DNA of 64,000 nt, from NCBI RefSeq assembly GCF_000769655.1, contig NZ_CP008887.1, forward strand, positions 1,612,001-1,676,000. The letters are read 5' to 3'. This DNA comes from Thermococcus eurythermalis. Lineage in GTDB: Archaea > Methanobacteriota_B > Thermococci > Thermococcales > Thermococcaceae. Numbering within the stretch: position 1 is the first letter of the stretch; the number at the start of each line of letters is the position of its first letter. Both the position numbers and the translations under genes were made by a program. Shown here piece after piece: positions 1 through 64,000 of this stretch. The notes beneath the pieces were generated by a model. That model made no database searches and was not told the origin of the DNA. It worked only from the letters and a program-made list of their open reading frames with translations.

Positions 1-348
1 AGGCCCCTCATAAAGTACACCGCCGAAGAGGTCGAGGCACTGGCGGAGGAAGCCGGCATAAGGCCGTACCGCATGTACGAGCACGCGAGGAGGAGGCAGT
101 GGCGTGAGGGCTGTCCGCTCCAGTATATCGACAAAGAGGAGACCATAAGGCCGGAGCTCATGGATCTGGCATACCGGGTGAACTACGAGGTGAGCAAAAT
201 AGCGAGGAGGCGGAAGGTAAGGATTAGCGTCCGCGTCCCCAGCTTTGAGGTGATGGCCTGGAACCCAGATGAGGAGACCCTCCGTGGGATTGGTGAAGTT
301 GTCAGGCGCTTTAAGGGTGGTTCCGATGCTTCCGTCCGGAAAGCTTAG
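1..348 (+). CDS. PP-loop ATP-pyrophosphatase-like protein, C-terminal fragment
   Basis: The reading frame is open from base 1, so this is the last 115 residues of a gene that starts outside the window. The fragment opens with PLIKYTAEEVEAL, the kind of segment that follows the ATP-binding core in PP-loop enzymes (QueC/ExsB, TtuA, ThiI-like). It later carries GCPLQYID and an Arg/Lys-rich tail. The PP-loop itself (SGGxDS) would lie upstream and cannot be checked, so the family is inferred from this weak resemblance. Its end overlaps the start of the next gene by 23 bases, suggesting co-transcription. Confidence 0.5.
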   Translation, partial: RPLIKYTAEEVEALAEEAGIRPYRMYEHARRRQWREGCPLQYIDKEETIRPELMDLAYRVNYEVSKIARRRKVRISVRVPSFEVMAWNPDEETLRGIGEVVRRFKGGSDASVRKA

Positions 349-1339
349 GAACGACGTCCTGCGCGAGGTTATATTCCCGAACCTCGGTGTGGAGGACGCT
401 AAGGTCATCTACGGGCCGAGGGCAGGTTTTGACTCCGCGGTCCTGGAATACGACGAAGAAAACTACCTCGTCGTTGCAACGGATCCCGTGATTGGCGTTC
501 CCAAAGAAGCCTTCGGGTTCTTCGCATACCACTTTGCGGCCAGCGACGTTGCGGTTTTCGGTGCCGAGCCAAGATGGCTTGTGCTGAACCTTCTATTTCC
601 GGAGGGCACATCAGAGGAATACGTCAGGGAGGTAATGACCGACGTAAACGAGGAGTGCCTCAAGTACGGGGGGTCTGTTATAGGGGGGCACACTGGGGTT
701 TACCCCTCCATCCCCGAACCAATGGGCACCTCAGCGGTTGCAGGAATAGTGCGGAAGGACAAGCTCAGGTTGCCGATAGCGAGACCGGGCGATAGAATAG
801 TCGTGACGGCCAAGGTAGGCCTTGAGTTCGCGGTCTCTGCCGCATACTTCAGGGGGAGGGAACTCCTCGGCGTGCTGACCAAAAAGGAATTGATGAGACT
901 AAAGCGCTCCTTTTACTTCGAGACCGTCGTTCCGGATGCCCTGATAGCGAGGCCCTTCGCCAGGGGAATGCACGATGCGACGGAAGGTGGTCTAACCGCT
1001 CTTCACGAGATAGCGGACAACTCAGGAGTCGGCTTCAGGGTCTACGCGGATAAGCTCCACCTCGACCCACTGGTCAAGAAAGTCCTTGACTTCTACGGGC
1101 TTGAGCCCTGGAGCGTCTCCTCGACGGGGACGCTGATAGCGATAGTGCCGCCTGAGAAAAGTGATGTTTTAATTACAGAATTGCTTAAAAATGGAATTCT
1201 GGCATTTGAGCTCGGCGGGTTCACTGAGGATAAAGAAAGGGTGCTCATAGAGAACGGCGACGAAAGGCCCTTCCCGGAGTTCAAGGGCGACCCCTACGTG
1301 GAGCTCTACGGTAAGCAGGAGGACAAGCCAGGGAAATAA
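326..1339 (+). CDS. AIR synthase-related protein (PurM/HypE/ThiL fold)
   Basis: A 337-residue protein of the superfamily that binds ATP between two related domains. The N-terminal half has FDSAVLEYD, VATDPVIGV and FGAEPRWLVLNLLFPEG, the usual AIRS_N pattern. The C-terminal half has RPGDRIVVTAKVGLEFA and GMHDATEGGLTALHEIA, the HxATEGG motif. It lacks the C-terminal Cys of true HypE (it ends in DKPGK) and the Cys/Sec loop of SelD, so a hydrogenase-maturation role is not supported and the substrate is unknown. I chose ATG 326, preceded by GGGTGG, over an earlier in-frame start at 269 because the residues between look non-coding. It overlaps the preceding gene. Confidence 0.8.
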   Translation: MLPSGKLRNDVLREVIFPNLGVEDAKVIYGPRAGFDSAVLEYDEENYLVVATDPVIGVPKEAFGFFAYHFAASDVAVFGAEPRWLVLNLLFPEGTSEEYVREVMTDVNEECLKYGGSVIGGHTGVYPSIPEPMGTSAVAGIVRKDKLRLPIARPGDRIVVTAKVGLEFAVSAAYFRGRELLGVLTKKELMRLKRSFYFETVVPDALIARPFARGMHDATEGGLTALHEIADNSGVGFRVYADKLHLDPLVKKVLDFYGLEPWSVSSTGTLIAIVPPEKSDVLITELLKNGILAFELGGFTEDKERVLIENGDERPFPEFKGDPYVELYGKQEDKPGK

Positions 1340-1381
1340 TGGCAAAACAGGGAAGATGGCTCTCCTTCTTCCCCTTTAAAC

Positions 1382-2455
1382 TCACTTCACCCTGAACCTC
1401 AGCAGAGCCGCGAGGCCGCCCAGAGCCTTCAGCTTCTCACCGCCCTCGTGCTCCGAGCTGACGATGACCACTTCGCCCCTCGCGTACCTCACGGCGTCCA
1501 TGAGCTCCTCAATCTTCTCTCTGTGCTCGCTCTTCAACAGCTCGTCGAGGACGAGGAGCGTCTCAACTGCGCCGTAGTTCACAGCCTCTTCAACTTCCCT
1601 GAGGCCGTAGGCGGCTAATCCGTTGTTCTTGGCTATGTTCTCAAGAACCTTCTCGACGAGCTGGACTTCCTTGGCGACGCGGTTCTCGTGGTATACCTTG
1701 TCCACTGTCCCGCGCTTGATGACCTCGTAGATGCCCGTCCTGCCGGTCACGCTCGTGTCCTCGATGACGACCTTCTTGGCCAGCTCCGGGTAGTTCTCGC
1801 GCAGGAACTTGTAGAAGTCCTCCTTGACGAAGCCGGGGCCGGCAACTATTGCCCTCTCAATTTTCTCCCTCTCCATGAGCTCCGTCACGGTCTTTGCTAA
1901 GTCGTGGAAGAACTTCTTCTCCTCACTCTCCCTGTCGGTGTTGTAGCGCTTCCCGCCGAGGTTCCTCCTTATGCTCGCGACCATCTCGACGCCGTACTCC
2001 CTCACCAGCGCTATGTCTGCCTCGCCGTCGTCAACGACGACTATCATCACTTTGGCCCGCTTTGAGGCCTCTATCGCCTCCCTGAGGCGCTCGATGTGGT
2101 GCTCCTTCCAGCGGGGCTTCTGGATTGTTACAACCGTTCCTTCCTCAATCGTTATCGTGTGGTACTTGCCAAGGGGCACGTCGTCCCTGCTCGCGTAAAC
2201 TATCGGCCCTGTAACGCGAACCTGGTTCGCAAAGCGGTGGAAGTTTATCTTCTCGGCCCTAACGCCGAGGTAGACGGGTATTACCTCGACCTTCTCAGCG
2301 CGGAGCGAGTCAGCTCTCTGGGACTGCTTTCTCAGCGTCTTGGCGTAGACTACGTCGCCGGGGTCTATGACGTGGTAGAGGTGCCAGAGGTCGTCAAGGG
2401 TCTCTGCTTTAACCTTCACTATGCCCTCCTTGGGCTTCTCTTCGATTATCTGCAC
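1382..2455 (-). CDS. pelA: mRNA surveillance protein Pelota (Dom34)
   Basis: A 357-residue archaeal Pelota. It works with aEF1A/ABCE1 to rescue stalled ribosomes and to deliver subunits for recycling. It has the N-terminal Sm-like domain (about 1-130, with LWHLYHVIDPGDVVYAKT), the central eRF1-like domain (about 135-265, with VAGPGFVKEDFYKFL) and the C-terminal L7Ae-like domain (about 270-350, with YGLREVEEAVNYGAVETLLVLD). The GGQ peptide-release motif of eRF1 is absent, as expected for Pelota. Length is normal for the family. It is convergent with the AIR-synthase-like gene and lies just downstream of the CinA-like gene on the same strand. Confidence 0.96.
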   Translation of the reverse strand: MQIIEEKPKEGIVKVKAETLDDLWHLYHVIDPGDVVYAKTLRKQSQRADSLRAEKVEVIPVYLGVRAEKINFHRFANQVRVTGPIVYASRDDVPLGKYHTITIEEGTVVTIQKPRWKEHHIERLREAIEASKRAKVMIVVVDDGEADIALVREYGVEMVASIRRNLGGKRYNTDRESEEKKFFHDLAKTVTELMEREKIERAIVAGPGFVKEDFYKFLRENYPELAKKVVIEDTSVTGRTGIYEVIKRGTVDKVYHENRVAKEVQLVEKVLENIAKNNGLAAYGLREVEEAVNYGAVETLLVLDELLKSEHREKIEELMDAVRYARGEVVIVSSEHEGGEKLKALGGLAALLRFRVK

Positions 2456-2495
2456 CCTCTCACCCCTAATGGACTTGGAAGGGAAGATTTAAAGG

Positions 2496-3254
2496 TTACC
2501 AGCCCTCCCCAAAGCGGACCCCCATTTCCTCCATAAGGGCCTTGGCCCTCTCTATCTCCTCCTCGCTCTCGCCAAAAATTATTATCCCGATGTACTTGCC
2601 GAAGCCTTTGGGCGAGGAATGAATTCTCACCTTGAAGCGCTTCAGCGTCTCGTTGAGTATCGGCGCGAGCTTGCTCTCGTCGGTTATCTCGGCCAAAAGC
2701 TTTCTCTGGACGAACTTCCTCTCACCGAGCCTCGGCAGGACTTCCCTTTCTAGCATTGCCCTCATTTCGCGGGGCATCCCCGGGAGGACGAATATCCTGA
2801 CCCCTCCGTGCTCGATGTAAGCCCCAGGGGCGGCACCTTCGGTGTTTTCAAGGGGCACTGCACCCTCTGGGAGGTAGGCCATTTTCCTCCTCGCGTCGTT
2901 AAGTTCCGGGTCGTCAATCAGGCCTTTCTCGTAGAGCCCGCGGTAAAACGCTTTAATCCTCTCAAGGCACCCCTCGCAGAGAACGAGCTTCCTGTTGAGG
3001 GCTCCCGCTACGGCAAGCATCGTAACGTCGTCGTGGGTTGGCCCGAGACCGCCCGAAATCACCAGAACCTCCGGTTTCCTCGCAAGGACTTCCTGAACCG
3101 CGCTCTTTATCTCCTCGACGTCATCGCCAACTGTGGTCTTCCTCTTCACCCAGTATCCCTTCTCGGTGAGCTTCTGGGCGATGAAGGCGGAGTTACTGTC
3201 CACGGTGTTTCCGGTGAGGAGCTCGTCCCCTATGGTCAGTATCTCGGCGAACAT
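2496..3254 (-). CDS. CinA/MoaB-type molybdopterin-binding domain protein (NMN deamidase-related)
   Basis: A 252-residue protein made of the MoaB/MogA-like domain of CinA. Visible landmarks are EILTIGDELLTGNTVDSNS at the N terminus, the VISGGLGPTHDDVT motif near residue 70-80, and VLPGMPREM around 165. The C-terminal amidohydrolase domain of full CinA is missing, which is usual for archaeal members. The physiological substrate is not established for this short form. ATG 3254 is chosen because GGTGGTG lies just upstream; an earlier in-frame start at 3314 would run across the promoter-like GGTTATAAGG segment. It is probably co-transcribed with pelA. Confidence 0.85.
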   Translation of the reverse strand: MFAEILTIGDELLTGNTVDSNSAFIAQKLTEKGYWVKRKTTVGDDVEEIKSAVQEVLARKPEVLVISGGLGPTHDDVTMLAVAGALNRKLVLCEGCLERIKAFYRGLYEKGLIDDPELNDARRKMAYLPEGAVPLENTEGAAPGAYIEHGGVRIFVLPGMPREMRAMLEREVLPRLGERKFVQRKLLAEITDESKLAPILNETLKRFKVRIHSSPKGFGKYIGIIIFGESEEEIERAKALMEEMGVRFGEGW

Positions 3255-3320
3255 TCCCACCACCGGACAAGTTTCGGCGCGGGCCCTTATAACCCCAGCG
3301 GAAGCCATTTGCACGGAGAT

Positions 3321-3735
3321 CTGACCTCCTCCCCGTCCTTAAGGGCGAGGGTTCCAACGAGTTAACCCTCGCCAGCGACGGGAAGGTTTACGGGCAATCA
3401 TTCCCTACTCCCGTTGCCGGTTTCGGGTTCGCCCGAAGGCCGGGTCTCCGGCCAGTTACCCCCCACCGGCAAACCCGGATTGGGGTTATGGTTTAGAGGC
3501 CCCCTCAGAGTTTTTAACCGCTTGAAAGCGGTTTTGAAGGGACGCTTAACAGCGTCAACCCTCCAACACTGGAGGGTAACGTGAAATCCCTCACCCCATC
3601 GGGTTATTTTACGGTGGCCTCTTCGAGGCCCTATTACGTTGTTGAAGCTTAAAAGGGTTTCGACTGTTCAATGCCCGTTGGGTTGTTTACTGCATCCCCG
3701 CCCTAAAGGGCAAGCTTTCAAAAGAGTAAAAGTTC
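3321..3735. mobile_element. IS200/IS605-like non-autonomous relic with hairpin array (possible omega-RNA region)
   Basis: This 560-base interval between the CinA-like gene and GAPDH has no credible ORF but many perfect stems: 3344-3353/3364-3373; 3414-3421/3465-3472 enclosing 3422-3427/3432-3437 (TTCG loop) and 3438-3443/3448-3453 (GTCT loop); 3516-3523/3526-3533; 3541-3546/3551-3556; 3558-3565/3570-3577; 3616-3621/3625-3630; 3700-3704/3707-3711. A motif with CCCCG(T/C)CCT(T/A)AAGGGC occurs in the same orientation at both edges (about 3331 and 3696). It resembles the terminal hairpin that flanks IS605-type elements and abuts tnpB 3' ends. The left edge reads as the complement of GGGGAGGAGGTCAG, a right-end signature I recall for such elements. 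No tnpA or tnpB is left. A standalone structured RNA is an alternative. Confidence 0.5.
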
Positions 3736-3752
3736 AACTTCTCCATAGATAG

Positions 3753-3771
3753 TTTTCACCACGAGTGAAAA
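3753..3771. promoter_or_regulatory. Thermococcales glycolytic motif-like palindrome upstream of GAPDH
   Basis: TTTTCAC-N5-GTGAAAA is a perfect inverted repeat with the same half-site spacing as the Thermococcales glycolytic motif TATCAC-N5-GTGATA, which is bound by Tgr/TrmBL1. It lies directly upstream of the AT-rich promoter element at about 3781-3790. That is the position described for gluconeogenic genes activated by this regulator. The substituted second and third half-site bases make this a variant, so binding is inferred. Confidence 0.55.
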
Positions 3772-3816
3772 CAAGGCTTAAGTATTTTATGGCCATAAAA
3801 CTTTCTGGTGGTGAGT

Positions 3817-4824
3817 ATGGCTAAGGTGAAGGTTGGGATTAACGGTTACGGGACTATAGGTAAGAGAGTGGCCTACGCGGTCACGAAGCAGGACGACATG
3901 AAGCTCGTCGGCGTCACCAAGACGAAGCCGGACTTCGAGGCCTACCGCGCGAGGGAGCTCGGAATTCCCGTCTACGCGGCGAGCGAGGAGTTCCTGCCGA
4001 GGTTTGAAAATGTAGGCTTTGAAGTCGCCGGAACCCTGAACGACCTCCTCAACGAGGTTGACATCATCGTTGACGCCACGCCCGGAGGAATGGGCGAAAA
4101 GAACAAGCCCCTCTACGAGAAGGCTGGCGTCAAGGCCATCTTCCAGGGCGGCGAGAAGGCGAGCGTCGCCGAGGTCTCCTTCGTGGCCCAGGCGAACTAC
4201 GAGAATGCCCTCGGCAAGGACTACGTTAGGGTTGTCTCGTGCAACACGACGGGCCTGACGAGGACACTCTCTGCCATTCAGGACTACATCGATTACGTTT
4301 ACGCTGTGATGATTCGCCGCGCCGCCGACCCAAACGACTCGAAGCGCGGACCGGTCAACGCCATAACGCCGAGCGTCACTGTTCCGTCGCACCACGGGCC
4401 GGACGTCCAGACGGTAATCCCGATAAACATCGAGACGAGCGCCTTCGTCGTCCCAACAACTCTCATGCACGTCCACAGCATCATGGTCGAGCTGAAGAAG
4501 CCGGTTGAGGCAAAGGACGTCGTAGATATCTTCGAGAACACCACGCGCGTGCTCCTCTTCGAGAAGGAGAAGGGCTTTGAGAGCACCGCCCAGCTCATAG
4601 AGTTCGCCCGCAACCTCCACCGTGAGTGGAACAACCTCTATGAGATTGCAGTCTGGAAGGAGAGCATAAGCGTCCGCGGAAACAGGCTCTTCTACATCCA
4701 GGCCGTCCACCAGGAGAGCGACGTTGTGCCGGAGAACATAGACGCGATAAGGGCCATGTTCGAGCTCGCCGACAAGTGGGAGAGCATAAAGAAGACGAAC
4801 AAAAGCTTGGGGATTTTGAAGTGA
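3817..4824 (+). CDS. gap: Glyceraldehyde-3-phosphate dehydrogenase, archaeal type II (phosphorylating)
   Basis: A 335-residue cytoplasmic enzyme that interconverts glyceraldehyde-3-phosphate and 1,3-bisphosphoglycerate. In Thermococcales it serves gluconeogenesis, because glycolytic flux uses the ferredoxin-dependent GAPOR. The N-terminal Rossmann motif is [14 protein letters not shown]. The catalytic Cys sits in SCNTTGLTR (about residue 142), and the archaeal-type C-terminal domain follows. ATG 3817 follows GGTGGTGAG at a good distance; upstream GTG codons in frame are part of that ribosome-binding site. The promoter carries a glycolytic-motif-like palindrome. Confidence 0.96.
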
Positions 4825-4861
4825 CCCCAACGCTTTTATTCCCTTTTACAGACGTTTTTGC

Positions 4862-5218
4862 ATGGACACCGAGGAGTATGTACTCGTCCTGGGCCTGCTC
4901 TTAATCGTCGCGTTCCTTCTCTACCCTAGCGAGGCAATCTCCGGAACTTTCTGCGAGGGGAGCTCCGGGGAGCTCGGGGGCTACAGTGTTGGCGTTCAGA
5001 ACGGCTTTCTGAGGGTGTACCATAGGGGAGAAGAGGCCCTCGTCGCGAAGGGCGACCGCGTGCTCCTCAAGAGGGAAAACGTGGAGTACTCCTACTCCGA
5101 AAACTGCTATCGCCTTGTGGTTAAAGAAAAGCCCGAAGAGGCGCTCTACATCTTTGTCCTAGGCGTCGTCCTGATTGGGGTGGCTTTCTACTACATGCTC
5201 TTCCTCAAATACCGGTAA
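4862..5218 (+). CDS. Hypothetical small membrane protein with two TM segments
   Basis: A 118-residue protein I do not recognise. It has a hydrophobic N-terminal helix (about 7-24, VLVLGLLLIVAFLLY), a hydrophilic middle with two Cys (residues 31 and 82) that could be disulfide-bonded if exposed outside, and a second helix (about 94-113). The topology suggests a small extracytoplasmic loop held by two membrane anchors. A TATA-like CTTTTATTCC lies about 25-30 bases upstream of the ATG, so the mRNA may be leaderless. It follows gap by 37 bases. Confidence 0.65.
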   Translation: MDTEEYVLVLGLLLIVAFLLYPSEAISGTFCEGSSGELGGYSVGVQNGFLRVYHRGEEALVAKGDRVLLKRENVEYSYSENCYRLVVKEKPEEALYIFVLGVVLIGVAFYYMLFLKYR

Positions 5219-5236
5219 CGACACAGCGGCGAACTA

Positions 5237-5285
5237 TCAGTGTCACGTTGTGATAATCACGATTATCATAACGGCGATTATCATT
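5237..5285. repeat. AT-rich inverted and direct repeats between convergent genes
   Basis: TGATAATC-AC-GATTATCA forms a perfect stem, and CGATTATCAT recurs 18 bases later, over the stop of tiaS. It could be a bidirectional terminator or a palindrome-binding site; nothing more can be said. Confidence 0.35.
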
Positions 5286-6567
5286 TCAGAACTTCCAGCG
5301 CCTCCAAAATCCTCTCTTCCCCACCCGGCAGCACCAGCGGCCTCGACAGGTGCTTTCTTGCATCGGGCGGAACCTCGTAAATCTTCCTCTCCAGCTCGCG
5401 CGGGACTTCAACCGGAATGAGCTTCTTCGGCATCTTATAGCCACAGCGCTTGCACTTGAGGTAGTCGCCCTTGCTCTTCATCGTCCCTCCGCACTTCGGG
5501 CACTTCGGCTTCCGGTACTCGATTTGAGGGACGAGCTTCACAGGGTAGAACTTTTCGAGGTTGAGCGTCAGGATTCCCTCGTGCTCCTTAACTCCTCCGG
5601 CGGCTATGATTTCATCGCCCGGCAGGAGCTTTCTGACCCAATTTCTAAACTTCTTCGTCGGCTCAAAGGCCGCGACGCGTATCTTCCCGGTCTCGTCCTC
5701 AAGCTCGAAGAAGACGTGCCTCCCGCGCTCCCAGTACGGGCGGGCAACCCTTCCCCTCACGACGGCGCTGTCGTAGGTCTTTAACTCCCCGATTTTCTTG
5801 GGCGTCAGGTGGTCGTCGGTGTTCTGGTTCGTCTTGTAGAGCTGGTAGAAGGCGACGGGCTCTTCAAACTTAATCATCTCGAAGGTCTGGAGGACTTTTC
5901 CCCTGTCAATCCCTCTGATGCCAACGAGGACGGGGTCTTTGCCGTGGGGCGTTATCAAGACCGTCCTCTTGTAGGGGTCAACGTTGTCGTAGGTGAAGGG
6001 GTAGCTCCATTTGTCGGCGAGGAAAACGCTCTCCTCGTCAACCCGCCTCGGCGTCCCCCAGTTTTCACGCTCGCGGTAGGCCAAAAGCTCGTAGGTGAAG
6101 CGCTTAAGGGGGTAGCCGATTGCGCCGAGGGAGCCGATTATCCCGCGCCCGAGCTTGAACTTGAAGAACTCCGCTCCAACTGTTCTAGCGACCTTTTCGG
6201 CCTCTTCAATGGTCACGTGCTCTCTAAGGGCTTTAAGCGAGAACTCGCGGAGCTCTTCGGGAATTTCGCCCTCAAAAAAGACGACTCCGGGGTTCGTGTT
6301 CTCGTGGGTGAAGTCCGCGAGCTGATTCACGTAGAAGAGGACGGTGTTCTTAATCTCTGGAATAACTTCTTCGTCGGCCTCGAAGGTCATCGCCACCGCT
6401 CCATTGCCCCTTGTCTTGTACGGGACGTTCGGGTTCAGCCTGATGAGCCTCGGCAGGTCTACGGGCTCCGCTATCCTGGAAAGCTCGCGGTAGAGGAGCG
6501 CGCCGAGGTAGGTGGTGCACATGCCGTTTGGTGAGTCGGTGTCGTCAATTCCGATGTGGAGGAGCAT
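5281..6567 (-). CDS. tiaS: tRNA(Ile2) 2-agmatinylcytidine synthetase TiaS
   Basis: A 428-residue enzyme that attaches agmatine to C34 of the CAU-anticodon tRNA-Ile so that it reads AUA; it is archaea-specific. It starts with the family signature [20 protein letters not shown]. It contains the ferredoxin-like/TCKD region ([11 protein letters not shown] and [10 protein letters not shown] near 165-175), an OB-fold (about 275-345) and a C-terminal zinc ribbon with CPKCGG and CKRCGY. All expected domains are present and the length is normal. Convergent with the small membrane protein gene. Confidence 0.95.
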
Positions 6568-6597
6568 GTTTGAAGAAAAGGGAAGGGGGTTTAAAAA

Positions 6598-7006
6598 TCA
6601 ACCGCCGAAGAGCCAGAGCACCGCGTCCGGGAAGCGCCTCGACCAGTAGTACTCGCTGTGCGTTGCCCCATCGTCCTCAACGACGAGGAGGTTTTCGCCC
6701 TCCAAGTAGCCCCTTTCCTTCAGTACCTCCGCCATCTTCATGTTGGTCTCTATCATTTCACTGGGGTCGCTTCCCTCAATGGTTCCCCAGTCGATGTAAA
6801 TCCTCCCCGGGCCCTTGGGGGCGTTCCTCACGAAGTCGTAGATTTCCGGGTTGAACCAGAAAGCCGAGCTCATGGCCCCGATGTAGCGGAAGGTCTCCGG
6901 ATACTTGAAGCCGGCGTAGATAGATATGAGCCCTCCGAGCGAGGAGCCCATTATCCCGGTCTCGTTCGGTAGGGTTCTGTAGTGGGAGTCTATGTACGGT
7001 TTAAGG
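6598..7006 (-). pseudogene. Esterase D/IroE-type alpha/beta hydrolase, 3' fragment interrupted by IS607 element
   Basis: The reading frame contains the nucleophile elbow GIMGSSLGGL and the C-terminal THSEYYWSRRFPDA with a probable catalytic His. It stays open upstream through LKPYIDSHYRTLP to about 7006, where similarity stops at the left edge of the IS607 element. The missing middle part reappears on the far side of the element (about 9023-9145, same strand). This is therefore the C-terminal half of an insertion-split esterase. An internal ATG at 6951 gives an open ORF of 117 codons, but it would lack the strands before the nucleophile and is unlikely to be active. Confidence 0.85.
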
Positions 7007-7076
7007 CTGTTCTTTAAATAGTGACATTCAAAAGGTTTAAATATTTTCGTTGCATATTCTTACTTAGGTGTCAGTA

Positions 7077-7697
7077 ATGCCCAAGTTTTACAAACCTTCA
7101 GAGGTTGCGGAACTCCTCAATTACAATAAAGTCACCATAATCCGCTGGATTCATGCAGGAAAAATCAAGGCCATCAAAATAGGCCGAGACTACAGAATTC
7201 CAGAAGAAGAAGTCCAAAAACTACTCGGCAAAAAGAAGGAAACAACAAGAGCAGTCCTCTACGCCAGAGTTTCAGGAAGAGACCAGAAAGAAGACTTGGA
7301 AACCCAACTCAAAACCCTCGAACAATACGCAGTTAGCAAAGGCTACCAAATCGTGGATGAGGTTAAGGAAATTGCCTCTGGATTGAAAGAGAACAGAAAG
7401 GGGCTCAAAAAACTAATCAACCTCGCCAAGAACGGCGAGTATGACATTCTCATCGTAACTTACCCCGATAGGCTCACCCGTTTTGGATTCAAATACTTGG
7501 AAGAACTCTTCACAGCCTACAACGTGAGGATTGAAACAGTCTTCAAGAAGGATAAAACACCAAAAGAAGAACTCGTAGAAGACTTGATTGCAATAATCAC
7601 CAGTTTCGCAGGCAGACTCTACGGGCTGAGGAGTCACAAGAACAAGAAGTTCGTTCAAGGATTCAAAAAACTCCTCACGGAGGTCGAGAACGAGTGA
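7077..7697 (+). CDS. tnpA: IS607-type serine recombinase TnpA
   Basis: A 206-residue transposase. The N terminus (about 1-50) is a MerR-like winged helix with YKPSEVAELLNYNKVTIIRW and a Gly-Arg-Asp-Tyr-Arg-Ile-Pro turn, typical of IS607 recombinases where DNA binding precedes catalysis. The resolvase domain follows, with the nucleophile Ser66 in LYARVSGRDQ and downstream VTYPDRLTRFG. The start at ATG 7077 is preceded by AGGTG; an earlier in-frame codon at 7068 is less likely. The stop overlaps the tnpB start (GTGA). Confidence 0.93.
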   Translation: MPKFYKPSEVAELLNYNKVTIIRWIHAGKIKAIKIGRDYRIPEEEVQKLLGKKKETTRAVLYARVSGRDQKEDLETQLKTLEQYAVSKGYQIVDEVKEIASGLKENRKGLKKLINLAKNGEYDILIVTYPDRLTRFGFKYLEELFTAYNVRIETVFKKDKTPKEELVEDLIAIITSFAGRLYGLRSHKNKKFVQGFKKLLTEVENE

Positions 7698-9007
7698 AAC
7701 TGACCAAAACAGTAGTCCTTGAGAGTCTCCCACTCACAAAAAAGAAGTTCAAGGCAATGAAAGAAGTGTATGATGAATACTTGGAAATTTTGGAGTTTCT
7801 GACAGATTATGCTGTTGAGAACAGGGTAAAGAGCCACCTGAAACTCCGCAAACTCTTTTACAAGAAACTCAAGGAAGAACACGACTTACCAACCCATTAC
7901 TATTACACTGTCTGTCAGGATGCCACGACAAGGGCGAGGAGTTTTCTCGAACTGAAGAAAAAGGGCAGGGCCAGAACAGAGAAACCAGTAATTAGAAACG
8001 TTTCACTCTGGCTGGACGACGTTCTGTGGGATTACAAGAGATTCCCACAGTTCAACACGCTCAGAAACGGAAGGAAAATCCTCGTAATTGGATTAACTAC
8101 AAAGAGAGGGAGAATTAAACTCCCCCTAAAACCTCACAAACTCTTCTTTAAATACCTTGATGATGGTTGGAAGGTAAAGGCTGGCGTGAAACTCCGTATT
8201 ATCGAGAAAGAGCGGAAGGTTCTTGCGTATTTCGTCTTCGAAAAAGAGTTTGAGGAAAACAGATTGACTGGAAGTTTCCTTAGCGTGGATTACAACGCTG
8301 ACAACGTTTCCTTTGGAACTGGAGAGTTCCTGATTCAGGTTCGGACTGAGTTGGGAAAGCTAACGAGGTTTTATTCCGACGTGCGGAAGAAGATTCAAGA
8401 GTCCCACTTGGTTGGCTGGAAGAGAAAACTTCCCTCGAAGAAGGGGAGGGAATTCCTCAGGAAGTTTGGACAGAGGAAGATGCACAAGAGAATTGATTTG
8501 CAGAGGAAGTTGGCGAAGAGGCTCGTTGAAGTTGCTAAAGAGTCGAATACTACTATTGTCCTTGAGGCTGTCCCCAAGAACTTTAATCAGAAGATTACAG
8601 AGAAGAGAAGGGAGAACGAGAAGAGGTTGAGGAATACTCTCCATAATATTGGTATGAACGGGTTCCAGCGGTTTGTTTTCGAGAAGGCAGTAGAGTTTGG
8701 TGTTCCCGTGGTTTTCGTCAATCCTTTTTATTCCTCTCAGGTTTGTCCTCGTTGCGGTGCGTTTAAGATTAAACCCAATGATGACGCTCTGCGTCAGAGG
8801 GTTTTCGAGTGTCCTGTTTGCGGGTTTTCTGCAGACAGGGATTTTGTTGCTGTCTTGAACTTGTTAGGGCTGTTTCCGTTCAGCCCGAAGGCCCGTGAAC
8901 CGTTAAGGGAGGAGCCGGTGGTTCCGGTAAACTTAACGGTTGAGGCCAACCTCCTGCACCACAAGAACTCATTAGTAGTGATTAGTCAGTGTTTAAAACA
9001 AAAATAG
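7694..9007 (+). CDS. tnpB: TnpB, RNA-guided nuclease of IS607 element
   Basis: A 437-residue TnpB/Fanzor-ancestor nuclease. TnpB proteins cut DNA guided by an RNA made from the element's right end. The RuvC-like core is complete: D199 in SVDYNADN, E291 in IVLEAVPKN, and the DRD at 381-383. A zinc finger (C351, C354, C373, C376) lies between the last two. The start is GTG at 7694, overlapping the tnpA stop and preceded by GGAGGT. An unusually Pro-rich C-terminal tail runs into the hairpins at the right end. Confidence 0.92.
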   Translation: MKLTKTVVLESLPLTKKKFKAMKEVYDEYLEILEFLTDYAVENRVKSHLKLRKLFYKKLKEEHDLPTHYYYTVCQDATTRARSFLELKKKGRARTEKPVIRNVSLWLDDVLWDYKRFPQFNTLRNGRKILVIGLTTKRGRIKLPLKPHKLFFKYLDDGWKVKAGVKLRIIEKERKVLAYFVFEKEFEENRLTGSFLSVDYNADNVSFGTGEFLIQVRTELGKLTRFYSDVRKKIQESHLVGWKRKLPSKKGREFLRKFGQRKMHKRIDLQRKLAKRLVEVAKESNTTIVLEAVPKNFNQKITEKRRENEKRLRNTLHNIGMNGFQRFVFEKAVEFGVPVVFVNPFYSSQVCPRCGAFKIKPNDDALRQRVFECPVCGFSADRDFVAVLNLLGLFPFSPKAREPLREEPVVPVNLTVEANLLHHKNSLVVISQCLKQK

Positions 9008-9018
9008 GTGCAGGAGGA
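8898..9018 (+). ncRNA. Putative right-end guide (omega/reRNA) region of IS607 element
   Basis: The 3' end of tnpB and the following right end can fold. AACCGTTAAG at about 8900 pairs with CTTAACGGTT at about 8929, and CCTCCTGCACC (8950-8960) pairs perfectly with GGTGCAGGAGG (9007-9017). In TnpB elements the scaffold RNA comes from exactly this place, overlapping the tnpB 3' end, with the guide taken from flanking host DNA, here esterase sequence. The RNA itself is inferred; only the stems are seen. Confidence 0.4.
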
Positions 9019-9022
9019 AACG

Positions 9023-9145
9023 GTTTCAACGATGAAGCGGACATAGGCGTCTCCTTCCCCGCCCCCTCCGTAGGCCTCGTTCCTCCACGGTGAATACTCG
9101 TCTGTCCTCTTCTCACCGCCGTTGTCTATGCCGACAACGGGGTCG
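9023..9145 (-). pseudogene. Esterase D/IroE-type hydrolase, middle fragment beyond the IS607 element
   Basis: The minus strand encodes VVGIDNGGEKRTDEYSPW followed by a Gly-rich stretch, GEGDAYVRF and IVET, the conserved segment just before the nucleophile elbow in this esterase family. It joins in frame with LKPYIDSHYR on the other side of the insertion. Upstream, the frame meets a TGA and unrelated sequence, so the first half of the gene (roughly 100 or more residues) is missing here. The loss coincides with the start of the lectin-kinase gene region. Confidence 0.8.
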
Positions 9146-9236
9146 AGAAGCCAGGTTCACTCAGATGACATTATTATTCCCGGACAAATTTTAAATAACT
9201 ATTCATGACTCGTAATACCGAGAGACTTTAACTGCC

Positions 9237-12200
9237 ATGGTACTGGGGGGAACGTCTGTGAGTATAAGGAAGAATGCACTCAATGAGAAAGTGGGAATAA
9301 TCATGGTGCTCCTAGTACTCACCGCAGTGCTTTCTCCTCTGCAGGTGATAGCTTCCGAGGCTTCTCAGGAGATTACGGGCACCCATTATGACCAGTGGCA
9401 TTATGTGGGAACGGCCCAATATGACCCCACAACAGGGGGAATAATATTGACTCCAGCCAGTGCCAGCTGCGCCGGGGCGGCGTGGTTCAACTCAAGGGTA
9501 TCGCTAACGGATTCTTTTGACTTTACGTTTCTCGTCTATTTGGGTGATGATGATACGGGTGCGGATGGAATTGCATTCGTTCTCCAGGCAACTGGGACTG
9601 ATGTTGTTGGTGGCACAGGTGGAGATGTTGGCTACATTGGTATAGGGCCAAGTGTCGCCGTAAAGATAGACACTTGGGGAGACTCTGAGGATTATATTGT
9701 ACTCATGATTAACGGCACTGAAGTGGGGGACAAAACATACATCGGGAACATTGAAGATAGCAGAGAGCACTTAATGAGAATCTCGTGGGATCCATATTCA
9801 GAGACTCTCCACGTCCAGCTCGATGGCATTTCGGTTACATACAACGTGAACATTCTCAAGAACCCCGGCATACTAACTGCGTACTTTGGATGGACGGGGG
9901 GCACTGGCTTGTCGTACAACCTCCAGTACTTCAAGGTAGTTTCCATGACCGGTCTGTTCCCGGATCCCCTCGCCCGGAACATATTCCCCCCTGAGGACTG
10001 GAAGCTTAACGGGGACGCGTCCATTGCCGGAGACAAGTTCATACTTACCAAGTCTCAGGCCAATTCAGTCGGCGCAGTATGGTTCAAACAACCCCTCGAC
10101 CTTTCAGAAGACTTTACAATGCGGTTCAGAGTTTATATAAGCAATAACGCAGGAGATGGAATGGCATTTGTTCTCCAGAGTTACGGGCTCGACGCAGTTG
10201 GAGCCTGGGGATTCAACCAGGGCTACGTGCCAATTTCCCCAAGCGTCGCAGTTAAAATAGATGCAGACTATGCTTTTGATGTCCACAGGGGATACTACGC
10301 CGTCTTAATGGTTAATGGCATCGAGATTACGGATCCCGTCCCAATCGCAATCAAGGACAACAAAGAACACAATATGGAGATATCATGGGGCAGTTATTCA
10401 AAGACACTTTCAGTATACTATGATGACAAAAAAATCATATCCGAGAGAGTGAACCTTGTAAAAATCCTCGATTCCCCCACGGCATATTTTGGATTCACTG
10501 GGGCAACTGGAGGAGGCGACGTTCATCAGTACGTCAAACAGGTTGACCTTAGATTCAGTGAGGGAACTTACGTAAAGAAACACTCCTTCGTGGACCCCAT
10601 GGACTGGCAGTATTGGGGCACTGCAGAGTATAAACCAGAATATGATGCAATAAAGATTGGAAAATACACCACATCGGCAGAAGGAAGCGTCTGGTATAAA
10701 AATCCCCTTGACTTCAGGAAACCCTTCAATCTTACCTTCCTCATAGGCGCCGATTTTTATGAAGACCGGCGTAGTAGACTTTTGGCATTTGTCTTTACCC
10801 AGGATCCCGGAAATACCGACCCATGGAGCGGGTTCGTTGTAAAGTTCTATCCCGGCAATATGGGCACCACATACGTTGAGCTGGACTGGAAAAAGCAGGA
10901 ACTTTACAAATCGACTATTCAGGGAATGTACTCAGGCGTAATGGCTGATGTGACGTTCAGCTGGAATCCCTCAACGAGGAGTTTCCGTGTAACAGCGAAT
11001 GGAAACCCCGTTGCCGACTTTAAACTACCGGATACCACAGTTGCTTACTACTTGAACCGCCCAGTGTACTTTGGATTTATGAAAAATAGGGACTGGGGAG
11101 CAATGCTCATAAAACCAATCAAACTTGACTTCGAAACATTCAACACCACGGCCTTTTCGGAAAACTGGAATCTCGTTGGGGACGCCAAATATATGATGGG
11201 CAATTTTGTGCTTACGGAAGACCGGGAGTATCAGAGGGGAGCAGTTTGGTACACTAATCCCATAGACATCACCAAACCGTTTAGCGTAGAAACATCAGTT
11301 TATCTCGGCTCGAATGACAGGGGTGGCAGCGGATTAGCCGTTGTGATTCAAGCTCAGTCCAACAATGTAGTCGGACTTGACGGGGGAAACGTTGGTTATG
11401 TGCCGATATCTCCAAGTGTCGCCGTAAAAATCGATACATACGATAACTCGATAAGCAGTGATTATATCGTTCTAATGGTAAATGGAAGGGAGATACCCGA
11501 GACAATCAGACCAATTGATAACGTGGAAGATAGCCAGGAGCACCATCTTATAGTTTCGTACGATGGTGAAACAATGAGGGTAATACTCGACGGGGATAAG
11601 CTGATAGACTATCCGATAAACCTCGAGACCGTGCTTGGCTCCACGAGCGCATACGTTGGTGCGACGGCAGGGACAAGTTCGATACACAATACACAATACA
11701 TTAGGTTTGTGGAAATTAACGCTGCCCCCAGCAATTCGACTCCCCAGATGCAGGGGGCCTCTCTGTACAACAATCTTACCTATGATGGCTCTGCATTTTA
11801 TGACCCTGATGCAGACCTGATTATTCTCGGCAAATACTCTCAGGAAGGATCCGTTTGGTTTTCCAATCCCATCTCCTTAAACGGCAAACTCCAGTTTGAT
11901 CTCCTGGTGAAGCCGCCCTATGGCAACATAGCTGTTATTTTACAAAGAGGGGGCACCAATGTAGACTTAGATCGCGTCTTTAAAGGCGAGATTTATCCAA
12001 GTATAGTCATTGGAATACGTACTGACCAGAACTCAGGGAGTAAGATTACTATCGTCCAGAACGGCAATAAGTTGTATGAAAAAACTCTCTCCATCAAGAA
12101 CGTGTGGTCAGCTATATCCCTGGGCATTGGGTGGGACAACCAGACCTCAACCCTAACATTGAGCATTGATGAGACAACGATTCCTATTAAGCTTTCATCT

Positions 12201-14312
12201 GACCCCGTTGACATATGGACCGGCGATTTCTATCTGGGCGTGGGCGCAAAGATCAACGGAGATGTTGCGGCAGTCAAGTTCCTAAACGTCTCATATACCC
12301 CAGGCAATTTAGAAGAAGCCGCCAGTGAGTGGATTCCACTCGGAAATTCGGAGATACGGTCGTCGGGTGAAATCCTCCTGGTTCCGGGCATATCATCAAA
12401 GGGGGCGGTATGGCTCCGTACCCCAGTGAATCTAAGCATGGATTTCGTTGGAAAGTTCCTCCTCCGCGGCAAGTCCTCCAGGGCAGATGTCATCTCCATA
12501 GTGTTTCAAAATACCGGGCCCAGTCTGTTTTCCAATGAACCAAATACTGTGCACATTGACTTCAACTATGGCAGCCAGGAAATAAACCTCTACAATAATA
12601 AGACCAAACTGTTCCGTGGAGGGCTCCCGTCTGTAAACGATGGAAAGATGCACACCCTTACAGTTGGATGGAACGCTTCCCTGGGTGAACTCTGGCTTGA
12701 GATAGATGGTTCCAGGATATTCACCCAGAAGGTGGACATGAAAAATCTTCTCGGAGAAACGGCGTATGTAGGATTTTACGCCTCCAACGGGTGCTGTGCA
12801 AATGAAAAGTATGTCGTTCCCCTCAGCGTCAAGCAGATGGAGCCAGCGGTACTTCTTTCAAAAACTCCGGACGCTCCACAAGGCTCACCTTCCGACAGTC
12901 AGACGGAGGTATTAGCGACAACATCCCCCACCCACACCGCGTCTGCTGGCTCAAACCTAAACCCTGTTACCCTAGCGGGCGCGTTGGTTGGGTTGATTCT
13001 CGCAGGCGGGATTGTAGCGAGGGTCAGAAGCAGGAAAGGTAAACCCTCCGCTTCATCAAGAGTTGCAGAAAACCCCGCTTCGAAGGTAGCTAGGCCATCA
13101 TTACCTCCCGAAAAGCCGACCTCTGCGAAAAAGCCCGAATCAATGAAATATCAAAAAACATTCCCAGGTTTTCCATCTGAACTCTTGGACGAGTATGAGC
13201 CTTTGGAATTTCTTGGTGAGGGAGGTTTTGCTAGGGTTTTCAAGGCTAGGCGTAGGAGGGATGGTAAGATAGTTGCCCTCAAAATCCCGCGTATTGACGA
13301 GAAGACCAGCAAAACCTTCATTAAAGAAGTCTCAACATGGCTTCATCTCAACCACCCAAACATCGTAAAACTCTACGACGCAGACATCCTACCAATTCCA
13401 CACCTCGAAATCGAGTTTGTTGAAGGAATAAATCTCAACGGTGACGTCATAAGAGACCTTAGCAAGTATCCAAAGCCTGTTGATGAGAAAACAGCGCTAA
13501 AGATTATTGAAGGTATCGCTAAAGGCCTTAAGCATGCCCACTCGAAGGGAATCTATCACCGCGACCTTAAGCCCCAGAACGTCCTTATAACATCTAATTT
13601 AACACCAAAGATTACCGACTGGGGGCTAGCTAAAGTGGGAGATATTTCAACCACGACGACCAGGGGATTGACCCCCCTATATGCTGCTCCAGAACAGTTT
13701 GATGAAGAAGTTTATGGTCCTACTGACCATAGGACTGACATTTACCAGCTTGGATTGATTTTTTACGAGTTGCTGACTGGTAAGCTCCCGTACCAAGGTG
13801 CTTCGCCGGCGGCTGTGATGGCTAAGGCAACTAACCAGGATATAAAGCCCCTGCCACCGAGCCATTTCAACAAGGCCTTATCAAAATACGATGGGATTTT
13901 CGAGAAATTACTGACGAAGAGAAAAGAGGACCGCTATCAAAGTGTTGATGAATTTCTATCGGCCCTGAAATCCCTTAGAGAACTGAAGAGAGAGAAGAAA
14001 GAGCTTGAGAAGACAAGTCTGGCTATGAGGAAGAGCCACTCGCGGGAGGAGTTTGAGAGGCTAAGAATCGAAAGCATTCACAAGACCGTGAAGATTGCAA
14101 TCCTAGCGGCAAAGTCCAACGACAAGGTCGAGCTTATCAACGCGCTTGAGGACTTGAAGGAGCTTTCGAGAAGACATAGGAAGGAGCTCGAGAATGCAAT
14201 AAACCAGTTGGAAATAATGATGCGCGATGGCGTGCCAATAAAAGAAGGCACAATAAATGAACTCAGAGTCCTCCTCCACAGAATACAAAAGGAGGTGGAA
14301 AAACGAAGGTAG
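9237..14312 (+). CDS. Membrane receptor-like protein: lectin-like ectodomain repeats + cytoplasmic Ser/Thr kinase
   Basis: 1691 residues. An N-terminal signal or anchor helix (about 18-40) is followed by about six related beta-sandwich units starting near 47, 245, 445, 635, 840 and 1025. Units 1, 2 and 4 carry the L-type lectin-like pattern DGxAFVLQ, GYxxIxPSVAVKID and LMxNG; unit 3 is more diverged and units 5-6 are shortest in their signatures. A Ser/Thr-rich stretch leads to a TM helix (about 1243-1262) and a basic stop-transfer. The kinase domain (about 1316-1590) has GEGGFARV, VALKIPR, HRDLKPQN, DWG in place of DFG, and an APE motif, so it should be active. A charged coiled coil ends the protein. 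A TATA-like TTTTAAATAAC lies at about 9190. GTG 9258, preceded by GGGGGG, is an alternative start. Ligand and substrates are unknown. Confidence 0.88.
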   Translation: MVLGGTSVSIRKNALNEKVGIIMVLLVLTAVLSPLQVIASEASQEITGTHYDQWHYVGTAQYDPTTGGIILTPASASCAGAAWFNSRVSLTDSFDFTFLVYLGDDDTGADGIAFVLQATGTDVVGGTGGDVGYIGIGPSVAVKIDTWGDSEDYIVLMINGTEVGDKTYIGNIEDSREHLMRISWDPYSETLHVQLDGISVTYNVNILKNPGILTAYFGWTGGTGLSYNLQYFKVVSMTGLFPDPLARNIFPPEDWKLNGDASIAGDKFILTKSQANSVGAVWFKQPLDLSEDFTMRFRVYISNNAGDGMAFVLQSYGLDAVGAWGFNQGYVPISPSVAVKIDADYAFDVHRGYYAVLMVNGIEITDPVPIAIKDNKEHNMEISWGSYSKTLSVYYDDKKIISERVNLVKILDSPTAYFGFTGATGGGDVHQYVKQVDLRFSEGTYVKKHSFVDPMDWQYWGTAEYKPEYDAIKIGKYTTSAEGSVWYKNPLDFRKPFNLTFLIGADFYEDRRSRLLAFVFTQDPGNTDPWSGFVVKFYPGNMGTTYVELDWKKQELYKSTIQGMYSGVMADVTFSWNPSTRSFRVTANGNPVADFKLPDTTVAYYLNRPVYFGFMKNRDWGAMLIKPIKLDFETFNTTAFSENWNLVGDAKYMMGNFVLTEDREYQRGAVWYTNPIDITKPFSVETSVYLGSNDRGGSGLAVVIQAQSNNVVGLDGGNVGYVPISPSVAVKIDTYDNSISSDYIVLMVNGREIPETIRPIDNVEDSQEHHLIVSYDGETMRVILDGDKLIDYPINLETVLGSTSAYVGATAGTSSIHNTQYIRFVEINAAPSNSTPQMQGASLYNNLTYDGSAFYDPDADLIILGKYSQEGSVWFSNPISLNGKLQFDLLVKPPYGNIAVILQRGGTNVDLDRVFKGEIYPSIVIGIRTDQNSGSKITIVQNGNKLYEKTLSIKNVWSAISLGIGWDNQTSTLTLSIDETTIPIKLSSDPVDIWTGDFYLGVGAKINGDVAAVKFLNVSYTPGNLEEAASEWIPLGNSEIRSSGEILLVPGISSKGAVWLRTPVNLSMDFVGKFLLRGKSSRADVISIVFQNTGPSLFSNEPNTVHIDFNYGSQEINLYNNKTKLFRGGLPSVNDGKMHTLTVGWNASLGELWLEIDGSRIFTQKVDMKNLLGETAYVGFYASNGCCANEKYVVPLSVKQMEPAVLLSKTPDAPQGSPSDSQTEVLATTSPTHTASAGSNLNPVTLAGALVGLILAGGIVARVRSRKGKPSASSRVAENPASKVARPSLPPEKPTSAKKPESMKYQKTFPGFPSELLDEYEPLEFLGEGGFARVFKARRRRDGKIVALKIPRIDEKTSKTFIKEVSTWLHLNHPNIVKLYDADILPIPHLEIEFVEGINLNGDVIRDLSKYPKPVDEKTALKIIEGIAKGLKHAHSKGIYHRDLKPQNVLITSNLTPKITDWGLAKVGDISTTTTRGLTPLYAAPEQFDEEVYGPTDHRTDIYQLGLIFYELLTGKLPYQGASPAAVMAKATNQDIKPLPPSHFNKALSKYDGIFEKLLTKRKEDRYQSVDEFLSALKSLRELKREKKELEKTSLAMRKSHSREEFERLRIESIHKTVKIAILAAKSNDKVELINALEDLKELSRRHRKELENAINQLEIMMRDGVPIKEGTINELRVLLHRIQKEVEKRR

Positions 14313-14435
14313 TTATGAAGGGCTGATGCTTAGCAGTTTTTCCATTCTGTTTTTTTCCATTGTGGACACCCTTGGTAATCCAGTTCCGGGGGTACTCAAA
14401 GGTATAGCCCGCGTATTATTTGGTCTCTAACTTTT

Positions 14436-14448
14436 GGTTTAGAAAACC
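14436..14448. promoter_or_regulatory. 13-bp palindrome in the flavodiiron protein promoter
   Basis: GGTTT-AGA-AAACC is a perfect inverted repeat overlapping the BRE/TATA region (AAACCTTATTTACG) about 40 bases before the start codon. Its position would let a bound repressor block TFB/TBP. It does not match the GTT-N3-AAC half-site pair of SurR, so the regulator is unknown. Confidence 0.4.
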
Positions 14449-14487
14449 TTATTTACGTCTTCGCACCAAATAGGTTCGGGGATAGAA

Positions 14488-15717
14488 ATGCCCGCAGTTA
14501 GGGTTGAAAGACTTCTTGAGGAGCCAGAACTTTACATCATAAGGGTTGACGACGACCGTATTAAGTACTTTGAGGCCACTTGGGATATCCCAGAGGGCAT
14601 AACCTACAACTCCTATCTAATGAAGCTGAAGGACGCGGTTGTTCTGTTCGATGTGACAAAGGCCGAGTACGCTGACCTCTTCCTCGAAAAGCTCAAAGAG
14701 CTCGTCAATCCCGAAGAGATAACCCACATAATAGTCCACCACACCGAGCCCGACCACAGCGGAGCCCTCCCGAAGGTTCTTGATGCCAACGGGTACAGGG
14801 CACAGATAATAGGGACAGCCTTTGCGAGGAACCTCCTTGAGGGCTTCTACGGGAAGGAAGTCGTCGAGAACTTCAAGATCGTCAAGGACGGTGAGGAGCT
14901 CCAGATCGGCAGGAGAACCTTCCGCTTCATAACCGTCCCCTGGCTCCACTGGCCCGACACGATGATTACCTACGTGGTCGAGGATAAGCTGATCTTCTCC
15001 TGCGACGCCGGCGGTGGCTACGGAATCCCAGAAACTATTGATGACAGCGATGAAGAGGTAGTTCAGAAGTACCTTCCGCACGTGACCAAGTACATAGTCA
15101 CCGTCATCGGCCATTACCACAAGTACATAGTCCAGAATATCAAAAAGCTGAGAAACCTAGGAATAATTGATAATGCCAAGATGATACTTCCCGGCCATGG
15201 GCTTATATGGAGAAAGAACCCGGCCAGGATATTCGAGTACTATGAGGCAGTCGGAGCCGGAAAGGTCAAGAAGGGCAAGGTTCTCGTCATCTACGACTCC
15301 ATGTACGGCTTCGTCGAGAAGAGGATGGAAATCGTGATAGACGAGCTCAAGAAGCACGGCTACAACCCGGTGGTCTACAGGTTCACCGACAAGGAAGCGC
15401 CGGCCGTTAGCCACATACTCGGAGAAGTCCCGGACAGCGAGGCCCTGATAATCGGCGCTTCCACCTACGAGGCCGAGATACACCCGCGCATAAGGTATGC
15501 CCTCTACGAGATCGTGGACAAGGCCAACTACGAGAAACCAGTTCTTATCGTCGGCGCCTTCGGCTGGGGCGGCGTCGCCGGAAGGAAGATAGAGACCCTC
15601 ATAACCCGCAGCAAGTTCGACCACGTTGACACCGTCGAAAGCAAAGGCGCTCCCGGGCCTGAGGACGAAGAGAAGCTCAGGGAGGCAGTTAGGAAGCTCG
15701 TGGCGTGGCTCTCCTGA
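14488..15717 (+). CDS. Flavodiiron protein (A-type flavoprotein, oxygen reductase)
   Basis: A 409-residue FprA-type enzyme that reduces O2 (or NO) to water using electrons from rubredoxin. The metallo-beta-lactamase-like domain (1-250) carries the di-iron ligands H85-x-E87-x-D89-H90 in HHTEPDHSG, a later His in WLHWPDTM, and GHG near 230. The flavodoxin domain (about 255-405) starts VLVIYDSMYGFVEK and contains GASTYEAEIHP. No rubredoxin domain is fused; a separate rubredoxin is encoded 0.7 kb downstream. It heads a group of oxygen-defence genes. A TATA box and palindrome precede the start. Confidence 0.95.
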   Translation: MPAVRVERLLEEPELYIIRVDDDRIKYFEATWDIPEGITYNSYLMKLKDAVVLFDVTKAEYADLFLEKLKELVNPEEITHIIVHHTEPDHSGALPKVLDANGYRAQIIGTAFARNLLEGFYGKEVVENFKIVKDGEELQIGRRTFRFITVPWLHWPDTMITYVVEDKLIFSCDAGGGYGIPETIDDSDEEVVQKYLPHVTKYIVTVIGHYHKYIVQNIKKLRNLGIIDNAKMILPGHGLIWRKNPARIFEYYEAVGAGKVKKGKVLVIYDSMYGFVEKRMEIVIDELKKHGYNPVVYRFTDKEAPAVSHILGEVPDSEALIIGASTYEAEIHPRIRYALYEIVDKANYEKPVLIVGAFGWGGVAGRKIETLITRSKFDHVDTVESKGAPGPEDEEKLREAVRKLVAWLS

Positions 15718-15849
15718 ACTTTTCTCTTTTAAGAAGTGCGGGGTGGTCATAGGAAGCGTGAGAATACTATCTTTAAGCTTTCAATTCTAGAAATCATTAT
15801 ATACTTTAATGCCTAGGTATTAATGCAACAACGTTTGTAGGTGCTAGAT

Positions 15850-16365
15850 ATGGTAATTGAAAAGAAAATGACCCGCAAGTTTCTGGAAGACGCTTTTGCC
15901 GGCGAAAGCATGGCGCATATGAAGTACCTGATTTTCGCCGAGCAGGCTGAGAAAGAGGGCTTCCCCAACATAGCCAAGCTCTTCAGGGCCATCGCTCACG
16001 CTGAATTTGTTCACGCCAAGAACCACTTCATAACCCTCGGAAACCTCGGCAAGACCCCGGAGAACCTGCAGGCGGGTATAGAGGGGGAGACCTATGAAGT
16101 CGAGGAGATGTACCCGGTCTTCAAGAACGCCGCCGAGTTCCAGGGCGAGAAGGACGCTGTAAGGACGACCCACTACGCCTTGGAGGCGGAAAAGATACAC
16201 GCCGAGCTCTACAAGAAGGCCAAGGAGCTCGCCGAGAGCGGAAAGGACATGGAGATAAAGAGGGTCTATATCTGTCCGGTCTGTGGATATACAGCCGTTG
16301 ATGAGGCACCCGAGAAGTGCCCAGTATGCGGTGTCCCAAGAGATAAGTTCGTGGTCTTTGAGTAA
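15850..16365 (+). CDS. Rubrerythrin
   Basis: A 171-residue peroxide-reducing non-haem iron protein. The N-terminal ferritin-like four-helix bundle has the di-iron ligands in FAGESMAHMKY, HAEFVHAKNHF and TTHYALEAEKIHAELY. The C-terminal rubredoxin-like domain has CPVCGYTA and CPVCGVPRDKF. I chose ATG 15850, after AGGTG, over the GTG at 15841. It sits between the flavodiiron protein and the rubredoxin/superoxide reductase pair and belongs to the NAD(P)H-rubredoxin-dependent ROS defence of Thermococcales. Confidence 0.96.
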   Translation: MVIEKKMTRKFLEDAFAGESMAHMKYLIFAEQAEKEGFPNIAKLFRAIAHAEFVHAKNHFITLGNLGKTPENLQAGIEGETYEVEEMYPVFKNAAEFQGEKDAVRTTHYALEAEKIHAELYKKAKELAESGKDMEIKRVYICPVCGYTAVDEAPEKCPVCGVPRDKFVVFE

Positions 16366-16444
16366 ACCTTTCGCTTTTCTACCTTTTAAGTTTGAACCAC
16401 AAACCTTATAAGGTCGGACTGATAATATTAAGACGGTGAAAGAA

Positions 16445-16606
16445 ATGGCGAAGTGGAAGTGCACAGTTTGTGGTTACATCTACGATGAGGACGAGGGCGA
16501 CCCGGACAACGGGATAGAGCCCGGAACCAGGTTTGAAGACCTTCCCGAGGACTGGGTCTGCCCGCTCTGCGGTGCGCCCAAGGACCAGTTTGAAAAGATA
16601 GAGTGA
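16445..16606 (+). CDS. rub: Rubredoxin
   Basis: A 53-residue electron carrier, short but unambiguous. It starts [20 protein letters not shown] and ends [15 protein letters not shown], with the four Fe-binding Cys at residues 6, 9, 39 and 42. It donates electrons to superoxide reductase, rubrerythrin and the flavodiiron protein, all encoded within 2.2 kb. The start has an upstream GGTGAAAG. The promoter AAACCTTATAAGG lies about 30-40 bases upstream. The superoxide reductase gene begins 10 bases after its stop. Confidence 0.97.
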
Positions 16607-16616
16607 GGTGGTTGAG

Positions 16617-16964
16617 ATGCTGAGCGAAACCATAAAGAGTGGAGACTGGAAGGGGGAGAAGCACGTCCCCGTTATAGAGTACAAGAAGGAAGGCGACCTC
16701 GTTAAGGTCGAAGTCAGCGTGGGCAAGGAGATACCGCACCCGAACACCCCAGAGCACCACATAGCGTGGATTGAGCTCTACTTCCACCCGGAGGGGGAGA
16801 ACTTCCCGATTCTCGTCGGCAGGGCCGAGTTCAGCAACCACAGCGACCCGCTGAGCGAGCCAAGGGCAGTCTTCTTCTTCAAGACCCAGAAGAAGGGCAA
16901 GCTCTACGCGCTCAGCTACTGCAACATCCACGGCCTCTGGGAGAACGAAGTCGAGCTCGACTGA
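16617..16964 (+). CDS. sor: Superoxide reductase (neelaredoxin type)
   Basis: A 115-residue class II enzyme that reduces superoxide to peroxide at a mononuclear Fe site using rubredoxin. The expected ligands are present: E14, H16, H41 and H47 in the N-terminal half, and C102 and H105 in YCNIHGLW. The N-terminal desulforedoxin domain of class I enzymes is absent. The start ATG 16617 follows GAGGTGG. It forms a two-gene transcript with rubredoxin, ten bases upstream. Confidence 0.97.
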   Translation: MLSETIKSGDWKGEKHVPVIEYKKEGDLVKVEVSVGKEIPHPNTPEHHIAWIELYFHPEGENFPILVGRAEFSNHSDPLSEPRAVFFFKTQKKGKLYALSYCNIHGLWENEVELD

Positions 16965-16990
16965 GCTTTTCGTTTCTGCCCCAACCCCCG

Positions 16991-17965
16991 TTATTTTTCT
17001 CCCGAGAGCTGGAACGGCATGTTTTTCCAGTCCTCGACCCATTCCTGAGCGTAGCCTTCTAGGGTGTGCACGTACTTAACGTCTCGTACGCATACCATAA
17101 CCGTCACGTTTTCAGGGCTCTTGAAGAGCTCTATGTGGTACCTTATAACCTCGTCACCGGAGAGGGCGAGGATGGACTGAAGCGGGCCCCAGAATGTCAT
17201 TGACTCGTACTTTTGCCCAACTTTAATGCCATCAACGTAAACCCCGGCCCCGCAGAAGTTCCCGGGAACCTTGATGAGAACGTCCACGACCGCAGGGGAA
17301 CCAGATGTACTCCAGTAAACGGCAACACCATTTGAGCGCGCCGAGCCGTCGTAGTTCGGGAAGGGAACGTTGAAGAGAACCGGTGAGAGAATCAGGGAGG
17401 CCACGAAAACCGCGAGGACCTTCCTCTTTGAGAAGTTGAAGGGAACGTCCTTCCTGGCGGCTAGGGGCAGATTCCAATAGGAGTAGGCCTCCACGAGGCG
17501 GGCGATGCTCATTAAAACGACGCCAATCAAGACGGGGAACAGCAGGGCACCAACGAGATACAGGTTCCCGACTAGGTTGAAGTTCAGCTCCCCTGTGGAC
17601 TCCGCGAACAGGCCCATCCTGAGTCTATAAACGAGCGCGCTGGCAACAAAGGCAGGATACGCCGGCGCCAGTAAGTTAATGAGCTTGTAAATGCCCCAGG
17701 AGGGCTTGAGGAGAACCCACTCCAGGGCGAGACTGAGAAGGAAGACGGCAACTAGGAATAGAGCCGCTTCAAGCAGGAACAGCTTCAGGGGCCTCGAGTC
17801 AACGTCCACGCTCCAGAGGTAGAGACCAATCAGGTAAACCACGAGCCCGAGCCCAAAGGCTATAGGCGAGAAAAGGCCTAAGAGATTGGACAGCGTCATC
17901 AGCAGACTCCCGGCGAGCAGGTATTCCCTGCCACCAACCGGAGCAAACTTTCCTTTAACTGTCAC
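16991..17965 (-). CDS. Hypothetical multi-TM protein with C-terminal extracellular domain
   Basis: 324 residues. The first half has about five to six hydrophobic helices (starting GGREYLLAGSLLMTLSNLLG), resembling small archaeal integral membrane proteins of the DUF996 kind, though I cannot confirm that family. After a last helix (KVLAVFVASLILSPVLF, about 190-210) a soluble beta-rich domain of about 115 residues follows, likely outside the cell. GTG 17965, preceded by GGTGAT, is preferred over an upstream codon at 17998. Divergent from the next gene. No functional motif is recognised. Confidence 0.6.
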   Translation of the reverse strand: MTVKGKFAPVGGREYLLAGSLLMTLSNLLGLFSPIAFGLGLVVYLIGLYLWSVDVDSRPLKLFLLEAALFLVAVFLLSLALEWVLLKPSWGIYKLINLLAPAYPAFVASALVYRLRMGLFAESTGELNFNLVGNLYLVGALLFPVLIGVVLMSIARLVEAYSYWNLPLAARKDVPFNFSKRKVLAVFVASLILSPVLFNVPFPNYDGSARSNGVAVYWSTSGSPAVVDVLIKVPGNFCGAGVYVDGIKVGQKYESMTFWGPLQSILALSGDEVIRYHIELFKSPENVTVMVCVRDVKYVHTLEGYAQEWVEDWKNMPFQLSGEK

Positions 17966-18056
17966 TAATATCACCAATAAAACTTTGAGTTTTAACACTT
18001 AAAGCTTTTGGGCAAGGTTTATATCCCCTGCCTTCTAAGTTCTATGGTTGAGAACT

Positions 18057-18647
18057 ATGGATTCGTATACCCTTGTAATGGCCGTTAATGGCTCTCTTGT
18101 GCTGGTGGGAATTTTTCTCACATGGCACTTAACGAGGCTTGTGGAACGATACAGACTCGGAAAGGAAAAACTATCCTGGTTAATCCTTTTAGGAGGTCTC
18201 ATGACATCTCTGGGGTTCGTTGGAGGCCTCGCTGGTCTTGATTTAAGGATACTCGTTATCCTCGGTCCTGCGTTGATAGTCTATGCCCTCTCGATGAGTG
18301 GCCTCGTTGGAGCAAAGCTTGAAATGCTTTTCCAAACCGGCCTGGTTGTCCTCTCCGCTGGCATCAGCGACGATCCAAAAACATACATTGTTTTGATGTT
18401 CTCTGACATTTCTCTGCTTCTCTTGATGGACGCCGTGGCCTTTTATTCAAATTCGCCAATAAAAGCTGCCACAATGGCAAGGCTTTCTGCTTGGCTTCTT
18501 GTAGCTTTCACGACCGTAAACGCTCTCTATCCGCATTCCTTACCCGCGATTATGCTCTACACTGCCTCAGTGTTGCTGTGGATGGCCTCGTTGACTCTTT
18601 CATATCCAGCGGCAAGGGTTCTCAAATTTGCCCAGGAAGGCTTATAA
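18057..18647 (+). CDS. Hypothetical polytopic membrane protein
   Basis: 196 residues, almost entirely hydrophobic, with about six predicted TM helices and short loops. It starts at ATG 18057 (MDSYTLVMAVNGS) after GGTTGAG, with a TATA-like TTTATATCCCC about 30 bases before it. I do not recognise the family. It lies 32 bases ahead of the DUF59 gene, but an intervening GGTGAG and promoter-like bases leave co-transcription open. Confidence 0.65.
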   Translation: MDSYTLVMAVNGSLVLVGIFLTWHLTRLVERYRLGKEKLSWLILLGGLMTSLGFVGGLAGLDLRILVILGPALIVYALSMSGLVGAKLEMLFQTGLVVLSAGISDDPKTYIVLMFSDISLLLLMDAVAFYSNSPIKAATMARLSAWLLVAFTTVNALYPHSLPAIMLYTASVLLWMASLTLSYPAARVLKFAQEGL

Positions 18648-18679
18648 CTGGCCATTCAGATGTTAAAACGGTGAGAAAA

Positions 18680-19039
18680 ATGAAAGTTTACAGCCCGGAT
18701 AGGGAGTGGTCCGAGCACTACAAGGCCGTCATCGAGGAGCTGAGGAAGATAACCGACCCCGTTACCGGGGGAGACATCCTCGACTCCGGCGTTGTGGCGG
18801 GCCTTGAGGTTACAGAGGATACCCTAAAAATCTGGCTCCGCTTTGAGAGCCACGCGGAATACAACATCATCGGAGAGAGCCCCATTGCGTACTCCAAGAT
18901 AATCGGGGACATAATGGAGCGCTTCGCCCTTGTGAAGTTCCAGAACGTCTACGTCTACGACCTCAAGAACAACCCGGTCGGAGTTTTTGAAAACAAGAAG
19001 GGCTACACTGCTGATGACATCAGCACTGAGAGGGTCTGA
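18680..19039 (+). CDS. DUF59/MIP18-like Fe-S assembly protein
   Basis: 119 residues. The segment EELRKITDPVTGGDILDSG followed by VAGLEVTEDTLKIWL matches the usual DUF59 opening (helix, DP.., short strand, aliphatic strand). The family acts in Fe-S cluster assembly or targeting (SufT, MIP18). The C-terminal half (NIIGESPIAYSKIIGDIMERF) replaces the usual CxxA/S motif region. I chose ATG 18680 after GGTGAGAAAA; a long upstream extension in the same frame overlaps the previous gene and is not coding. Ferritin-like genes follow. Confidence 0.65.
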   Translation: MKVYSPDREWSEHYKAVIEELRKITDPVTGGDILDSGVVAGLEVTEDTLKIWLRFESHAEYNIIGESPIAYSKIIGDIMERFALVKFQNVYVYDLKNNPVGVFENKKGYTADDISTERV

Positions 19040-19081
19040 GCCTTGGGACTTCTCGAAATTTTTAAACCAGAAAAGAAGCCC

Positions 19082-19536
19082 ATGGAAGGGCCTAAAAAAG
19101 ACCTTCCCCCGGAGGTTCTAAGGTAATCGAGATCTTGAAAAGGGCTGATATAGAGGAGCTGAAGAGAAAGATAAGCTGGCTCGCAGGGGAAGAGAAGAAA
19201 CACGAGGAGCTCCTGAGGAAGATTTATGCCAAGATGTTCCCAGGTAAAGAGGTCGTTTTTCCGGAGGAGCACATCGGACCTGAGCTCAAGCCCGTTGCCC
19301 GCGAACTCCAGGGCGTTCAGGACATAATAGACCTAATCCGCTGGGCCATGAAGGCCGAGGAGATGGCGGCGAAGTTCTACGCCGAGCTTGAGAACATGGT
19401 CGAAGGCGAGGACAAGAAGAGGCTCATGCGCTACCTCAGCGACATGGAATGGGGCCACTACTACACGCTCAAGGCCGAGTACGAGCTCCTGCTCGACTGG
19501 GAGATGTACAGCCAGATGATGCACGTTGGGCCGTGA
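19082..19536 (+). pseudogene. Rubrerythrin-family ferritin-like protein with a single-base frameshift
   Basis: From ATG 19082 (leaderless after TATA AATTTTTAAACC) the frame reads MEGPKKDLPPEVLR and then meets a stop at 19124. The next frame continues VIEILKRADIEELKRK as a four-helix ferritin-like protein to 19536, with EMAAKFYAELE and EWGHYYTLKAEYELL carrying likely Glu/His metal ligands. Adding one G at about 19121-19123 gives one continuous protein of about 150 residues. The downstream part alone would need the TTG at 19135 with no good ribosome-binding site. A sequencing error, true decay or recoding are all possible. Confidence 0.7.
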
Positions 19537-19598
19537 GTTACTTTCCCTTTTGTCACTAAGAAACCGAGGACAGTAGAAAGGGCGGGAAAGAGAAAAGC

Positions 19599-19901
19599 TC
19601 AGAGTTCGACCTTTATGCCTGTCTCTTCCTCGACTTCTTCAAAGCCCTCTTTCATGTACTTCGCAAGCTCCTTGTCAACCTCAAAGAGAGCCGCGAGGAA
19701 CTCCCCAAAGTGCTCCTTCTCCTCGTTGGCAACGTCGTAGAATACGTGCTTTATCCTCTCGTCCTCAATGTGCTCGGCAAGCTGTTCGTAGAAGTTTATG
19801 GCATCGAGCTCGGCCTCGATGGCCCAGCGCAGGGCCTGGGCGATTTCCCTCTTTGAGAGGGGTCTATCCTTCGGAATCTCAAACGGGTATTTCGCAAGCA
19901 T
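19599..19901 (-). CDS. Standalone encapsulated-ferritin-like (EncFtn) protein
   Basis: 100 residues. The pattern ELDAINFYEQLAEHIEDE, DVANEEKEHFGEFLAALF and GFEEVEEETGIKVEL closely follows, from memory, the ferritin-like domain fused in front of the encapsulin shell protein of Pyrococcus furiosus. The Glu/Glu-His set (E31, E61, H64 by count) would build a di-iron ferroxidase centre at a subunit interface. Here the domain is encoded alone and no encapsulin gene lies in the window, so it may be cargo for a shell encoded elsewhere or a free iron-oxidising protein. Its promoter carries a perfect palindrome. Confidence 0.8.
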   Translation of the reverse strand: MLAKYPFEIPKDRPLSKREIAQALRWAIEAELDAINFYEQLAEHIEDERIKHVFYDVANEEKEHFGEFLAALFEVDKELAKYMKEGFEEVEEETGIKVEL

Positions 19902-19911
19902 GGTATCACCG

Positions 19912-19924
19912 GTGTACAGTACAC
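19912..19924. promoter_or_regulatory. Palindromic operator candidate before EncFtn-like gene
   Basis: GTGTAC-A-GTACAC is a perfect 13-bp palindrome lying between the TATA-like TTATTAAC and the start codon of the minus-strand ferritin-like gene. That is where a bound repressor would block initiation. An iron-responsive DtxR-type regulator is a reasonable guess given the locus, but unproven. Confidence 0.45.
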
Positions 19925-19975
19925 TCCAGTGTTAATAACCTTTTAGGGGGTCGTTTTTGAGGAACTTCCCGTGCG

Positions 19976-20731
19976 TCAGTCCACCAAGTCCGGAACCACC
20001 ACAGGAACGCCCTGAACTTCCGCAATGACGCCCCCGACCCCATAAACTTCCTCAAAAAGCCCCGGAGTGAGGACGTTTCTGCCGCCATCTTTTATTATCC
20101 TGCCGCCTTTCATAAATACAAACCTGTCCGCGAAGCGCAGCGCCAGGTTGACGTCGTGCATTATAATCACGGCCGTTTTGCCAGACTCAACGAACTCCCG
20201 CGCTATTTTCATCACTTCCACCTGGCTCCTCAGGTCGAGGTTGTTGGTAGGCTCGTCCATCAGGAGTATCTCAGGTTCCTGCGCGAGCGCCCTTGCTATG
20301 TTCACCTTCTGCAGTTCTCCCCCGCTGAGCCTGTTGATGGGTTTCAGGGCCAGGTGGTCGATTTTCAGCATTTTTAGAGTGGATTTAACGGCCTCAATGT
20401 CCTTTTTTGAAGGCTTCAAGCCCATGTAGGGCCTCCTGCCCAGCAGAACCGTGTCAAATACCCTCATGAAGCCGGGGACAATGGCCTGAGGCACGTAGCC
20501 GATGATTCTCGCGAGCTCCTCGCGAGAGTACTCGTTTATGGGCTTTTCAAAAACCTCCACTCCATTACACTTGAAAACTCCGGCGAGGCACTTCATGAGG
20601 GTGCTCTTCCCGGCACCGTTCGGCCCCAGTATCGCCACCAGCTCTCCCCTCTCCACCTCCAAGGAGACGTTGTGCAGTATCTGTGAGCCGTTATAGCCAA
20701 AATTCAGGTTTTTAACCTTCAGAACTTTCAT
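19976..20731 (-). CDS. ABC transporter ATP-binding protein (FecE/BtuD type)
   Basis: 251 residues. Walker A is ILGPNGAGKST, the signature is NRLSGGELQKVNIARALAQ, Walker B is ILLMDEPTNNLDL, and the H-loop is IIMHDVNL. It powers the importer formed with the next two genes upstream and is the last gene of the operon. The start overlaps the permease stop by four bases, after GGGAGGCAG. The family imports iron-siderophore, haem, cobalamin or related complexes; iron is favoured by the ferritin-like neighbours. Confidence 0.94.
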   Translation of the reverse strand: MKVLKVKNLNFGYNGSQILHNVSLEVERGELVAILGPNGAGKSTLMKCLAGVFKCNGVEVFEKPINEYSREELARIIGYVPQAIVPGFMRVFDTVLLGRRPYMGLKPSKKDIEAVKSTLKMLKIDHLALKPINRLSGGELQKVNIARALAQEPEILLMDEPTNNLDLRSQVEVMKIAREFVESGKTAVIIMHDVNLALRFADRFVFMKGGRIIKDGGRNVLTPGLFEEVYGVGGVIAEVQGVPVVVPDLVD

Positions 20732-21762
20732 CTGCCTCCCTCCATGCGCACCAGTAGGTAGATAAACATCGGAGCTCCTAGGAACGACGTTACAACGCCA
20801 ACCGGCAGAACTATCGGCGAAAAGAGAAGCCTCGCAACTGTGTCCGCGGTAAGGAGCAGGAGGGCACCCATCAAGGCGGAGAGAGGTATCAGGAACCTGT
20901 AGTCTCCTCCAAAGATAAGCCTGACAGCGTGGGGCGCCACAAGTCCGACGAAGCCGATAACACCAACAAAGGAGACGCTTACGGCCGTCAAAAACGTCGC
21001 AAGAAACGTCGAAATTATTCTCGTCCTCTCAACTTCGACGCCGACGGATTTTGCGACCTCATCTCCGAGGGCCGAGGCGTTCAGATCCCACCTCTTCATG
21101 ACAAAGTAAGCGAAGACCACCGCGAAGCTCGCCCCGAGTATGAGGTCTTCCCTCCAAGTCGCCCTTCCGAGGTCTCCGAAGCTCCAGTAGACCATCGCGG
21201 CGAGCTGGAGCTCGTCTGCAAAGTACTGCACGAGGGTGGTTAAGGCCGTGAAAAGCGAGCTCATCGCGATTCCGGAGAGGATTATTGCTTCAGGGCTCAG
21301 CCCCTTAAGCCTCGCCAGGAGCAGGATTGTGGTTGCAGCGCTCATTGCCCCGATGAACGCGAAGAGCACAACGGAATAGGGATTGTCCACGAATATTCTC
21401 CCCGAGCTCTCGGAATAGCCGGCCCCGAGCAGGATAGCAATGGAAGCCCCGAACATGGCCCCGTGGGAGACCCCCATAGTGAACGGGCTCGCGAGGGGGT
21501 TCCTAAGGAAGCCCTGCATAACGGCCCCAGAGATTGACAGCGAAGCGCCCACGAGGATTCCGGCAAGCACCCTTGGGAGGCGGATGTTCCAGATTACCAT
21601 GTGGGTCCTGTAGTCGCCTCCCCAGATCAGTGCTCGGAAGACCTCCCCCATCGAAAGGGAATAACCCCCGTGGGAGATGGAGAACACGCTAACCAAAAAT
21701 ATGAGGGCTAAGAGGAAGATTCCCGCCCCAATCCTGGTTGCAACGTACCTTTCGTACTCCAT
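20728..21762 (-). CDS. ABC transporter permease (FecCD/BtuC family)
   Basis: 344 residues with about ten TM helices. Typical segments are IRLPRVLAGILVGASLSISG near 58-80, MQGFLRNPLASPFTMGVSHGA near 84-110 and VAPHAVRLIFGGDYRFLIP near 270. It forms the homodimeric channel of the metal-complex importer with the adjacent ATPase and lipoprotein. Four-base overlap with the ATPase gene and six bases from the lipoprotein gene indicate one operon. Confidence 0.94.
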   Translation of the reverse strand: MEYERYVATRIGAGIFLLALIFLVSVFSISHGGYSLSMGEVFRALIWGGDYRTHMVIWNIRLPRVLAGILVGASLSISGAVMQGFLRNPLASPFTMGVSHGAMFGASIAILLGAGYSESSGRIFVDNPYSVVLFAFIGAMSAATTILLLARLKGLSPEAIILSGIAMSSLFTALTTLVQYFADELQLAAMVYWSFGDLGRATWREDLILGASFAVVFAYFVMKRWDLNASALGDEVAKSVGVEVERTRIISTFLATFLTAVSVSFVGVIGFVGLVAPHAVRLIFGGDYRFLIPLSALMGALLLLTADTVARLLFSPIVLPVGVVTSFLGAPMFIYLLVRMEGGR

Positions 21763-21768
21763 ACCACA

Positions 21769-22884
21769 TCACGGCGAAGTCGGTAGTGAGTTTTCCGCTT
21801 CCTCTGTGGAGAGGTCTATCTTTTTAAACCCGCCGAACTGCCTGGCAAGTTCTTCATAAACGGGCCTGCCGACGAGGAACTCGTATATCTCGTTTGCCTT
21901 CTGAACAGGGTCAACGTCCTCAAAGCGCTCCGGGTAGAGAACCTTCCCGATGAAGTACGCGTCCGCCATTGCTGTGCCGATGTTCGTGGAGTAGTAGTTG
22001 TACGGCAGGACTCCGTAAACGTTGCCGTTTTTTACAGCCTTCAGGGACTCATAAAACTCTGGGTTCTTCTTGTAGTCATCGAGCACCAGCTTCAGCCCAC
22101 CCTCGTCAATGAAGATGTAATCCGGGTCCCACTCCAGGAGCTTCTCTTTGTCTATGAACTTGTGGCCCTCTCCAAGCTCGTCGGCGACGTTTTTCGCGCG
22201 GAGCACGACGAAGGGGGGATATTTGGCCTTCGTGCTCTCTATCCCATGGGCCCCTCTGTAGCCTATTCCACCAACGTAAACGCTCGGGCTCTCTGCATTT
22301 TCCGTCCTCCTGAGGAGGTCCTCCTGAACCGACTTTATGAAGTCAATGACCTTCCGCGCCCGGTCTTCCTTTTTCAAAATCTTCCCGGCCAGCCCAAGGG
22401 ACTCGAAGAGCTTTTCGTCCTCGAAGCTCGTCAGCTCCCCGTAGCTGAGCACCACGACTGGAATTCCGGTTTTCTCCTGTATGTCCTGGGCGGTCTTGGC
22501 ATCAACATAAGTCATGAAGATGACGTCTGGTTTGAGTTCTATCAAGGCCTCAAGATCGGGAAGCTTTCCCGGCCCGCCGGGGCCTATGCTCGGAAGCTCC
22601 TTGAGCTCAGGGTGGGCCATAATGTAGGGCCTGCCCCCAGGGTGTTGCTTTTCAAAGTCCTCGACACCCACTACCATGTCCGTCGCGTTGAGGTAGACCA
22701 TAATCCTCAGGGCGCCGGGGCCAGCTGCTACCACCCTCTCAACGTTCTCTGGAACGGCCACTTCCCTGCCGGCGAGGTCTTTCACGACCATCGTAGCTTT
22801 CCCCGTGGTCTGACCCTGCAGACAGCCGGACACGAGGACAAGCAAGACCACGAGCGAGAGGACTTTCAAGAGAACCCTCTTCAT
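21769..22884 (-). CDS. Substrate-binding lipoprotein of metal-complex ABC importer
   Basis: 371 residues. A signal peptide ends in the lipobox LVSGC (Cys21). Then comes the class III binding-protein start [20 protein letters not shown] and [17 protein letters not shown], giving two lobes linked by a long helix. It captures an iron or cobalt chelate outside the membrane for the permease. GGAGGTGA precedes the ATG, which overlaps the stop of trmO. Confidence 0.93.
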
Positions 22885-23324
22885 TTTCTATTCACCTCCT
22901 CGAACCACCCAACTTTTGCGTTCTCCACGCAGTCTATGGCGGAAGAATACGGCTTGATATCAAGCACGAGAGTCCCATCCACGGCGTCGAGCCACTTCAC
23001 AACAAGCTCCCTGCCCCTCCGTTCCAGGAGCTCCACAACGGCGAACCCTATCGGGTTCGGCCTGTGGGGGGAGCGGGTCGCAAAAACTCCGTGCTCCCTG
23101 CCGTCGTGCGGCGGAATGGCTGTTAAAACGTTCCTTCTGGCCCGGTCAAGCCAGTACAGGATTATCAGGTGCGTGCAGGTTTCTATGTCCTTCAAGCCCT
23201 CTTCAAACTCGGGAAAGACCTCCACCACAGACACTTCATCCGAGAGCCTTCCCTGTCTGGGACACTCAGATGGAGTCTTGTAGGGTGACCGTATCACCCC
23301 AATCGGCCTGAGGTTAAGCTCCAT
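22881..23324 (-). CDS. trmO: TrmO/TsaA-family tRNA methyltransferase
   Basis: 147 residues of the TrmO (YaeB/AF0241) beta-barrel family, which methylates N6-threonylcarbamoyl-A37 in certain tRNAs using SAM. Family landmarks are [32 protein letters not shown] and the SAM-site motif [14 protein letters not shown]. It is the first gene of the operon and overlaps the ABC lipoprotein gene by four bases. That location is unusual for a tRNA modifier and raises the possibility that archaeal members have another substrate. The start at 23324 follows GAGGGT. Confidence 0.85.
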
Positions 23325-23360
23325 TGCCAGACCCTCCGACTTTAACGATTCCCCTTCCAA

Positions 23361-23636
23361 TCACCGCGTGGTATGGGGGTCTACCTGCTCGCGAAACTCC
23401 CTCGCGTATTGGAGTATCCTCTCCAATTTACCCTCCTTGACCAGTCGGTTAAGGGTTAGCATTGTATTACCAATTCTAAATATGATAGCACGCTTTAAAC
23501 GCTTTCCGAATATTAGTGTTATCAACCAAAGGTTAAAATGTTGGCTGATGGCACGAACTCTGGGATCGACAAAAACCGGAACGGCATTTATTTCTCCCGG
23601 CCCACGCCGGGAGACATTGCCCAGTATCAAATACAA
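23361..23636 (-). CDS. Uncertain small ORF, possible gene remnant
   Basis: A 91-codon ORF with no recognised family. Only its last third (LTLNRLVKEGKLERILQYA) looks like a normal Thermococcales coding segment: charged, helical and purine-rich on this strand. The first part is less convincing. It sits between the trmO promoter and a decayed ferritin-like gene, so it may itself be the tail of a broken gene. Confidence 0.3.
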   Translation of the reverse strand: MYLILGNVSRRGPGEINAVPVFVDPRVRAISQHFNLWLITLIFGKRLKRAIIFRIGNTMLTLNRLVKEGKLERILQYAREFREQVDPHTTR

Positions 23637-23664
23637 AAATAGTTGATGGGGGATTCAATTAGTC

Positions 23665-23880
23665 CATCAGTCCACCTCAAGGCTGAAGTCCTGGTAGTCC
23701 ATCCATATCCCCGTCTTCATCACCGAGTCGTACTAGGCCTTCTCTATCTTTGCTAGCTCCTCGAAGATTCCCCTAACGGACTCGTGCCCCGCTTCCTTCG
23801 CCGCTTTCTCACAGCTCCTAGGTGAGCTTCTCCCGCTCCATGCCTATTCTGACGGCATCAACCTCGCTGTCAAGTCTTCA
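23665..23880 (-). pseudogene. Decayed ferritin/rubrerythrin-family gene
   Basis: Read on the minus strand in pieces, this stretch spells DAVRIGMEREKLT, then a TAG, then EKAAKEAGHESVRGIFEELA and KIEKA, then another TAG, then YDSVMKTGIWMDYQDFSLEVD and a stop. These are the third and fourth helices and tail of a rubrerythrin-family ferritin-like protein. The damage seen is two in-frame stops where Tyr codons are expected and an indel of about two bases between them. The N-terminal half is not visible upstream. No intact gene occupies 23637-23948. Confidence 0.75.
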
Positions 23881-23948
23881 TCACCAAAGAGACACTGAAT
23901 GCAGGAAAACTCCCCACCGTTAGGGTGGCCAAATCTAAAAATGAAAGT

Positions 23949-24764
23949 TTAAAACGCCCCACTTCCGACGCCGCATATCTTCGCGAACGGGCAGATGGAG
24001 CAGTCCTCGGTGTACGGCTTCAGCGGGGGTTCGCCCTTGACGGCCTTTGTTATCTCTCTGGCTTTCTCCATGTCATCGTCCTCGCCTTCAAGGACGAGCG
24101 TCACGCTGCCCTCCGCACCACCGGCACCGCCAGCGGCTATCGGTATCGCCTCGACACCCGCCAGTATCCTGTAAGCCTCGACTTCCGTCACGGGGTGGGC
24201 GTGCGGTATCGGCACAAGGGCCGCGTAGAGGCCGGTTCCCCAGTCGAATGAGTAAATTCCCGTGAGCTTGGCGCTCTCCTCAACAGGGGTCGGCACGAAC
24301 TTCTCAAGGCTTATGGGCGTTATCGTAAAGACGCCCTTGGTTATCGTCCAGCCGAAAGTCCTGCCGATAGTCCCTCCGTCGGGGGCCGCGGCAAAGACCG
24401 CAACGTTCCAGTTGATGTCAATCGCGTTTGCGCCCTTGATGAAGACGTCCTCCCGTCCCATTTCCCTGAGCGCCTCGACGGGCTCGCCCTCGAAGGGCTT
24501 ACCCTTGTGGAGGACGAGGTGCTTTGGCCACGTCTTCTTCGCGGTTACACAGGTTCTCCCCCTGCTTATAGTTCCGACCGTCCACTTCTCCTTCTCCAGT
24601 TTCTCCCCGAGTATCTCCTCAGCAATGTAGGCCGCTGTCGTGCCCGTTGCTATGTAAACGAAGCCGTGCTTGAGCGCGTGCTGGACTTTGGGCATCGCCA
24701 CAACTGCTTTGGCAATCAGGCGCTTGCTCTCGGACGGTGTGAGAGTAACGAGGGCCCTCTTCAT
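23949..24764 (-). CDS. Conserved hypothetical protein with C-terminal Cys motif
   Basis: A 271-residue soluble protein I do not recognise. It has a Gly/Ala-rich alpha/beta look (FVYIATGTTAAYIAEEILG; FIKGANAIDINWNVAVFAA; GGTIGRTFGWTITKGVFTI) and ends with CSICPFAKICGVGSGAF, three Cys that could bind a metal or Fe-S cluster. Codon use matches neighbouring core genes. It stands alone, divergent from the tRNA methyltransferase gene, with TTAAAATTTTC as a probable promoter element just upstream. Confidence 0.75.
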   Translation of the reverse strand: MKRALVTLTPSESKRLIAKAVVAMPKVQHALKHGFVYIATGTTAAYIAEEILGEKLEKEKWTVGTISRGRTCVTAKKTWPKHLVLHKGKPFEGEPVEALREMGREDVFIKGANAIDINWNVAVFAAAPDGGTIGRTFGWTITKGVFTITPISLEKFVPTPVEESAKLTGIYSFDWGTGLYAALVPIPHAHPVTEVEAYRILAGVEAIPIAAGGAGGAEGSVTLVLEGEDDDMEKAREITKAVKGEPPLKPYTEDCSICPFAKICGVGSGAF

Positions 24765-24957
24765 GTGGAATCACCGGTTAAAATTTTCATCTTATCACTA
24801 TCTAAGCATACCGGAGCGCTGTTCTGGTCATAGAAAGTTATTAGAAAAGCCGAACTAGCGCCCGCGCCCGTAGGCAGGCAATTTGAAAAGTTATCCCGCC
24901 AGCAACTCCCATGCGGGAAGGGCAAACTCTTTTAACGGGGGGCCACAACCCAAAACC

Positions 24958-25956
24958 ATGCTCTACGTGGAGATACTGGGAAACCTTCCAGAGATGGCAA
25001 GGGACGAAGTGAAGGCCATGCTTGAGCTGGCGGGGGGAGAGATAGTCGGGCAGGACTACCTCTTCCTGAAGGTTGAGGCCGGCAAAGATGCGTTCCCCTA
25101 CCTCGACCGTCTCGGCCTCGCCCACGAGTATGGGGAACTGATAGTCGAGGCCGAGTCCATTGAAGAGCTCCTCCAGAAGGCTGAAGAAGTGGATTGGCCG
25201 ATTAAGGGGGCGTTTAAGGTTGATACCGAGACGATGGCCAACTGCAGGCACGACGTCCTTGACCTTCCCCGGAAGCTCGGCGCGGTCATTCACTCGCAGG
25301 GCTTCAAAGTGAACCTCTCAAAGCCCGATACGCTTGTAAGGGTCTACTGCGGCGAGAGGGTCTACGCTGGAATAAGATACCGCTTCTTCGACCCCAAGGA
25401 CTTTGAGCGGAGAAAGGCCCACAACAGGCCGTTCTTCAGGCCGATTTCGCTCCACCCGCGCGTTTCGAGGGCGCTGGTAAACCTCACTAAGGCAACACGG
25501 GAAATCCTCGACCCCATGATGGGCGCCGGCGGGATACTGATTGAAGCGGGCCTGCTGGGGCTCAAGGTCTACGGCGTGGACATAAAGCCCGAGATGGTGG
25601 AAGGGGCCGAGACGAACCTCAGGCACTACGGCGTGAAGGACTACGAGTTAAAGCTCGGCGACGCCACGAGGCTTGAGGAGCTGTTCCCGGGCAAGAAGTT
25701 CGAGGCAGTTGCCACTGACCCACCCTACGGAACCGCCGCGACGCTCGCGGGAAAGAAAAGGGACGAACTGTATGGGGAAGTGCTGAGGTGCATCTACAAC
25801 GTCCTCGAAGACGGCGGCAGGCTGGCGATAGCCTTCCCGACGAGCTTCGACGGAAAGAGCGAGGCGGAGAAAGTCGGGTTCAGAATGCTGGGGCGCTACT
25901 ACCAGCGCGTACACAAGAGCCTTGAGAGGTACTTCTACGTGTTTGAAAAAGAATAA
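24958..25956 (+). CDS. tRNA (guanine10-N2)-dimethyltransferase (Trm-G10 type)
   Basis: 332 residues: an N-terminal THUMP domain (about 1-150) for tRNA binding, then a Rossmann methyltransferase domain. The latter has [17 protein letters not shown] as the SAM motif and [14 protein letters not shown] as the N2-guanine catalytic motif (DPPY). This matches archaeal Trm-G10, which makes m2G/m2,2G at position 10. I chose ATG 24958 ([11 protein letters not shown]) since it starts the conserved THUMP strand; an in-frame codon at 24883 lies before the TATA-like CTTTTAAC. Confidence 0.92.
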
Positions 25957-25959
25957 AGC

Positions 25960-26601
25960 TCAGTCCTCAAGCCAAATCCCCAGCCTCTGCTTTCCTTTCC
26001 CGAGGCTGGAGCGCTTGAGCTTCTTGAGGTGGCCGATTTCCTTTATGTCCCTCACGTGGGTGCCGCCGCAGGGGATTACCTCAAAGTCCCTTATCTGTGT
26101 GAGCCTTGTCTCGCCTTCCCACCATATCTTTACCTCTCCGCCTTCGTCCACGAGCCTGTTGAAGGTCTCAATAATCTCCTGCTTCCACTTGTTCACGTTC
26201 TCGGGATAAACGATATCCAGCCTGCCCTTCTCTGCGCTCATTCCGCTTCCGTAGGGCTCCCACTTCTCGGGCAGGACGACGTTGAGGACGTGCTCAAGGA
26301 GGTGCATCGCGGTGTGGATTCTCATGAGCTTGTACCTGTAGTCCCAGTCTATCCTGAGCTCGACCTCGCCCCCCGGCTTGAACTTCTCGGGCTCGGCGAC
26401 GACGTGCCAGACGTTTCCGGCCTCGTCCTTGTAGACGTCCAGAACCTCTACGCCGTTTATCGTCCCCCTGTCGTGGGGCTGTCCGCCGCCGGTCGGATAG
26501 AAGATTGTCTGGTCGAGGAGAAGGGCGTTGTCCCTGATTTCCAGGACTCTTGCCCTCGCTTCTTTGAGGTATGCGTCCTCGTAGTAGAGCTTGCGTGTCA
26601 T
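25960..26601 (-). CDS. alaX: Alanyl-tRNA editing protein AlaX
   Basis: A 213-residue standalone editing domain that hydrolyses Ser (or Gly) mischarged on tRNA-Ala. Zinc ligands are HTAMHLLEH (HxxxH) and CGGTHVRDIKEIG (CxxxH). An N-terminal beta-barrel with the Gly-rich PTGGGQPHDRG motif makes it the medium form (AlaX-M). The start follows GGTGATTTGA. Convergent with the tRNA methyltransferase gene, four bases apart. Confidence 0.94.
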   Translation of the reverse strand: MTRKLYYEDAYLKEARARVLEIRDNALLLDQTIFYPTGGGQPHDRGTINGVEVLDVYKDEAGNVWHVVAEPEKFKPGGEVELRIDWDYRYKLMRIHTAMHLLEHVLNVVLPEKWEPYGSGMSAEKGRLDIVYPENVNKWKQEIIETFNRLVDEGGEVKIWWEGETRLTQIRDFEVIPCGGTHVRDIKEIGHLKKLKRSSLGKGKQRLGIWLED

Positions 26602-26717
26602 TCAAATCACCATAGAATGGGGCACAGGGAAGTTTAAATGGGTATCGAAACCCCGCTCCCATGCCCTTCCACCGGGTTTATAAACCCCTCCACCTTTCCC
26701 GCCTCAGGTGAGAGAAA

Positions 26718-28613
26718 ATGGGGAGGCCCGTCTTCCTGGGTAAGGCTTACATAAACTGGTGTGAGGAGTGCAACGTCCCGCTCATCGGCGATAGCTGTGC
26801 CGTTCATGGAAAGGAGAGAGTGTTCAGGCTGGACATCACGCCCCCAGGCGACCTCAGGTTCGCCTTTGAGAAGGACATCGAGTTCATACGCTCCGTCTTC
26901 AAGGAGCACTACGGCGTCGACATCGGTGAAGTCCTCGACGGAAAGGTTGTCCTGCTCAACAAGCTTCCCAGCGAGGACGACGCCTACGAAATCATAGTTG
27001 ACGGCTACGTCTTCGGCTACGTCAAGTTCAACCCCATTGAGCTCCGCTGGCGGGCTGGCCTGAAGGTCGAAGGAGCGATAGCTCTCTGGAAGCGCTTCGG
27101 GAAGGAGATGAAGAAGTGGATAATCGTGGACAAAGGCGCCGTCGAGCCGATAAAGAAGGGCGCTAACTTGATGGCAGTCGGGGTCCTTGAGGCGGAGCCG
27201 AGCATAAGGGTGAACGACGAGGTAATCCTCGTTTCCGAGGACGGCGAGGTCTTTGCGACAGGGATAGCGAAGAAGGACTATGAGGCCCTGATGAGAGGCG
27301 AGCGCGGGACGGGTGTAAAACCGAAGAGGCAGAAAAAGGTCAACTACCGCGAGGGCAGGAAGGCCACGATGGAGGACGTGCTGAGGGCCAACAGCATAGC
27401 GCTTGAGGACAAGGTCGTTAAGAGCAGGGAGTTCATGAGACGGGTCGCGAACAGGTACTCGGAGCTTCCCGTTGCGGTCGCGTTCTCCGGCGGAAAGGAC
27501 AGCTTGGCGGTTCTTGGCTTGGCTTTAGAGGAGTTTGGAGGGGACTTCACAGTCTTCTTCAACAATACGGGTATAGAGTTCCCGGAGACAGTTGAGTACG
27601 TGGAGAAGCTCAGGAAGGAACTTGAACCGAAAGGAATCCGATTCATAGTGGCCGACGCTGGAGACGCGTTCTGGAGGGCTCTCTACGTCTTCTCCCCGCC
27701 GGGCAGGGACTACCGCTGGTGCTGTAAGGTGACGAAGCTCGGCCCGATAACGCTCGCCATAAAGGAGAGCTATCCCAAAGGCGTCCTTATGTTCGTCGGC
27801 CAGAGGAAGTACGAAAGCATAAAGCGCTTCAAGCAGCCGCGCGTCTGGAGAAACGAGTGGGTGCCCAACGAGATCGGCGCGTCGCCGATATTCCACTGGC
27901 GCGCGGTAGAGGTCTGGCTCTACATCTTCAGCAGGAAACTGCCCTACAACCCGCTCTACGAGAGGGGCTTTGACAGGATAGGCTGCTTCCTCTGTCCGAG
28001 CGCGTCGCTGGCAGAGTTCGAGAGGCTCAAGCGCGAGAAGCCGGAGCTCTGGGAGAAATGGTTTAGGGCTTTGGAGCACTGGAGAAAGCGCTTTGGTTTC
28101 CCCGAGGAGTGGATTACCTACGGATTCTGGCGGTGGAAGAGGCTGAGTAAGGGTGAGAAGTCCATAGCCAGGAAGCTCGGCGTCGAGATTCCGGAGGAGC
28201 GCTCGTGGGAGCCGGTTAAGGTTAAAATTGAAGAGACCGAGGACGGCTACGAGCTGGAGTTCAACACCGTCCTCAACAAGAAGCGCCTCCTTGAGGTCGC
28301 CCCGATACTCGGCGAGGTGGGCGTTGAGGGGGACGTGATAAGGGCAGGCGAAGTCGAGTTCTTCACAGGGACGAGGAAAGCACGGGCACCGGACGAGAGA
28401 GAGGCAGTCAGCGCCTACCACCTCGTCAAGAGGGCCTACGAGTGCGTCGGCTGCGGCGTCTGCGTCGGGAAGTGCCCCGAAGAAGCGCTCAGCATAGACG
28501 AGAGGAGCAAGAAGATAGTCGTTGACTGGGACAGATGCGTCCACTGCAGGGAGTGCATGGAGGTCTGCCCGTTGCTGAAGATTAAGAACCCCGAGGAAGG
28601 GAGCCAGCTCTGA
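26718..28613 (+). CDS. PAPS reductase-family protein with PUA and ferredoxin domains
   Basis: 631 residues. An N-terminal Cys-rich stretch (WCEECNVPLIGDSC) is followed by a PUA-like RNA-binding domain (about 130-205). Next is a PP-loop domain with AVAFSGGKDSLAVLGLA near 257 and a WCCKV motif, typical of PAPS/APS reductases and related sulfur-transfer enzymes. The C terminus holds two 4Fe-4S motifs, CVGCGVCVGKCPEEAL and CVHCRECMEVCPL. The PUA plus PP-loop plus ferredoxin layout suggests tRNA thiolation or another sulfur transfer on RNA rather than sulfate assimilation; this is inference. The start follows GGTGAG. Confidence 0.85.
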   Translation: MGRPVFLGKAYINWCEECNVPLIGDSCAVHGKERVFRLDITPPGDLRFAFEKDIEFIRSVFKEHYGVDIGEVLDGKVVLLNKLPSEDDAYEIIVDGYVFGYVKFNPIELRWRAGLKVEGAIALWKRFGKEMKKWIIVDKGAVEPIKKGANLMAVGVLEAEPSIRVNDEVILVSEDGEVFATGIAKKDYEALMRGERGTGVKPKRQKKVNYREGRKATMEDVLRANSIALEDKVVKSREFMRRVANRYSELPVAVAFSGGKDSLAVLGLALEEFGGDFTVFFNNTGIEFPETVEYVEKLRKELEPKGIRFIVADAGDAFWRALYVFSPPGRDYRWCCKVTKLGPITLAIKESYPKGVLMFVGQRKYESIKRFKQPRVWRNEWVPNEIGASPIFHWRAVEVWLYIFSRKLPYNPLYERGFDRIGCFLCPSASLAEFERLKREKPELWEKWFRALEHWRKRFGFPEEWITYGFWRWKRLSKGEKSIARKLGVEIPEERSWEPVKVKIEETEDGYELEFNTVLNKKRLLEVAPILGEVGVEGDVIRAGEVEFFTGTRKARAPDEREAVSAYHLVKRAYECVGCGVCVGKCPEEALSIDERSKKIVVDWDRCVHCRECMEVCPLLKIKNPEEGSQL

Positions 28614-28626
28614 GGCTGGGAATTTG

Positions 28627-28675
28627 GTAAACTCTACTTTACAATTTTTGCATGATTTGGTAAAGTCAAGTTGAC
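28627..28675. promoter_or_regulatory. Two copies of a 16-bp operator-like motif before the AAA ATPase gene
   Basis: GTAAACTCTACTTTAC (28627-28642) and GTAAAGTCAAGTTGAC (28660-28675) fit one pattern, GTAAA-N6-TTKAC, each preceded by TTG and spaced 33 bp (about three helical turns) apart. They lie just upstream of the TATA-like CCTTAAATC of the ATPase gene. A third copy precedes the secreted-protein genes at 30103. They look like binding sites of a dimeric regulator. Confidence 0.5.
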
Positions 28676-28711
28676 CAAAATCCTTAAATCTTGGAAAGTT
28701 GAGTTTCACAC

Positions 28712-30012
28712 ATGGCGGGTACGATGGAAGTCCTTGAGGAAGTCATAGCCGAGTTTCACGAATTCGGGGTTCCAGAGGCCAAGGAGAGGGAACTAACCCT
28801 CCCCCTTAACGTTGACGTTGCGGTTTCTGTTTACGGTCTCCGCAGGACGGGAAAGACCCATCTCCTCTATCTGGCAATGAGGAAACTAATTGAGAACGGC
28901 CTCCCAATCGAGCGGATTTTTACGTAAACTTCGAAGACGAGAGGCTCGCTGGAATCTCCGCCAGAGACCTGTCCACGATAGTTCAGCTCTACTACAAGCA
29001 CAACCCCGATGCTGATGTTATGTACCTCTTCCTCGACGAGGTTCAGGTCGTTGAGGGCTGGGAGATGTTCGTAAGGCGTCTGCTCGAAGGGAAGAGGGCG
29101 AGGGTGTTCATAACGGGCTCGTCTTCAAAACTGCTCTCTCGTGAAATAGCGACCTCGCTTCGGGGAAGAACCCTGGGCTTTCGGCTGTTTCCACTCTCGT
29201 TCCGTGAGTTTTTGATATTCAAAGAATTCGAGCTGAGAAAGCCCTTAACCGAAAGGAAACGTGGAATTCTCCTGCGCCTTCTTGAGGAATACGTTGAGTA
29301 CGGCGGTTTCCCGGGAATCGTTGATTACTCGCCCCTGCTGAAGATTAGAACCCTCCAGGAGTATCTCAACCTGATAGTTTACAGGGACCTCGTTGAGCGC
29401 TATGGAGTGGAGAAGGTCTCGGCTTTGAAGGCCCTGATACGTGTTCTGGCCAGGAACTTCGCGAGAAAGGCCTCACTCAGAAAGCTCCACTCCCTCGTCT
29501 CTTCAACTGGCGTTAAGGTCAGCAGGCCGACGCTTGCGGAGTATCTAAGTTACCTTGAGGACGTCGGCTTCGTGCTCCCTGTCAAGAAATACCATCCAAG
29601 CGACGTTGAGTCGTTGAGAAGTCAACCGAAGCTCTACATAGCGGACGTTGGCCTTGCAACGGCCCTTGGAGTCGAAGACGCCGGTTACAGGATTGAGAAC
29701 ATCGTTGCCATCGAGCTCCTGAGGAGAAAGAGCTACTTCGAGCCGAGGCTTGAGGTTCATTATTGGGAAGATGAAAGAGGCGAGGTGGACTTCGTGGTTT
29801 CGCTTGGGGGGAAGGTCAGAGAGCTGATACGGGTAAGCTACGCCCTTGATGAACCACAAACTCGTGAAAGGGAGCTCAGGGCACTTTTCAGGGCATCGAA
29901 GGCCCTCAACTGTCAGAATCTGACTGTTGTAACGTGGGAAGAAGAAGGGGTTGAGGAAATCAACGGGAAGAAGGTTCGCTTTGTTCCCCTCTGGCGCTGG
30001 CTCCTTGGATAG
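28712..30012 (+). pseudogene. AAA ATPase of the archaeal DUF234/DUF4143 type, frameshifted
   Basis: The first 71 codons contain Walker A (GLRRTGKTHLLYLA) and end at a TAA at 28925. The next frame resumes at once as YVNFEDERLAG, with Walker B (YLFLDEVQVVEGWE), an arginine-rich sensor region (FITGSSSKLLSREIATSLRG), FPLSFREFLIF, a winged-helix part and a C-terminal DUF4143-like domain (YWEDERGEVDFVV). One missing T in the T-run at 28918-28922 explains the break; the repaired protein would be about 433 residues. Everything else is intact, so the event is recent, a sequencing error or recoding. The function of this ATPase family is unknown. Confidence 0.8.
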
Positions 30013-30102
30013 CAATTTTACTGTTTAGTATTGTATATTTACAACAATGTTTAAAATTTACACATTAATATCTACAAAACGAAAGATTTAAATACTTAAA
30101 TT

Positions 30103-30118
30103 GTAAAGTCTATTTGAC
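30103..30118. promoter_or_regulatory. Third copy of the 16-bp operator-like motif
   Basis: GTAAAGTCTATTTGAC followed by CA matches 13 of 16 bases of the copy at 28660. It lies just downstream of the TATA-like GATTTAAATAC and overlaps the likely transcription start of the secreted-protein genes, a repressor position. Confidence 0.5.
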
Positions 30119-30138
30119 CATCCTCTGGAGGGAGGTGA

Positions 30139-30912
30139 ATGCGGAGTTATATAGTGTGGCTTGTTGCCATTTTAATCCTCGGGGCAACTATTCAGGAAGC
30201 AAGTGCTACTGCTGTTTACAAAGATCCGTCTGATGTTCAGAATTACAATGTGCTCGTGAATGGAAAGCCCGTCCCGGTGACGGTGAAGAATGGCATTGTC
30301 ACGATTCCAGATACCCCTGGGATGGACAGGAAGAGCGTTTTTATGGCAGTCAACCGGTACTTCACAGAACTTCATAGACGTGGTTCTACAGAGAATGCTG
30401 TCCCTAAATCTTATTCTTCTAAAAGCATCACTAAGTTCTACGGGCCGGACTTTGATTATAGGGAAAGAAAAGTATTCAGCGTTTCCGATAAAGGCGATGT
30501 ATATATTTCTGCATATGCGTCTCTTAGCATTGAGAAGGATCAGTTCTCAGTAGTCAGCGTTGGTGGATTCTCTTCGGGTGCCTGCTGGATAGAGCCCTAT
30601 GACTACTGGTGGTCCCAAAGTTATCCCGCAAAGACTATTTCACTCGGCGTTGAGCTAAAGTTCGTTGGCATAAGTGTTAGTGTCTCGGTCCCGTTGGGAG
30701 CAGGTTTTACCGGGAACTCTGATAGGGCAACGTATTCGGGGGTGCTTCACGATACCGATAATATAGGAAAGGACTTCTCAGGCATAGAGGCCGCTTCAAC
30801 TTGGGGAATACTGAGGGTGGAGGATCATACCCTCAGCTCATTTTACTTTGGAGGAACAGTATCCTACGATCAAGGTGCCAACCTATACAAAGTTAGGGGG
30901 CAAGGAAATTGA
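30139..30912 (+). CDS. Hypothetical secreted protein
   Basis: 257 residues with a signal peptide (about 1-23, VWLVAILILGATIQEASA). The mature part looks beta-rich with many Ser, Tyr and Gly and no recognisable enzyme motif; DYWWSQSYPAKTISLGVEL is a distinctive aromatic stretch. The start follows a strong GGAGGTGA. The downstream gene's TTG start overlaps its stop, so the two are translated together. AT-rich relative to core genes. Function unknown. Confidence 0.75.
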   Translation: MRSYIVWLVAILILGATIQEASATAVYKDPSDVQNYNVLVNGKPVPVTVKNGIVTIPDTPGMDRKSVFMAVNRYFTELHRRGSTENAVPKSYSSKSITKFYGPDFDYRERKVFSVSDKGDVYISAYASLSIEKDQFSVVSVGGFSSGACWIEPYDYWWSQSYPAKTISLGVELKFVGISVSVSVPLGAGFTGNSDRATYSGVLHDTDNIGKDFSGIEAASTWGILRVEDHTLSSFYFGGTVSYDQGANLYKVRGQGN

Positions 30913-32726
30913 AAAAAAGCCTTTCTCTTCTCTTAATTTTTATTCTCCTTGGAGGGTTATCCATTGGTATTTACCACTACAAAAAGCCAACCCAGAGAGC
31001 AAATCCGCTAGAAACTTATTCAAGATTACACTGCACCGGCAGGACTCTGAACCTATCAGTGTTTCTGGGAAATGAATGGATGAATTACACGGCTAAGCGG
31101 TTGAACCTATCCAAATGTCCCGACGGAGGATTCACTGAGATTGTTGACACAATTACTCCAGATGTACATTCAACCTATTACTTTGTGGCTGCACTTAGGA
31201 CGATCAACGAAACACCTTCCAACAGGATTCAAACCATAGCTTGGCTTCATACTCAGGAAGATGGCATGTTCAGAAACTCATCAAAGGTGAGATACAGCTT
31301 CAAAAACGTATACCATGGGATTATGACTTTGGTGATGTTAAACTCGACTCCAAGAGACCCGGATAAAATCATCGATTTTGTTATGAATGTCACAAGGGAA
31401 AACGGTGCCTTTGTATACGATGGTCTCGATGTAACAGAACAGGCTATTGAGATACTCCACGTTCTCGGATACAACGTCAGCAATTTGAACGATACTGTAA
31501 GGTATGAGCTCGCAAAATTTAAGAATTTAACGCCACCCCGTGAGGGCGATAGGCTCGAAGCGTTAAAGTTTGTTTCAGAGTTTAATAGATATACAAGGGC
31601 AATGGATTTGCTCGGAGTCAACTATACAGCAACACGGGAGTATAAGGAGGACATTTCCTTCATAGAAAACATATCTAGGAACGTTAGCAGCATTCTGATG
31701 ACTCACCCTCCACTCTTTCTGGTTACGGAGTTGGCACAGGCCTTGAGGAAGAACGGCTTTATGAAATCCAGTAGCTCAGAAGCGATTTATGTGTACGTTA
31801 AATCACACGAGCTTCCCAATGGTGGGTTCAATCTGTTTGGACAGGACTACGGTGAGTTCCAGGGCACATATTATGCTGTAAAGGCACTTGCACTGGCAGG
31901 GAAAAAGCCTGACAATAAAACAATAAGGTTTATTCACAGTTGGGAGAGCCCCTTGGGAGGATTTGCCTTTACCTTCCAGAAGTTTGGTGGCCCAATATTG
32001 ACGCATATGGGTGTCTACGTTGCCAAGAAAATAGGAACAAGCATCAACAGAACTCAGATAAAGAACTACTTAGAAAAAGCCCTCCACGACAGGTGGCCAT
32101 ATTCCCAAGATGACCCAGAGCCACTGTATTCTATATACCTGACATATAAGGAACTTAACATGAGCATGAATCAAGATGACGAAGAATACCTGAAAAATGA
32201 GACTGTCCGGTTAATGGAATTGTATTCTCGCAGTCGAGTCAACTCGATCCTATCAGATACAGGCTGGATATCACTTATTAAGCTTGGAAACGCGCTTGGG
32301 GTAACCTTCAGTTCAAGGACTAAGGAGAATTTAATCAACGTTATACTCTCAAAGCGAAATCCTAATGGGACGTTTGGAGCATATACAAACAGCACCCCCC
32401 TGACTCTTTTCCAGACAGTGAATGCAGTTATACTGCTTCATGAACTTGGGTATGATTATAGAGACGACAAAACCATCCAGTACCTCAACAGCCTGATGCA
32501 CGATGGGGGCTGGGGCGGGCCGGACATCTATAACACATACAGGGTTGTGCAAGCGCTGGCATATATGAACTGTTGTCCTGAAAAGGTTGATGATATCGTA
32601 ACATTTGTTGGCTCTCTAAAATACAGATACGGGGGCTTCAGGTTTTATAGGGGTGACACCTCCCATGGGGGACTACAGGAGACATACTTTGCCCTTAGAA
32701 TTTTAGAGTTGTTGGATGCAATATGA
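30909..32726 (+). CDS. Secreted/anchored alpha-alpha toroid protein with prenyltransferase-like repeats
   Basis: 605 residues. It has an N-terminal hydrophobic anchor (5-23) and about fifteen N-glycosylation sequons (NxS/T), both pointing outside the cell. Repeats such as GGFNLFGQDYGEFQGTYYAV, GGFAFTFQKFGGPILTHMG, GGWGGPDIYNTYRVVQALA and GGFRFYRGDTSHGGLQETY each pair a Gly-rich turn with a helix. That is the alpha-6/alpha-6 pattern of squalene-cyclase and prenyltransferase beta folds. The DxDD or DCTAE catalytic motif is not seen, so binding rather than cyclisation is more likely. The start is TTG at 30909, overlapping the previous stop; the gene before it supplies translation coupling. Confidence 0.75.
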   Translation: MKKSLSLLLIFILLGGLSIGIYHYKKPTQRANPLETYSRLHCTGRTLNLSVFLGNEWMNYTAKRLNLSKCPDGGFTEIVDTITPDVHSTYYFVAALRTINETPSNRIQTIAWLHTQEDGMFRNSSKVRYSFKNVYHGIMTLVMLNSTPRDPDKIIDFVMNVTRENGAFVYDGLDVTEQAIEILHVLGYNVSNLNDTVRYELAKFKNLTPPREGDRLEALKFVSEFNRYTRAMDLLGVNYTATREYKEDISFIENISRNVSSILMTHPPLFLVTELAQALRKNGFMKSSSSEAIYVYVKSHELPNGGFNLFGQDYGEFQGTYYAVKALALAGKKPDNKTIRFIHSWESPLGGFAFTFQKFGGPILTHMGVYVAKKIGTSINRTQIKNYLEKALHDRWPYSQDDPEPLYSIYLTYKELNMSMNQDDEEYLKNETVRLMELYSRSRVNSILSDTGWISLIKLGNALGVTFSSRTKENLINVILSKRNPNGTFGAYTNSTPLTLFQTVNAVILLHELGYDYRDDKTIQYLNSLMHDGGWGGPDIYNTYRVVQALAYMNCCPEKVDDIVTFVGSLKYRYGGFRFYRGDTSHGGLQETYFALRILELLDAI

Positions 32727-32779
32727 TTTTTGGCACCACCTTTATAAACGCCTTCCCTTTTCCCCTTCTGGTGAGAGAC

Positions 32780-33394
32780 ATGGAGGAGTACTTCATCTGT
32801 CCCGAGTGCGGTAGCGATGACGTTGAGGTCATCAAGGAGCGCGGGAGAGAGCTTACCCTGCGCTGTAACGAGTGCGGTAACGTCTGGCACGTGACGCTCC
32901 CAAAGCTGGTCAAGGTTCCTCTCATCGTCAGCAAGCACGAGAGGAGCTTCAAGAGCGAGGCAGAGCTTCCAGAGGGCGAGGAAATTCGCGTAGGCGACAT
33001 AGTTGAGACCGAAGACGACGAGGTCAGGATTACCGGGATTGAGCTCGAAGAGGGCAAGAGGGTGAACAGGGCCAAGGTCGGCGAGATTAAGACCCTCTGG
33101 GGCGAGAGCTTAACCTACCCGAAGGTCATAAAGGTGTCAATCTACATGCCCAAAGGCATCACCCAGTCCTTCCGCGTTAAGGTGCCCCGCGAAGAAGAGT
33201 TCGCTGTCGGCGAGGTCGTCGAGGTCGGCGGTTACACCTTCAGGATTGAGAAGATTAAGACCGAGAGGAAGATGCTCCACCACGGGAAGGCCCAGGCCGA
33301 CAAGATAGTCGCCCTCATGGGACACCACATTCCGCGGGCGAGGGCCAGGAGGAGCCTTGAGATATACAGAGGTTATGATAAAGAGTCCCAGTGA
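32780..33394 (+). CDS. HVO_0476-like zinc finger protein
   Basis: 204 residues. The N-terminal zinc ribbon has CPECGS and CNECGN, followed by about 160 residues of beta-rich sequence with repeated strands (VGDIVETEDDEVRITGIEL; VGEVVEVGGYTFRIEKI). This matches an archaeal family named after HVO_0476. The role is unknown, probably nucleic-acid or translation related. ATG 32780 follows GGTGAGAG, with TATA CTTTATAAACG about 35 bases earlier; an in-frame start at 32723 would precede the promoter. Confidence 0.8.
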   Translation: MEEYFICPECGSDDVEVIKERGRELTLRCNECGNVWHVTLPKLVKVPLIVSKHERSFKSEAELPEGEEIRVGDIVETEDDEVRITGIELEEGKRVNRAKVGEIKTLWGESLTYPKVIKVSIYMPKGITQSFRVKVPREEEFAVGEVVEVGGYTFRIEKIKTERKMLHHGKAQADKIVALMGHHIPRARARRSLEIYRGYDKESQ

Positions 33395-33404
33395 AGGTCT
33401 GTTT

Positions 33405-33490
33405 GTGGCCCGTGATGAAAACCGGGGAGTCCTTCCCCCGTTCTTTCCCTGACCCTTTCTGGGATGATGAGCTTGGCCGCTACTGACAGT
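33405..33490 (+). ncRNA. C/D box sRNA candidate
   Basis: In the 208-base gap after the zinc-finger gene there are a C box GTGATGA (33412-33418), CTGA (33449-33452), a second ATGATGA (33464-33470), a 12-base spacer and CTGA (33483-33486). The C'-guide-D half has exactly the spacing of archaeal 2'-O-methylation guides. The first half is too long (30 bases) unless its D' box is degenerate. It has the right boxes but not a fully canonical layout. Confidence 0.35.
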
Positions 33491-33602
33491 TTTTATCGCT
33501 TTCTGTTTGTTCTCAGATCATAATGCAACATTTTTAACACCGTTGCGACACTACACGCAAAGGTTATAAAAGCAATCACTGAAAGTGTCACAGGGGGTCG
33601 CG

Positions 33603-34784
33603 ATGTTATCACTGGGACTGAGAGAGCTCGACGAGATGCTGGGCGGTGGGGTTGAAGAGGGGTCAAGTGTAGCGTTCATCGGTTCAATCGAGTATGACAA
33701 TATCATCCTAATGCACCAGGCAGTCCTTGAGGCGCTCAAGGACGGCAAGAAAGTCTTGCTTGTCAACTTCAGACAGCCCCCACAGACGTTGCTAAGGGAG
33801 CTCAGAAATTACGGCATTGACTACGAGCCTTATCTTGATGGGCCCCTGACATTAATGGACGGGTACTCCAACCTCTACGGCACAGGGGGACAGGGCGGGA
33901 AAAACGTCATTCCAAACCCGCTCGACCTTGGAATCACAACCGCAATCATAAAAGACGTCCTCCAGAAGGAGAACTACGATATCCTTGCCATAGACGATGT
34001 TACTTCACAGTACACGCTCCAGTCGAACCCCAAGACGTACATAAAAGCCGTAGTGAGGCTTATTAACTCCGTAAAGTTCTTTGGCAAGGCGTCTTTCGTA
34101 GCGGTCAACACCGAAGTCTTCGAAAAACCCGACCTGGCCGCCGTGCTGATACCCTTTGACTATGTAATCGAGGTGGCCAGGGGAATAATCAAGGTCAAGC
34201 GCTCCTTCCAGCCCCTCCGCGTTGCCGAGCCCAAAGTCCCGTATATCCGGACTCAGAGGGGAATATGCTCGATGAGGGAGCACCACCAGAGCATTGAGGG
34301 GATAAAGGCCCAGCTCAAGGCAGGAAAGAACGGGACGCTCTGGCTGGGGAATGCTCGCGTCCAGATAGTTGATGAAGAAACTGAAAGGAGCCTTATAGAG
34401 ACCATTTACGGGTTCCTCGGGCCGGAGAAGGGTAAGGGACTGCTGTACACCTGGGGCAAGAAGCAGTTTATAGGCTATGGCGAGTATGCGAGAAAGTATG
34501 AGGCAGATCTAAAGAAGTCGCTTGAGGACATCTTCAAGTTCACCCTCGCGAGCGGCGGGGGACGGCTTGAGCTGGTTGAGCTGTCGGACTCCGTGGTGGT
34601 AGTCCGGGGCACGAGCCTGTTTCCGGGAGGAGAAGGCTACCCCCACCCAATCCACGCCCACTACGCAGGTGCACTTGCCCAGTTCCTCACGGAGTTCACG
34701 GGTGAGCGCTGGGAAGGGGAGGAGACCAAGTGTGAGGCGATGGGTGCCAGGTACTGCGAGTTCGTGCTGAGGAAAGTCGGCTAG
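33603..34784 (+). CDS. KaiC-like RecA-fold protein with C-terminal V4R domain
   Basis: 393 residues. The RecA-like domain (about 1-225) starts LSLGLRELDEMLGGGVEEGS like archaeal KaiC-type ATPases, but the P-loop position reads FIGSIEYDNIIL and lacks GKT, so ATP hydrolysis is doubtful. A Walker B-like LAIDDVTS remains. The C-terminal domain (about 225-393) is a V4R/4-vinyl-reductase-type sensor ending KCEAMGARYCEFVL, which binds small hydrophobic ligands in relatives. A ligand-sensing signalling role is inferred. ATG 33603 is close after GGGGGTCGCG. TATA GGTTATAAAAG lies about 40 bases upstream. Confidence 0.75.
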   Translation: MLSLGLRELDEMLGGGVEEGSSVAFIGSIEYDNIILMHQAVLEALKDGKKVLLVNFRQPPQTLLRELRNYGIDYEPYLDGPLTLMDGYSNLYGTGGQGGKNVIPNPLDLGITTAIIKDVLQKENYDILAIDDVTSQYTLQSNPKTYIKAVVRLINSVKFFGKASFVAVNTEVFEKPDLAAVLIPFDYVIEVARGIIKVKRSFQPLRVAEPKVPYIRTQRGICSMREHHQSIEGIKAQLKAGKNGTLWLGNARVQIVDEETERSLIETIYGFLGPEKGKGLLYTWGKKQFIGYGEYARKYEADLKKSLEDIFKFTLASGGGRLELVELSDSVVVVRGTSLFPGGEGYPHPIHAHYAGALAQFLTEFTGERWEGEETKCEAMGARYCEFVLRKVG

Positions 34785-34822
34785 CGAAATCCTTTTAAAT
34801 TCTCCCCCAAACTCCCCTCGCA

Positions 34823-34852
34823 AAACTGGATGAACGATGAAGTTTCGGAGGG
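34823..34852 (+). promoter_or_regulatory. K-loop in the L7Ae mRNA leader (autoregulation candidate)
   Basis: AAACT (34823-34827) pairs with AGTTT (34841-34845). Inside are GGA, TGA, ACGA and TGA in order: a three-base bulge, tandem G.A pairs with a U.U pair, and a short loop, which is the L7Ae-binding K-loop. The ribosome-binding site GGAGGG follows at 34847-34852. TATA CTTTTAAATTC at 34791-34800 predicts transcription starting close to 34822, so the RNA would begin with the motif. Confidence 0.65.
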
Positions 34853-34859
34853 ATGAAAG

Positions 34860-35231
34860 ATGGCGAAGCCGAGCTACGTGAAGTTTGAGGTTCCCCAGGA
34901 GCTTGCCGAGAAGGCCCTCCAGGCCGTTGAAGTTGCTCGCGACACCGGAAGGATAAGGAAGGGCACCAACGAGACCACCAAGGCCGTCGAGAGGGGTCAG
35001 GCCAAGCTCGTTATAATCGCTGAGGACGTTGACCCCGAGGAGATAGTTGCCCACCTTCCGCCGCTCTGTGAGGAGAAGGAGATTCCATACATCTACGTTC
35101 CGAGCAAGAAGGAGCTCGGTGCCGCCGCTGGCATCGAGGTTCCGGCCGCTAGCGTTGCCATCATCGAGCCGGGCAAGGCCCGCGAGCTCGTTGAGGAGAT
35201 CGCCACCAAGGTTAGGGAGCTCATGAAGTGA
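34860..35231 (+). CDS. rpl7ae: Ribosomal protein L7Ae
   Basis: A 123-residue K-turn-binding protein: a component of the large subunit, of C/D and H/ACA guide RNPs and of archaeal RNase P. Family signatures are [20 protein letters not shown] and [20 protein letters not shown], with [12 protein letters not shown] contacting the kink. It is first in a ribosomal cluster (S28e, L24e). The leader contains a K-loop next to the ribosome-binding site. Confidence 0.98.
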
Positions 35232-35298
35232 GCTCCTTTTCCTTCCTTATCACGAAAGGTTTAAGGTTCATTTCGCGAGTCTTTACGAGGTGTGAGGT

Positions 35299-35511
35299 AT
35301 GAGCGACGAAGGTTACCCCGCTGAGGTTATCGAGATTGTCGGAAGAACCGGTGTCACCGGTGGCGTTACTCAGGTCAAGGTCAGGGTCCTCGAGGGACGC
35401 GACAAGGGGCGCGTCATCAGGAGGAACATCAAGGGCCCCGTCCGCGTCGGTGACATAGTCATCCTCAGGGAGACCGAGCGTGAGGCGAGAGAAATCAAGA
35501 GGAGGCGTTGA
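35299..35511 (+). CDS. rps28e: Ribosomal protein S28e
   Basis: 70 residues. An OB-fold small-subunit protein with the conserved [20 protein letters not shown] start and a C-terminal [15 protein letters not shown]. The start follows GAGGTGTGAGGT. A separate promoter (AGGTTTAAGG at about 35259) may add to read-through from rpl7ae. Confidence 0.98.
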
Positions 35512-35513
35512 AA

Positions 35514-35717
35514 ATGGCCCGCTGGAACGTCTGCTCCTACTGCGGAAAGGAGTTCGAGCCGGGAACGGGTAAGATGTTCGTCAGGAACGACGGCAGAGTC
35601 CTGTTCTTCTGCTCCAGCAAGTGCGAGAAGTACTACTTCATGGGCAGGAACCCGAGGAAGCTTAAGTGGACCAAGGCCTTCCAGGAGGCCCGCCTCCAGA
35701 GGGCCAAGAAGGCATGA
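35514..35717 (+). CDS. rpl24e: Ribosomal protein L24e
   Basis: 67 residues. The zinc-binding motifs [17 protein letters not shown] and [12 protein letters not shown] are intact. ATG 35514 is two bases after the S28e stop; an earlier codon at 35508 overlaps it and does not fit the family's [11 protein letters not shown] start. A pyrimidine-rich TTTCTTTCTTTTCC follows the stop, a likely archaeal terminator. Confidence 0.98.
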
Positions 35718-35718
35718 T

Positions 35719-35733
35719 TTCTTTCTTTTCCAT
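35719..35733 (+). terminator. Oligo-T terminator after the ribosomal gene cluster
   Basis: A T-rich run (TTTCTTTCTTTTCC) directly after the L24e stop and before the separate NDK promoter; archaeal RNA polymerase terminates at such runs without a hairpin. Confidence 0.45.
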
Positions 35734-35820
35734 TATGTTTCTAACTTCGGCGCTTCTTCCGTCTCATGCATTCTCCAAAAAACCTATTAACCACCAGTAC
35801 AATAAGTTCTGGTGTTGCCC

Positions 35821-36345
35821 ATGGCGGACAAGAAGATAGAGAGGACCCTCGTTATTCTGAAGCCGGACGCCGTTGTTAGGGGACTTGTGGGCGAAATCAT
35901 AAGCCGTTTTGAGAAAAAGGGCCTCAAGATAGTCGGAATGAAGATGATATGGATTGACCGCGAGCTGGCGGAGAAGCACTACGAGGAGCACAGGGGAAAG
36001 CCCTTCTTTGAGCCCCTCGTAGACTACATCACCAAGGCCCCGAGCGTCGTCATGGTCGTCGAGGGGCGCTACGCTATAAGCGTCGTCAGGAAGATGGCCG
36101 GCGCCACCGACCCGAAGGACGCCGAGCCGGGAAGCATAAGGGGCGACTACGGCCTCGACGTTGGTGATGCCATCTACAACGTCATTCACGCCTCGGACAG
36201 CCCGGAGAGTGCCGAGAGGGAGATAAATCTCTACTTCAAGCCCGAAGAGCTCTTTGAGTACTGCAAGGCCGCCGACTGGTTCTACCACACGCACGCAAAA
36301 GGAAAGAAGGAGTACCTTGACAGCATGGACTGCCTTGAGCGTTAA
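35821..36345 (+). CDS. ndk: Nucleoside diphosphate kinase
   Basis: 174 residues. It transfers gamma-phosphate from ATP to NDPs. The start [20 protein letters not shown] and the active-site segment with [16 protein letters not shown] (catalytic His) are clear. It is longer than bacterial NDK by a Thermococcales-type insertion and tail ([15 protein letters not shown]). ATG 35821 is used; an earlier in-frame codon at 35812 sits in the ribosome-binding site. Convergent with the membrane protein gene at 36342. Confidence 0.97.
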
Positions 36346-37169
36346 ACAGCTATGTCTAGTTTTCTCTTCCTTTTCCTGATAAACTCCCGGTATTCTTCTG
36401 CAAGTTCCGGGCACTGAGTGGGCCTTCTCCTCGTGGACAGCGCGGCGCCGATGAGCACGGACGCGTAAGCTACCGCCAGGCCAACGAAGATAGTAGCATC
36501 TCCCCGGGGAAGTAAGACGGTTAAGAGGGGTAGCAGGGAAACGAAGAATATTGCCACTCTCCTCAGCCTGGAAAGTTTTCCTGTATGCTTTAGACACTCC
36601 ACGAGCTCCTTGGCCTTAGGGAACTCTTTGAGGACTTTCCCACCAACGAGGAGAGTGTCCCTAACCCTTGCGCTCATTAGACTGTCATCGTCCGTCAGAC
36701 AGTCCCCCACCTCCGGCGGGCAGGGTCTCACGTCCAGCCCTCTGAGTGGATTCCTGCGAGACATTGCCACCATGAGGCCGATTAAGATGAGTCCTGCCAC
36801 GATAAACCCTGGCCAGAACTGGCCCGCAAGGGCGATTCCAAAGGAAGTGTATGAAAGCGAAGTAACGCTTATTTGAATGAAATCGTCTATTCTCAGCCCT
36901 TTTCTCGTCCTGAGAGACACATAAGCCAGGGCTACGACTAACCCCAAGAAGACTTCAAGCCCCGCAAAGAACTCCGGTGAAGCTCCCCCTACAGAGACCG
37001 AAAGAGTCTGGCCGGCAAAATACCCGGACTCGTACAACGCAACGGCGTAGGTTATTACTGGAACTCCCACGAGGGCAACAAGCACTTCACTGGCCCTTCC
37101 AAGTACCCTTCCAAAGATGAAGGAAACGGGTATCCCCACGGCAACTCCCAGTAAAAGTCCCGCTATCAT
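36342..37169 (-). CDS. Hypothetical membrane protein
   Basis: 275 residues. There are about four hydrophobic helices in the N-terminal half ([56 protein letters not shown]), a cytosolic-looking loop with two close Cys pairs ([10 protein letters not shown]), and two more helices near 205-245. ATG 37169 follows GGTGGT; a much longer upstream ORF extension runs across the divergent IF-2 promoter and is rejected. The family is not recognised. Confidence 0.65.
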
Positions 37170-37259
37170 ATGACCACCGTTGGAAGTTACTACTGGCCTT
37201 TTAATCCTTGCCCCGAACCCTTTAAAAGGCCAGCCATGAGTTATGCTCAGGTGATGAAG

Positions 37260-39056
37260 ATGGCAAAGAAGATTAGACAGCCCATTATAGCGGTTCTCGG
37301 GCATGTTGACCATGGAAAGACGACGCTCCTTGACCGAATAAGGAAAACAAACGTTGCAGGCAAGGAAGCCGGCGGAATAACCCAGCACATCGGAGCGACG
37401 GAGGTTCCGATTGACGTCGTCAAACAGCTTGCCGGCCCTCTCATCAAGATATGGAAGGGCGAGATAAAGCTTCCAGGGCTTCTCTTCATTGACACCCCCG
37501 GCCACGAGGCCTTCACAAGCCTGCGCGCGAGGGGCGGAAGCCTGGCTGACCTCGCCGTTCTCATAGTAGACATAAACGAGGGCTTCCAGCCCCAGACGAT
37601 AGAGAGCATCGAGATACTCAGGAGGTACAGGACGCCGTTCATAGTCGCCGCCAACAAGATAGACAGGATAAAGGGCTGGAAAGTTGCCGAGGACGAGCCC
37701 TTCCTTGTGAACATCAAGAAGCAGGACCAGAGAGCCCAGCAGGAGCTTGAGACCAAGCTCTGGGAGCTCATCGGCAAGTTCTACGAGCTCGGCTTCCAGG
37801 CGAACCGCTTCGACCGCGTTCAGGACTTTACCAGAGAGCTGGCGATAGTCCCGATTTCGGCCAAATACGGCATAGGCGTTCCGGAGCTTCTCGTTCTCAT
37901 CGCTGGTCTCAGCCAGAAGTACCTCGAGCAGAAGCTCAAGATAGAGGTCGAGGGGCCGGCGCGCGGAACAATCCTTGAGGTTCGCGAGGAGCTGGGCCTC
38001 GGAACAACGATAGACGTCATCATCTACGACGGAACGCTGAGGAAGGACGACACCATCGTCGTCGGCGGAAAGGACAAGGCGATAGTGACCAAAATCCGCG
38101 CCCTCCTCAAGCCGAAGCCCCTCGACGAAATTCGCGACCCGCGCTTCCGCTTTGACCAGGTTGACGAGGTCACCGCCGCTGCGGGTGTGAAGATAGCCGC
38201 CCCTGGTCTTGAGGAGGCCCTGGCCGGTTCGCCAGTAATAGCCGCAAGGAGCGAGGAGGAAGTAGAGAGGGCCAAGCAGGAAATCCTGAACCAGATACAG
38301 AGCGTCGTCATAAGCACGGGTAAAATAGGTGTCATCGTCAAGGCAGACACCCTCGGAAGCCTTGAGGCCCTGAGCAAGGAGCTCCAGGAGAAGGGCATTC
38401 CGATAAGGAAGGCCGACGTTGGAAACATCAGCAAGACCGACGTTATGGAAGCTTTGAGCGTCAAGGAGGAGGAGCCAAAGTATGGCGTCGTCCTGGGATT
38501 CAACGTCAAGGTGAACGAAGATGCCGAAGAGGTCGCCAAGGCCAAGGGAGTGCCGATTTTCGTCGGGAACATCATCTACAAGCTCATAGAGGACTACGAG
38601 GCCTGGGTCAAGGCGGAAGAGGAGAAGAAGAAGCGCGAGCTACTCAAGAACGTCACCTTCCCGGGAGTCATAAGGCTCTACCCAGATGAACGCTACGTCT
38701 TCAGGAGGAGCAAGCCGGCAATAGTAGGTGTCGAGGTGCTTGAGGGCAGGATAAGGCCGGGGGTAACCCTCATCAAGGAAACGGGCGAGAAAGTCGGCGT
38801 CATTAAGTCCATCAAGAACAAGAACGACTTCGTGCAGGAGGCCAAGAAGGGCGACGCCGTTGCGATAGCGATTGAAGGAGCTATCGTGGGCAGGCACATA
38901 CACCCCGGCGAGACACTCTACGTTGACCTGAGCAAGAACGACGTCATCATACTCGCCAAGCAGCTCAAGAACGAGCTTGAGGAAACAGACATAAAGGCCC
39001 TCAAGATGACGGCAAAGGTGAAGGCTAAGGAAGACCCGTTCTGGAAGGCGGTCTGA
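37260..39056 (+). CDS. infB: Translation initiation factor IF-2 (aIF5B)
   Basis: 598 residues, a GTPase that joins subunits and positions initiator tRNA. G1 is GHVDHGKTTLLDRI, G3 DTPGHEAF and G4 AANKIDRI. Domains II-IV follow, with the C-terminal tRNA-binding part KPAIVGVEVLEGRIRPG. No intein is present, although infB inteins are known in this order. ATG 37260 is preceded by AGGTGATG and matches the family start MxKxIRQPIIAVLG; the in-frame ORF begins at 37170 but that part overlaps the divergent promoter. Confidence 0.97.
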   Translation: MAKKIRQPIIAVLGHVDHGKTTLLDRIRKTNVAGKEAGGITQHIGATEVPIDVVKQLAGPLIKIWKGEIKLPGLLFIDTPGHEAFTSLRARGGSLADLAVLIVDINEGFQPQTIESIEILRRYRTPFIVAANKIDRIKGWKVAEDEPFLVNIKKQDQRAQQELETKLWELIGKFYELGFQANRFDRVQDFTRELAIVPISAKYGIGVPELLVLIAGLSQKYLEQKLKIEVEGPARGTILEVREELGLGTTIDVIIYDGTLRKDDTIVVGGKDKAIVTKIRALLKPKPLDEIRDPRFRFDQVDEVTAAAGVKIAAPGLEEALAGSPVIAARSEEEVERAKQEILNQIQSVVISTGKIGVIVKADTLGSLEALSKELQEKGIPIRKADVGNISKTDVMEALSVKEEEPKYGVVLGFNVKVNEDAEEVAKAKGVPIFVGNIIYKLIEDYEAWVKAEEEKKKRELLKNVTFPGVIRLYPDERYVFRRSKPAIVGVEVLEGRIRPGVTLIKETGEKVGVIKSIKNKNDFVQEAKKGDAVAIAIEGAIVGRHIHPGETLYVDLSKNDVIILAKQLKNELEETDIKALKMTAKVKAKEDPFWKAV

Positions 39057-39110
39057 CTTAATTCCGTCACGTTTTTATACCTTTATTTCCTATTCTAAGT
39101 GGTGATTTTT

Positions 39111-39287
39111 GTGGAGCGGAAGCAACTGAGGTGCCCCCTCTGCGGTGGGACGGACTTTGACTTTGAGGAAGGAAAGCTCGACAGCAAGTGGGGCTTCACG
39201 GCCCACAAGGTGAAGATAGCCATCTGCAGGAACTGCGGGTACGTAATGATGTTCTACAAGGGCAGGACGATATGGGACTTCGACTGA
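39111..39287 (+). CDS. Small zinc-ribbon protein
   Basis: 58 residues. Two Cys pairs, CPLCGG and CRNCGY, about 30 residues apart, with FDFEEGKLDSKWGFTAHKVK between, form a single zinc ribbon of the nucleic-acid-binding kind. The start is GTG 39111 after GGTGAT. The TATA-like TTTTTATACC lies upstream, so it is expressed separately from infB. Partner unknown. Confidence 0.75.
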   Translation: MERKQLRCPLCGGTDFDFEEGKLDSKWGFTAHKVKIAICRNCGYVMMFYKGRTIWDFD

Positions 39288-39315
39288 AGAGCCCAAACAA
39301 ATTCAAAGAGAAAAC

Positions 39316-40104
39316 TCAGAGCGTCCCCTGGAGCCAGCCTGCGAGCATCATGCTCGTCCCTTTCTCAATTTCTCCCTTCAGGTTCTTCTTCAACACAAAT
39401 GCCCTGACTTTTCCAAGGGGCTCGTTGCTGAGGAGAAGTACGTAGCCGTCCCCGCAGGGCGTCGAGACCTCCCGGAAATCAAGCACGTGGGCTGTCATCA
39501 CGTAGTCGTCAATGAACGCGCCCTGAATGCTGATGCTCGCCGGGAGGAGTATCTCGGCCTCGTTGAGGTCAATGACGACATCTTCCCCCGTCGGGAGCTT
39601 TGCGGTCTCCCTTTTGAGCTCTTCGGCGGTTCCGGTGTAGGCCAGGAAGGCCAGCTTTACGTCGAGCTTTTCGGAGTTGACGTATGCCTCTTTTCTCTCG
39701 ATGTAGTCTGCCGCGTAAAACGCAACCGCAGGGGAGTGCTCGTTCACCACTGCCCCAGAAACGTCGGCCTCAGGCCACTTCTTCCACTCCAGGACTTCTT
39801 CCACCTGGAACCTCACCCCGACCCCTTCAAGAACCGGAAAGGCCGTTACCGGCTCCATGTCGCGCTTTACCACCCGGATAACGAGTCCCTCCGCCAGGGG
39901 AACGTCCACTACCTCGTAGGAGAGAGCCTGCCCGCCGAACAGCTTTTTCTTCTCGAACTTAACGGCTCTCTGCGGGTACTTTCCGATGACCGCGTCGTTA
40001 ATGAGCTCCAGGCCGCGCCTCTGGGACAGGCAGACTGTATCAAGGTGGCTCCCATGGTGAATTCCATTTATGAATTTTAATCTCTTATTCCTGCCCAGAA
40101 CCAT
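39316..40104 (-). CDS. Hypothetical protein
   Basis: A 262-residue soluble protein with no recognised family. It has mixed alpha/beta composition, a single Cys (STPCGDGYVLLLSNEP) and no signal or TM helix. The start at 40104 follows GGTGGGA. It lies 40 bases downstream of the RNA methyltransferase gene on the same strand and might be co-transcribed. Confidence 0.65.
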   Translation of the reverse strand: MVLGRNKRLKFINGIHHGSHLDTVCLSQRRGLELINDAVIGKYPQRAVKFEKKKLFGGQALSYEVVDVPLAEGLVIRVVKRDMEPVTAFPVLEGVGVRFQVEEVLEWKKWPEADVSGAVVNEHSPAVAFYAADYIERKEAYVNSEKLDVKLAFLAYTGTAEELKRETAKLPTGEDVVIDLNEAEILLPASISIQGAFIDDYVMTAHVLDFREVSTPCGDGYVLLLSNEPLGKVRAFVLKKNLKGEIEKGTSMMLAGWLQGTL

Positions 40105-40144
40105 TGAGTCCCACCGCGGTTAGTATAAAAGGGGATTTAAAAAC

Positions 40145-41407
40145 CTACCGCCTCCTCACGAGCTCGACCACAGCCTCAACGTGCGGTGTGTGCGGGAACA
40201 TATCAACCAGAACTGCAACCCCTATCCTGTAAGCCCTCCCCAGGTAGTTCTCGTAGTCGAGTTTGAAGGCTTTAGGATTGCAGGAGACGTAAACGACCCT
40301 CTCAACCCTGCTCTTTACAAGCAACTCCGCCGCCTCCTTCAGACCCCTCCGCGGCGGGTCAACTATCACAGTGTCGTAGTCTCCGATTGGGGTTTCTTCG
40401 GCCCTCCCAACGTGGAATTTGGCGTTTACGCCGTTCAGCTCGGCGTTTCCCTTGGCCATCTCGACGGCAGAGGGGTTTATTTCGACTCCTTCAACATCAA
40501 AGCCCCTTCTGGCAAGCCAGACACCGAACGTTCCGACTCCCGAGTAGAGGTCGAGGACTCTCCCGCCCTCGGTAAAGCCTTCAACGGCCTTTAGGAGCAG
40601 TCCGAGGGCGTAGCTGTTCGTCTGGAAGAAGCTGTTAGGGTGGATTAAATACCTCACGTCGCCTATTTTCTCAGTTATAAGGGGCTTTCCCCCGACCAGT
40701 TCAGGCTCTCCGTGAGGGTCGTCTCTTTCATCGCTCTTAATGCTCCAGTATAGCGAATCGGCGAAAGAGAAGTAGTCCTTAAATGCCTCAGCGACTTCCT
40801 TAGAAGGCCTTGTATGGGCGATGAGGTTCACCATGACCTCTCCCGTGAACTTGCCCTCCCGTATCTGGAGGTAGTGGACGTCACCGCTCCTCTTCCGCAG
40901 GTTCAAGGGCTTCAGTCCGGTCTCGGCCAGAAAATCCCGGAGCGAGCGGAGGTATTCGGGTGTCCTATTAGAGAAGACGGGGCACTCCCTAACACTGACC
41001 ACGCCGAGGGGATTTCCGTATTCCTTGAGGCCTACTCCCGCCGTGGTCACGATGAAGTTGCTGACGTTCCTGAAGCCCCAGATTTTGGGCGAACCTTTGA
41101 CCGGCGCGCTTATCCCCGTTATCCGCTCGAAGAGCTCCGCCTTAAGCCCCAGCTGTTCCTTGTATTTCATTCCCTGCCAGAGACAGCCGCCGCACCTCCC
41201 GAAGTGTGGGCACCTCGGGGCCTGCCTCAGGGACGAGGGCTCGATCAGCTCGAAGTCCCTCGCAATTAGCCGCCCAAAGCGCCTCCTCTTTGAGCTAACA
41301 CTGACGAAATCGCCGGGGTAAGCGAAGGGGACGTGTATCTCCCTGCCCCCGCCGAGAAGGACTCCAAGGCCGTCGTCGCTGAGCGTCTCTATCCTGCCTG
41401 AAAGCAT
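40145..41407 (-). CDS. RumA/TrmA-type m5U RNA methyltransferase
   Basis: 420 residues. A TRAM-like N-terminal domain, a 4Fe-4S site with CPHFGRCGGCLWQ, a SAM-binding segment VLDLYSGVGTFGVWLARRG, and catalytic motifs DPPRRGL and VYVSCNPKAF (nucleophilic Cys) identify an SAM-dependent uracil-C5 methyltransferase. Thermococcales have one such enzyme for tRNA U54 and one for 23S rRNA; the sequence alone does not let me decide which this is. Confidence 0.9.
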   Translation of the reverse strand: MLSGRIETLSDDGLGVLLGGGREIHVPFAYPGDFVSVSSKRRRFGRLIARDFELIEPSSLRQAPRCPHFGRCGGCLWQGMKYKEQLGLKAELFERITGISAPVKGSPKIWGFRNVSNFIVTTAGVGLKEYGNPLGVVSVRECPVFSNRTPEYLRSLRDFLAETGLKPLNLRKRSGDVHYLQIREGKFTGEVMVNLIAHTRPSKEVAEAFKDYFSFADSLYWSIKSDERDDPHGEPELVGGKPLITEKIGDVRYLIHPNSFFQTNSYALGLLLKAVEGFTEGGRVLDLYSGVGTFGVWLARRGFDVEGVEINPSAVEMAKGNAELNGVNAKFHVGRAEETPIGDYDTVIVDPPRRGLKEAAELLVKSRVERVVYVSCNPKAFKLDYENYLGRAYRIGVAVLVDMFPHTPHVEAVVELVRRR

Positions 41408-41528
41408 GGCCGGTGTTTACTGAGGGCTCTTAAGAACCCTTCGGTGCCTGATGGACAACTCTGAACGTGTGGACATATGTGGTAAGGTTTATATTCCCGT
41501 CGTTCAAAGCACAACCGAGGTGTCCACC

Positions 41529-42812
41529 ATGAGCTACCGTGAATACCGCGACAAGGTTCTGAACTTTATTGAGGACCACGAGCACTGGAGGAAGCACACG
41601 ATAAACCTGATAGCGAGCGAAAACGTGACTTCTCCGAGTGTCACCCGCGCCGTTGCGAGCGGCTTTATGCACAAGTACGCCGAGGGCTGGCCGAAGCAGC
41701 GCTACTACCAGGGCTGTAAGTACGTTGACGAGGTCGAGCTCATCGGTGTCGAGCTCTTCGTCAAGCTCTTCGGAAGCGACTTCGCCGACCTGAGGCCGAT
41801 TTCCGGAACCAACGCCAACCAGGCGGTCTTCTTCGGCCTCACCCAGCCGGGTGACAAGGCGATAGTTCTCCACACCAGCCACGGCGGCCACATAAGCCAC
41901 ATGCCCTTCGGTGCCGCCGGAATGCGCGGCCTTGAGGTCCACACCTGGCCCTTCGACAACGAGGAGTTCAACATCGACGTTGACAAAGCTGAAAAGCTCA
42001 TCCGCGAGCTCGAGCCTAAGATAGTCGTCTTCGGCGGCTCGCTCTTCCCGTTCCCGCACCCGGTCAAGGAGCTCGCCCCGGTCGCCAAGGAGGTCGGCGC
42101 TTACGTCATGTACGACGGTGCCCACGTCCTCGGACTCATCGCCGGAAAGCAGTTCCAGGACCCGCTCCGCGAGGGCGCCGACATAATCACCGCCTCGACC
42201 CACAAGACCTTCCCCGGACCTCAGGGCGGTGTCATAATCTACAAGCGCTTCGGCGAGACCGAGGAGATAGCCAAGCTCCAGTGGGCCATCTTCCCCGGTG
42301 TGCTTAGCAACCACCACCTCCACCACATGGCCGGAAAGGTCATCACCGCGGCGGAGATGCTTGAGTACGGTGAGAAGTATGCGGCCCAGGTCGTCAAGAA
42401 CGCCAAGGCCCTTGCCGAGGCCCTTGCCGAGGAGGGCTTCAAGGTCATCGGCGAGGACAAGGGCTACACCGAGAGCCACCAGGTCATAGTTGATGTCAGC
42501 GACCTTCACCCAGCTGCTGGAGGCTGGGCCGCACCGCTCCTCGAAGAGGCCGGCATAATCCTCAACAAGAACCTCCTGCCGTGGGACCCGCTTGAGAAGG
42601 TCAACGAGCCGAGCGGTCTCAGAATAGGCGTCCAGGAGATGACCCGCGTTGGAATGTTCGAGGACGACATGAAGGAGATTGCTCACTTCATCAGGCGCGT
42701 CCTCATCGACAAGGAGGACCCGAAGAAGGTCAGGCGCGACGTCTACGGCTTCCGCGCCGAGTTCCAGAAGGTCTACTACTCCTTCGACCACGGCCTCCCG
42801 CTCAGGGAGTGA
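41529..42812 (+). CDS. glyA: Serine hydroxymethyltransferase
   Basis: A 427-residue PLP enzyme interconverting serine and glycine with a pterin one-carbon carrier. The start has NLIASENVTSPSVTRAVASG, the quinonoid-site segment YDGAHVLGLIAGKQF, and the PLP-Lys motif TASTHKTFPGPQGG. ATG 41529 follows GAGGTG, with TATA GGTTTATATTCC about 45 bases upstream; an in-frame ORF from 41451 covers the promoter. A T-rich terminator follows the stop. Confidence 0.97.
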   Translation: MSYREYRDKVLNFIEDHEHWRKHTINLIASENVTSPSVTRAVASGFMHKYAEGWPKQRYYQGCKYVDEVELIGVELFVKLFGSDFADLRPISGTNANQAVFFGLTQPGDKAIVLHTSHGGHISHMPFGAAGMRGLEVHTWPFDNEEFNIDVDKAEKLIRELEPKIVVFGGSLFPFPHPVKELAPVAKEVGAYVMYDGAHVLGLIAGKQFQDPLREGADIITASTHKTFPGPQGGVIIYKRFGETEEIAKLQWAIFPGVLSNHHLHHMAGKVITAAEMLEYGEKYAAQVVKNAKALAEALAEEGFKVIGEDKGYTESHQVIVDVSDLHPAAGGWAAPLLEEAGIILNKNLLPWDPLEKVNEPSGLRIGVQEMTRVGMFEDDMKEIAHFIRRVLIDKEDPKKVRRDVYGFRAEFQKVYYSFDHGLPLRE

Positions 42813-42845
42813 TTTCTTTTCCCTTTTCGCTACAATTCTTTTTGA
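42813..42845 (+). terminator. Oligo-T terminator after glyA
   Basis: Runs of T (TTTCTTTTCCCTTTTC, then TTCTTTTT) right after the stop and before the next promoter. Confidence 0.4.
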
Positions 42846-42889
42846 AACCATCAAAACGTTTAATAACCACAAGTTTGAAGATTGATACG

Positions 42890-43381
42890 ATGAAGATGAA
42901 GCGCGTGGTACTTGTGATGTTGCTCATATTCGGATTGGTGCTCGCTTACCAAGTATTCCTCACTCCGAGCAACCTTCCGGAGGACTGGGGCAATGGAAAA
43001 GGCCAGATTAACCTCAACGAAACCCTCGGCCCCATAGTGTTCGTCGAGGGCACCTCCATCGTTATCCACCTAGATAAACGCGTGTACTCGCCGGGGGATA
43101 CCATGATTCTAACCGTTGCCAACCACCAAAATTCCACCATCCGGACAGGTTACGGATTCAGGCTTTACCGTAGAGAAAACGGAGGTTGGGTTGAAGTCCA
43201 GCTGAACTTGGTCTTTCCCGCCGTGGTGGTGGAGGTGGAACCAGGCAAGAGCTGGGAACAGAAGATAGACCTTCCGCTGAACCTCGAAAGCGGAAGTTAC
43301 AGGATCGAGAAGCAGGTATGCTCGGAGAAGATCTGCATCTACAAACATGCCGAGTTCGAGGTGAGAGGGGAAGACAGATGA
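42890..43381 (+). CDS. Secreted BsuPI-like beta-sandwich protein (paralog 1)
   Basis: 163 residues with an N-terminal hydrophobic anchor (4-20). The soluble part has VYSPGDTMILTVANHQNSTI, GYGFRLYRRENGGWVEV, VEPGKSWEQKIDLP and GSYRIEKQV. This is the Ig-like strand pattern shared with the intracellular proteinase inhibitor BsuPI family, also common in exported domains. A Cys pair (VCSEKICIY) is near the end. It overlaps the next, related gene by ATGA. TATA CGTTTAATAACC is upstream. Role unknown. Confidence 0.7.
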   Translation: MKMKRVVLVMLLIFGLVLAYQVFLTPSNLPEDWGNGKGQINLNETLGPIVFVEGTSIVIHLDKRVYSPGDTMILTVANHQNSTIRTGYGFRLYRRENGGWVEVQLNLVFPAVVVEVEPGKSWEQKIDLPLNLESGSYRIEKQVCSEKICIYKHAEFEVRGEDR

Positions 43382-43860
43382 ATCGGAAACTGATTTGTGT
43401 CATTGGCATCATTCTCATTGTCTCGGCCGTTGTTTGTCTTGAAAGATCGGGGGAGAGCACTTCCCCAGAAAATACTGGAGTCTCTCAGACTTCCGCCCTC
43501 ATGGTTCTCGATAGAGAAGTTTACCACGCCGGCGAGACCGCCACCCTCACGATAATCAACAATGGGAGCGAGACCCTTCTTGTCGGCGTGGCTTACAGGC
43601 TCTACCGGCTTGAGGGTGGGAAGTGGAGGGAAATCCCTCTGGGCCTCACATTCACAATGATCGGTTATATGATACCGCCCGGCGGCAACTGGAGCCAGAG
43701 GATACGGCTGGCCACCAAAAGAGAAAGCACCGTAGGGACTCTGGAACCCCTGCCTCCGGGGAAGTACCGTATAGAAAAAACCGTCCTCATCTACAGAGAG
43801 GGTTTCAGAACCGGGAACGATGAAATAACGCTCTCGGCCGAGTTTGAGGTAGTTGGATGA
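43378..43860 (+). CDS. Secreted BsuPI-like beta-sandwich protein (paralog 2)
   Basis: 160 residues. It has the same plan as the preceding gene: anchor helix (5-22), then VYHAGETATLTIINNGSETL, AYRLYRLEGGKWREIPLGL, IPPGGNWSQRIRLA and PGKYRIEKTVL. The two are clearly tandem duplicates that have diverged. The start overlaps the first gene's stop, so they form an operon and may act together. Confidence 0.7.
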   Translation: MNRKLICVIGIILIVSAVVCLERSGESTSPENTGVSQTSALMVLDREVYHAGETATLTIINNGSETLLVGVAYRLYRLEGGKWREIPLGLTFTMIGYMIPPGGNWSQRIRLATKRESTVGTLEPLPPGKYRIEKTVLIYREGFRTGNDEITLSAEFEVVG

Positions 43861-44044
43861 TGTTGAAGGCCGAAACTGGACTGATACTGCTCATTCCACA
43901 GAGACGCAAGCCCATAAAGAGAATCTGCGGCTTGCCCACCGATTGCAGGAACCCGGTATGGAGTTTAAGATAACCGGCTGGGCTTGGCAAAACTTTTTAT
44001 TCTCCTCCCACATACCGACCCCTCGGCTACAGGGGGTGAGGCTC

Positions 44045-44377
44045 ATGAAGTTCTGTCCGAAGTGCGGTAACATTATGCTTCCAGATAGAAAGAAGAAGGT
44101 CTGGGTCTGCCGTGTGTGCGGTCACGAGGAGCCTTTTGATGAGGCCAAGGACAGGGAGAGGACGAAGATTACACAGAAGGTTGAGCACAAGCCCGACGAG
44201 GACATAGTCGTCATCGAGCAGGACCTTAAGACCCTCCCGACCACTAAGATTACCTGTCCGAAGTGCGGCAACGACACCGCCTACTGGTGGGAGATGCAGA
44301 CGAGGGCCGGAGATGAGCCGAGCACTATATTCTACAAGTGCACCAAGTGTGGGTACACATGGAGGGCCTACGAGTGA
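44045..44377 (+). CDS. tfs: Transcription factor S (TFS)
   Basis: A 110-residue cleavage-stimulating factor for archaeal RNA polymerase. The N-terminal zinc ribbon has CPKCGN and CRVCGH; the C-terminal one has CPKCGNDTAYWWEMQTRAGDE with the catalytic Asp-Glu, then CTKCGYTWR. ATG 44045 follows GGGGGTGAGG; the TATA-like CTTTTTATTC is about 45 bases upstream. Translation is coupled to the small gene that precedes PCNA. Confidence 0.97.
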   Translation: MKFCPKCGNIMLPDRKKKVWVCRVCGHEEPFDEAKDRERTKITQKVEHKPDEDIVVIEQDLKTLPTTKITCPKCGNDTAYWWEMQTRAGDEPSTIFYKCTKCGYTWRAYE

Positions 44378-44535
44378 ACGAGCTTGAGCACGAGACCCTC
44401 AGAAGGCTCGCAGAGAAGGCCCTGAAAGAGCTTGAGGAAGCCTACCGTAGGATTCCTGATACTGACAATGGAAAAGCTTATTTATTCCGCGGGAAAGAAA
44501 GGGTTAGGCTCATGCTTAAAATACTGGAGGGATGA
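44374..44535 (+). CDS. Small conserved-context protein between tfs and pcn
   Basis: 53 residues from GTG 44374, which overlaps the tfs stop, to a TGA at 44533-44535, two bases before the chosen PCNA start. It is a highly charged helical protein (LEHETLRRLAEKALKELEEA) ending KERVRLMLKILEG, which doubles as the PCNA ribosome-binding region. Tight packing on both sides argues that it is translated. No family is known to me. Confidence 0.65.
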   Translation: MNELEHETLRRLAEKALKELEEAYRRIPDTDNGKAYLFRGKERVRLMLKILEG

Positions 44536-44537
44536 AG

Positions 44538-45287
44538 ATGCCGTTCGAGGTCGTTTTTGATGGTGCCAAGGAGTTTGCCGACCTTATAGCGACAGCGAGC
44601 AACCTGATAGACGAGGCCGCCTTCAAGTTCACTGAGGAAGGCATAAGCATGCGCGCGATGGACCCGAGCAGGGTCGTCCTCATAGACCTCAACCTCCCTG
44701 AGAGCATATTCTCCAAGTACGAGGTCGAGGAGCCCGAAACCGTTGGAATCAACATGGACCAGTTCAAGAAGATACTCAAGCGCGGAAAGGCCAAGGACAC
44801 GCTCATCCTCAGGAAGGGCGACGAGAACTTTCTTGAGATAACCTTCGAGGGAACGGCAAAGAGAACGTTCCGCCTTCCGCTCATAGACGTTGAGGAGCTT
44901 GAGCTTGAGCTCCCGGAGCTCCCGTTCACAGCTAAGGTCGTCGTCCTCGGCGAGGTTCTCAAGGAGGCCGTTAAAGATGCCTCCCTCGTCAGCGACGCCA
45001 TAAAGTTCATCGCCACCGAGAGCGAGTTCGTCATGAAGGCAGAGGGAGAAACGAATGAGGTCGAGATTAAGCTCACCCTTGAGGACGAGGGCCTGCTCGA
45101 CCTCGAAGTCGAGGAGGAGACCAAGAGCGCCTACGGAATCAGCTACCTCAGCGACATGATAAAGGGCATCGGAAAGGCCGATGAGGTTGTCCTCCGCTTC
45201 GGCAACGAGATGCCCCTCCAGATGGAGTACATGATTAGGGACGAAGGAAGGCTCGTCTTCCTCCTCGCCCCGCGCGTTGAGGAGTGA
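44538..45287 (+). CDS. pcn: DNA polymerase sliding clamp PCNA
   Basis: 249 residues, the same length as P. furiosus PCNA. It has FKFTEEGISMRAMDPSRVVL, the interdomain connector LEDEGLLDLEVEEETKSAYG, and the C-terminal GRLVFLLAPRVEE. The homotrimeric ring tethers polymerases, ligase, FEN1 and RFC. I prefer ATG 44538 (MPFEVVF) because GGAGGG lies just before it and it fits the family, over ATG 44532. Followed by Gins51, a replisome pairing typical of Thermococcales. Confidence 0.97.
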   Translation: MPFEVVFDGAKEFADLIATASNLIDEAAFKFTEEGISMRAMDPSRVVLIDLNLPESIFSKYEVEEPETVGINMDQFKKILKRGKAKDTLILRKGDENFLEITFEGTAKRTFRLPLIDVEELELELPELPFTAKVVVLGEVLKEAVKDASLVSDAIKFIATESEFVMKAEGETNEVEIKLTLEDEGLLDLEVEEETKSAYGISYLSDMIKGIGKADEVVLRFGNEMPLQMEYMIRDEGRLVFLLAPRVEE

Positions 45288-45318
45288 TTTTCCCCTTCTT
45301 TTTCTATGAGGTGGTCCC

Positions 45319-45897
45319 ATGGACATCGTCAAGCTCAGGGAACTGCTGGAGGCAGAGCTTTCGAGCATCGAGCTCACGGAGCTGGACGACGACTTCTACA
45401 AGGAGTTTGACAGCCTGATTAAGGCCCTCAAGCTGAGCGCCGAGAGCTCCCGTGAGAGGGGCGAAAGCGTTGAGGAGAGGCTTTATCTCACCCAGCTCAA
45501 GATAGCCGAGAGGCTCATGCGTGAGATAATCAAAATCAGGCTCCACAAGATAGTTGACCTCGCGGTTGAGGGAGTCCCCGGCGAGCTCACCAGTGAGGAG
45601 AAGAAAATTTTCGCGGTTCTTAGGGCGTTTATCGAGCGCGAGGAGCTACCTGAAGTCGGGGAAGAATTTGGTTCTGAGGAGTTTGAAGTCATCCAACAGG
45701 AGGAAGAGGAATACCCCCGGCGGGAAGCCCCAAGAGCCGCCTACATCATCACCACAGAGCTGCCAACGATTCTAGGGCCGGACCTGAGAGAATACGGGCC
45801 GTTTAAGGCGTGGGACATGGCGGTTCTGCCAGAGGAGATTGGGAAGGTTCTCGTTGAGAGAGAGGTCGCGTTTAAGGTAAAAATCTCACCGGGATAA
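45319..45897 (+). CDS. gins51: GINS complex subunit Gins51
   Basis: 192 residues. It has a helical A domain (about 1-115, VKLRELLEAELSSIELTELDD, EERLYLTQLKIAERLMREII), a Glu-rich linker, then a beta-rich B domain at the C terminus (AAYIITTELPTILGPDLREYG). This A-then-B order is that of Gins51 (Sld5/Psf1-like). With Gins23 and GAN/MCM it forms the archaeal CMG helicase. Start ATG after GAGGTGG. Confidence 0.92.
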   Translation: MDIVKLRELLEAELSSIELTELDDDFYKEFDSLIKALKLSAESSRERGESVEERLYLTQLKIAERLMREIIKIRLHKIVDLAVEGVPGELTSEEKKIFAVLRAFIEREELPEVGEEFGSEEFEVIQQEEEEYPRREAPRAAYIITTELPTILGPDLREYGPFKAWDMAVLPEEIGKVLVEREVAFKVKISPG

Positions 45898-45899
45898 CC

Positions 45900-47810
45900 A
45901 TGCCGTTCTCCGTCTGCATGCGCGACTGCTACGACACCTGCGCAATGGTAAGTGAGCTTAGGGACGGAAGGCTCAAAGTAAGGGGCAATCCGGAACACCC
46001 GATAACGGCCGGTTTCCTCTGCCCAAAGGGTGCGCTTCTGCCAAAATGGTTCCACTCGGAGAGCAGGCTCAAAAAACCGCTCATTAGAACGGGCGAGAGG
46101 GGAAGTGGAGAATTCAGGGAGGCAAGCTGGGAAGAGGCAATTAACCTCGTCGCCAAGAAACTGAGGGAGACCATTGAGGAATACGGGAGTGAGAGCGTTC
46201 TGGTTTACCAGTACGCCGGTGATAGAGGAGTTGTGAACTACGCGTTTCCACTTAGGCTCTTCCACTACCTCAACACCGCTATGCTCGACTACGGCGTCTG
46301 CGACAGGGCTGGGCAGGAGGCGTTAAAGGACGTCTACGGCACAGCGGTTGGCCTCGATCCTGAGGAGCTGAAAAACCAAAAGCTGCTCGTTTACTGGGGC
46401 ATAAACGCCTTCTGGACGAACCTCCACGGCTTCGCCCTCGCCAGAATGCACAACCTCGAAATCTGGACGGTTGACGTCGTGAGAACCGAAACGGCCAAGA
46501 GAAGCGACAGGTTCTTTCAGATTAGACCCGATACCGATGTCCTTTTAGCCCTCGGAGTTGCTAAAGTCATTATCGAAGAAGAGCTTTACGATAAAGATTT
46601 CGTCCGCGAGAACGTTTATGGTTTTGAAGAATTCAAGAATTATGTAAAAACATTATCGCTTCATTATGTGAGTAGCGAAACGGGCTTGAGCGTTGGGGAG
46701 ATAGAGACCTTCGCCTGCGAATTTGCGGAAAAGAAGGGCGTAATCCACATCGGCTACGGCTTCCAGCGCTCCCTTGCAGGAGGTGAGGCTGTCAGGGCGA
46801 TAGCAATCCTCCCCACTCTCGTCGGCCACAGCTTCGGCTTCATTTACGACATGAAAACGATAGACAAGAGCTACGCCGAAGGTGCATTCCTACGGACGAA
46901 GCCGGCCAGAAGAGTTCCCCAGGTAAAGCTCACCGAGTACATCGAGCGGGGCGAGATAAAGTTCCTTTACATCTACAACTCCAACCCGCTCGCGAGCCTT
47001 CCTAACCAGAACAGACTGAGGAGAGCTTTGAAAGAAAGCGACGTCTTCGTCGTTACGCACGACATCTTTCTGACTGACACTGCCCTCTACTCAGACGTCG
47101 TCCTTCCGGCGAACACCTTTTTCGAGCGCCTCGACATAGCGGAGGGCTACTACCACCGCTACGTGGCCCTAAATGAGCCGGTTGCAAGGCTTTACGGGAA
47201 GAGCAACAGCGAGGTCACGCGCCTTCTGGCAAAGGCACTCGGCATCGAAAACCCATACCTCTATGAGAGCGACGAGGAGGTAATCCGGAAGATTCTTGAA
47301 CTCAATGGCCTGAGCTTTGAGGAGCTAAAGGCCAAAGGCTTCGTGAAAGTTCCCGAAAAGCCCAGGACGTGGGAGACGCCGAGTGGGAGGATTGAGTTCT
47401 TCTCGCGGAGGGCCGTTGAGAGGGGGCTGAGCCCGTTCCCGAAGTACAGGAAGTTCGGGGGCAAATACCCGCTCCGCCTGCTAACGCCAACCCACAGAAT
47501 GACGATAACGAGCCAGTACCACAACACCCACGGCATGATTGACCCCAAGCTCTACATCAACCCGACCGACGCTAACGAGAGGGGAATCAAGGACGGCGAG
47601 GCCGTTGAGGTCTTCAACGAGTACGGCAGGGTAAGAACGAAGGCCAAGCTCAGTGAGGACGTCCCACGAGGAGTCGTCCTCCTGTACAAGGCCTTCTGGC
47701 CGTCCCTGCTCGGCTGGAACGCCAACGTCCTGACGACGGACGAGACCGTAGAAAAATACGGCAACGCCTCTGCTTATCACTCAACTTGGGTTGATGTGAG
47801 GAGAGTTTGA
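45900..47810 (+). CDS. Molybdopterin (Mo/W-bisMGD) oxidoreductase
   Basis: 636 residues of the DMSO-reductase/formate dehydrogenase superfamily. An N-terminal 4Fe-4S site (C6, C10, C14, C41) precedes the catalytic domains. C134 in LDYGVCDRAGQEA is at the place of the metal-ligating Cys/Sec. Cofactor-binding segments include VYWGINAFWTNLHG, IYNSNPLASLPNQ and the C-terminal beta-barrel THRMTITSQYHNTHG. There is no signal peptide, so it is cytoplasmic, and no partner subunit is adjacent. Substrate unknown. It starts two bases after gins51. Tungsten is likely in this order. Confidence 0.88.
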   Translation: MPFSVCMRDCYDTCAMVSELRDGRLKVRGNPEHPITAGFLCPKGALLPKWFHSESRLKKPLIRTGERGSGEFREASWEEAINLVAKKLRETIEEYGSESVLVYQYAGDRGVVNYAFPLRLFHYLNTAMLDYGVCDRAGQEALKDVYGTAVGLDPEELKNQKLLVYWGINAFWTNLHGFALARMHNLEIWTVDVVRTETAKRSDRFFQIRPDTDVLLALGVAKVIIEEELYDKDFVRENVYGFEEFKNYVKTLSLHYVSSETGLSVGEIETFACEFAEKKGVIHIGYGFQRSLAGGEAVRAIAILPTLVGHSFGFIYDMKTIDKSYAEGAFLRTKPARRVPQVKLTEYIERGEIKFLYIYNSNPLASLPNQNRLRRALKESDVFVVTHDIFLTDTALYSDVVLPANTFFERLDIAEGYYHRYVALNEPVARLYGKSNSEVTRLLAKALGIENPYLYESDEEVIRKILELNGLSFEELKAKGFVKVPEKPRTWETPSGRIEFFSRRAVERGLSPFPKYRKFGGKYPLRLLTPTHRMTITSQYHNTHGMIDPKLYINPTDANERGIKDGEAVEVFNEYGRVRTKAKLSEDVPRGVVLLYKAFWPSLLGWNANVLTTDETVEKYGNASAYHSTWVDVRRV

Positions 47811-48033
47811 GGCAAAAATAGCCTTTTCTTTCAAGCTTTTTGACGATTCTTTTCTGGTTGATCCTTCATTCTGACAACAAACTGTGCAAACTTTTGCATG
47901 TCTGCCCAGTGACACCTTAAACTATCTTGAAATTCGACAAAGATAATAGCGCTGAGCGAACCGAAAGGCTTATATATTCGAACCATTCAAGTTTATAGTG
48001 AAGACGACACACAAAAAGAAGAGGTGATGGAAG

Positions 48034-48684
48034 ATGGTCGTCATAGGAGAAAAGTTCCCAGAGGTTGAGGTCAAGACCACCCACGGAGTGATAAAGCTCC
48101 CGGACTACTTCGCCGAGCAGGGCAAGTGGTTCGTTCTCTTCAGCCACCCGGCAGACTTCACCCCGGTCTGTACGACCGAGTTCTACGCCATGCAGAAGCG
48201 CGCTGAGGAGTTCAGGAAGCTCGGCGTCGAGCCGATAGGGCTGAGCATTGACCAGGTCTTCAGCCACCTCAAGTGGATGGAGTGGATAAAGGAGAACCTC
48301 GGCGAGGAGATAACCTTCCCGGTCATAGCCGACGACCGCGGTGAGCTCGCCGAGAAGCTCGGCATGATCCCGAGCGGTTCAACCCAGACCGCGAGAGCCG
48401 TCTTCGTCGTTGACGACAAGGGCGTCATCCGCGCGATAGTCTACTACCCGGCCGAGGTCGGCAGGGACTGGGACGAGATACTCAGGCTCGTCAAGGCCCT
48501 CAAGGTCAGCGACGAGAAGGGAGTCGCCCTCCCGCACAAGTGGCCCAACAACGAGCTCATCGGCGACCGCGCCATAGTCCCGCCAGCCGGAACCGTCGAG
48601 CAGATCAAGGAGCGCGAGGAAGCCAAGGCCAAGGGCGAGATCGAGTGCTACGACTGGTGGTTCTGCCACAAGAAGCTCGACTGA
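48034..48684 (+). CDS. Peroxiredoxin (Prx6-like, archaeal)
   Basis: A 216-residue thiol peroxidase. Peroxidatic C46 is in FTPVCTTEF, with the Thr and Arg of the active site and [17 protein letters not shown]205 and C211 in [14 protein letters not shown] match the C-terminal pair of the decameric hyperthermophile enzymes (Aeropyrum and Pyrococcus type), where C211 resolves. TATA GGCTTATATATTC lies about 65 bases before the start, which follows GAGGTGATGG. Confidence 0.96.
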
Positions 48685-48699
48685 GCTTCTTCCAGTTCT

Positions 48700-49233
48700 C
48701 TATTCTTCTCTAAACCTCTCAAAAATCAGCTCGTCCACGAAGCCGTAGCCTGGAACGTGGTGGTGCTTTTTCAGCCTGCCAACCAGCTTGAAGCCGTTCT
48801 TTTCGAGAACCTTTATTGATGCCGTGTTAGGCTCGTAGACCCTTGCGTAGACCTTTCTCAGGTTGAGCCACTGGAAAGCGTATTCAAGGGCGAGCTTCAC
48901 GGCCTCACTCCCGTACCCGTGTCCCCAGTGCTCTTTCCCGATAAAGTAGCCAAGCTCCGCGTTGCCGTCGCGGTGGTCTATCCTGTGTAGGCCAATAAAA
49001 CCAACGAGGGAAGAAGTTGAGTTCTCGACTATAGAGAAGACCTTATCGCGCTCTTTTGCTTTTCTTATCCTTTCATACCACTCCATCTCGTCCTCAAAGA
49101 AGAAGACTTCCTCCGGAGCAGTCAAAAAGAGCCTCACATTCCTGTCGTTGAACCAGAGCCATGCCTTTCTGATGTCCTCCCTAACCGGAACGGCGAGGGA
49201 CACAAGCTTACCTTTGAGAACGACCGGCCTCAT
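48700..49233 (-). CDS. GNAT-family N-acetyltransferase (RimJ/RimL type)
   Basis: 177 residues. The acetyl-CoA-binding segment IGKEHWGHGYGSEAVKLALEY (Q/RxxGxG/A) and the following ARVYEPNTASIKVLEKNGF are diagnostic. The closest resemblance is to RimJ/RimL and spermidine-type acetyltransferases, which modify protein N-termini or amines. ATG 49233 is chosen over the GTG nine bases upstream. Divergent from the HTH gene. Confidence 0.9.
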   Translation of the reverse strand: MRPVVLKGKLVSLAVPVREDIRKAWLWFNDRNVRLFLTAPEEVFFFEDEMEWYERIRKAKERDKVFSIVENSTSSLVGFIGLHRIDHRDGNAELGYFIGKEHWGHGYGSEAVKLALEYAFQWLNLRKVYARVYEPNTASIKVLEKNGFKLVGRLKKHHHVPGYGFVDELIFERFREE

Positions 49234-49279
49234 AGGGTGCACCTTAACTTTATTAAGCGGTTATGAATATTTAAATTCG

Positions 49280-50236
49280 ATGGAGAGGGAAAAGCTGATT
49301 AAAACCGTCGAGGCAATACTCAGGAGTGCGGGCTACAAAACCGCCCGTCTTGAATTTAGGGGCTCATGCTTTGACCTGGTCGCAAGCCGGTTAGTGGTTC
49401 TTCTGTTCATCAAGGTAGTCTCAAATATAGATACCGTAACGGAGGAGCAGGTAGAGGACCTGAAAAGGCTCGCGAAGTTCTTCAACGCCTCCCCGCTCAT
49501 AGTCGGCGTCCGCTCGAAGAACGCGGAGCTTGAAGAGGGTGTCGTCTACGAGCGCTTTGGGGTGTACGCCCTTAGGCCTGAGACCCTGTACGACGTTCTG
49601 GCCAACAACGAGCTTCCAGCAATCTTCGCCGAGCGCGGCGGGTTCTACGTTAGGGTGAACGGCGAGCTCCTCCGCGAGCTCAGAGAGAGGCACGGCTATT
49701 CCGTGAACGAACTGGCCCAGCTTTTGGGGGTTTCGAGGAAGACCGTCCTCAACTACGAGCGCGGGGAGCAGGCGGTGTCCCTTGAGGTGGCAATCCGGCT
49801 CGAAGAGCTCTTTGATGAGGCCCTGGCGGAGCCCATTGACGTCCTAAACACGCGCGTTGAGGCCAAGCTTGACGTTAAACCCGAGAGCCCGCTTGAAAAG
49901 GAAGTCTTTGAGAGGCTGAAGCGCCTGGGGTTTGGCCTCGTGAAGGTGAAGAAGGCCCCGTTCAACGCCGTGTCAAAGGGTGACGAGTTCAGAATCCTGA
50001 CCGGTCTCGACGAGAGGAAGACCCGCTCAACCGTAAAGAGGGCGGAGATGGTGGCGGAGGTCGGGAGGATAATCAACTCCGATGGAGTCTTCATACTTGA
50101 GAAAACGAAGACCGAAGTCGTCAAGGAAGTCCCCCTGATTCCGAAAGAAAGCCTTGAAGAAGTGAGGGACGCTGACGAGCTCATCGAGATGATTGAAGAA
50201 CTCAAAAAGGAGATAAAGGCAAAGCTCTTCAGCTGA
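49280..50236 (+). CDS. Archaeal HTH-type transcriptional regulator (XRE-like)
   Basis: 318 residues. An N-terminal alpha/beta domain resembling a degenerate nuclease fold (LEFRGSCFDLVASR, LLFIKVVSNID) comes first. A Cro/C1-type helix-turn-helix (about 130-185, LRERHGYSVNELAQLLGVSRKTVLNYERGEQ) and a C-terminal domain of about 120 residues follow. This layout is typical of an uncharacterised archaeal regulator family. No TM helix. The start ATG 49280 is close to the TATA (ATATTTAAATTC), so the transcript may start further upstream or be unusually short. Confidence 0.85.
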   Translation: MEREKLIKTVEAILRSAGYKTARLEFRGSCFDLVASRLVVLLFIKVVSNIDTVTEEQVEDLKRLAKFFNASPLIVGVRSKNAELEEGVVYERFGVYALRPETLYDVLANNELPAIFAERGGFYVRVNGELLRELRERHGYSVNELAQLLGVSRKTVLNYERGEQAVSLEVAIRLEELFDEALAEPIDVLNTRVEAKLDVKPESPLEKEVFERLKRLGFGLVKVKKAPFNAVSKGDEFRILTGLDERKTRSTVKRAEMVAEVGRIINSDGVFILEKTKTEVVKEVPLIPKESLEEVRDADELIEMIEELKKEIKAKLFS

Positions 50237-51476
50237 AGAGCACCTCTTTCCAGCCCTCGCGGAGCTTGTCAACGTACTTCTCCGGTGAGGCTATGAGGAC
50301 GGCCCACCTGGGGGTCTGGCGCCTCTTGAGGGCGTTTGCTAGAGGAGTGACCTTCGACAGCGGCTGAACCTCACCGTTCTCGAGGAGCACCTTTATACCG
50401 GTCTCCTTAAGCCTCGGCTCGCTGACCATGAGGTCTGCTATGCTGAACTCGAGGATTACCTCACCCTCACTCGCGCCAACGGCCTCGGCCAGGGCCCTTT
50501 CGAGCTCCTGCCTCTTCTTGACGTTTCTGTAAGCAGAGAGGAGCTCCCGCTTCTCGTCCGGGCCGAGCTCCTCGGCGCTCGCGAGAACCGCGGCCTTGTA
50601 GAGCTTCCTGTAAAGGACGCGCCTCGTGAGCTCCGAGGAGAGGCCCTCAAGGTCCTCAAGCTCAACGAGGACGCGGCAGTCTGTCATCTTCCAGAAGTCC
50701 CACAGGTGGCCCTCCTCAAGGGCGAACTCCAAAGCCCTTGTGAGCATGCCCTCAGCAATCTTCACAGTATGGTGGAAGTAAACTCTGGAGTACATGAGCG
50801 AGCGAGCGACGAGCATTCCCTCAACAGCTTCGACGCCCTTCTCATCAACCACCAGCTCCCCGTTGTGGATTTCAAGGACTTTGAGGAGCCTTTCGAGGTC
50901 TATTATTCCATAGGCAACGCCGGTGTAGTAGGCGTCCCTGATGAGGTAGTCGAGCTGGTCAACGTCCACTCCCCCGTGGAGCATCTGGCCGAGGTAGGGC
51001 TTCTCCGCCTTTCCAAGTAGGAGGTCAGCAACTTCCCTGGGGTCTATTCCGTGCTTTTCCAGTATCTCGGGGATCCTGCCCCCGTCCTCGTCGCCGGTGA
51101 TGTTTATCTTGCCCGTGATGATGTCCTGGCCGAGGCGCATGTGGTCGTGCTCCTTGACGTAGTGGCGGTAGATTCCCTCGAAAGTGTGGCTCAATGGACC
51201 GTGGCCGATGTCGTGGAGCAGTGCCCCAACCTGGAGGAGAAGGCTCTCGTCCTCGCTCAGCCCGACCTCACTCGCGAGCCTCTTTGCCAGGTGCCATGTT
51301 CCAAGCGAGTGCTCGAAGCGGGAGTGGTTTGCGCCGGGGTAGACCAGATACGCCAGGCCGAGCTGTCTTATGTGCCTGAGCCTCTGGAACTCTGGCGTTT
51401 TGACGAGTTCGAGGATTGGGCCCGCAACTTTCATGCTCCCATGTACTCCGTCGTGGATAATCTTCGCGTCCTTCAT
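50229..51476 (-). CDS. HD-domain phosphohydrolase (SAMHD1/dGTPase-like)
   Basis: 415 residues. The metal site appears as RFEHSLGTWHLAK, then VGALLHDIGHGPLSHTFE and later DVDQLDYLIRDAYYTG, the H..HD..D set of the HD superfamily. Overall resemblance is to archaeal and bacterial proteins related to dNTP triphosphohydrolases; substrate not known. The start follows GGTGAG. It is convergent with the HTH gene (overlap of eight bases) and divergent from the H/ACA RNA. Confidence 0.9.
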   Translation of the reverse strand: MKDAKIIHDGVHGSMKVAGPILELVKTPEFQRLRHIRQLGLAYLVYPGANHSRFEHSLGTWHLAKRLASEVGLSEDESLLLQVGALLHDIGHGPLSHTFEGIYRHYVKEHDHMRLGQDIITGKINITGDEDGGRIPEILEKHGIDPREVADLLLGKAEKPYLGQMLHGGVDVDQLDYLIRDAYYTGVAYGIIDLERLLKVLEIHNGELVVDEKGVEAVEGMLVARSLMYSRVYFHHTVKIAEGMLTRALEFALEEGHLWDFWKMTDCRVLVELEDLEGLSSELTRRVLYRKLYKAAVLASAEELGPDEKRELLSAYRNVKKRQELERALAEAVGASEGEVILEFSIADLMVSEPRLKETGIKVLLENGEVQPLSKVTPLANALKRRQTPRWAVLIASPEKYVDKLREGWKEVLFS

Positions 51477-51545
51477 TTTACCTCACCGGCTGAAAATTTG
51501 AGAGTGGCCTTAAATAACTTTTCGGCATTATGACAAAGGATAGGG

Positions 51546-51554
51546 TTATAAATG
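51546..51554 (+). promoter_or_regulatory. TATA box of the H/ACA guide RNA
   Basis: TTATAAATG lies about 25 bases before the first base of helix 1 (51573), the distance expected between an archaeal TATA box and the transcription start. Confidence 0.6.
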
Positions 51555-51571
51555 ATATACCTCAACCAACA

Positions 51572-51790
51572 ATGCCCCCGCGCGAGGACCCCGGGGAGAA
51601 TGAACCGGGGGGCGATGCGGGGGCGACAGCCCGGCCTCAGCGAGGTCCCCGCGGGAGGGCCTTCCGCGTCCCGGAGCGCAATGACCGCGGGAAACCCAGG
51701 CCGGGCACACTTCTCGCCCGCCTGGGTTAACCCGCCCAAGCCCGCCGTCTGGCACCGATGAGGGCGGGCGTTACGGGCGGGCGACACACT
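51572..51790 (+). ncRNA. Three-hairpin H/ACA box guide RNA (pseudouridylation)
   Basis: A GC-rich block in an AT-rich gap that folds into three hairpins. Lower stems: 51573-51581/51617-51625; 51629-51637/51698-51706; 51715-51722/51776-51783. Each is followed at once by ACA (51626, 51707, 51784). Upper stems: 51589-51594/51605-51610; 51648-51654/51685-51691; 51740-51746/51763-51769. Just before each upper 3' strand stands ATGA opposite a purine bulge, the K-turn/K-loop bound by L7Ae. The 3' pocket strands place the target uridine 14-15 bases from ACA, as the rule requires. Hairpin 2 (AAACCC and GGTC) could pair with the 23S peptidyl-transferase-centre sequence GGGUUUAGA. A longer ORF on either strand here is an artefact of GC content. 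Confidence 0.88.
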
Positions 51791-51814
51791 ACATCTCAAT
51801 CCTAAGCTTCAATG

Positions 51815-51855
51815 CAACGTTCCGCCCGGTTACATTTTTCTGTATGTAACCCGGG
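51815..51855. repeat. Inverted repeat after the H/ACA RNA
   Basis: CCCGGTTACAT and ATGTAACCCGGG form a stem with one extra C and a short T-rich loop. It may be a transcript end or a binding site ahead of the next small gene. Confidence 0.4.
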
Positions 51856-51898
51856 GAATAGAAAGAGTTATTAGTTCTAACGTGTAGTTAATAATGCC

Positions 51899-52126
51899 AT
51901 GACTGCGAGTGGTCTTATCGAGCCTCCCGAACGAGATGTTAAAGAAATTATTCCATGGCTTAAGGATAATCCAGTCCATGATGTATTAGAGCAAAGAAGG
52001 CGCGAGGCCATGGAAATCATCATAGATATTGCACAAAAAGAATTGAGCATCATTGGTGAACTTCCAGAGGACGTTAAGGAAATTATAAAAGTCCCAGAAG
52101 GTAAACTCCTGAGCGAGGACTTTTAG
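51899..52126 (+). CDS. Hypothetical small protein
   Basis: 75 residues, acidic, predicted helical, AT-richer than its neighbours. It begins MTASGLIEPPERDVKEIIPW and ends VPEGKLLSEDF. Size and composition would suit an antitoxin or small regulator, but no toxin-like partner is adjacent and no family is recognised. No clear ribosome-binding site; a leaderless mRNA is possible. Convergent with moeA. Confidence 0.5.
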   Translation: MTASGLIEPPERDVKEIIPWLKDNPVHDVLEQRRREAMEIIIDIAQKELSIIGELPEDVKEIIKVPEGKLLSEDF

Positions 52127-52132
52127 CGATTC

Positions 52133-53323
52133 TCAGTACAGGGTCACCCAGACCTCTTCCCCTTCGAGGTACCCCTCACTGTCCTCAGGGATTTCTATGT
52201 ACCCGTTGCTCTCCACTAGTGAGCTTATTATCCCGCTGCCCTTCTTCTTGATGGGCCTCGCTTCCCCGTTCTCGTACCACACTTTCACAAACTCGTACCT
52301 TCCGAGCTGGCTTGAGACGCGCTCGGTTAGTCTCGCCCGAACCCTGACCTCGTAGTTTCTGGCCCCAACGAGCTTTGCCAGGGCGTGCTTGACGTAGAGG
52401 TGGAACTGTGTAAAGACCGCCACCGGATAGCCGCTCATTATGAAGACCCTCTCGCCGTAGCCTATAGGCCTTCCCGGCTTTATCGTCGTGCCGTGGAAGA
52501 GCACCTTGACGAAGCGGTGTGCGAAGTCCCTGTCGCCGAAGGCAGAACCGCCGGTAACGAGAACGAGATCGTTCTCGGCTTTCGCCTTTTCAATTGCTTC
52601 CCCTACCGCCTTTTCATCGTCGGGGATAACGCCGTAAAAGACCGGCTCGCCGAAGTACTGCCTAACCAGGCCGGTAAGCATAACCGAGTTGCTCTCAAGT
52701 ATTTTGCCCCCCTTTAACGCCTCCTCGTCAAACTCCTCGATTAGCTCGTCGCCGGTGATGATTACCCCAACGCGGGGCTTCCTCTTGACTTTAATGGTCT
52801 TGAAGCCGAGGCTCTTGAGCAGGGCCAAGTCCTGGGGCCTCAAAACCTGGCCTTTCTTAAGAACGACTTCGCCCTTCTTCACATCCTCCCCAGCGAACGC
52901 GACGTTCTGTCCCGGGGCGACCGGCCTGAGAACCCTTATGATGTCTCCTTCGCGCTCTGCCATCTCCTGCATCAAAACTGCGTTCGCTCCCTCGGGCATC
53001 TTTGCCCCGGTCATCAGCTTCACTGCCGTGCCCGGCTCGACCTTTGCCCTGCTCTCCTCACCTGCGGTAATCTCGTCTATGACCTTCAGCCCAACGGGAC
53101 TGTACTCCCTCGCCTGGAAAGTGTCCTCTGCGCGGAGGGCATAGCCGTCAACGGCGGAGCGGTCGAAGGGCGGGTTGTCTATGGGGGAAACCACGTCCTC
53201 GGCCAGAACCCGTCCGAGGGCCTCGCTCAGATGGAGCTCCTCGGTCTCTTTTATCTCGCTCAGGTCGTCTAAGAGGAGCTTCAGCGCCTTCCTGTAGGGC
53301 GTGAGAGTCTTGAACTCCCTCAT
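52133..53323 (-). CDS. moeA: Molybdopterin molybdenumtransferase MoeA
   Basis: 396 residues. It inserts Mo or W into adenylylated molybdopterin. It has PIDNPPFDRSAVDGYALRAED near 57-77, the MogA-like domain with VGVIITGDELIE and VLVTGGSAFGDRDF, and the C-terminal domain IV. Start ATG 53323 follows GGGAGGGAG. The next gene upstream, moaB, ends one base before. The products serve the molybdopterin oxidoreductase encoded at 45.9 kb and tungstoenzymes elsewhere. Confidence 0.96.
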   Translation of the reverse strand: MREFKTLTPYRKALKLLLDDLSEIKETEELHLSEALGRVLAEDVVSPIDNPPFDRSAVDGYALRAEDTFQAREYSPVGLKVIDEITAGEESRAKVEPGTAVKLMTGAKMPEGANAVLMQEMAEREGDIIRVLRPVAPGQNVAFAGEDVKKGEVVLKKGQVLRPQDLALLKSLGFKTIKVKRKPRVGVIITGDELIEEFDEEALKGGKILESNSVMLTGLVRQYFGEPVFYGVIPDDEKAVGEAIEKAKAENDLVLVTGGSAFGDRDFAHRFVKVLFHGTTIKPGRPIGYGERVFIMSGYPVAVFTQFHLYVKHALAKLVGARNYEVRVRARLTERVSSQLGRYEFVKVWYENGEARPIKKKGSGIISSLVESNGYIEIPEDSEGYLEGEEVWVTLY

Positions 53324-53324
53324 C

Positions 53325-53840
53325 TCACTCCCTCCCGTGCTTGAGGACATGGCCCGCCTCTTTGAGGATTATCTTGATTCCGGTCTTTGCCGCCCCAGGA
53401 CTGCCGGGCAGGCAGAAGACGGCCATGGCCCTGCCGGAGCTCCTGATTATTCCAGCAGTTGCCCTCGTCATAACTGCCGCTGTGCCTATCTCCTCGTAGC
53501 TGAGGAGCCTGAATATCTCGCCAAAGCCCGTCAGCTCCTTGTCGAAAAGCGGCCTGATGCTCTCTATCGTGACGTCCCTGCTCGCTATCCCGGTTCCTCC
53601 GGAGGTAACTACAACCTCGGCCCCCTTCTCAAAGGCCTCGACGACCGCCCCGATTATCGCCATCTTCTCGTCGGGGACAACTTTGTAAAGAACCCGCTCG
53701 TGCCTGGCCTTTTCAAGTTCTTCCAAAAGAAACTTTCCGCTTTCGTCTTCCTTCTCTCCCCTGCTCGCGGTGTCGCTGACAGTTATGACCGCGAACTTAA
53801 ACTTCTTCGGGGCCTTTTTCTTGTGCTCCTCAGCTCCCAT
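53325..53840 (-). CDS. moaB: Molybdenum cofactor biosynthesis protein MoaB/MogA
   Basis: 171 residues. It adenylylates molybdopterin before metal insertion; in Pyrococcus MoaB performs this step. Landmarks are FAVITVSDTASRGEKEDESG, VVTSGGTGIASRDVTIE and FCLPGSPGAAKTG. It is the first gene of the moaB-moeA pair. The start follows GGGTGGT and is divergent from cbiZ. Confidence 0.95.
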   Translation of the reverse strand: MGAEEHKKKAPKKFKFAVITVSDTASRGEKEDESGKFLLEELEKARHERVLYKVVPDEKMAIIGAVVEAFEKGAEVVVTSGGTGIASRDVTIESIRPLFDKELTGFGEIFRLLSYEEIGTAAVMTRATAGIIRSSGRAMAVFCLPGSPGAAKTGIKIILKEAGHVLKHGRE

Positions 53841-53942
53841 ACTACCACCCGAGTAAGCTCGTTCCTTGAACTTAATAACCTTTCAGCAAACGGAAGCGTT
53901 TAACTGCGCAAGCGTTATATTCCCCTAGAGGAAGGTGAACGC

Positions 53943-54551
53943 ATGGAGTTCGAGCACTTCATTCATCCCTTCGACGAGCCGATGATAGCTCTCAGCAACG
54001 CCCCTCACAGGGGAGGGCTTACTGAAGCGAACGGCTTCTTCTTCATGCAGGTTCCCAAGAATTACTCCGGCAACTACAGGGAGGACTGCCTCGCCTTCGA
54101 GCGCGAAAACGGGCTGAGCAACTTCGTCGGCTTCATGACAGCCGCCAGCGTGAGAAAAGTCCTCGCGACTGCAACAAGCGGGAGCGTCAGGGCCTACATC
54201 ACCGCAGGGGTCACGAACCCCGCTATAGCCGGGGAAGAGCCGCCGTGGAGGCCTGGAACGATAAACATAGCCCTCATCATTAAAGAGGGCCTCACGGTCG
54301 GGGCGATGGCCAACGCGATAATGACGGCCACGGAGGCAAAAACCTACACCCTGATGAAGCTCGGCTACAACGCCACCGGGACGACAAGCGACGGCATCGG
54401 GGTTTTTGCGTTCGAGGGCGAGACCGAGTGGGCTGGAACCGCAACCGAGCTCGGAATAAACATTGGGAAGACCGTTAGGAAGGCCCTCGAGGAGAGCCTG
54501 AGAAAATGGAAGGGAACAAAAGAACGGAGGAGTCTCACCTCATTCCCATGA
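53943..54551 (+). CDS. cbiZ: Adenosylcobinamide amidohydrolase CbiZ
   Basis: 202 residues. It cleaves the aminopropanol arm of adenosylcobinamide or pseudocobalamins to give cobyric acid, allowing salvage and lower-ligand remodelling. Family segments are [26 protein letters not shown] and [13 protein letters not shown]. It opens the cobamide cluster. Its 3' end overlaps the convergent cobT by 17 bases. Confidence 0.94.
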
Positions 54552-55527
54552 GCCTCCTGTAAAGCTCCTCCACCTTGGCACTCACTTCCTCCGGCGAAAA
54601 GCCTGCCTTAACCGCCAGCCAGGTCGCTCCGCCCGCCCCAACTCCCTCTTTAACGTAGCCCTTCTCATAGTCCCTCAGCCCTTTGAACTCGCTGTTTGAG
54701 AAGTCTAAGTCTGCAGCGTAGCTCATAATGCCGATTTCCTTGGCCGTCTCAATGAATGTGGCGCTTTTGTCATTGACCACCCATTTGGTAGTAGCCACCA
54801 TGAACCTGCTCAAGTCCTCCCCAAGGGCCTTAAGGAGTGCTGAAACGGCCAGCATCTGGGTTCCGCCGGCCAGGACGACCTTCCTTCTGAACCCAAGGGC
54901 TATGCCGACCACCGTTGCCATCATGGGGTCGCCGAACTGGCGAAGGGCTTCGAGGGGGTTGTCTTTAAGCCCGCCGTGTTCGATTCCAGCGCGCTCAAAT
55001 CCCTCCCGGATAACTTTTTCCTTCAGGCCGCGTGGGTTGTCGGGGGAAGCCGAGCTCGTCTTAGCGTTGTAGCCGAGCGCCCACAGGACTGCCTGGGCGG
55101 TCGTCGTTCCCCCCGGAGTCGATTCCCCTATCACAAGCTCCTTTATCGGCGTCTTGTTGAGCTCCTCGCCGAGCAGTTTGGCGCGCTTGATTATCTCTCC
55201 AAACTCTGGGAGCGCCGGTTCCCTCCTGAAGTCCCTTCCGACGGCGCCGCTGATGTGGACGTGCGGGATGAGGGGAGAAAGATAAGTCCCTCCCCTCACG
55301 ATGAGAACCGGGAAGTCCGCGAGCTCCTTCGCGGCCTTCGTGATTATGGCGGGAGTCGGGTGCCCCTCTGGTGTCACGGGGACGGTGTCAATCGTTAAGG
55401 GCTTCTCATGGAAGAGGTATTCGGCATCGGCCACCGGCGTGAGCTTCGTCAGCTCTGGCGTGGCACCTGCAACGCTTATTCCTGGTACTGTGGATATCTC
55501 GGTGTTTCCCAGAACCACGAGCATCAT
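54535..55527 (-). CDS. cobT: Nicotinate-nucleotide-dependent phosphoribosyltransferase CobT (archaeal type)
   Basis: 330 residues of the archaeal CobT-like family, which activates the cobamide lower-ligand base as alpha-ribotide. Segments seen: [39 protein letters not shown] and [19 protein letters not shown]. Start ATG 55527 follows GAGGTGG; an earlier GTG at 55536 lies inside that site. Its 5' leader overlaps the first of two operator-like repeats shared with the divergent radical SAM gene. Confidence 0.9.
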
Positions 55528-55538
55528 AAATACCACCT

Positions 55539-55595
55539 CTGGGCAAATTATCCAATGGGTTTATATATCCTTCCAACTGGACAGATTATCCAGTA
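55539..55595. promoter_or_regulatory. Direct-repeat operator pair flanking the TATA box between cobT and the radical SAM gene
   Basis: CTGGGCAAATTATCCAATG (55539-55557) and CTGGACAGATTATCCAGTA (55577-55595) agree at 15 of 19 positions and are 38 bp apart. Each contains a TGG-N7/8-TCCA inverted repeat; in the second it is extended to ACTGGA-N7-TCCAGT. TATA TTTATATAT (about 55560-55568) sits between them, so a bound regulator could control both divergent transcripts. Confidence 0.6.
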
Positions 55596-55675
55596 AGGGA
55601 CAACTGAGGCACGCGGGTGCCTTTGGATGGGTCGCAAGGCTGAGATTGGCCCTTTTCGTTCGAGGGGTGAGGGAC

Positions 55676-56395
55676 GTGACAAACGTCTATCATATCGTCC
55701 AGTTCCAAAGCGGGGACGCGTACGCGTTCTTCCACGGCTGTCACTGGAAGTGTTCTTACTGCGTGCGGACGCTTGGACTGTGGGACCTGGGTCTCCCCGA
55801 AGATGTAAGAAATGAGCTCGACAAACTGTGGCTTCAGGGCCGTGTTAAATTCCTGAGCATCGAGGAGGTCGTCGCGATTTTGAAGGAAAGCGGCGTTAGG
55901 CTGGCTTTTTTTGGAGGAGGGGAGCCCACGATTGACAGGGAGCTTAAGCCACTGATAAAGCGCCTGAAGGAAGAAGGCATTGACGTGTGGCTCATTACCA
56001 ACGGCGAGCTTCTGGACGAGGAGCTCGTTGGCATGGTGCGGGGGATTACGTTCAGCATAAAGGCCCTTGACGATGGGCTTCACAGGAGAATAACCGGCCG
56101 CTCCAACCGCACCGTTCTCGAGAACTTTAAACGCTTCGTGGGGAGCGGGAAGGTAGTGGCCGAAACCGTCTACGTCAAAGGGCTCGTGGAGTGCGATGAG
56201 GTGCTGAGGATAGCGAGGTTTATAGCATCGCTGAACCCGGAGACCACATTTAGAATTGACCCCCTCGTCCAGAATCCCCCTTACGAGGAAGTTGACAGCT
56301 GCATAAAGGAGGTTATGAAAATTCTGCCCAGAACTTACAGAATTATGGCGACGAAGGGCGAGCCCCCCAATTTGCTATACCCCAGAATCGGGTGA
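55676..56395 (+). CDS. Radical SAM protein in the cobamide cluster
   Basis: 239 residues. The cluster motif is C22-x3-C26-x2-C29 in GCHWKCSYC, followed by [17 protein letters not shown] (SAM-binding GGE) and [13 protein letters not shown]. It resembles activating-enzyme-like radical SAM proteins of the PflA type, without a second Fe-S domain. It starts at GTG 55676 after GGGGTGAGGG and ends six bases before cobQ, so the two are co-transcribed. The leader of about 85 bases can fold (GGCAC-GCGG-GTGCC). Function unknown; a step in cobamide or lower-ligand metabolism is inferred from context. Confidence 0.8.
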
Positions 56396-56400
56396 GGAAA

Positions 56401-57852
56401 ATGGGAAAGGCGATTATGGTTCAGGGAACATCTTCGGGAGCCGGAAAGTCCCTGCTGGCACTTGCGCTCTGCAGAATTCTCACGAACCTCGGCTATGATG
56501 TCGTCCCCTTCAAGAGCCAGAACATGAGCCTCAACTCGGCGCCGAGCGTAGAGGGTGGGGAAATAAGTCGGGCCCAGTATCTGCAGGCCCTGGCATGCCG
56601 CAAAAAGCCCTCCGTGAAGTTCAACCCGATTCTGCTCAAGCCTGAGGGGAACATGCGGAGCCAGGTCGTCTTCATGGGGAAGCCCATTGGGAGCGTTTCT
56701 GCGAGGGACTACATGCTGTCCAAGAAGGAGGAGCTGTTCAGAAAGGCCATGGCGGTGCTGGACGAGCTCAAGGAAAAGCACGACCTCGTGATAATTGAGG
56801 GGGCCGGGAGCCCCGTGGAAATCAACCTGAAGGACTACGACATTGCCAACATGCGCGTTGCCAGACACGCCAACGCCAGGGTTATCCTGGTCACCGACAT
56901 AGACCGCGGGGGAAGCTTTGCCTCAATAGTCGGCACGATGGAGCTTCTAAGCGAGGAAGAGCGGGAGCTCGTGATGGGCTTCGTCTTCAACAAGTTCCGC
57001 GGGGACGCTTCACTGCTTGAGCCTGGCTTCCAGTACCTCGAAAGGCGATACGGAAAGCCGACGCTGGGAGTCATCCCCTACACCGAGCACCGCCTGCCAG
57101 AGGAGGACTCCCTGACAGAGTTCCCGAAGGTCAGGGGCGACCTCCACATTCAGATAATCAGGCTCCCACACATAAGCAACTTCACGGACTTTGAGCCACT
57201 TCACTGGGCGAACGGCGTTGACTACGTGACGAAGCCGGAGGAAATCAAAGGCGACGTTATTATAATCCCCGGGAGCAAGAACACTGTCGAAGACCTGCTG
57301 TGGCTGAGAGAGAACGGCTTTGAGGAGGCGATAATCGAGGCCCACCACGAGGGCTCTTTCGTCGTTGGAATCTGCGGCGGCTTCCAGATGCTCGGGGAGA
57401 AAATCATTGACACCGTCGAATCGGGGCGCGGGGAAGTTAAGGGCATCGGCCTGTTGCCAGCCAAAACCGTCTTTGAGCGGAACAAGCGGACGAACCACCT
57501 CAACGCCGAGGTTCTATGGGAACCTGCTAGGGGAATGGCCGTCGAGGGCTACGAGATACGCTTCGGAAGGAGCGTCTCGGAAAGACCGTTCTCGGTAATT
57601 AAGGCGATCAACGGTGCCAGAACCTTCGAGCCTGAGGGGGCGATAGGCGAGAGGGCCTTTGGGACTTACCTCCACGGAATATTCCACAACTTCGCCTTCA
57701 CGGAACGCTTCCTCAACTTCCTGAGGGCGGAAAATGGCCTTGAGCTGGTTTCAATCGAACGCTGGAGCATCGAGGAGGAAATCGAGAGGTTCGCAAAGCT
57801 TGTTGAGGAGAACCTCAACGTGAGGAGGATTTTAGGGGAGCTTGGACTTTAA
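56401..57852 (+). CDS. cobQ: Cobyric acid synthase CobQ (CbiP)
   Basis: 483 residues. It amidates four side chains of adenosylcobyrinic diamide using glutamine and ATP. The N-terminal P-loop-like domain ([31 protein letters not shown]) and C-terminal class I glutamine amidotransferase domain ([12 protein letters not shown] with the nucleophilic Cys, TYLHGIFHN) are complete. ATG 56401 after GGTGAGG is preferred over an in-frame codon nine bases upstream. Convergent with the small membrane protein gene. Confidence 0.96.
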
Positions 57853-58061
57853 AAATAATCCGCAGGCCCCTCAAGCTCCTTCGGCGGGTGTCTCCTCGCC
57901 CACCAGAGCTTCAGGTGAAGGTAGATGTAGAACCCGATGAAGACCAGCAGGCCAACCGCGATTAAAACCACCGCGAGGAGCAGGAAGCCAGAGAGGAACA
58001 GCACGGCAAGTATCAGGAAGAGGACGAACGCCACCGTCCCTTTAATCTCGCTCTCCCTCAC
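57849..58061 (-). CDS. Small membrane protein at the end of the cobZ-cobS-cobY operon
   Basis: 70 residues. One long or two closely packed hydrophobic helices (about 9-50), then a basic C terminus ([18 protein letters not shown]). It starts at a GTG that overlaps the cobY stop (GTGA), so it is translated with the cobamide genes. CobS is membrane-bound, so a role in assembling a membrane cobamide complex is possible but not shown. Confidence 0.65.
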
Positions 58062-58597
58062 CTTCCCACCAACCTCGCTATCCTATTGGCAAGCCTTAAC
58101 TCTTCCGGCGTGTTCACGTTGAGGGCCAGCAGGGGGTTGCTCAGCTCGAAAAAACTTTCTCCTCTCGTCCCGACGGCGTTCAGACCAACGATTGCATAGC
58201 CATTGTATGTTAAGGGCTTTAAGTCCCTCGGAACCAGCCACAGCGGGAGGACTCCCGTCAGGTTCGTCTCGCCGTCGAAGGCCTGTTTTACTGCCGCAAT
58301 GTCGCCCGTCGTAACAAACGGCAGGTCGGAGGAAACGCTGACGAAGGGCCCGAACTCGCAGAGGAGCCATTTAATATCCTCAACGTAGCCCTTCCCGGGA
58401 GTATCAAAGAAGGGAACTCCCTCGCGGAGGCAGAGCTCCCTCGTCTTGGGGGTGTTCCGCGAGAGGGCCACCACAGTCTCGCCGGCTTTTTCGGCCTCGT
58501 AATAAACCCGCAGGAGCATCGGCACTCCTCCAACCCTCAGGATGGGCTTCTCCCGGCCCATTCTGCTCGACCTTCCGCCGGCCATTATGACTATCAT
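58058..58597 (-). CDS. cobY: Adenosylcobinamide-phosphate guanylyltransferase CobY
   Basis: A 179-residue archaeal NTP-transferase that activates adenosylcobinamide phosphate with GTP, the non-orthologous counterpart of bacterial CobU. It has MIVIMAGGRSSRMGREKPIL as nucleotide-binding start and VSVSSDLPFVTTGDI. ATG 58597 follows GGGGGCTGAG; an in-frame codon at 58612 overlaps cobS. The four genes cobZ, cobS, cobY and the membrane protein gene are contiguous. Confidence 0.94.
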   Translation of the reverse strand: MIVIMAGGRSSRMGREKPILRVGGVPMLLRVYYEAEKAGETVVALSRNTPKTRELCLREGVPFFDTPGKGYVEDIKWLLCEFGPFVSVSSDLPFVTTGDIAAVKQAFDGETNLTGVLPLWLVPRDLKPLTYNGYAIVGLNAVGTRGESFFELSNPLLALNVNTPEELRLANRIARLVGR

Positions 58598-58601
58598 GCT
58601 C

Positions 58602-59303
58602 TCAGCCCCCAAAGTAGCTCCAAACCATCGCCATCCCTAAGAGCACCCCCGCTCTCGTTATCTCCGCCACAGCACCGATGCAGTCCCCATTCAGGCCGCC
58701 GAACTCCTTAATGGAGAGGCGAACTACGTAAATCCCGGCCACGAGGCCGGCGAGTGAAGAGAGTGAGCGCAGGTCAAAATAAGCAAAGGGCAAAAGCAGC
58801 GCTAAGTAAAGGGCAGTTCCGAGGACAAGCTGTTTCTTATTAAGACCTTCCATAAAGTAGGCTCCAAGTCCCTGGCCGAGTGGCTTTTTCGTCGCCAGAG
58901 CAATGAGCATTGCGAACTTTGAGTTCAGCTCCGCCAAAAACAACGCATAGAACGGGAGAAGCGGTAGCGAATAGACCTGCAGGAAGAGAACCATAATGAC
59001 GGCAAAAAGTCCCGCTATCCCGGTGTTGAGGTCTTTCATTGCCATTATCTTCCTCTCGCGGTCGCCCTTGACCATCACCCCATCGGCCCAGTCGGCTAAG
59101 CCGTCGAGGTGGAGCAGGCCTATCGTGAGGTAAAGGACCAAAACCGCCAGGACGTTCGCGAGGGGGAGGTTTAAGTAAAGAACTAGAGTCCCTAGGGCAG
59201 AAGTCAGGGGTGCGAGAAGGGGGAGCGCCCACAGCTCTTCTCTAATCTTCTCAAAGTCTCCCCTTACTGGAATCCGGGTGAAGAAGGGAAGCAGGTTCTT
59301 CAT
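58602..59303 (-). CDS. cobS: Adenosylcobinamide-GDP ribazoletransferase CobS
   Basis: A 233-residue integral membrane enzyme joining GDP-cobinamide to the alpha-ribotide. The motif [20 protein letters not shown] with its Asp-rich metal site is diagnostic, and about six TM helices surround it. Overlaps cobZ by ATGA and ends five bases before cobY. Confidence 0.95.
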
Positions 59304-59722
59304 GGCTTTTCACCCGTCTCTTGAAAGAGCCTCGTCATGCAACCCGCTATGAAGCCGCCGATGGCGTCGTCGAGAAAGGGCGGGAGCTCGGCCAGGATTC
59401 CTGGCTTTTTCGTGTCGTAATAGAAGAAGTTGAAGAGCGCCATCTTCCCGCCGATGTACTCTGCGATGTCTATTCCAATAAGTTCATCGGCGACAAGGTT
59501 GACAGGGTCGCCCTCGACGCTGAAGTTCTCCTCAAGGAGCAGGGCCGAGAGGAGCAGAGCTTGAACGTTGATGTCCCCAAGATAGCGGAGCATCAACTCT
59601 CGCAGTTTCTCCCGGACTTCCTCTTCTCCGTCGCCGATGTAGAGTCCCAGCGCGGTGTCAAGCATCTTTTCAAGGGTTATACCTCTGGATTCGAGGCGAG
59701 AGAGAAGTTCTTCGGGGGTCAC
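59300..59722 (-). CDS. cobZ: Alpha-ribazole phosphatase CobZ (PgpA-like)
   Basis: 140 residues of the phosphatidylglycerophosphatase A-like fold, with [21 protein letters not shown] and [15 protein letters not shown] carrying the acidic residues. In archaea with cobS/cobY this protein removes the 5'-phosphate in the last step of cobamide assembly. The start is GTG 59722, overlapping by four bases the stop of the unknown 733-residue gene, an odd coupling. Confidence 0.88.
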
Positions 59723-61920
59723 CGCGCTTCCTCCGTTCTATGCTTTGATATCTCTTTGAGGAACTTTCTCAGCTCTCTTAGGTAGGATTCTAAGTCCAAT
59801 AACCTCTCTTTTTCAACATCAAAAGTGTAGAACCTGACGTCAAGTTCCCCGAACCGGTTCCCCTTCTTTATAAGCTTAATCAACGTCGAGAACTCGTTCA
59901 TATGGAGGAAAGCTGTTATGGGCTCCACAACTATTCTGACTTTACTGTTAGGTGCGTACTTGTGGTATTTTTTCAGAGTTTTCCCACTTATCTTAGAGAA
60001 TCCCTCGCCGAAGAGGGTCTCAAACTCGTAGTGTTCTCCCTCAGGAACAAATGTGACGTCAGGGACAATCTTTTTACTCTCGTCCTTTACTTTAATGGGA
60101 GTTTCAGTCCAAATGTATTCTCTCTCCACTTTATCCCATTCTATCTCGTTAAAGTCCTTTGAAATTTCCTCTTCCTCCTGAAGCTTCTTAATAAGGTAGT
60201 TAACTATGAAAACCTTACCAGCATAGTGCTCGGGACTTTCATTTTCGGTTCCTTTTTTATCTTCGGCCTCGTTAATAATACCAACGATGGAGTACTTCCC
60301 AACGAGTTTCTTAAGCTTCTTCTCGTATTCCTCTTTGGACATGTTAAATATGCTGTCCGTGAAAGTCATAATGTCGATGTCTGGAAGCTTAATTTTTATT
60401 CCATATCCATAAATTAAACTTGCAAGTTTGCGCTTTTCGTTGATAGAGAGCTTTGGTGAATGAACTTCAACAATTCTTAACTTGAAGTGTAAATCTCTCC
60501 AGTTGATGCCGCTTGGACTTGTAAGCATGCGCTTATATTTCTTGAACTTCTCCATATCCCTTGTGTAGAATATTACAATTCCTTTCCTTTTCGAGAAAAT
60601 TGCCCATAGTCTATCAGCCAGCAACCGCTCGTTTATTTTGGCATCTTCTCCCCCATCCAAATCAATTAAAAATATTTTTCCTTCGTCGAGCCACCGTTCG
60701 ATTTCCTGTTTGTTCCATTCCTCATCTAGGCTTAACTCTTTAACTTCTGGATAACCACCATGTTTTTCCCTGTATATCCTTAGCAAGAGCTCCGTAAACG
60801 TATCCTTATAACTATCATCCGGTAGCTCCTCGAACAATATCACGAGAGGCTCAAGGTCGCGGATTTTCCCAACCCCTGCACCAAACAGAACCTCAAGAGG
60901 ATCCTTAAGTTCAGAAGAACCCTCTCCTGAACCAACCTCTGGGTTAGATGTAGCTTCAACCTCCACAGGCCTAACAGAAGAATCTTGCTTTATTCTCCTT
61001 GAAACTAATTCTCTCCGTTCTTGGGTGAGAATTCTGGCTGTTCTCGGTTCAGTTTTTGGAGTTATCTTAATCTCTGCGTCTATGGCCACATTGTCAGCCC
61101 CCCTCGTGGTATCCTCAAGTGAACGTAAGCGGAGATAGGGAACTATGGGCCCACGTGGCGCATGGAACTTTACCTCAGTAGTAACATTTACCACTTGGCC
61201 AATCTGCGGTGAGGATAAGGGATTGATATTAAGTAATGGCACCGAAATAGAAAAATCCACAACAGGTATTTCACTGTCCAACTCAACGCTCAGTATCTTA
61301 AACTTCGTGAGCGAGAGCCTTACCTGCGGTATAACTGAGGCATGCCTAAAGTCTGAAATTTCCGACTCTACTTTAACCTCAATGTTGAGATTGGGTCTCT
61401 CATCAAGCTCAAGTTTAGGTATGGAGAGTTGCCTCCTCATAACGTGGGGCTCGAAGTTGATTTCACTTGAAATTTTAGCCGAGGGCAATTCAATGGGAGG
61501 TACTAATATGGTCGTGTGAAGTGGAGTATAAACATTGGAATCAACTTTGATAACTGGAACCTCCTCACTTGGGGAATCAAGGGAAATAAATGGAACAAGG
61601 ACAGGATTGTGTCTTTTCTCAAAAAGAGAATCATTTAGGACGGCTAAGGCCAAGGCATGGGGCTCTTTGAGCTCAACCTGTGGGAGGGGGGAGGAGTTTA
61701 ATTCAATGTCCCACTTCACTTTGGGGGTAATGCTAACCCGATACATCAAAAACGAAAGCTCTGGTACTGAAACCATGCCTTCATCTATGCTCATATGGTG
61801 CTCCATTGTCGTTGGTTTGGAACCCTGTTGTCCTTTTTCATCGTGGTGTTTAAGTCGTCTTATGCGCTCTCGTCGCTCAAGGGAGGCAATACTTTTCGTC
61901 AGTACCCGCTCGTTAGACAT
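59719..61920 (-). CDS. Unknown 733-residue protein with PD-(D/E)XK-like C terminus
   Basis: Three regions. About 45-300 is beta-rich, with a recurring pattern of aliphatic strands ending in VPxxxL/IPxVxL (VPFISLDSPSEEVPVIKV; VIPQVRLSLTKFKI). About 345-540 is an alpha/beta domain (LEPLVILFEELPDDSYKD; EGKIFLIDLDGGEDA; KGIVIFYTRDMEKF) without a Walker A. About 555-675 has SPEHYAGKVFIVNYL, then IVPDVTFVPEGEHYEFETL, in which D621, E632 and E634 fit a PD-(D/E)XK nuclease core with following Lys residues. No signal or TM helix. It is AT-rich compared with the cobamide genes it overlaps. It pairs with the next gene upstream (13-base gap). Function not known. Confidence 0.75.
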   Translation of the reverse strand: MSNERVLTKSIASLERRERIRRLKHHDEKGQQGSKPTTMEHHMSIDEGMVSVPELSFLMYRVSITPKVKWDIELNSSPLPQVELKEPHALALAVLNDSLFEKRHNPVLVPFISLDSPSEEVPVIKVDSNVYTPLHTTILVPPIELPSAKISSEINFEPHVMRRQLSIPKLELDERPNLNIEVKVESEISDFRHASVIPQVRLSLTKFKILSVELDSEIPVVDFSISVPLLNINPLSSPQIGQVVNVTTEVKFHAPRGPIVPYLRLRSLEDTTRGADNVAIDAEIKITPKTEPRTARILTQERRELVSRRIKQDSSVRPVEVEATSNPEVGSGEGSSELKDPLEVLFGAGVGKIRDLEPLVILFEELPDDSYKDTFTELLLRIYREKHGGYPEVKELSLDEEWNKQEIERWLDEGKIFLIDLDGGEDAKINERLLADRLWAIFSKRKGIVIFYTRDMEKFKKYKRMLTSPSGINWRDLHFKLRIVEVHSPKLSINEKRKLASLIYGYGIKIKLPDIDIMTFTDSIFNMSKEEYEKKLKKLVGKYSIVGIINEAEDKKGTENESPEHYAGKVFIVNYLIKKLQEEEEISKDFNEIEWDKVEREYIWTETPIKVKDESKKIVPDVTFVPEGEHYEFETLFGEGFSKISGKTLKKYHKYAPNSKVRIVVEPITAFLHMNEFSTLIKLIKKGNRFGELDVRFYTFDVEKERLLDLESYLRELRKFLKEISKHRTEEAR

Positions 61921-61932
61921 GAGTATCCCCCA

Positions 61933-63051
61933 TCACACTTCAACGGGTTTGTATACCAGAGTGTTAGGTTCTGACCCACGTTCGAGCTTTCCCAATCCCA
62001 GGAAAAGCCAGGGACCAATAGTGTTAAGGAACAGTGGCAAGGACATGGTTCTCTGGAACCCATATTTGTTCCCAACAGTCACAGAGAGGTCGTTGATAGT
62101 AATTGTGAGCTTATTGGTATTGAACTGATGGTACAATTTTGCTTCTACATCGGCTACCACTTTCTCCAAGGCATCCTTCGCAAGCTGGTAGTAAGTTAGC
62201 TTCAAGTCTTCCGGTTCCTGAATTGCATACTTAAGTATCCTCTTAATCCTGTGCTTTCTGTTTTCAGGAAAGTTGAATGTCTCCATGACGAGTTCATTAA
62301 GGGAGTAAATCTTATCTGCAAGACCACCTTTGGAGTGAGTCCAGATTGTGTATTTCCTCCTTAGTGATTCAATCTCAATGGAAGGCTCGAACATTGGCTC
62401 AAGCTTCAGAAACTCCCTTACTACCCCAAAGTTAGTCTCAAGCCTTGGATATGCGGTTAGCAGATACTTGTAGTGAATGTTCCTCGTGCTGATGATAAAG
62501 AACGTGTAGTAGTTGTGAGCTGCACTAAAGTTTGCGGATGCCAGATATAGTTCCCCGATAGCTTTTACAAACTCACGGGGGTTCCTAACGAGGTCATATG
62601 GAGAAAAACTCGTGGGTACCGTGATAAGAGCCTTTGAAAGGATATCTTTCGAAAGGTGGTTTGCTTTTTTGAGGAATTTCAGAAACTCAACTGAGTCCTC
62701 ATCAATAAAGCGAACTTGACAAATTTGGAGTGCACCTTCATGTTCATTGGCTTTTAGCATATCTCTGAGCTTGTCAAATTCTGTAATCCCTGCTCCATAT
62801 ACCGACCACACAAGCCATGAAAGAGCATTTTCAGAGGGCCCCTCCTCTGTTACTCCCCCTATGAAAAACTTTCTGTATTCTTCAGGAACCTCAGAAAGCC
62901 TTTCTCCCTCCCATGTCTTAAGATGCTCCCTAAACTGTAGCAACGCTTCAGTAATGGTGTATATCCTGCCAATGTACTTCTCTATGTACTTCCTCCAAGC
63001 ACTTACATCCCAATAGCGGAACTCAGGTACATTGTCATAGTAGCTCTCCAT
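61933..63051 (-). CDS. Unknown 372-residue partner protein
   Basis: A mostly helical soluble protein with many aromatic residues and no motif I recognise. Segments: FRYWDVSAWRKYIEKYIGRI, ALSWLVWSVYGAGITEFDKL, YYTFFIISTRNIHYKYLLT. The C-terminal 75 residues are more beta-like (KLTITINDLSVTVGNKYG). ATG 63051 follows GGTGAGAG; an in-frame ATG at 63063 is the alternative. The promoter-like TTTTAAACATT is about 35 bases upstream. It leads the two-gene module. Confidence 0.7.
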   Translation of the reverse strand: MESYYDNVPEFRYWDVSAWRKYIEKYIGRIYTITEALLQFREHLKTWEGERLSEVPEEYRKFFIGGVTEEGPSENALSWLVWSVYGAGITEFDKLRDMLKANEHEGALQICQVRFIDEDSVEFLKFLKKANHLSKDILSKALITVPTSFSPYDLVRNPREFVKAIGELYLASANFSAAHNYYTFFIISTRNIHYKYLLTAYPRLETNFGVVREFLKLEPMFEPSIEIESLRRKYTIWTHSKGGLADKIYSLNELVMETFNFPENRKHRIKRILKYAIQEPEDLKLTYYQLAKDALEKVVADVEAKLYHQFNTNKLTITINDLSVTVGNKYGFQRTMSLPLFLNTIGPWLFLGLGKLERGSEPNTLVYKPVEV

Positions 63052-63123
63052 GTCTCTCACCATGGTGGGGTTCGTAAGTTAAGTTTTAAACATTTATTCT
63101 TGCTCAGAGATATTCTAAGATAA

Positions 63124-63258
63124 TCACGAAGTTGGTCTTTGCGTAACATTCTCTTTGGAGCTCTCGCAACGTCCACGACAAGTCTTCGCTCCTAGGGCTC
63201 TTCTCATCTCCTCACTCCAACCCTCAGGGACGGTTATCCTGAGCAATATCTCGCCCAT
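63124..63258 (-). pseudogene. Small antitoxin-like remnant
   Basis: ATG 63258, after GGTGGGTGATGG, reads MGEILLRITVPEGWSEEMRR and AL, the opening of VapB-like antitoxins of Thermococcales (a strand, then a Pro-Glu turn and a helix). The following residues look out of frame. Shifting one base gives SWTLRELQRECYAKTNFVII, a plausible continuation with its own stop. No toxin gene is next to it. The evidence is composition and pattern only. Confidence 0.35.
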
Positions 63259-63293
63259 TCCATCACCCACCGTATTTTTTGCCCTGCCCCTAT

Positions 63294-63941
63294 TTACCTT
63301 TTCTCCTTTCTTAGCCCAAACCTAACCCAGTAATACCTCCTGCTCTCCCCTCTGGACAGGACTTCGATGTCAAAGCGCCCCTCAAAGAGCGGAGAAGCCA
63401 GGACGACGGTGTGGAACTCCCCGAACTCGCCAATTGGGTCAGCATCGGGATTCCGCTCAAGGAAGCGCTCCAAATCTCCGAGGGAGCGGAAGGTGTAGCC
63501 GAGCCACTCTTTGCCGAGCTTCTCCTGGTTCACGGCTATAATCGCGTACTCAAAGCCAGCCCCCAGGATTTCCCCGGCCAGTCTCTTAGTATCCTTGCCC
63601 CATAAGGGCTCAAGGGCTTTAACCCCAGCTTCCATAGCAAGGCGCTCAACCCAGCGATAGTGATCCTCAAGGAGGACGTCCCCCGCGATGAGGTAGTCAA
63701 CGTCGAGCGAGGAGATAAACTCGGCCAGCGCTCCGCTACCCCGCGCCATGTCAAACGTGAGGAGTTCCTTCCCCATGGCCCTCGCTAACGCCTCAAGGGC
63801 CGAGAAGTTCTCCCAGTGGGGGGAGGCTCCTATCGTCGTTTTAAGCGCAATTAAGTATGGGACATCTATTCCGCTTTTTTGGGCAAGGTGGAGCGCGTAG
63901 AGGCCATCTTTCCCGCCCGAAAAGAATGCTACGCCCTTCAA
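63294..63941 (-). CDS. dph6: Dph6-like diphthine-ammonia ligase family ATPase
   Basis: 215 residues. The PP-loop is at the very N terminus (GVAFFSGGKDGLYALHLAQK), followed by VDYLIAGDVLLEDHYRWVE and EPLWGKDTKRLAGEIL, the family signature. Dph6 makes the last amide of diphthamide on elongation factor 2. The start is TTG at 63941, overlapping the stop of the upstream gene (TTGA). Archaeal paralogs exist, so assignment to diphthamide is probable, not certain. Confidence 0.8.
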   Translation of the reverse strand: MKGVAFFSGGKDGLYALHLAQKSGIDVPYLIALKTTIGASPHWENFSALEALARAMGKELLTFDMARGSGALAEFISSLDVDYLIAGDVLLEDHYRWVERLAMEAGVKALEPLWGKDTKRLAGEILGAGFEYAIIAVNQEKLGKEWLGYTFRSLGDLERFLERNPDADPIGEFGEFHTVVLASPLFEGRFDIEVLSRGESRRYYWVRFGLRKEKR

Positions 63942-64000
63942 ATCCTTCCCTCCAGCTTTAACTGCTCGTACTCCTCTCTAAGCTTTGCAACCGTCTCGGC
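63938..64000 (-). CDS. C-terminal fragment of an unknown gene
   Basis: Only the last 20 codons are in the window (AETVAKLREEYEQLKLEGRI and a stop). The helix is charged and coiled-coil-like. Its TGA overlaps the TTG start of the Dph6-like gene, so the two are translationally coupled. Nothing else can be said. Confidence 0.55.
   Translation of the reverse strand, partial: AETVAKLREEYEQLKLEGRI

Follow-up and report, generated by a model that had tools for sequence, protein, structure and literature searches.

The window, a 64,000-nucleotide stretch of the genome of the heat-loving archaeon Thermococcus eurythermalis, contains a single uninterrupted open reading frame of 1691 codons (9237..14312, forward strand, like all gene features given below), which ORF and Pfam analysis identify as the CDS of a lectin-type receptor Ser/Thr kinase of 1691 aa. 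The domain order of the product is a signal helix, six legume-lectin-type units, one transmembrane (TM) helix, a Ser/Thr kinase domain and a helical C-terminus. Hydropathy places the N-terminal hydrophobic helix, a signal peptide or signal anchor, at residues ~19–40 (9291..9356) and the TM helix at residues ~1242–1262 (12960..13022), with the basic stretch RVRSRKGK directly after the latter. This arrangement fits a topology with the ectodomain outside and the kinase inside the cell. A TATA-like element, TTTTAAATA (9189..9197, +), recognized by consensus match only, lies 5' of the start codon as a candidate promoter that would allow the kinase gene its own transcription. The original prediction had the coordinates, strand and frame exactly; the signal helix and the single TM helix that it described are both present, and its assignment to an archaeal host was borne out. 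Thus, the observation is real and mostly as described, whereas its interpretation is partly supported.

Pfam detects the Lectin_L-type_dom (PF18483, E = 4.8e-120) in six stretches of the ORF, and the proposed number of about six repeats was right: for each pair of the six units (u1–u6), the score is higher than in any of 200 shuffles (z from 6.1 to 50.7), and a profile built from the lectin units of other genomes alone matches all six, with u3 and u5 matched only in part (E-values: u1 5e-62, u2 5e-52, u3 5e-8, u4 1e-52, u5 4e-9, u6 2e-27). On these comparisons, the units resolve into two classes. The first comprises full L-type lectins, namely u1 (residues 46–239; 9372..9953; Pfam, shuffles, profile and fold) and u2 (244–438; 9966..10550; shuffles and profile), both canonical and retaining the loop-A aspartate, together with u4 (637–838; 11145..11750; shuffles, profile and fold), which combines a canonical fold and a DTYDN metal loop with a Ser at the loop-A Asp position. 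The second comprises the divergent units u3 (447–636; 10575..11144), which has lost the metal/sugar loops, u5 (842–1026; 11760..12314) and u6 (1024–1212; 12306..12872), all recognized by shuffles and profile. The predicted L-type lectin signature is therefore canonical in u1, u2 and u4, but it does not extend to u3, u5 and u6, which are without metal/sugar loops; judged by sequence, three of the six units look like working lectins.

We modelled the ectodomain with AF2 as two three-unit stretches (mean pLDDT 73.8 and 66.4, with low loop confidence). Foldseek ranks the legume-lectin domain of Methanocaldococcus jannaschii first for both models (PDB 7elv; TM-scores by target of 0.84 and 0.86). 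Next come SraP and YwfG, which are bacterial adhesin lectins, and numerous legume lectins; the LNS tandems of neurexin and laminin are also matched across the whole length. The ConA-like sandwich is thus found together with the L-type sequence profile. The fold expected of the repeats is recovered through 7elv for one canonical unit per model, and for the divergent units it is indicated by the profile matches and by strands in a comparable order where the models are of lower confidence. In comparison with 7elv, u1 still has the ADG aspartate in loop A, a Gly-rich loop B and a metal loop with DTW. The loop-A Asp, which belongs to the monosaccharide site and is present in u2 as well, is not conserved in u3 and u5, while u6 has an aligned Asp without the following Gly. 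In u1, u2 and u4, the Mn-ligand positions of the plant legume lectins are replaced, Glu by Lys and His by Tyr (or another residue). In the legume lectins that Glu binds Mn, whereas ERGIC-53 and VIP36 have a Ca-only site, and by analogy with the latter a Ca-only site in the canonical units is plausible. Given the replaced Mn ligands, the missing loop-A Asp of u4 and the three loop-less units, sugar binding may be weak or absent, although the ectodomain is probably the sugar-sensing outer part of the kinase.

The protein kinase domain (residues 1320–1588; 13194..14000; Pfam and family alignment) matches Pkinase (PF00069, E = 2.2e-44) over residues 1320–1568 and displays the Hanks-type motifs: the Gly loop, the VAxK lysine, the αC glutamate, HRD, the following Asn, DxG and APE. 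All checked catalytic residues, including the Lys and Asp named in the original prediction, are present, and G1327, K1349, E1364, H1441, D1443, N1448, D1461, G1463, E1486, D1501 and R1566 are conserved in 99–100% of 97 family members. The replacement of DFG by DWG is common to the family. By its sequence, then, the kinase is predicted to be competent, and its nearest solved relatives are the bacterial PknB and Stk/StkP. What had been taken for a terminal coiled coil is instead a helical domain of ~100 residues (14004..14309) that is conserved throughout the 97 members, with 18 positions above 60%. Archaeal STKs have been described to bear a small helical, PCI/wH-like domain (Makarova et al. 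2024, PMC10936438), and taking the fold from that work, the C-terminal domain is probably the corresponding small PCI/wH-like domain of the ESCRT-associated STKs. Hence, the domain order, the intact kinase, its family membership and the retained C-terminal helical domain can all be read from the sequence.

Relatives of the kinase and its C-terminal region are encoded by 47 of the 94 Thermococcaceae genomes, with up to 11 matches per genome, and are often clustered with genes for a Vps4-like AAA ATPase, Snf7-like proteins and PP2C phosphatases. The Vps4-like copy of the T. eurythermalis genome has a Vps4_C domain; the Snf7-like matches are below Pfam's cut-off. All 38 genomes with a Vps4-like gene also have the kinase family (Fisher 9e-18, a statistic inflated by uncorrected shared ancestry). 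The kinase of the window lies inside a clade of 21 sequences (support 99/97), to which 11 of the 13 kinases with Vps4 and PP2C as neighbours belong; its identity to its nearest relative is at most 69%. Its nesting in this clade and the C-terminal helical domain assign it, as far as sequence can, to the ESCRT-associated archaeal STKs ('Main' clade). Archaeal 'Main' ESCRT systems have been described as including STKs and STPs (Makarova et al. 2024, PMC10936438); the word 'lectin' is absent from the main text of that paper. It describes such loci; according to reviews, ESCRT-III is missing from the Thermococcales. In the T. eurythermalis genome, the ESCRT cluster (L031 1135–18783; contig interval G000:C1:1480000–1499500) consists of genes for conserved proteins of 179 and 613 aa, a Snf7-like protein, a kinase, the Vps4-like AAA ATPase, a further kinase, a PP2C and an SBP_bac_5–PEGA–kinase, followed by a stomatin-like gene; by position, the 179- and 613-aa proteins are probably arCOG08177 and arCOG09748, the latter encoded at L031:1646–3487. 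The lectin kinase gene is ~130 kb from this cluster (1484116–1497309), and we accordingly file it as a stand-alone paralogue and not as a component of the ESCRT locus. Given this distance and the occurrence of the lectin-kinase version in just one of the 94 genomes, its link to ESCRT rests on family membership. The original prediction that it stands alone is true of the gene; the kinase type, however, is that of a large family in the Thermococcales with ties to ESCRT/Vps4 loci.

Across genomes, the N-terminal parts of this kinase family range from PEGA, beta-propeller, solute-binding protein (SBP), Laminin_G_3 and TPR domains to almost none. Even in the slot beside Vps4 and PP2C, the variants include one with next to nothing (406 aa, G067), one with SBP_bac_5 (G042) and two with a propeller and PEGA (G072, G022). 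A Laminin_G_3 ectodomain (E = 1.9e-30) on a 1790-aa family kinase (L081:1671–7043, G044) represents a second, different ConA-like fold captured by the family. Family 5 solute-binding domains are fused to the kinase in the SBP_bac_5–PEGA protein of the T. eurythermalis genome (L031:12964–17310) and in L093:6294–10100, joining a transporter-type sensor to a Ser/Thr kinase. Two other stand-alone family kinases, both with PEGA ectodomains (G018:C1:752466–756344 and G029:C1:915034–918786), are far from their respective ESCRT loci, so the solo placement recurs. On sequence comparisons, the lectin kinase is best read as an ESCRT-associated STK that stands alone and whose sensor has been swapped.

Upstream of the gene, in the region 6598–9150 of the window, an IS607-type pair (a serine resolvase with an HTH, and TnpB; ~7006–9022) interrupts an esterase gene that the relative G044 has in one piece; the remainder of the interrupted gene is cut off near 9150. 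The mobile element noted beside the kinase gene is thus indeed next door, but it is a separate insertion within the broken esterase gene. Carriage of the kinase as IS607 cargo can be rejected, since homology to G044 resumes at 9023 within the same esterase, ahead of the kinase segment. On the other side, homology to the relative G020 resumes at 14429, just 5' of a flavodiiron gene. No simple empty site for the segment was found; in G020 the two flanking genes are ~124 kb apart. Together, the end of the esterase remnant, the resumption of homology at 14429 and the separated flanks place the kinase segment at a rearrangement junction. No repeats that would point to its transposition are evident on its flanks. 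The G+C content of the lectin-kinase region is ~46–50%, as against ~54–57% in the flanks beyond. We also discarded membership in a defence system: the PADLOC matches (mad6, PD-T4-6) fall on the generic kinase domain with its near flank and are uninformative.

Several known systems resemble parts of this protein. The membrane STKs of the archaeal 'Main' ESCRT systems (PMC10936438) share the kinase family, the membrane anchoring and the C-terminal helical domain, with paralogues beside Vps4-like and PP2C genes, but have Ig-like, PEGA, PQQ or other N-terminal parts in place of six L-type lectin units, and the present gene is outside the ESCRT locus. The bacterial PASTA kinases (PknB, StkP, PrkC) have the nearest solved kinase domains and the same topology; however, their ectodomain is on the C-terminal side, not the N-terminal one, and PASTA domains are lacking here. 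The M. jannaschii legume-lectin domain (7elv/7exo), the closest solved lectin (~40% identity to u1 by Foldseek), keeps the classical Glu/His metal positions that are Lys/Tyr here, as do the plant legume lectins, and its solved construct is without a kinase. The plant L-type lectin receptor kinases (L-LecRKs) are alike in working, with a lectin outside, one TM helix and a Ser/Thr kinase inside, but they have one lectin domain against the six units found here and an RLK/Pelle-type kinase against a PknB-like one of an archaeal family. That the protein is nonetheless a true homologue of the L-LecRKs, acquired from eukaryotes, has only its domain order to commend it and is improbable in the extreme: its kinase has PknB/Stk as nearest solved relatives and is nested in an archaeal family, and its multiple lectin units are nearest to archaeal and bacterial lectins, with that of M. 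jannaschii the nearest solved one. We therefore reject kinship; the convergence proposed in the original prediction stands, and the lectin-kinase architecture appears to have arisen independently of plants.

We infer the ligand, activation and output of the lectin kinase as follows. Our preferred reading, held at slightly less than even confidence, is that the protein, a receptor kinase that crosses the membrane once and a stand-alone paralogue of the Thermococcales ESCRT/Vps4-locus kinases, uses six L-type lectin units to couple glycans to ESCRT-locus signalling. Units 1, 2 and perhaps 4 would bind glycans, probably via a Ca-type site, with an S-layer or other envelope glycoprotein, exopolysaccharide or the surface of a neighbour as candidate ligands, while units 3, 5 and 6 would act as spacers. 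Multivalent binding might cluster or reorient the receptor, whereupon the cytosolic kinase would trans-autophosphorylate at the TTTT of its activation segment. Through its C-terminal domain the receptor could then dock on products of the ESCRT locus, which lies at another place in the genome, so that events at the surface would change how membranes are remodelled or proteins sorted; a PP2C phosphatase of that locus would reverse the phosphorylation. Vesicle release is not to be assumed as the output, because unpublished work cited in a review (PMC10117752) found that disruptions of the Vps4 homologues in T. kodakarensis leave vesicle output unchanged.

A possible but less probable alternative is that the lectin receptor kinase has no connection with ESCRT: it would sense polysaccharides of the environment or surfaces for attachment, and its targets would be unrelated proteins, for example of transport, metabolism or adhesion. 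The location outside the cluster, the candidate promoter in front of the gene, the two further stand-alone kinases (G018:752466, G029:915034) and the solute-binding ectodomains, which suggest nutrient sensing, are all compatible with it, but by its C-terminal helical domain and its kinase clade the protein belongs with the Vps4/PP2C-linked kinases. It is unlikely that the lectin-fold units bind no sugar at all and form a rigid stalk or protein-binding array in the manner of laminin-G/LNS tandems, signalling strain in the envelope or the presence of a partner protein: half of the units are without binding loops, the metal-ligand substitutions and the Ser of u4 point the same way, and LNS tandems are matched over the whole length, yet u1 and u2 retain the loop-A Asp and u1 also the Gly-rich loop B and DTW. 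The 1691 open codons and intact catalytic residues make it highly improbable that the gene is a recent rearrangement product without established function, an orphan duplicate with a captured surface-protein ectodomain, despite its presence in 1 of 94 genomes at a low-G+C junction beside a broken esterase gene; moreover, the kinase is at most 69% identical to its nearest relative, a divergence that implies enough time for a copy without function to decay.

If the preferred reading of a glycan-to-ESCRT receptor is right, it would provide a receptor kinase with a defined candidate ligand class in an archaeal order that has genetic tools, and it predicts that an outside signal reaches an ESCRT-type system through Ser/Thr phosphorylation. 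More generally, the swapped ectodomains name candidate ligands for the archaeal ESCRT-locus STKs and make sensing by them testable. We raise, as a more speculative and rather doubtful extension, that the Thermococcales keep strain-variable receptor kinases in which a conserved kinase and docking domain are recombined with different sensors to gate ESCRT/Vps4 remodelling or sorting, the lectin kinase being a glycan-triggered input. Were this true, the strain-variable set of lectin arrays, SBPs, PEGA, propellers and laminin-G domains would be an archaeal parallel to the expansion of plant receptor-like kinases.

Finally, we surveyed the distribution of the lectins themselves. A first scan of genome contigs with a single-sequence query gave no matches. 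L-type lectins were found in 6 of the 94 Thermococcaceae genomes; those of the other five (G012, G018, G023, G032, G039) are surface proteins whose units are 35–44% identical to u1, but they lack a kinase and carry a hydrophobic tail of the GGICGPA type at the C-terminus. No other case of the lectin and kinase order was detected in the 94 genomes or in other genomes of the same class that were searched; likewise, no such kinase was seen in the lectin frame of the best 79 bacterial lectin loci, mostly of Bacteroidota, and a literature search on archaeal lectin kinases and 7elv/7exo returned nothing relevant. In G032 and G018, ORFs beside the genes for the lectin surface proteins (L027 9644–10657 and L028 3712–4596) contain a recurring motif, LSILLESYCN/FNSPRVLLQ, of the kind that a translated CRISPR array typically gives; Cas-like genes lie further out.
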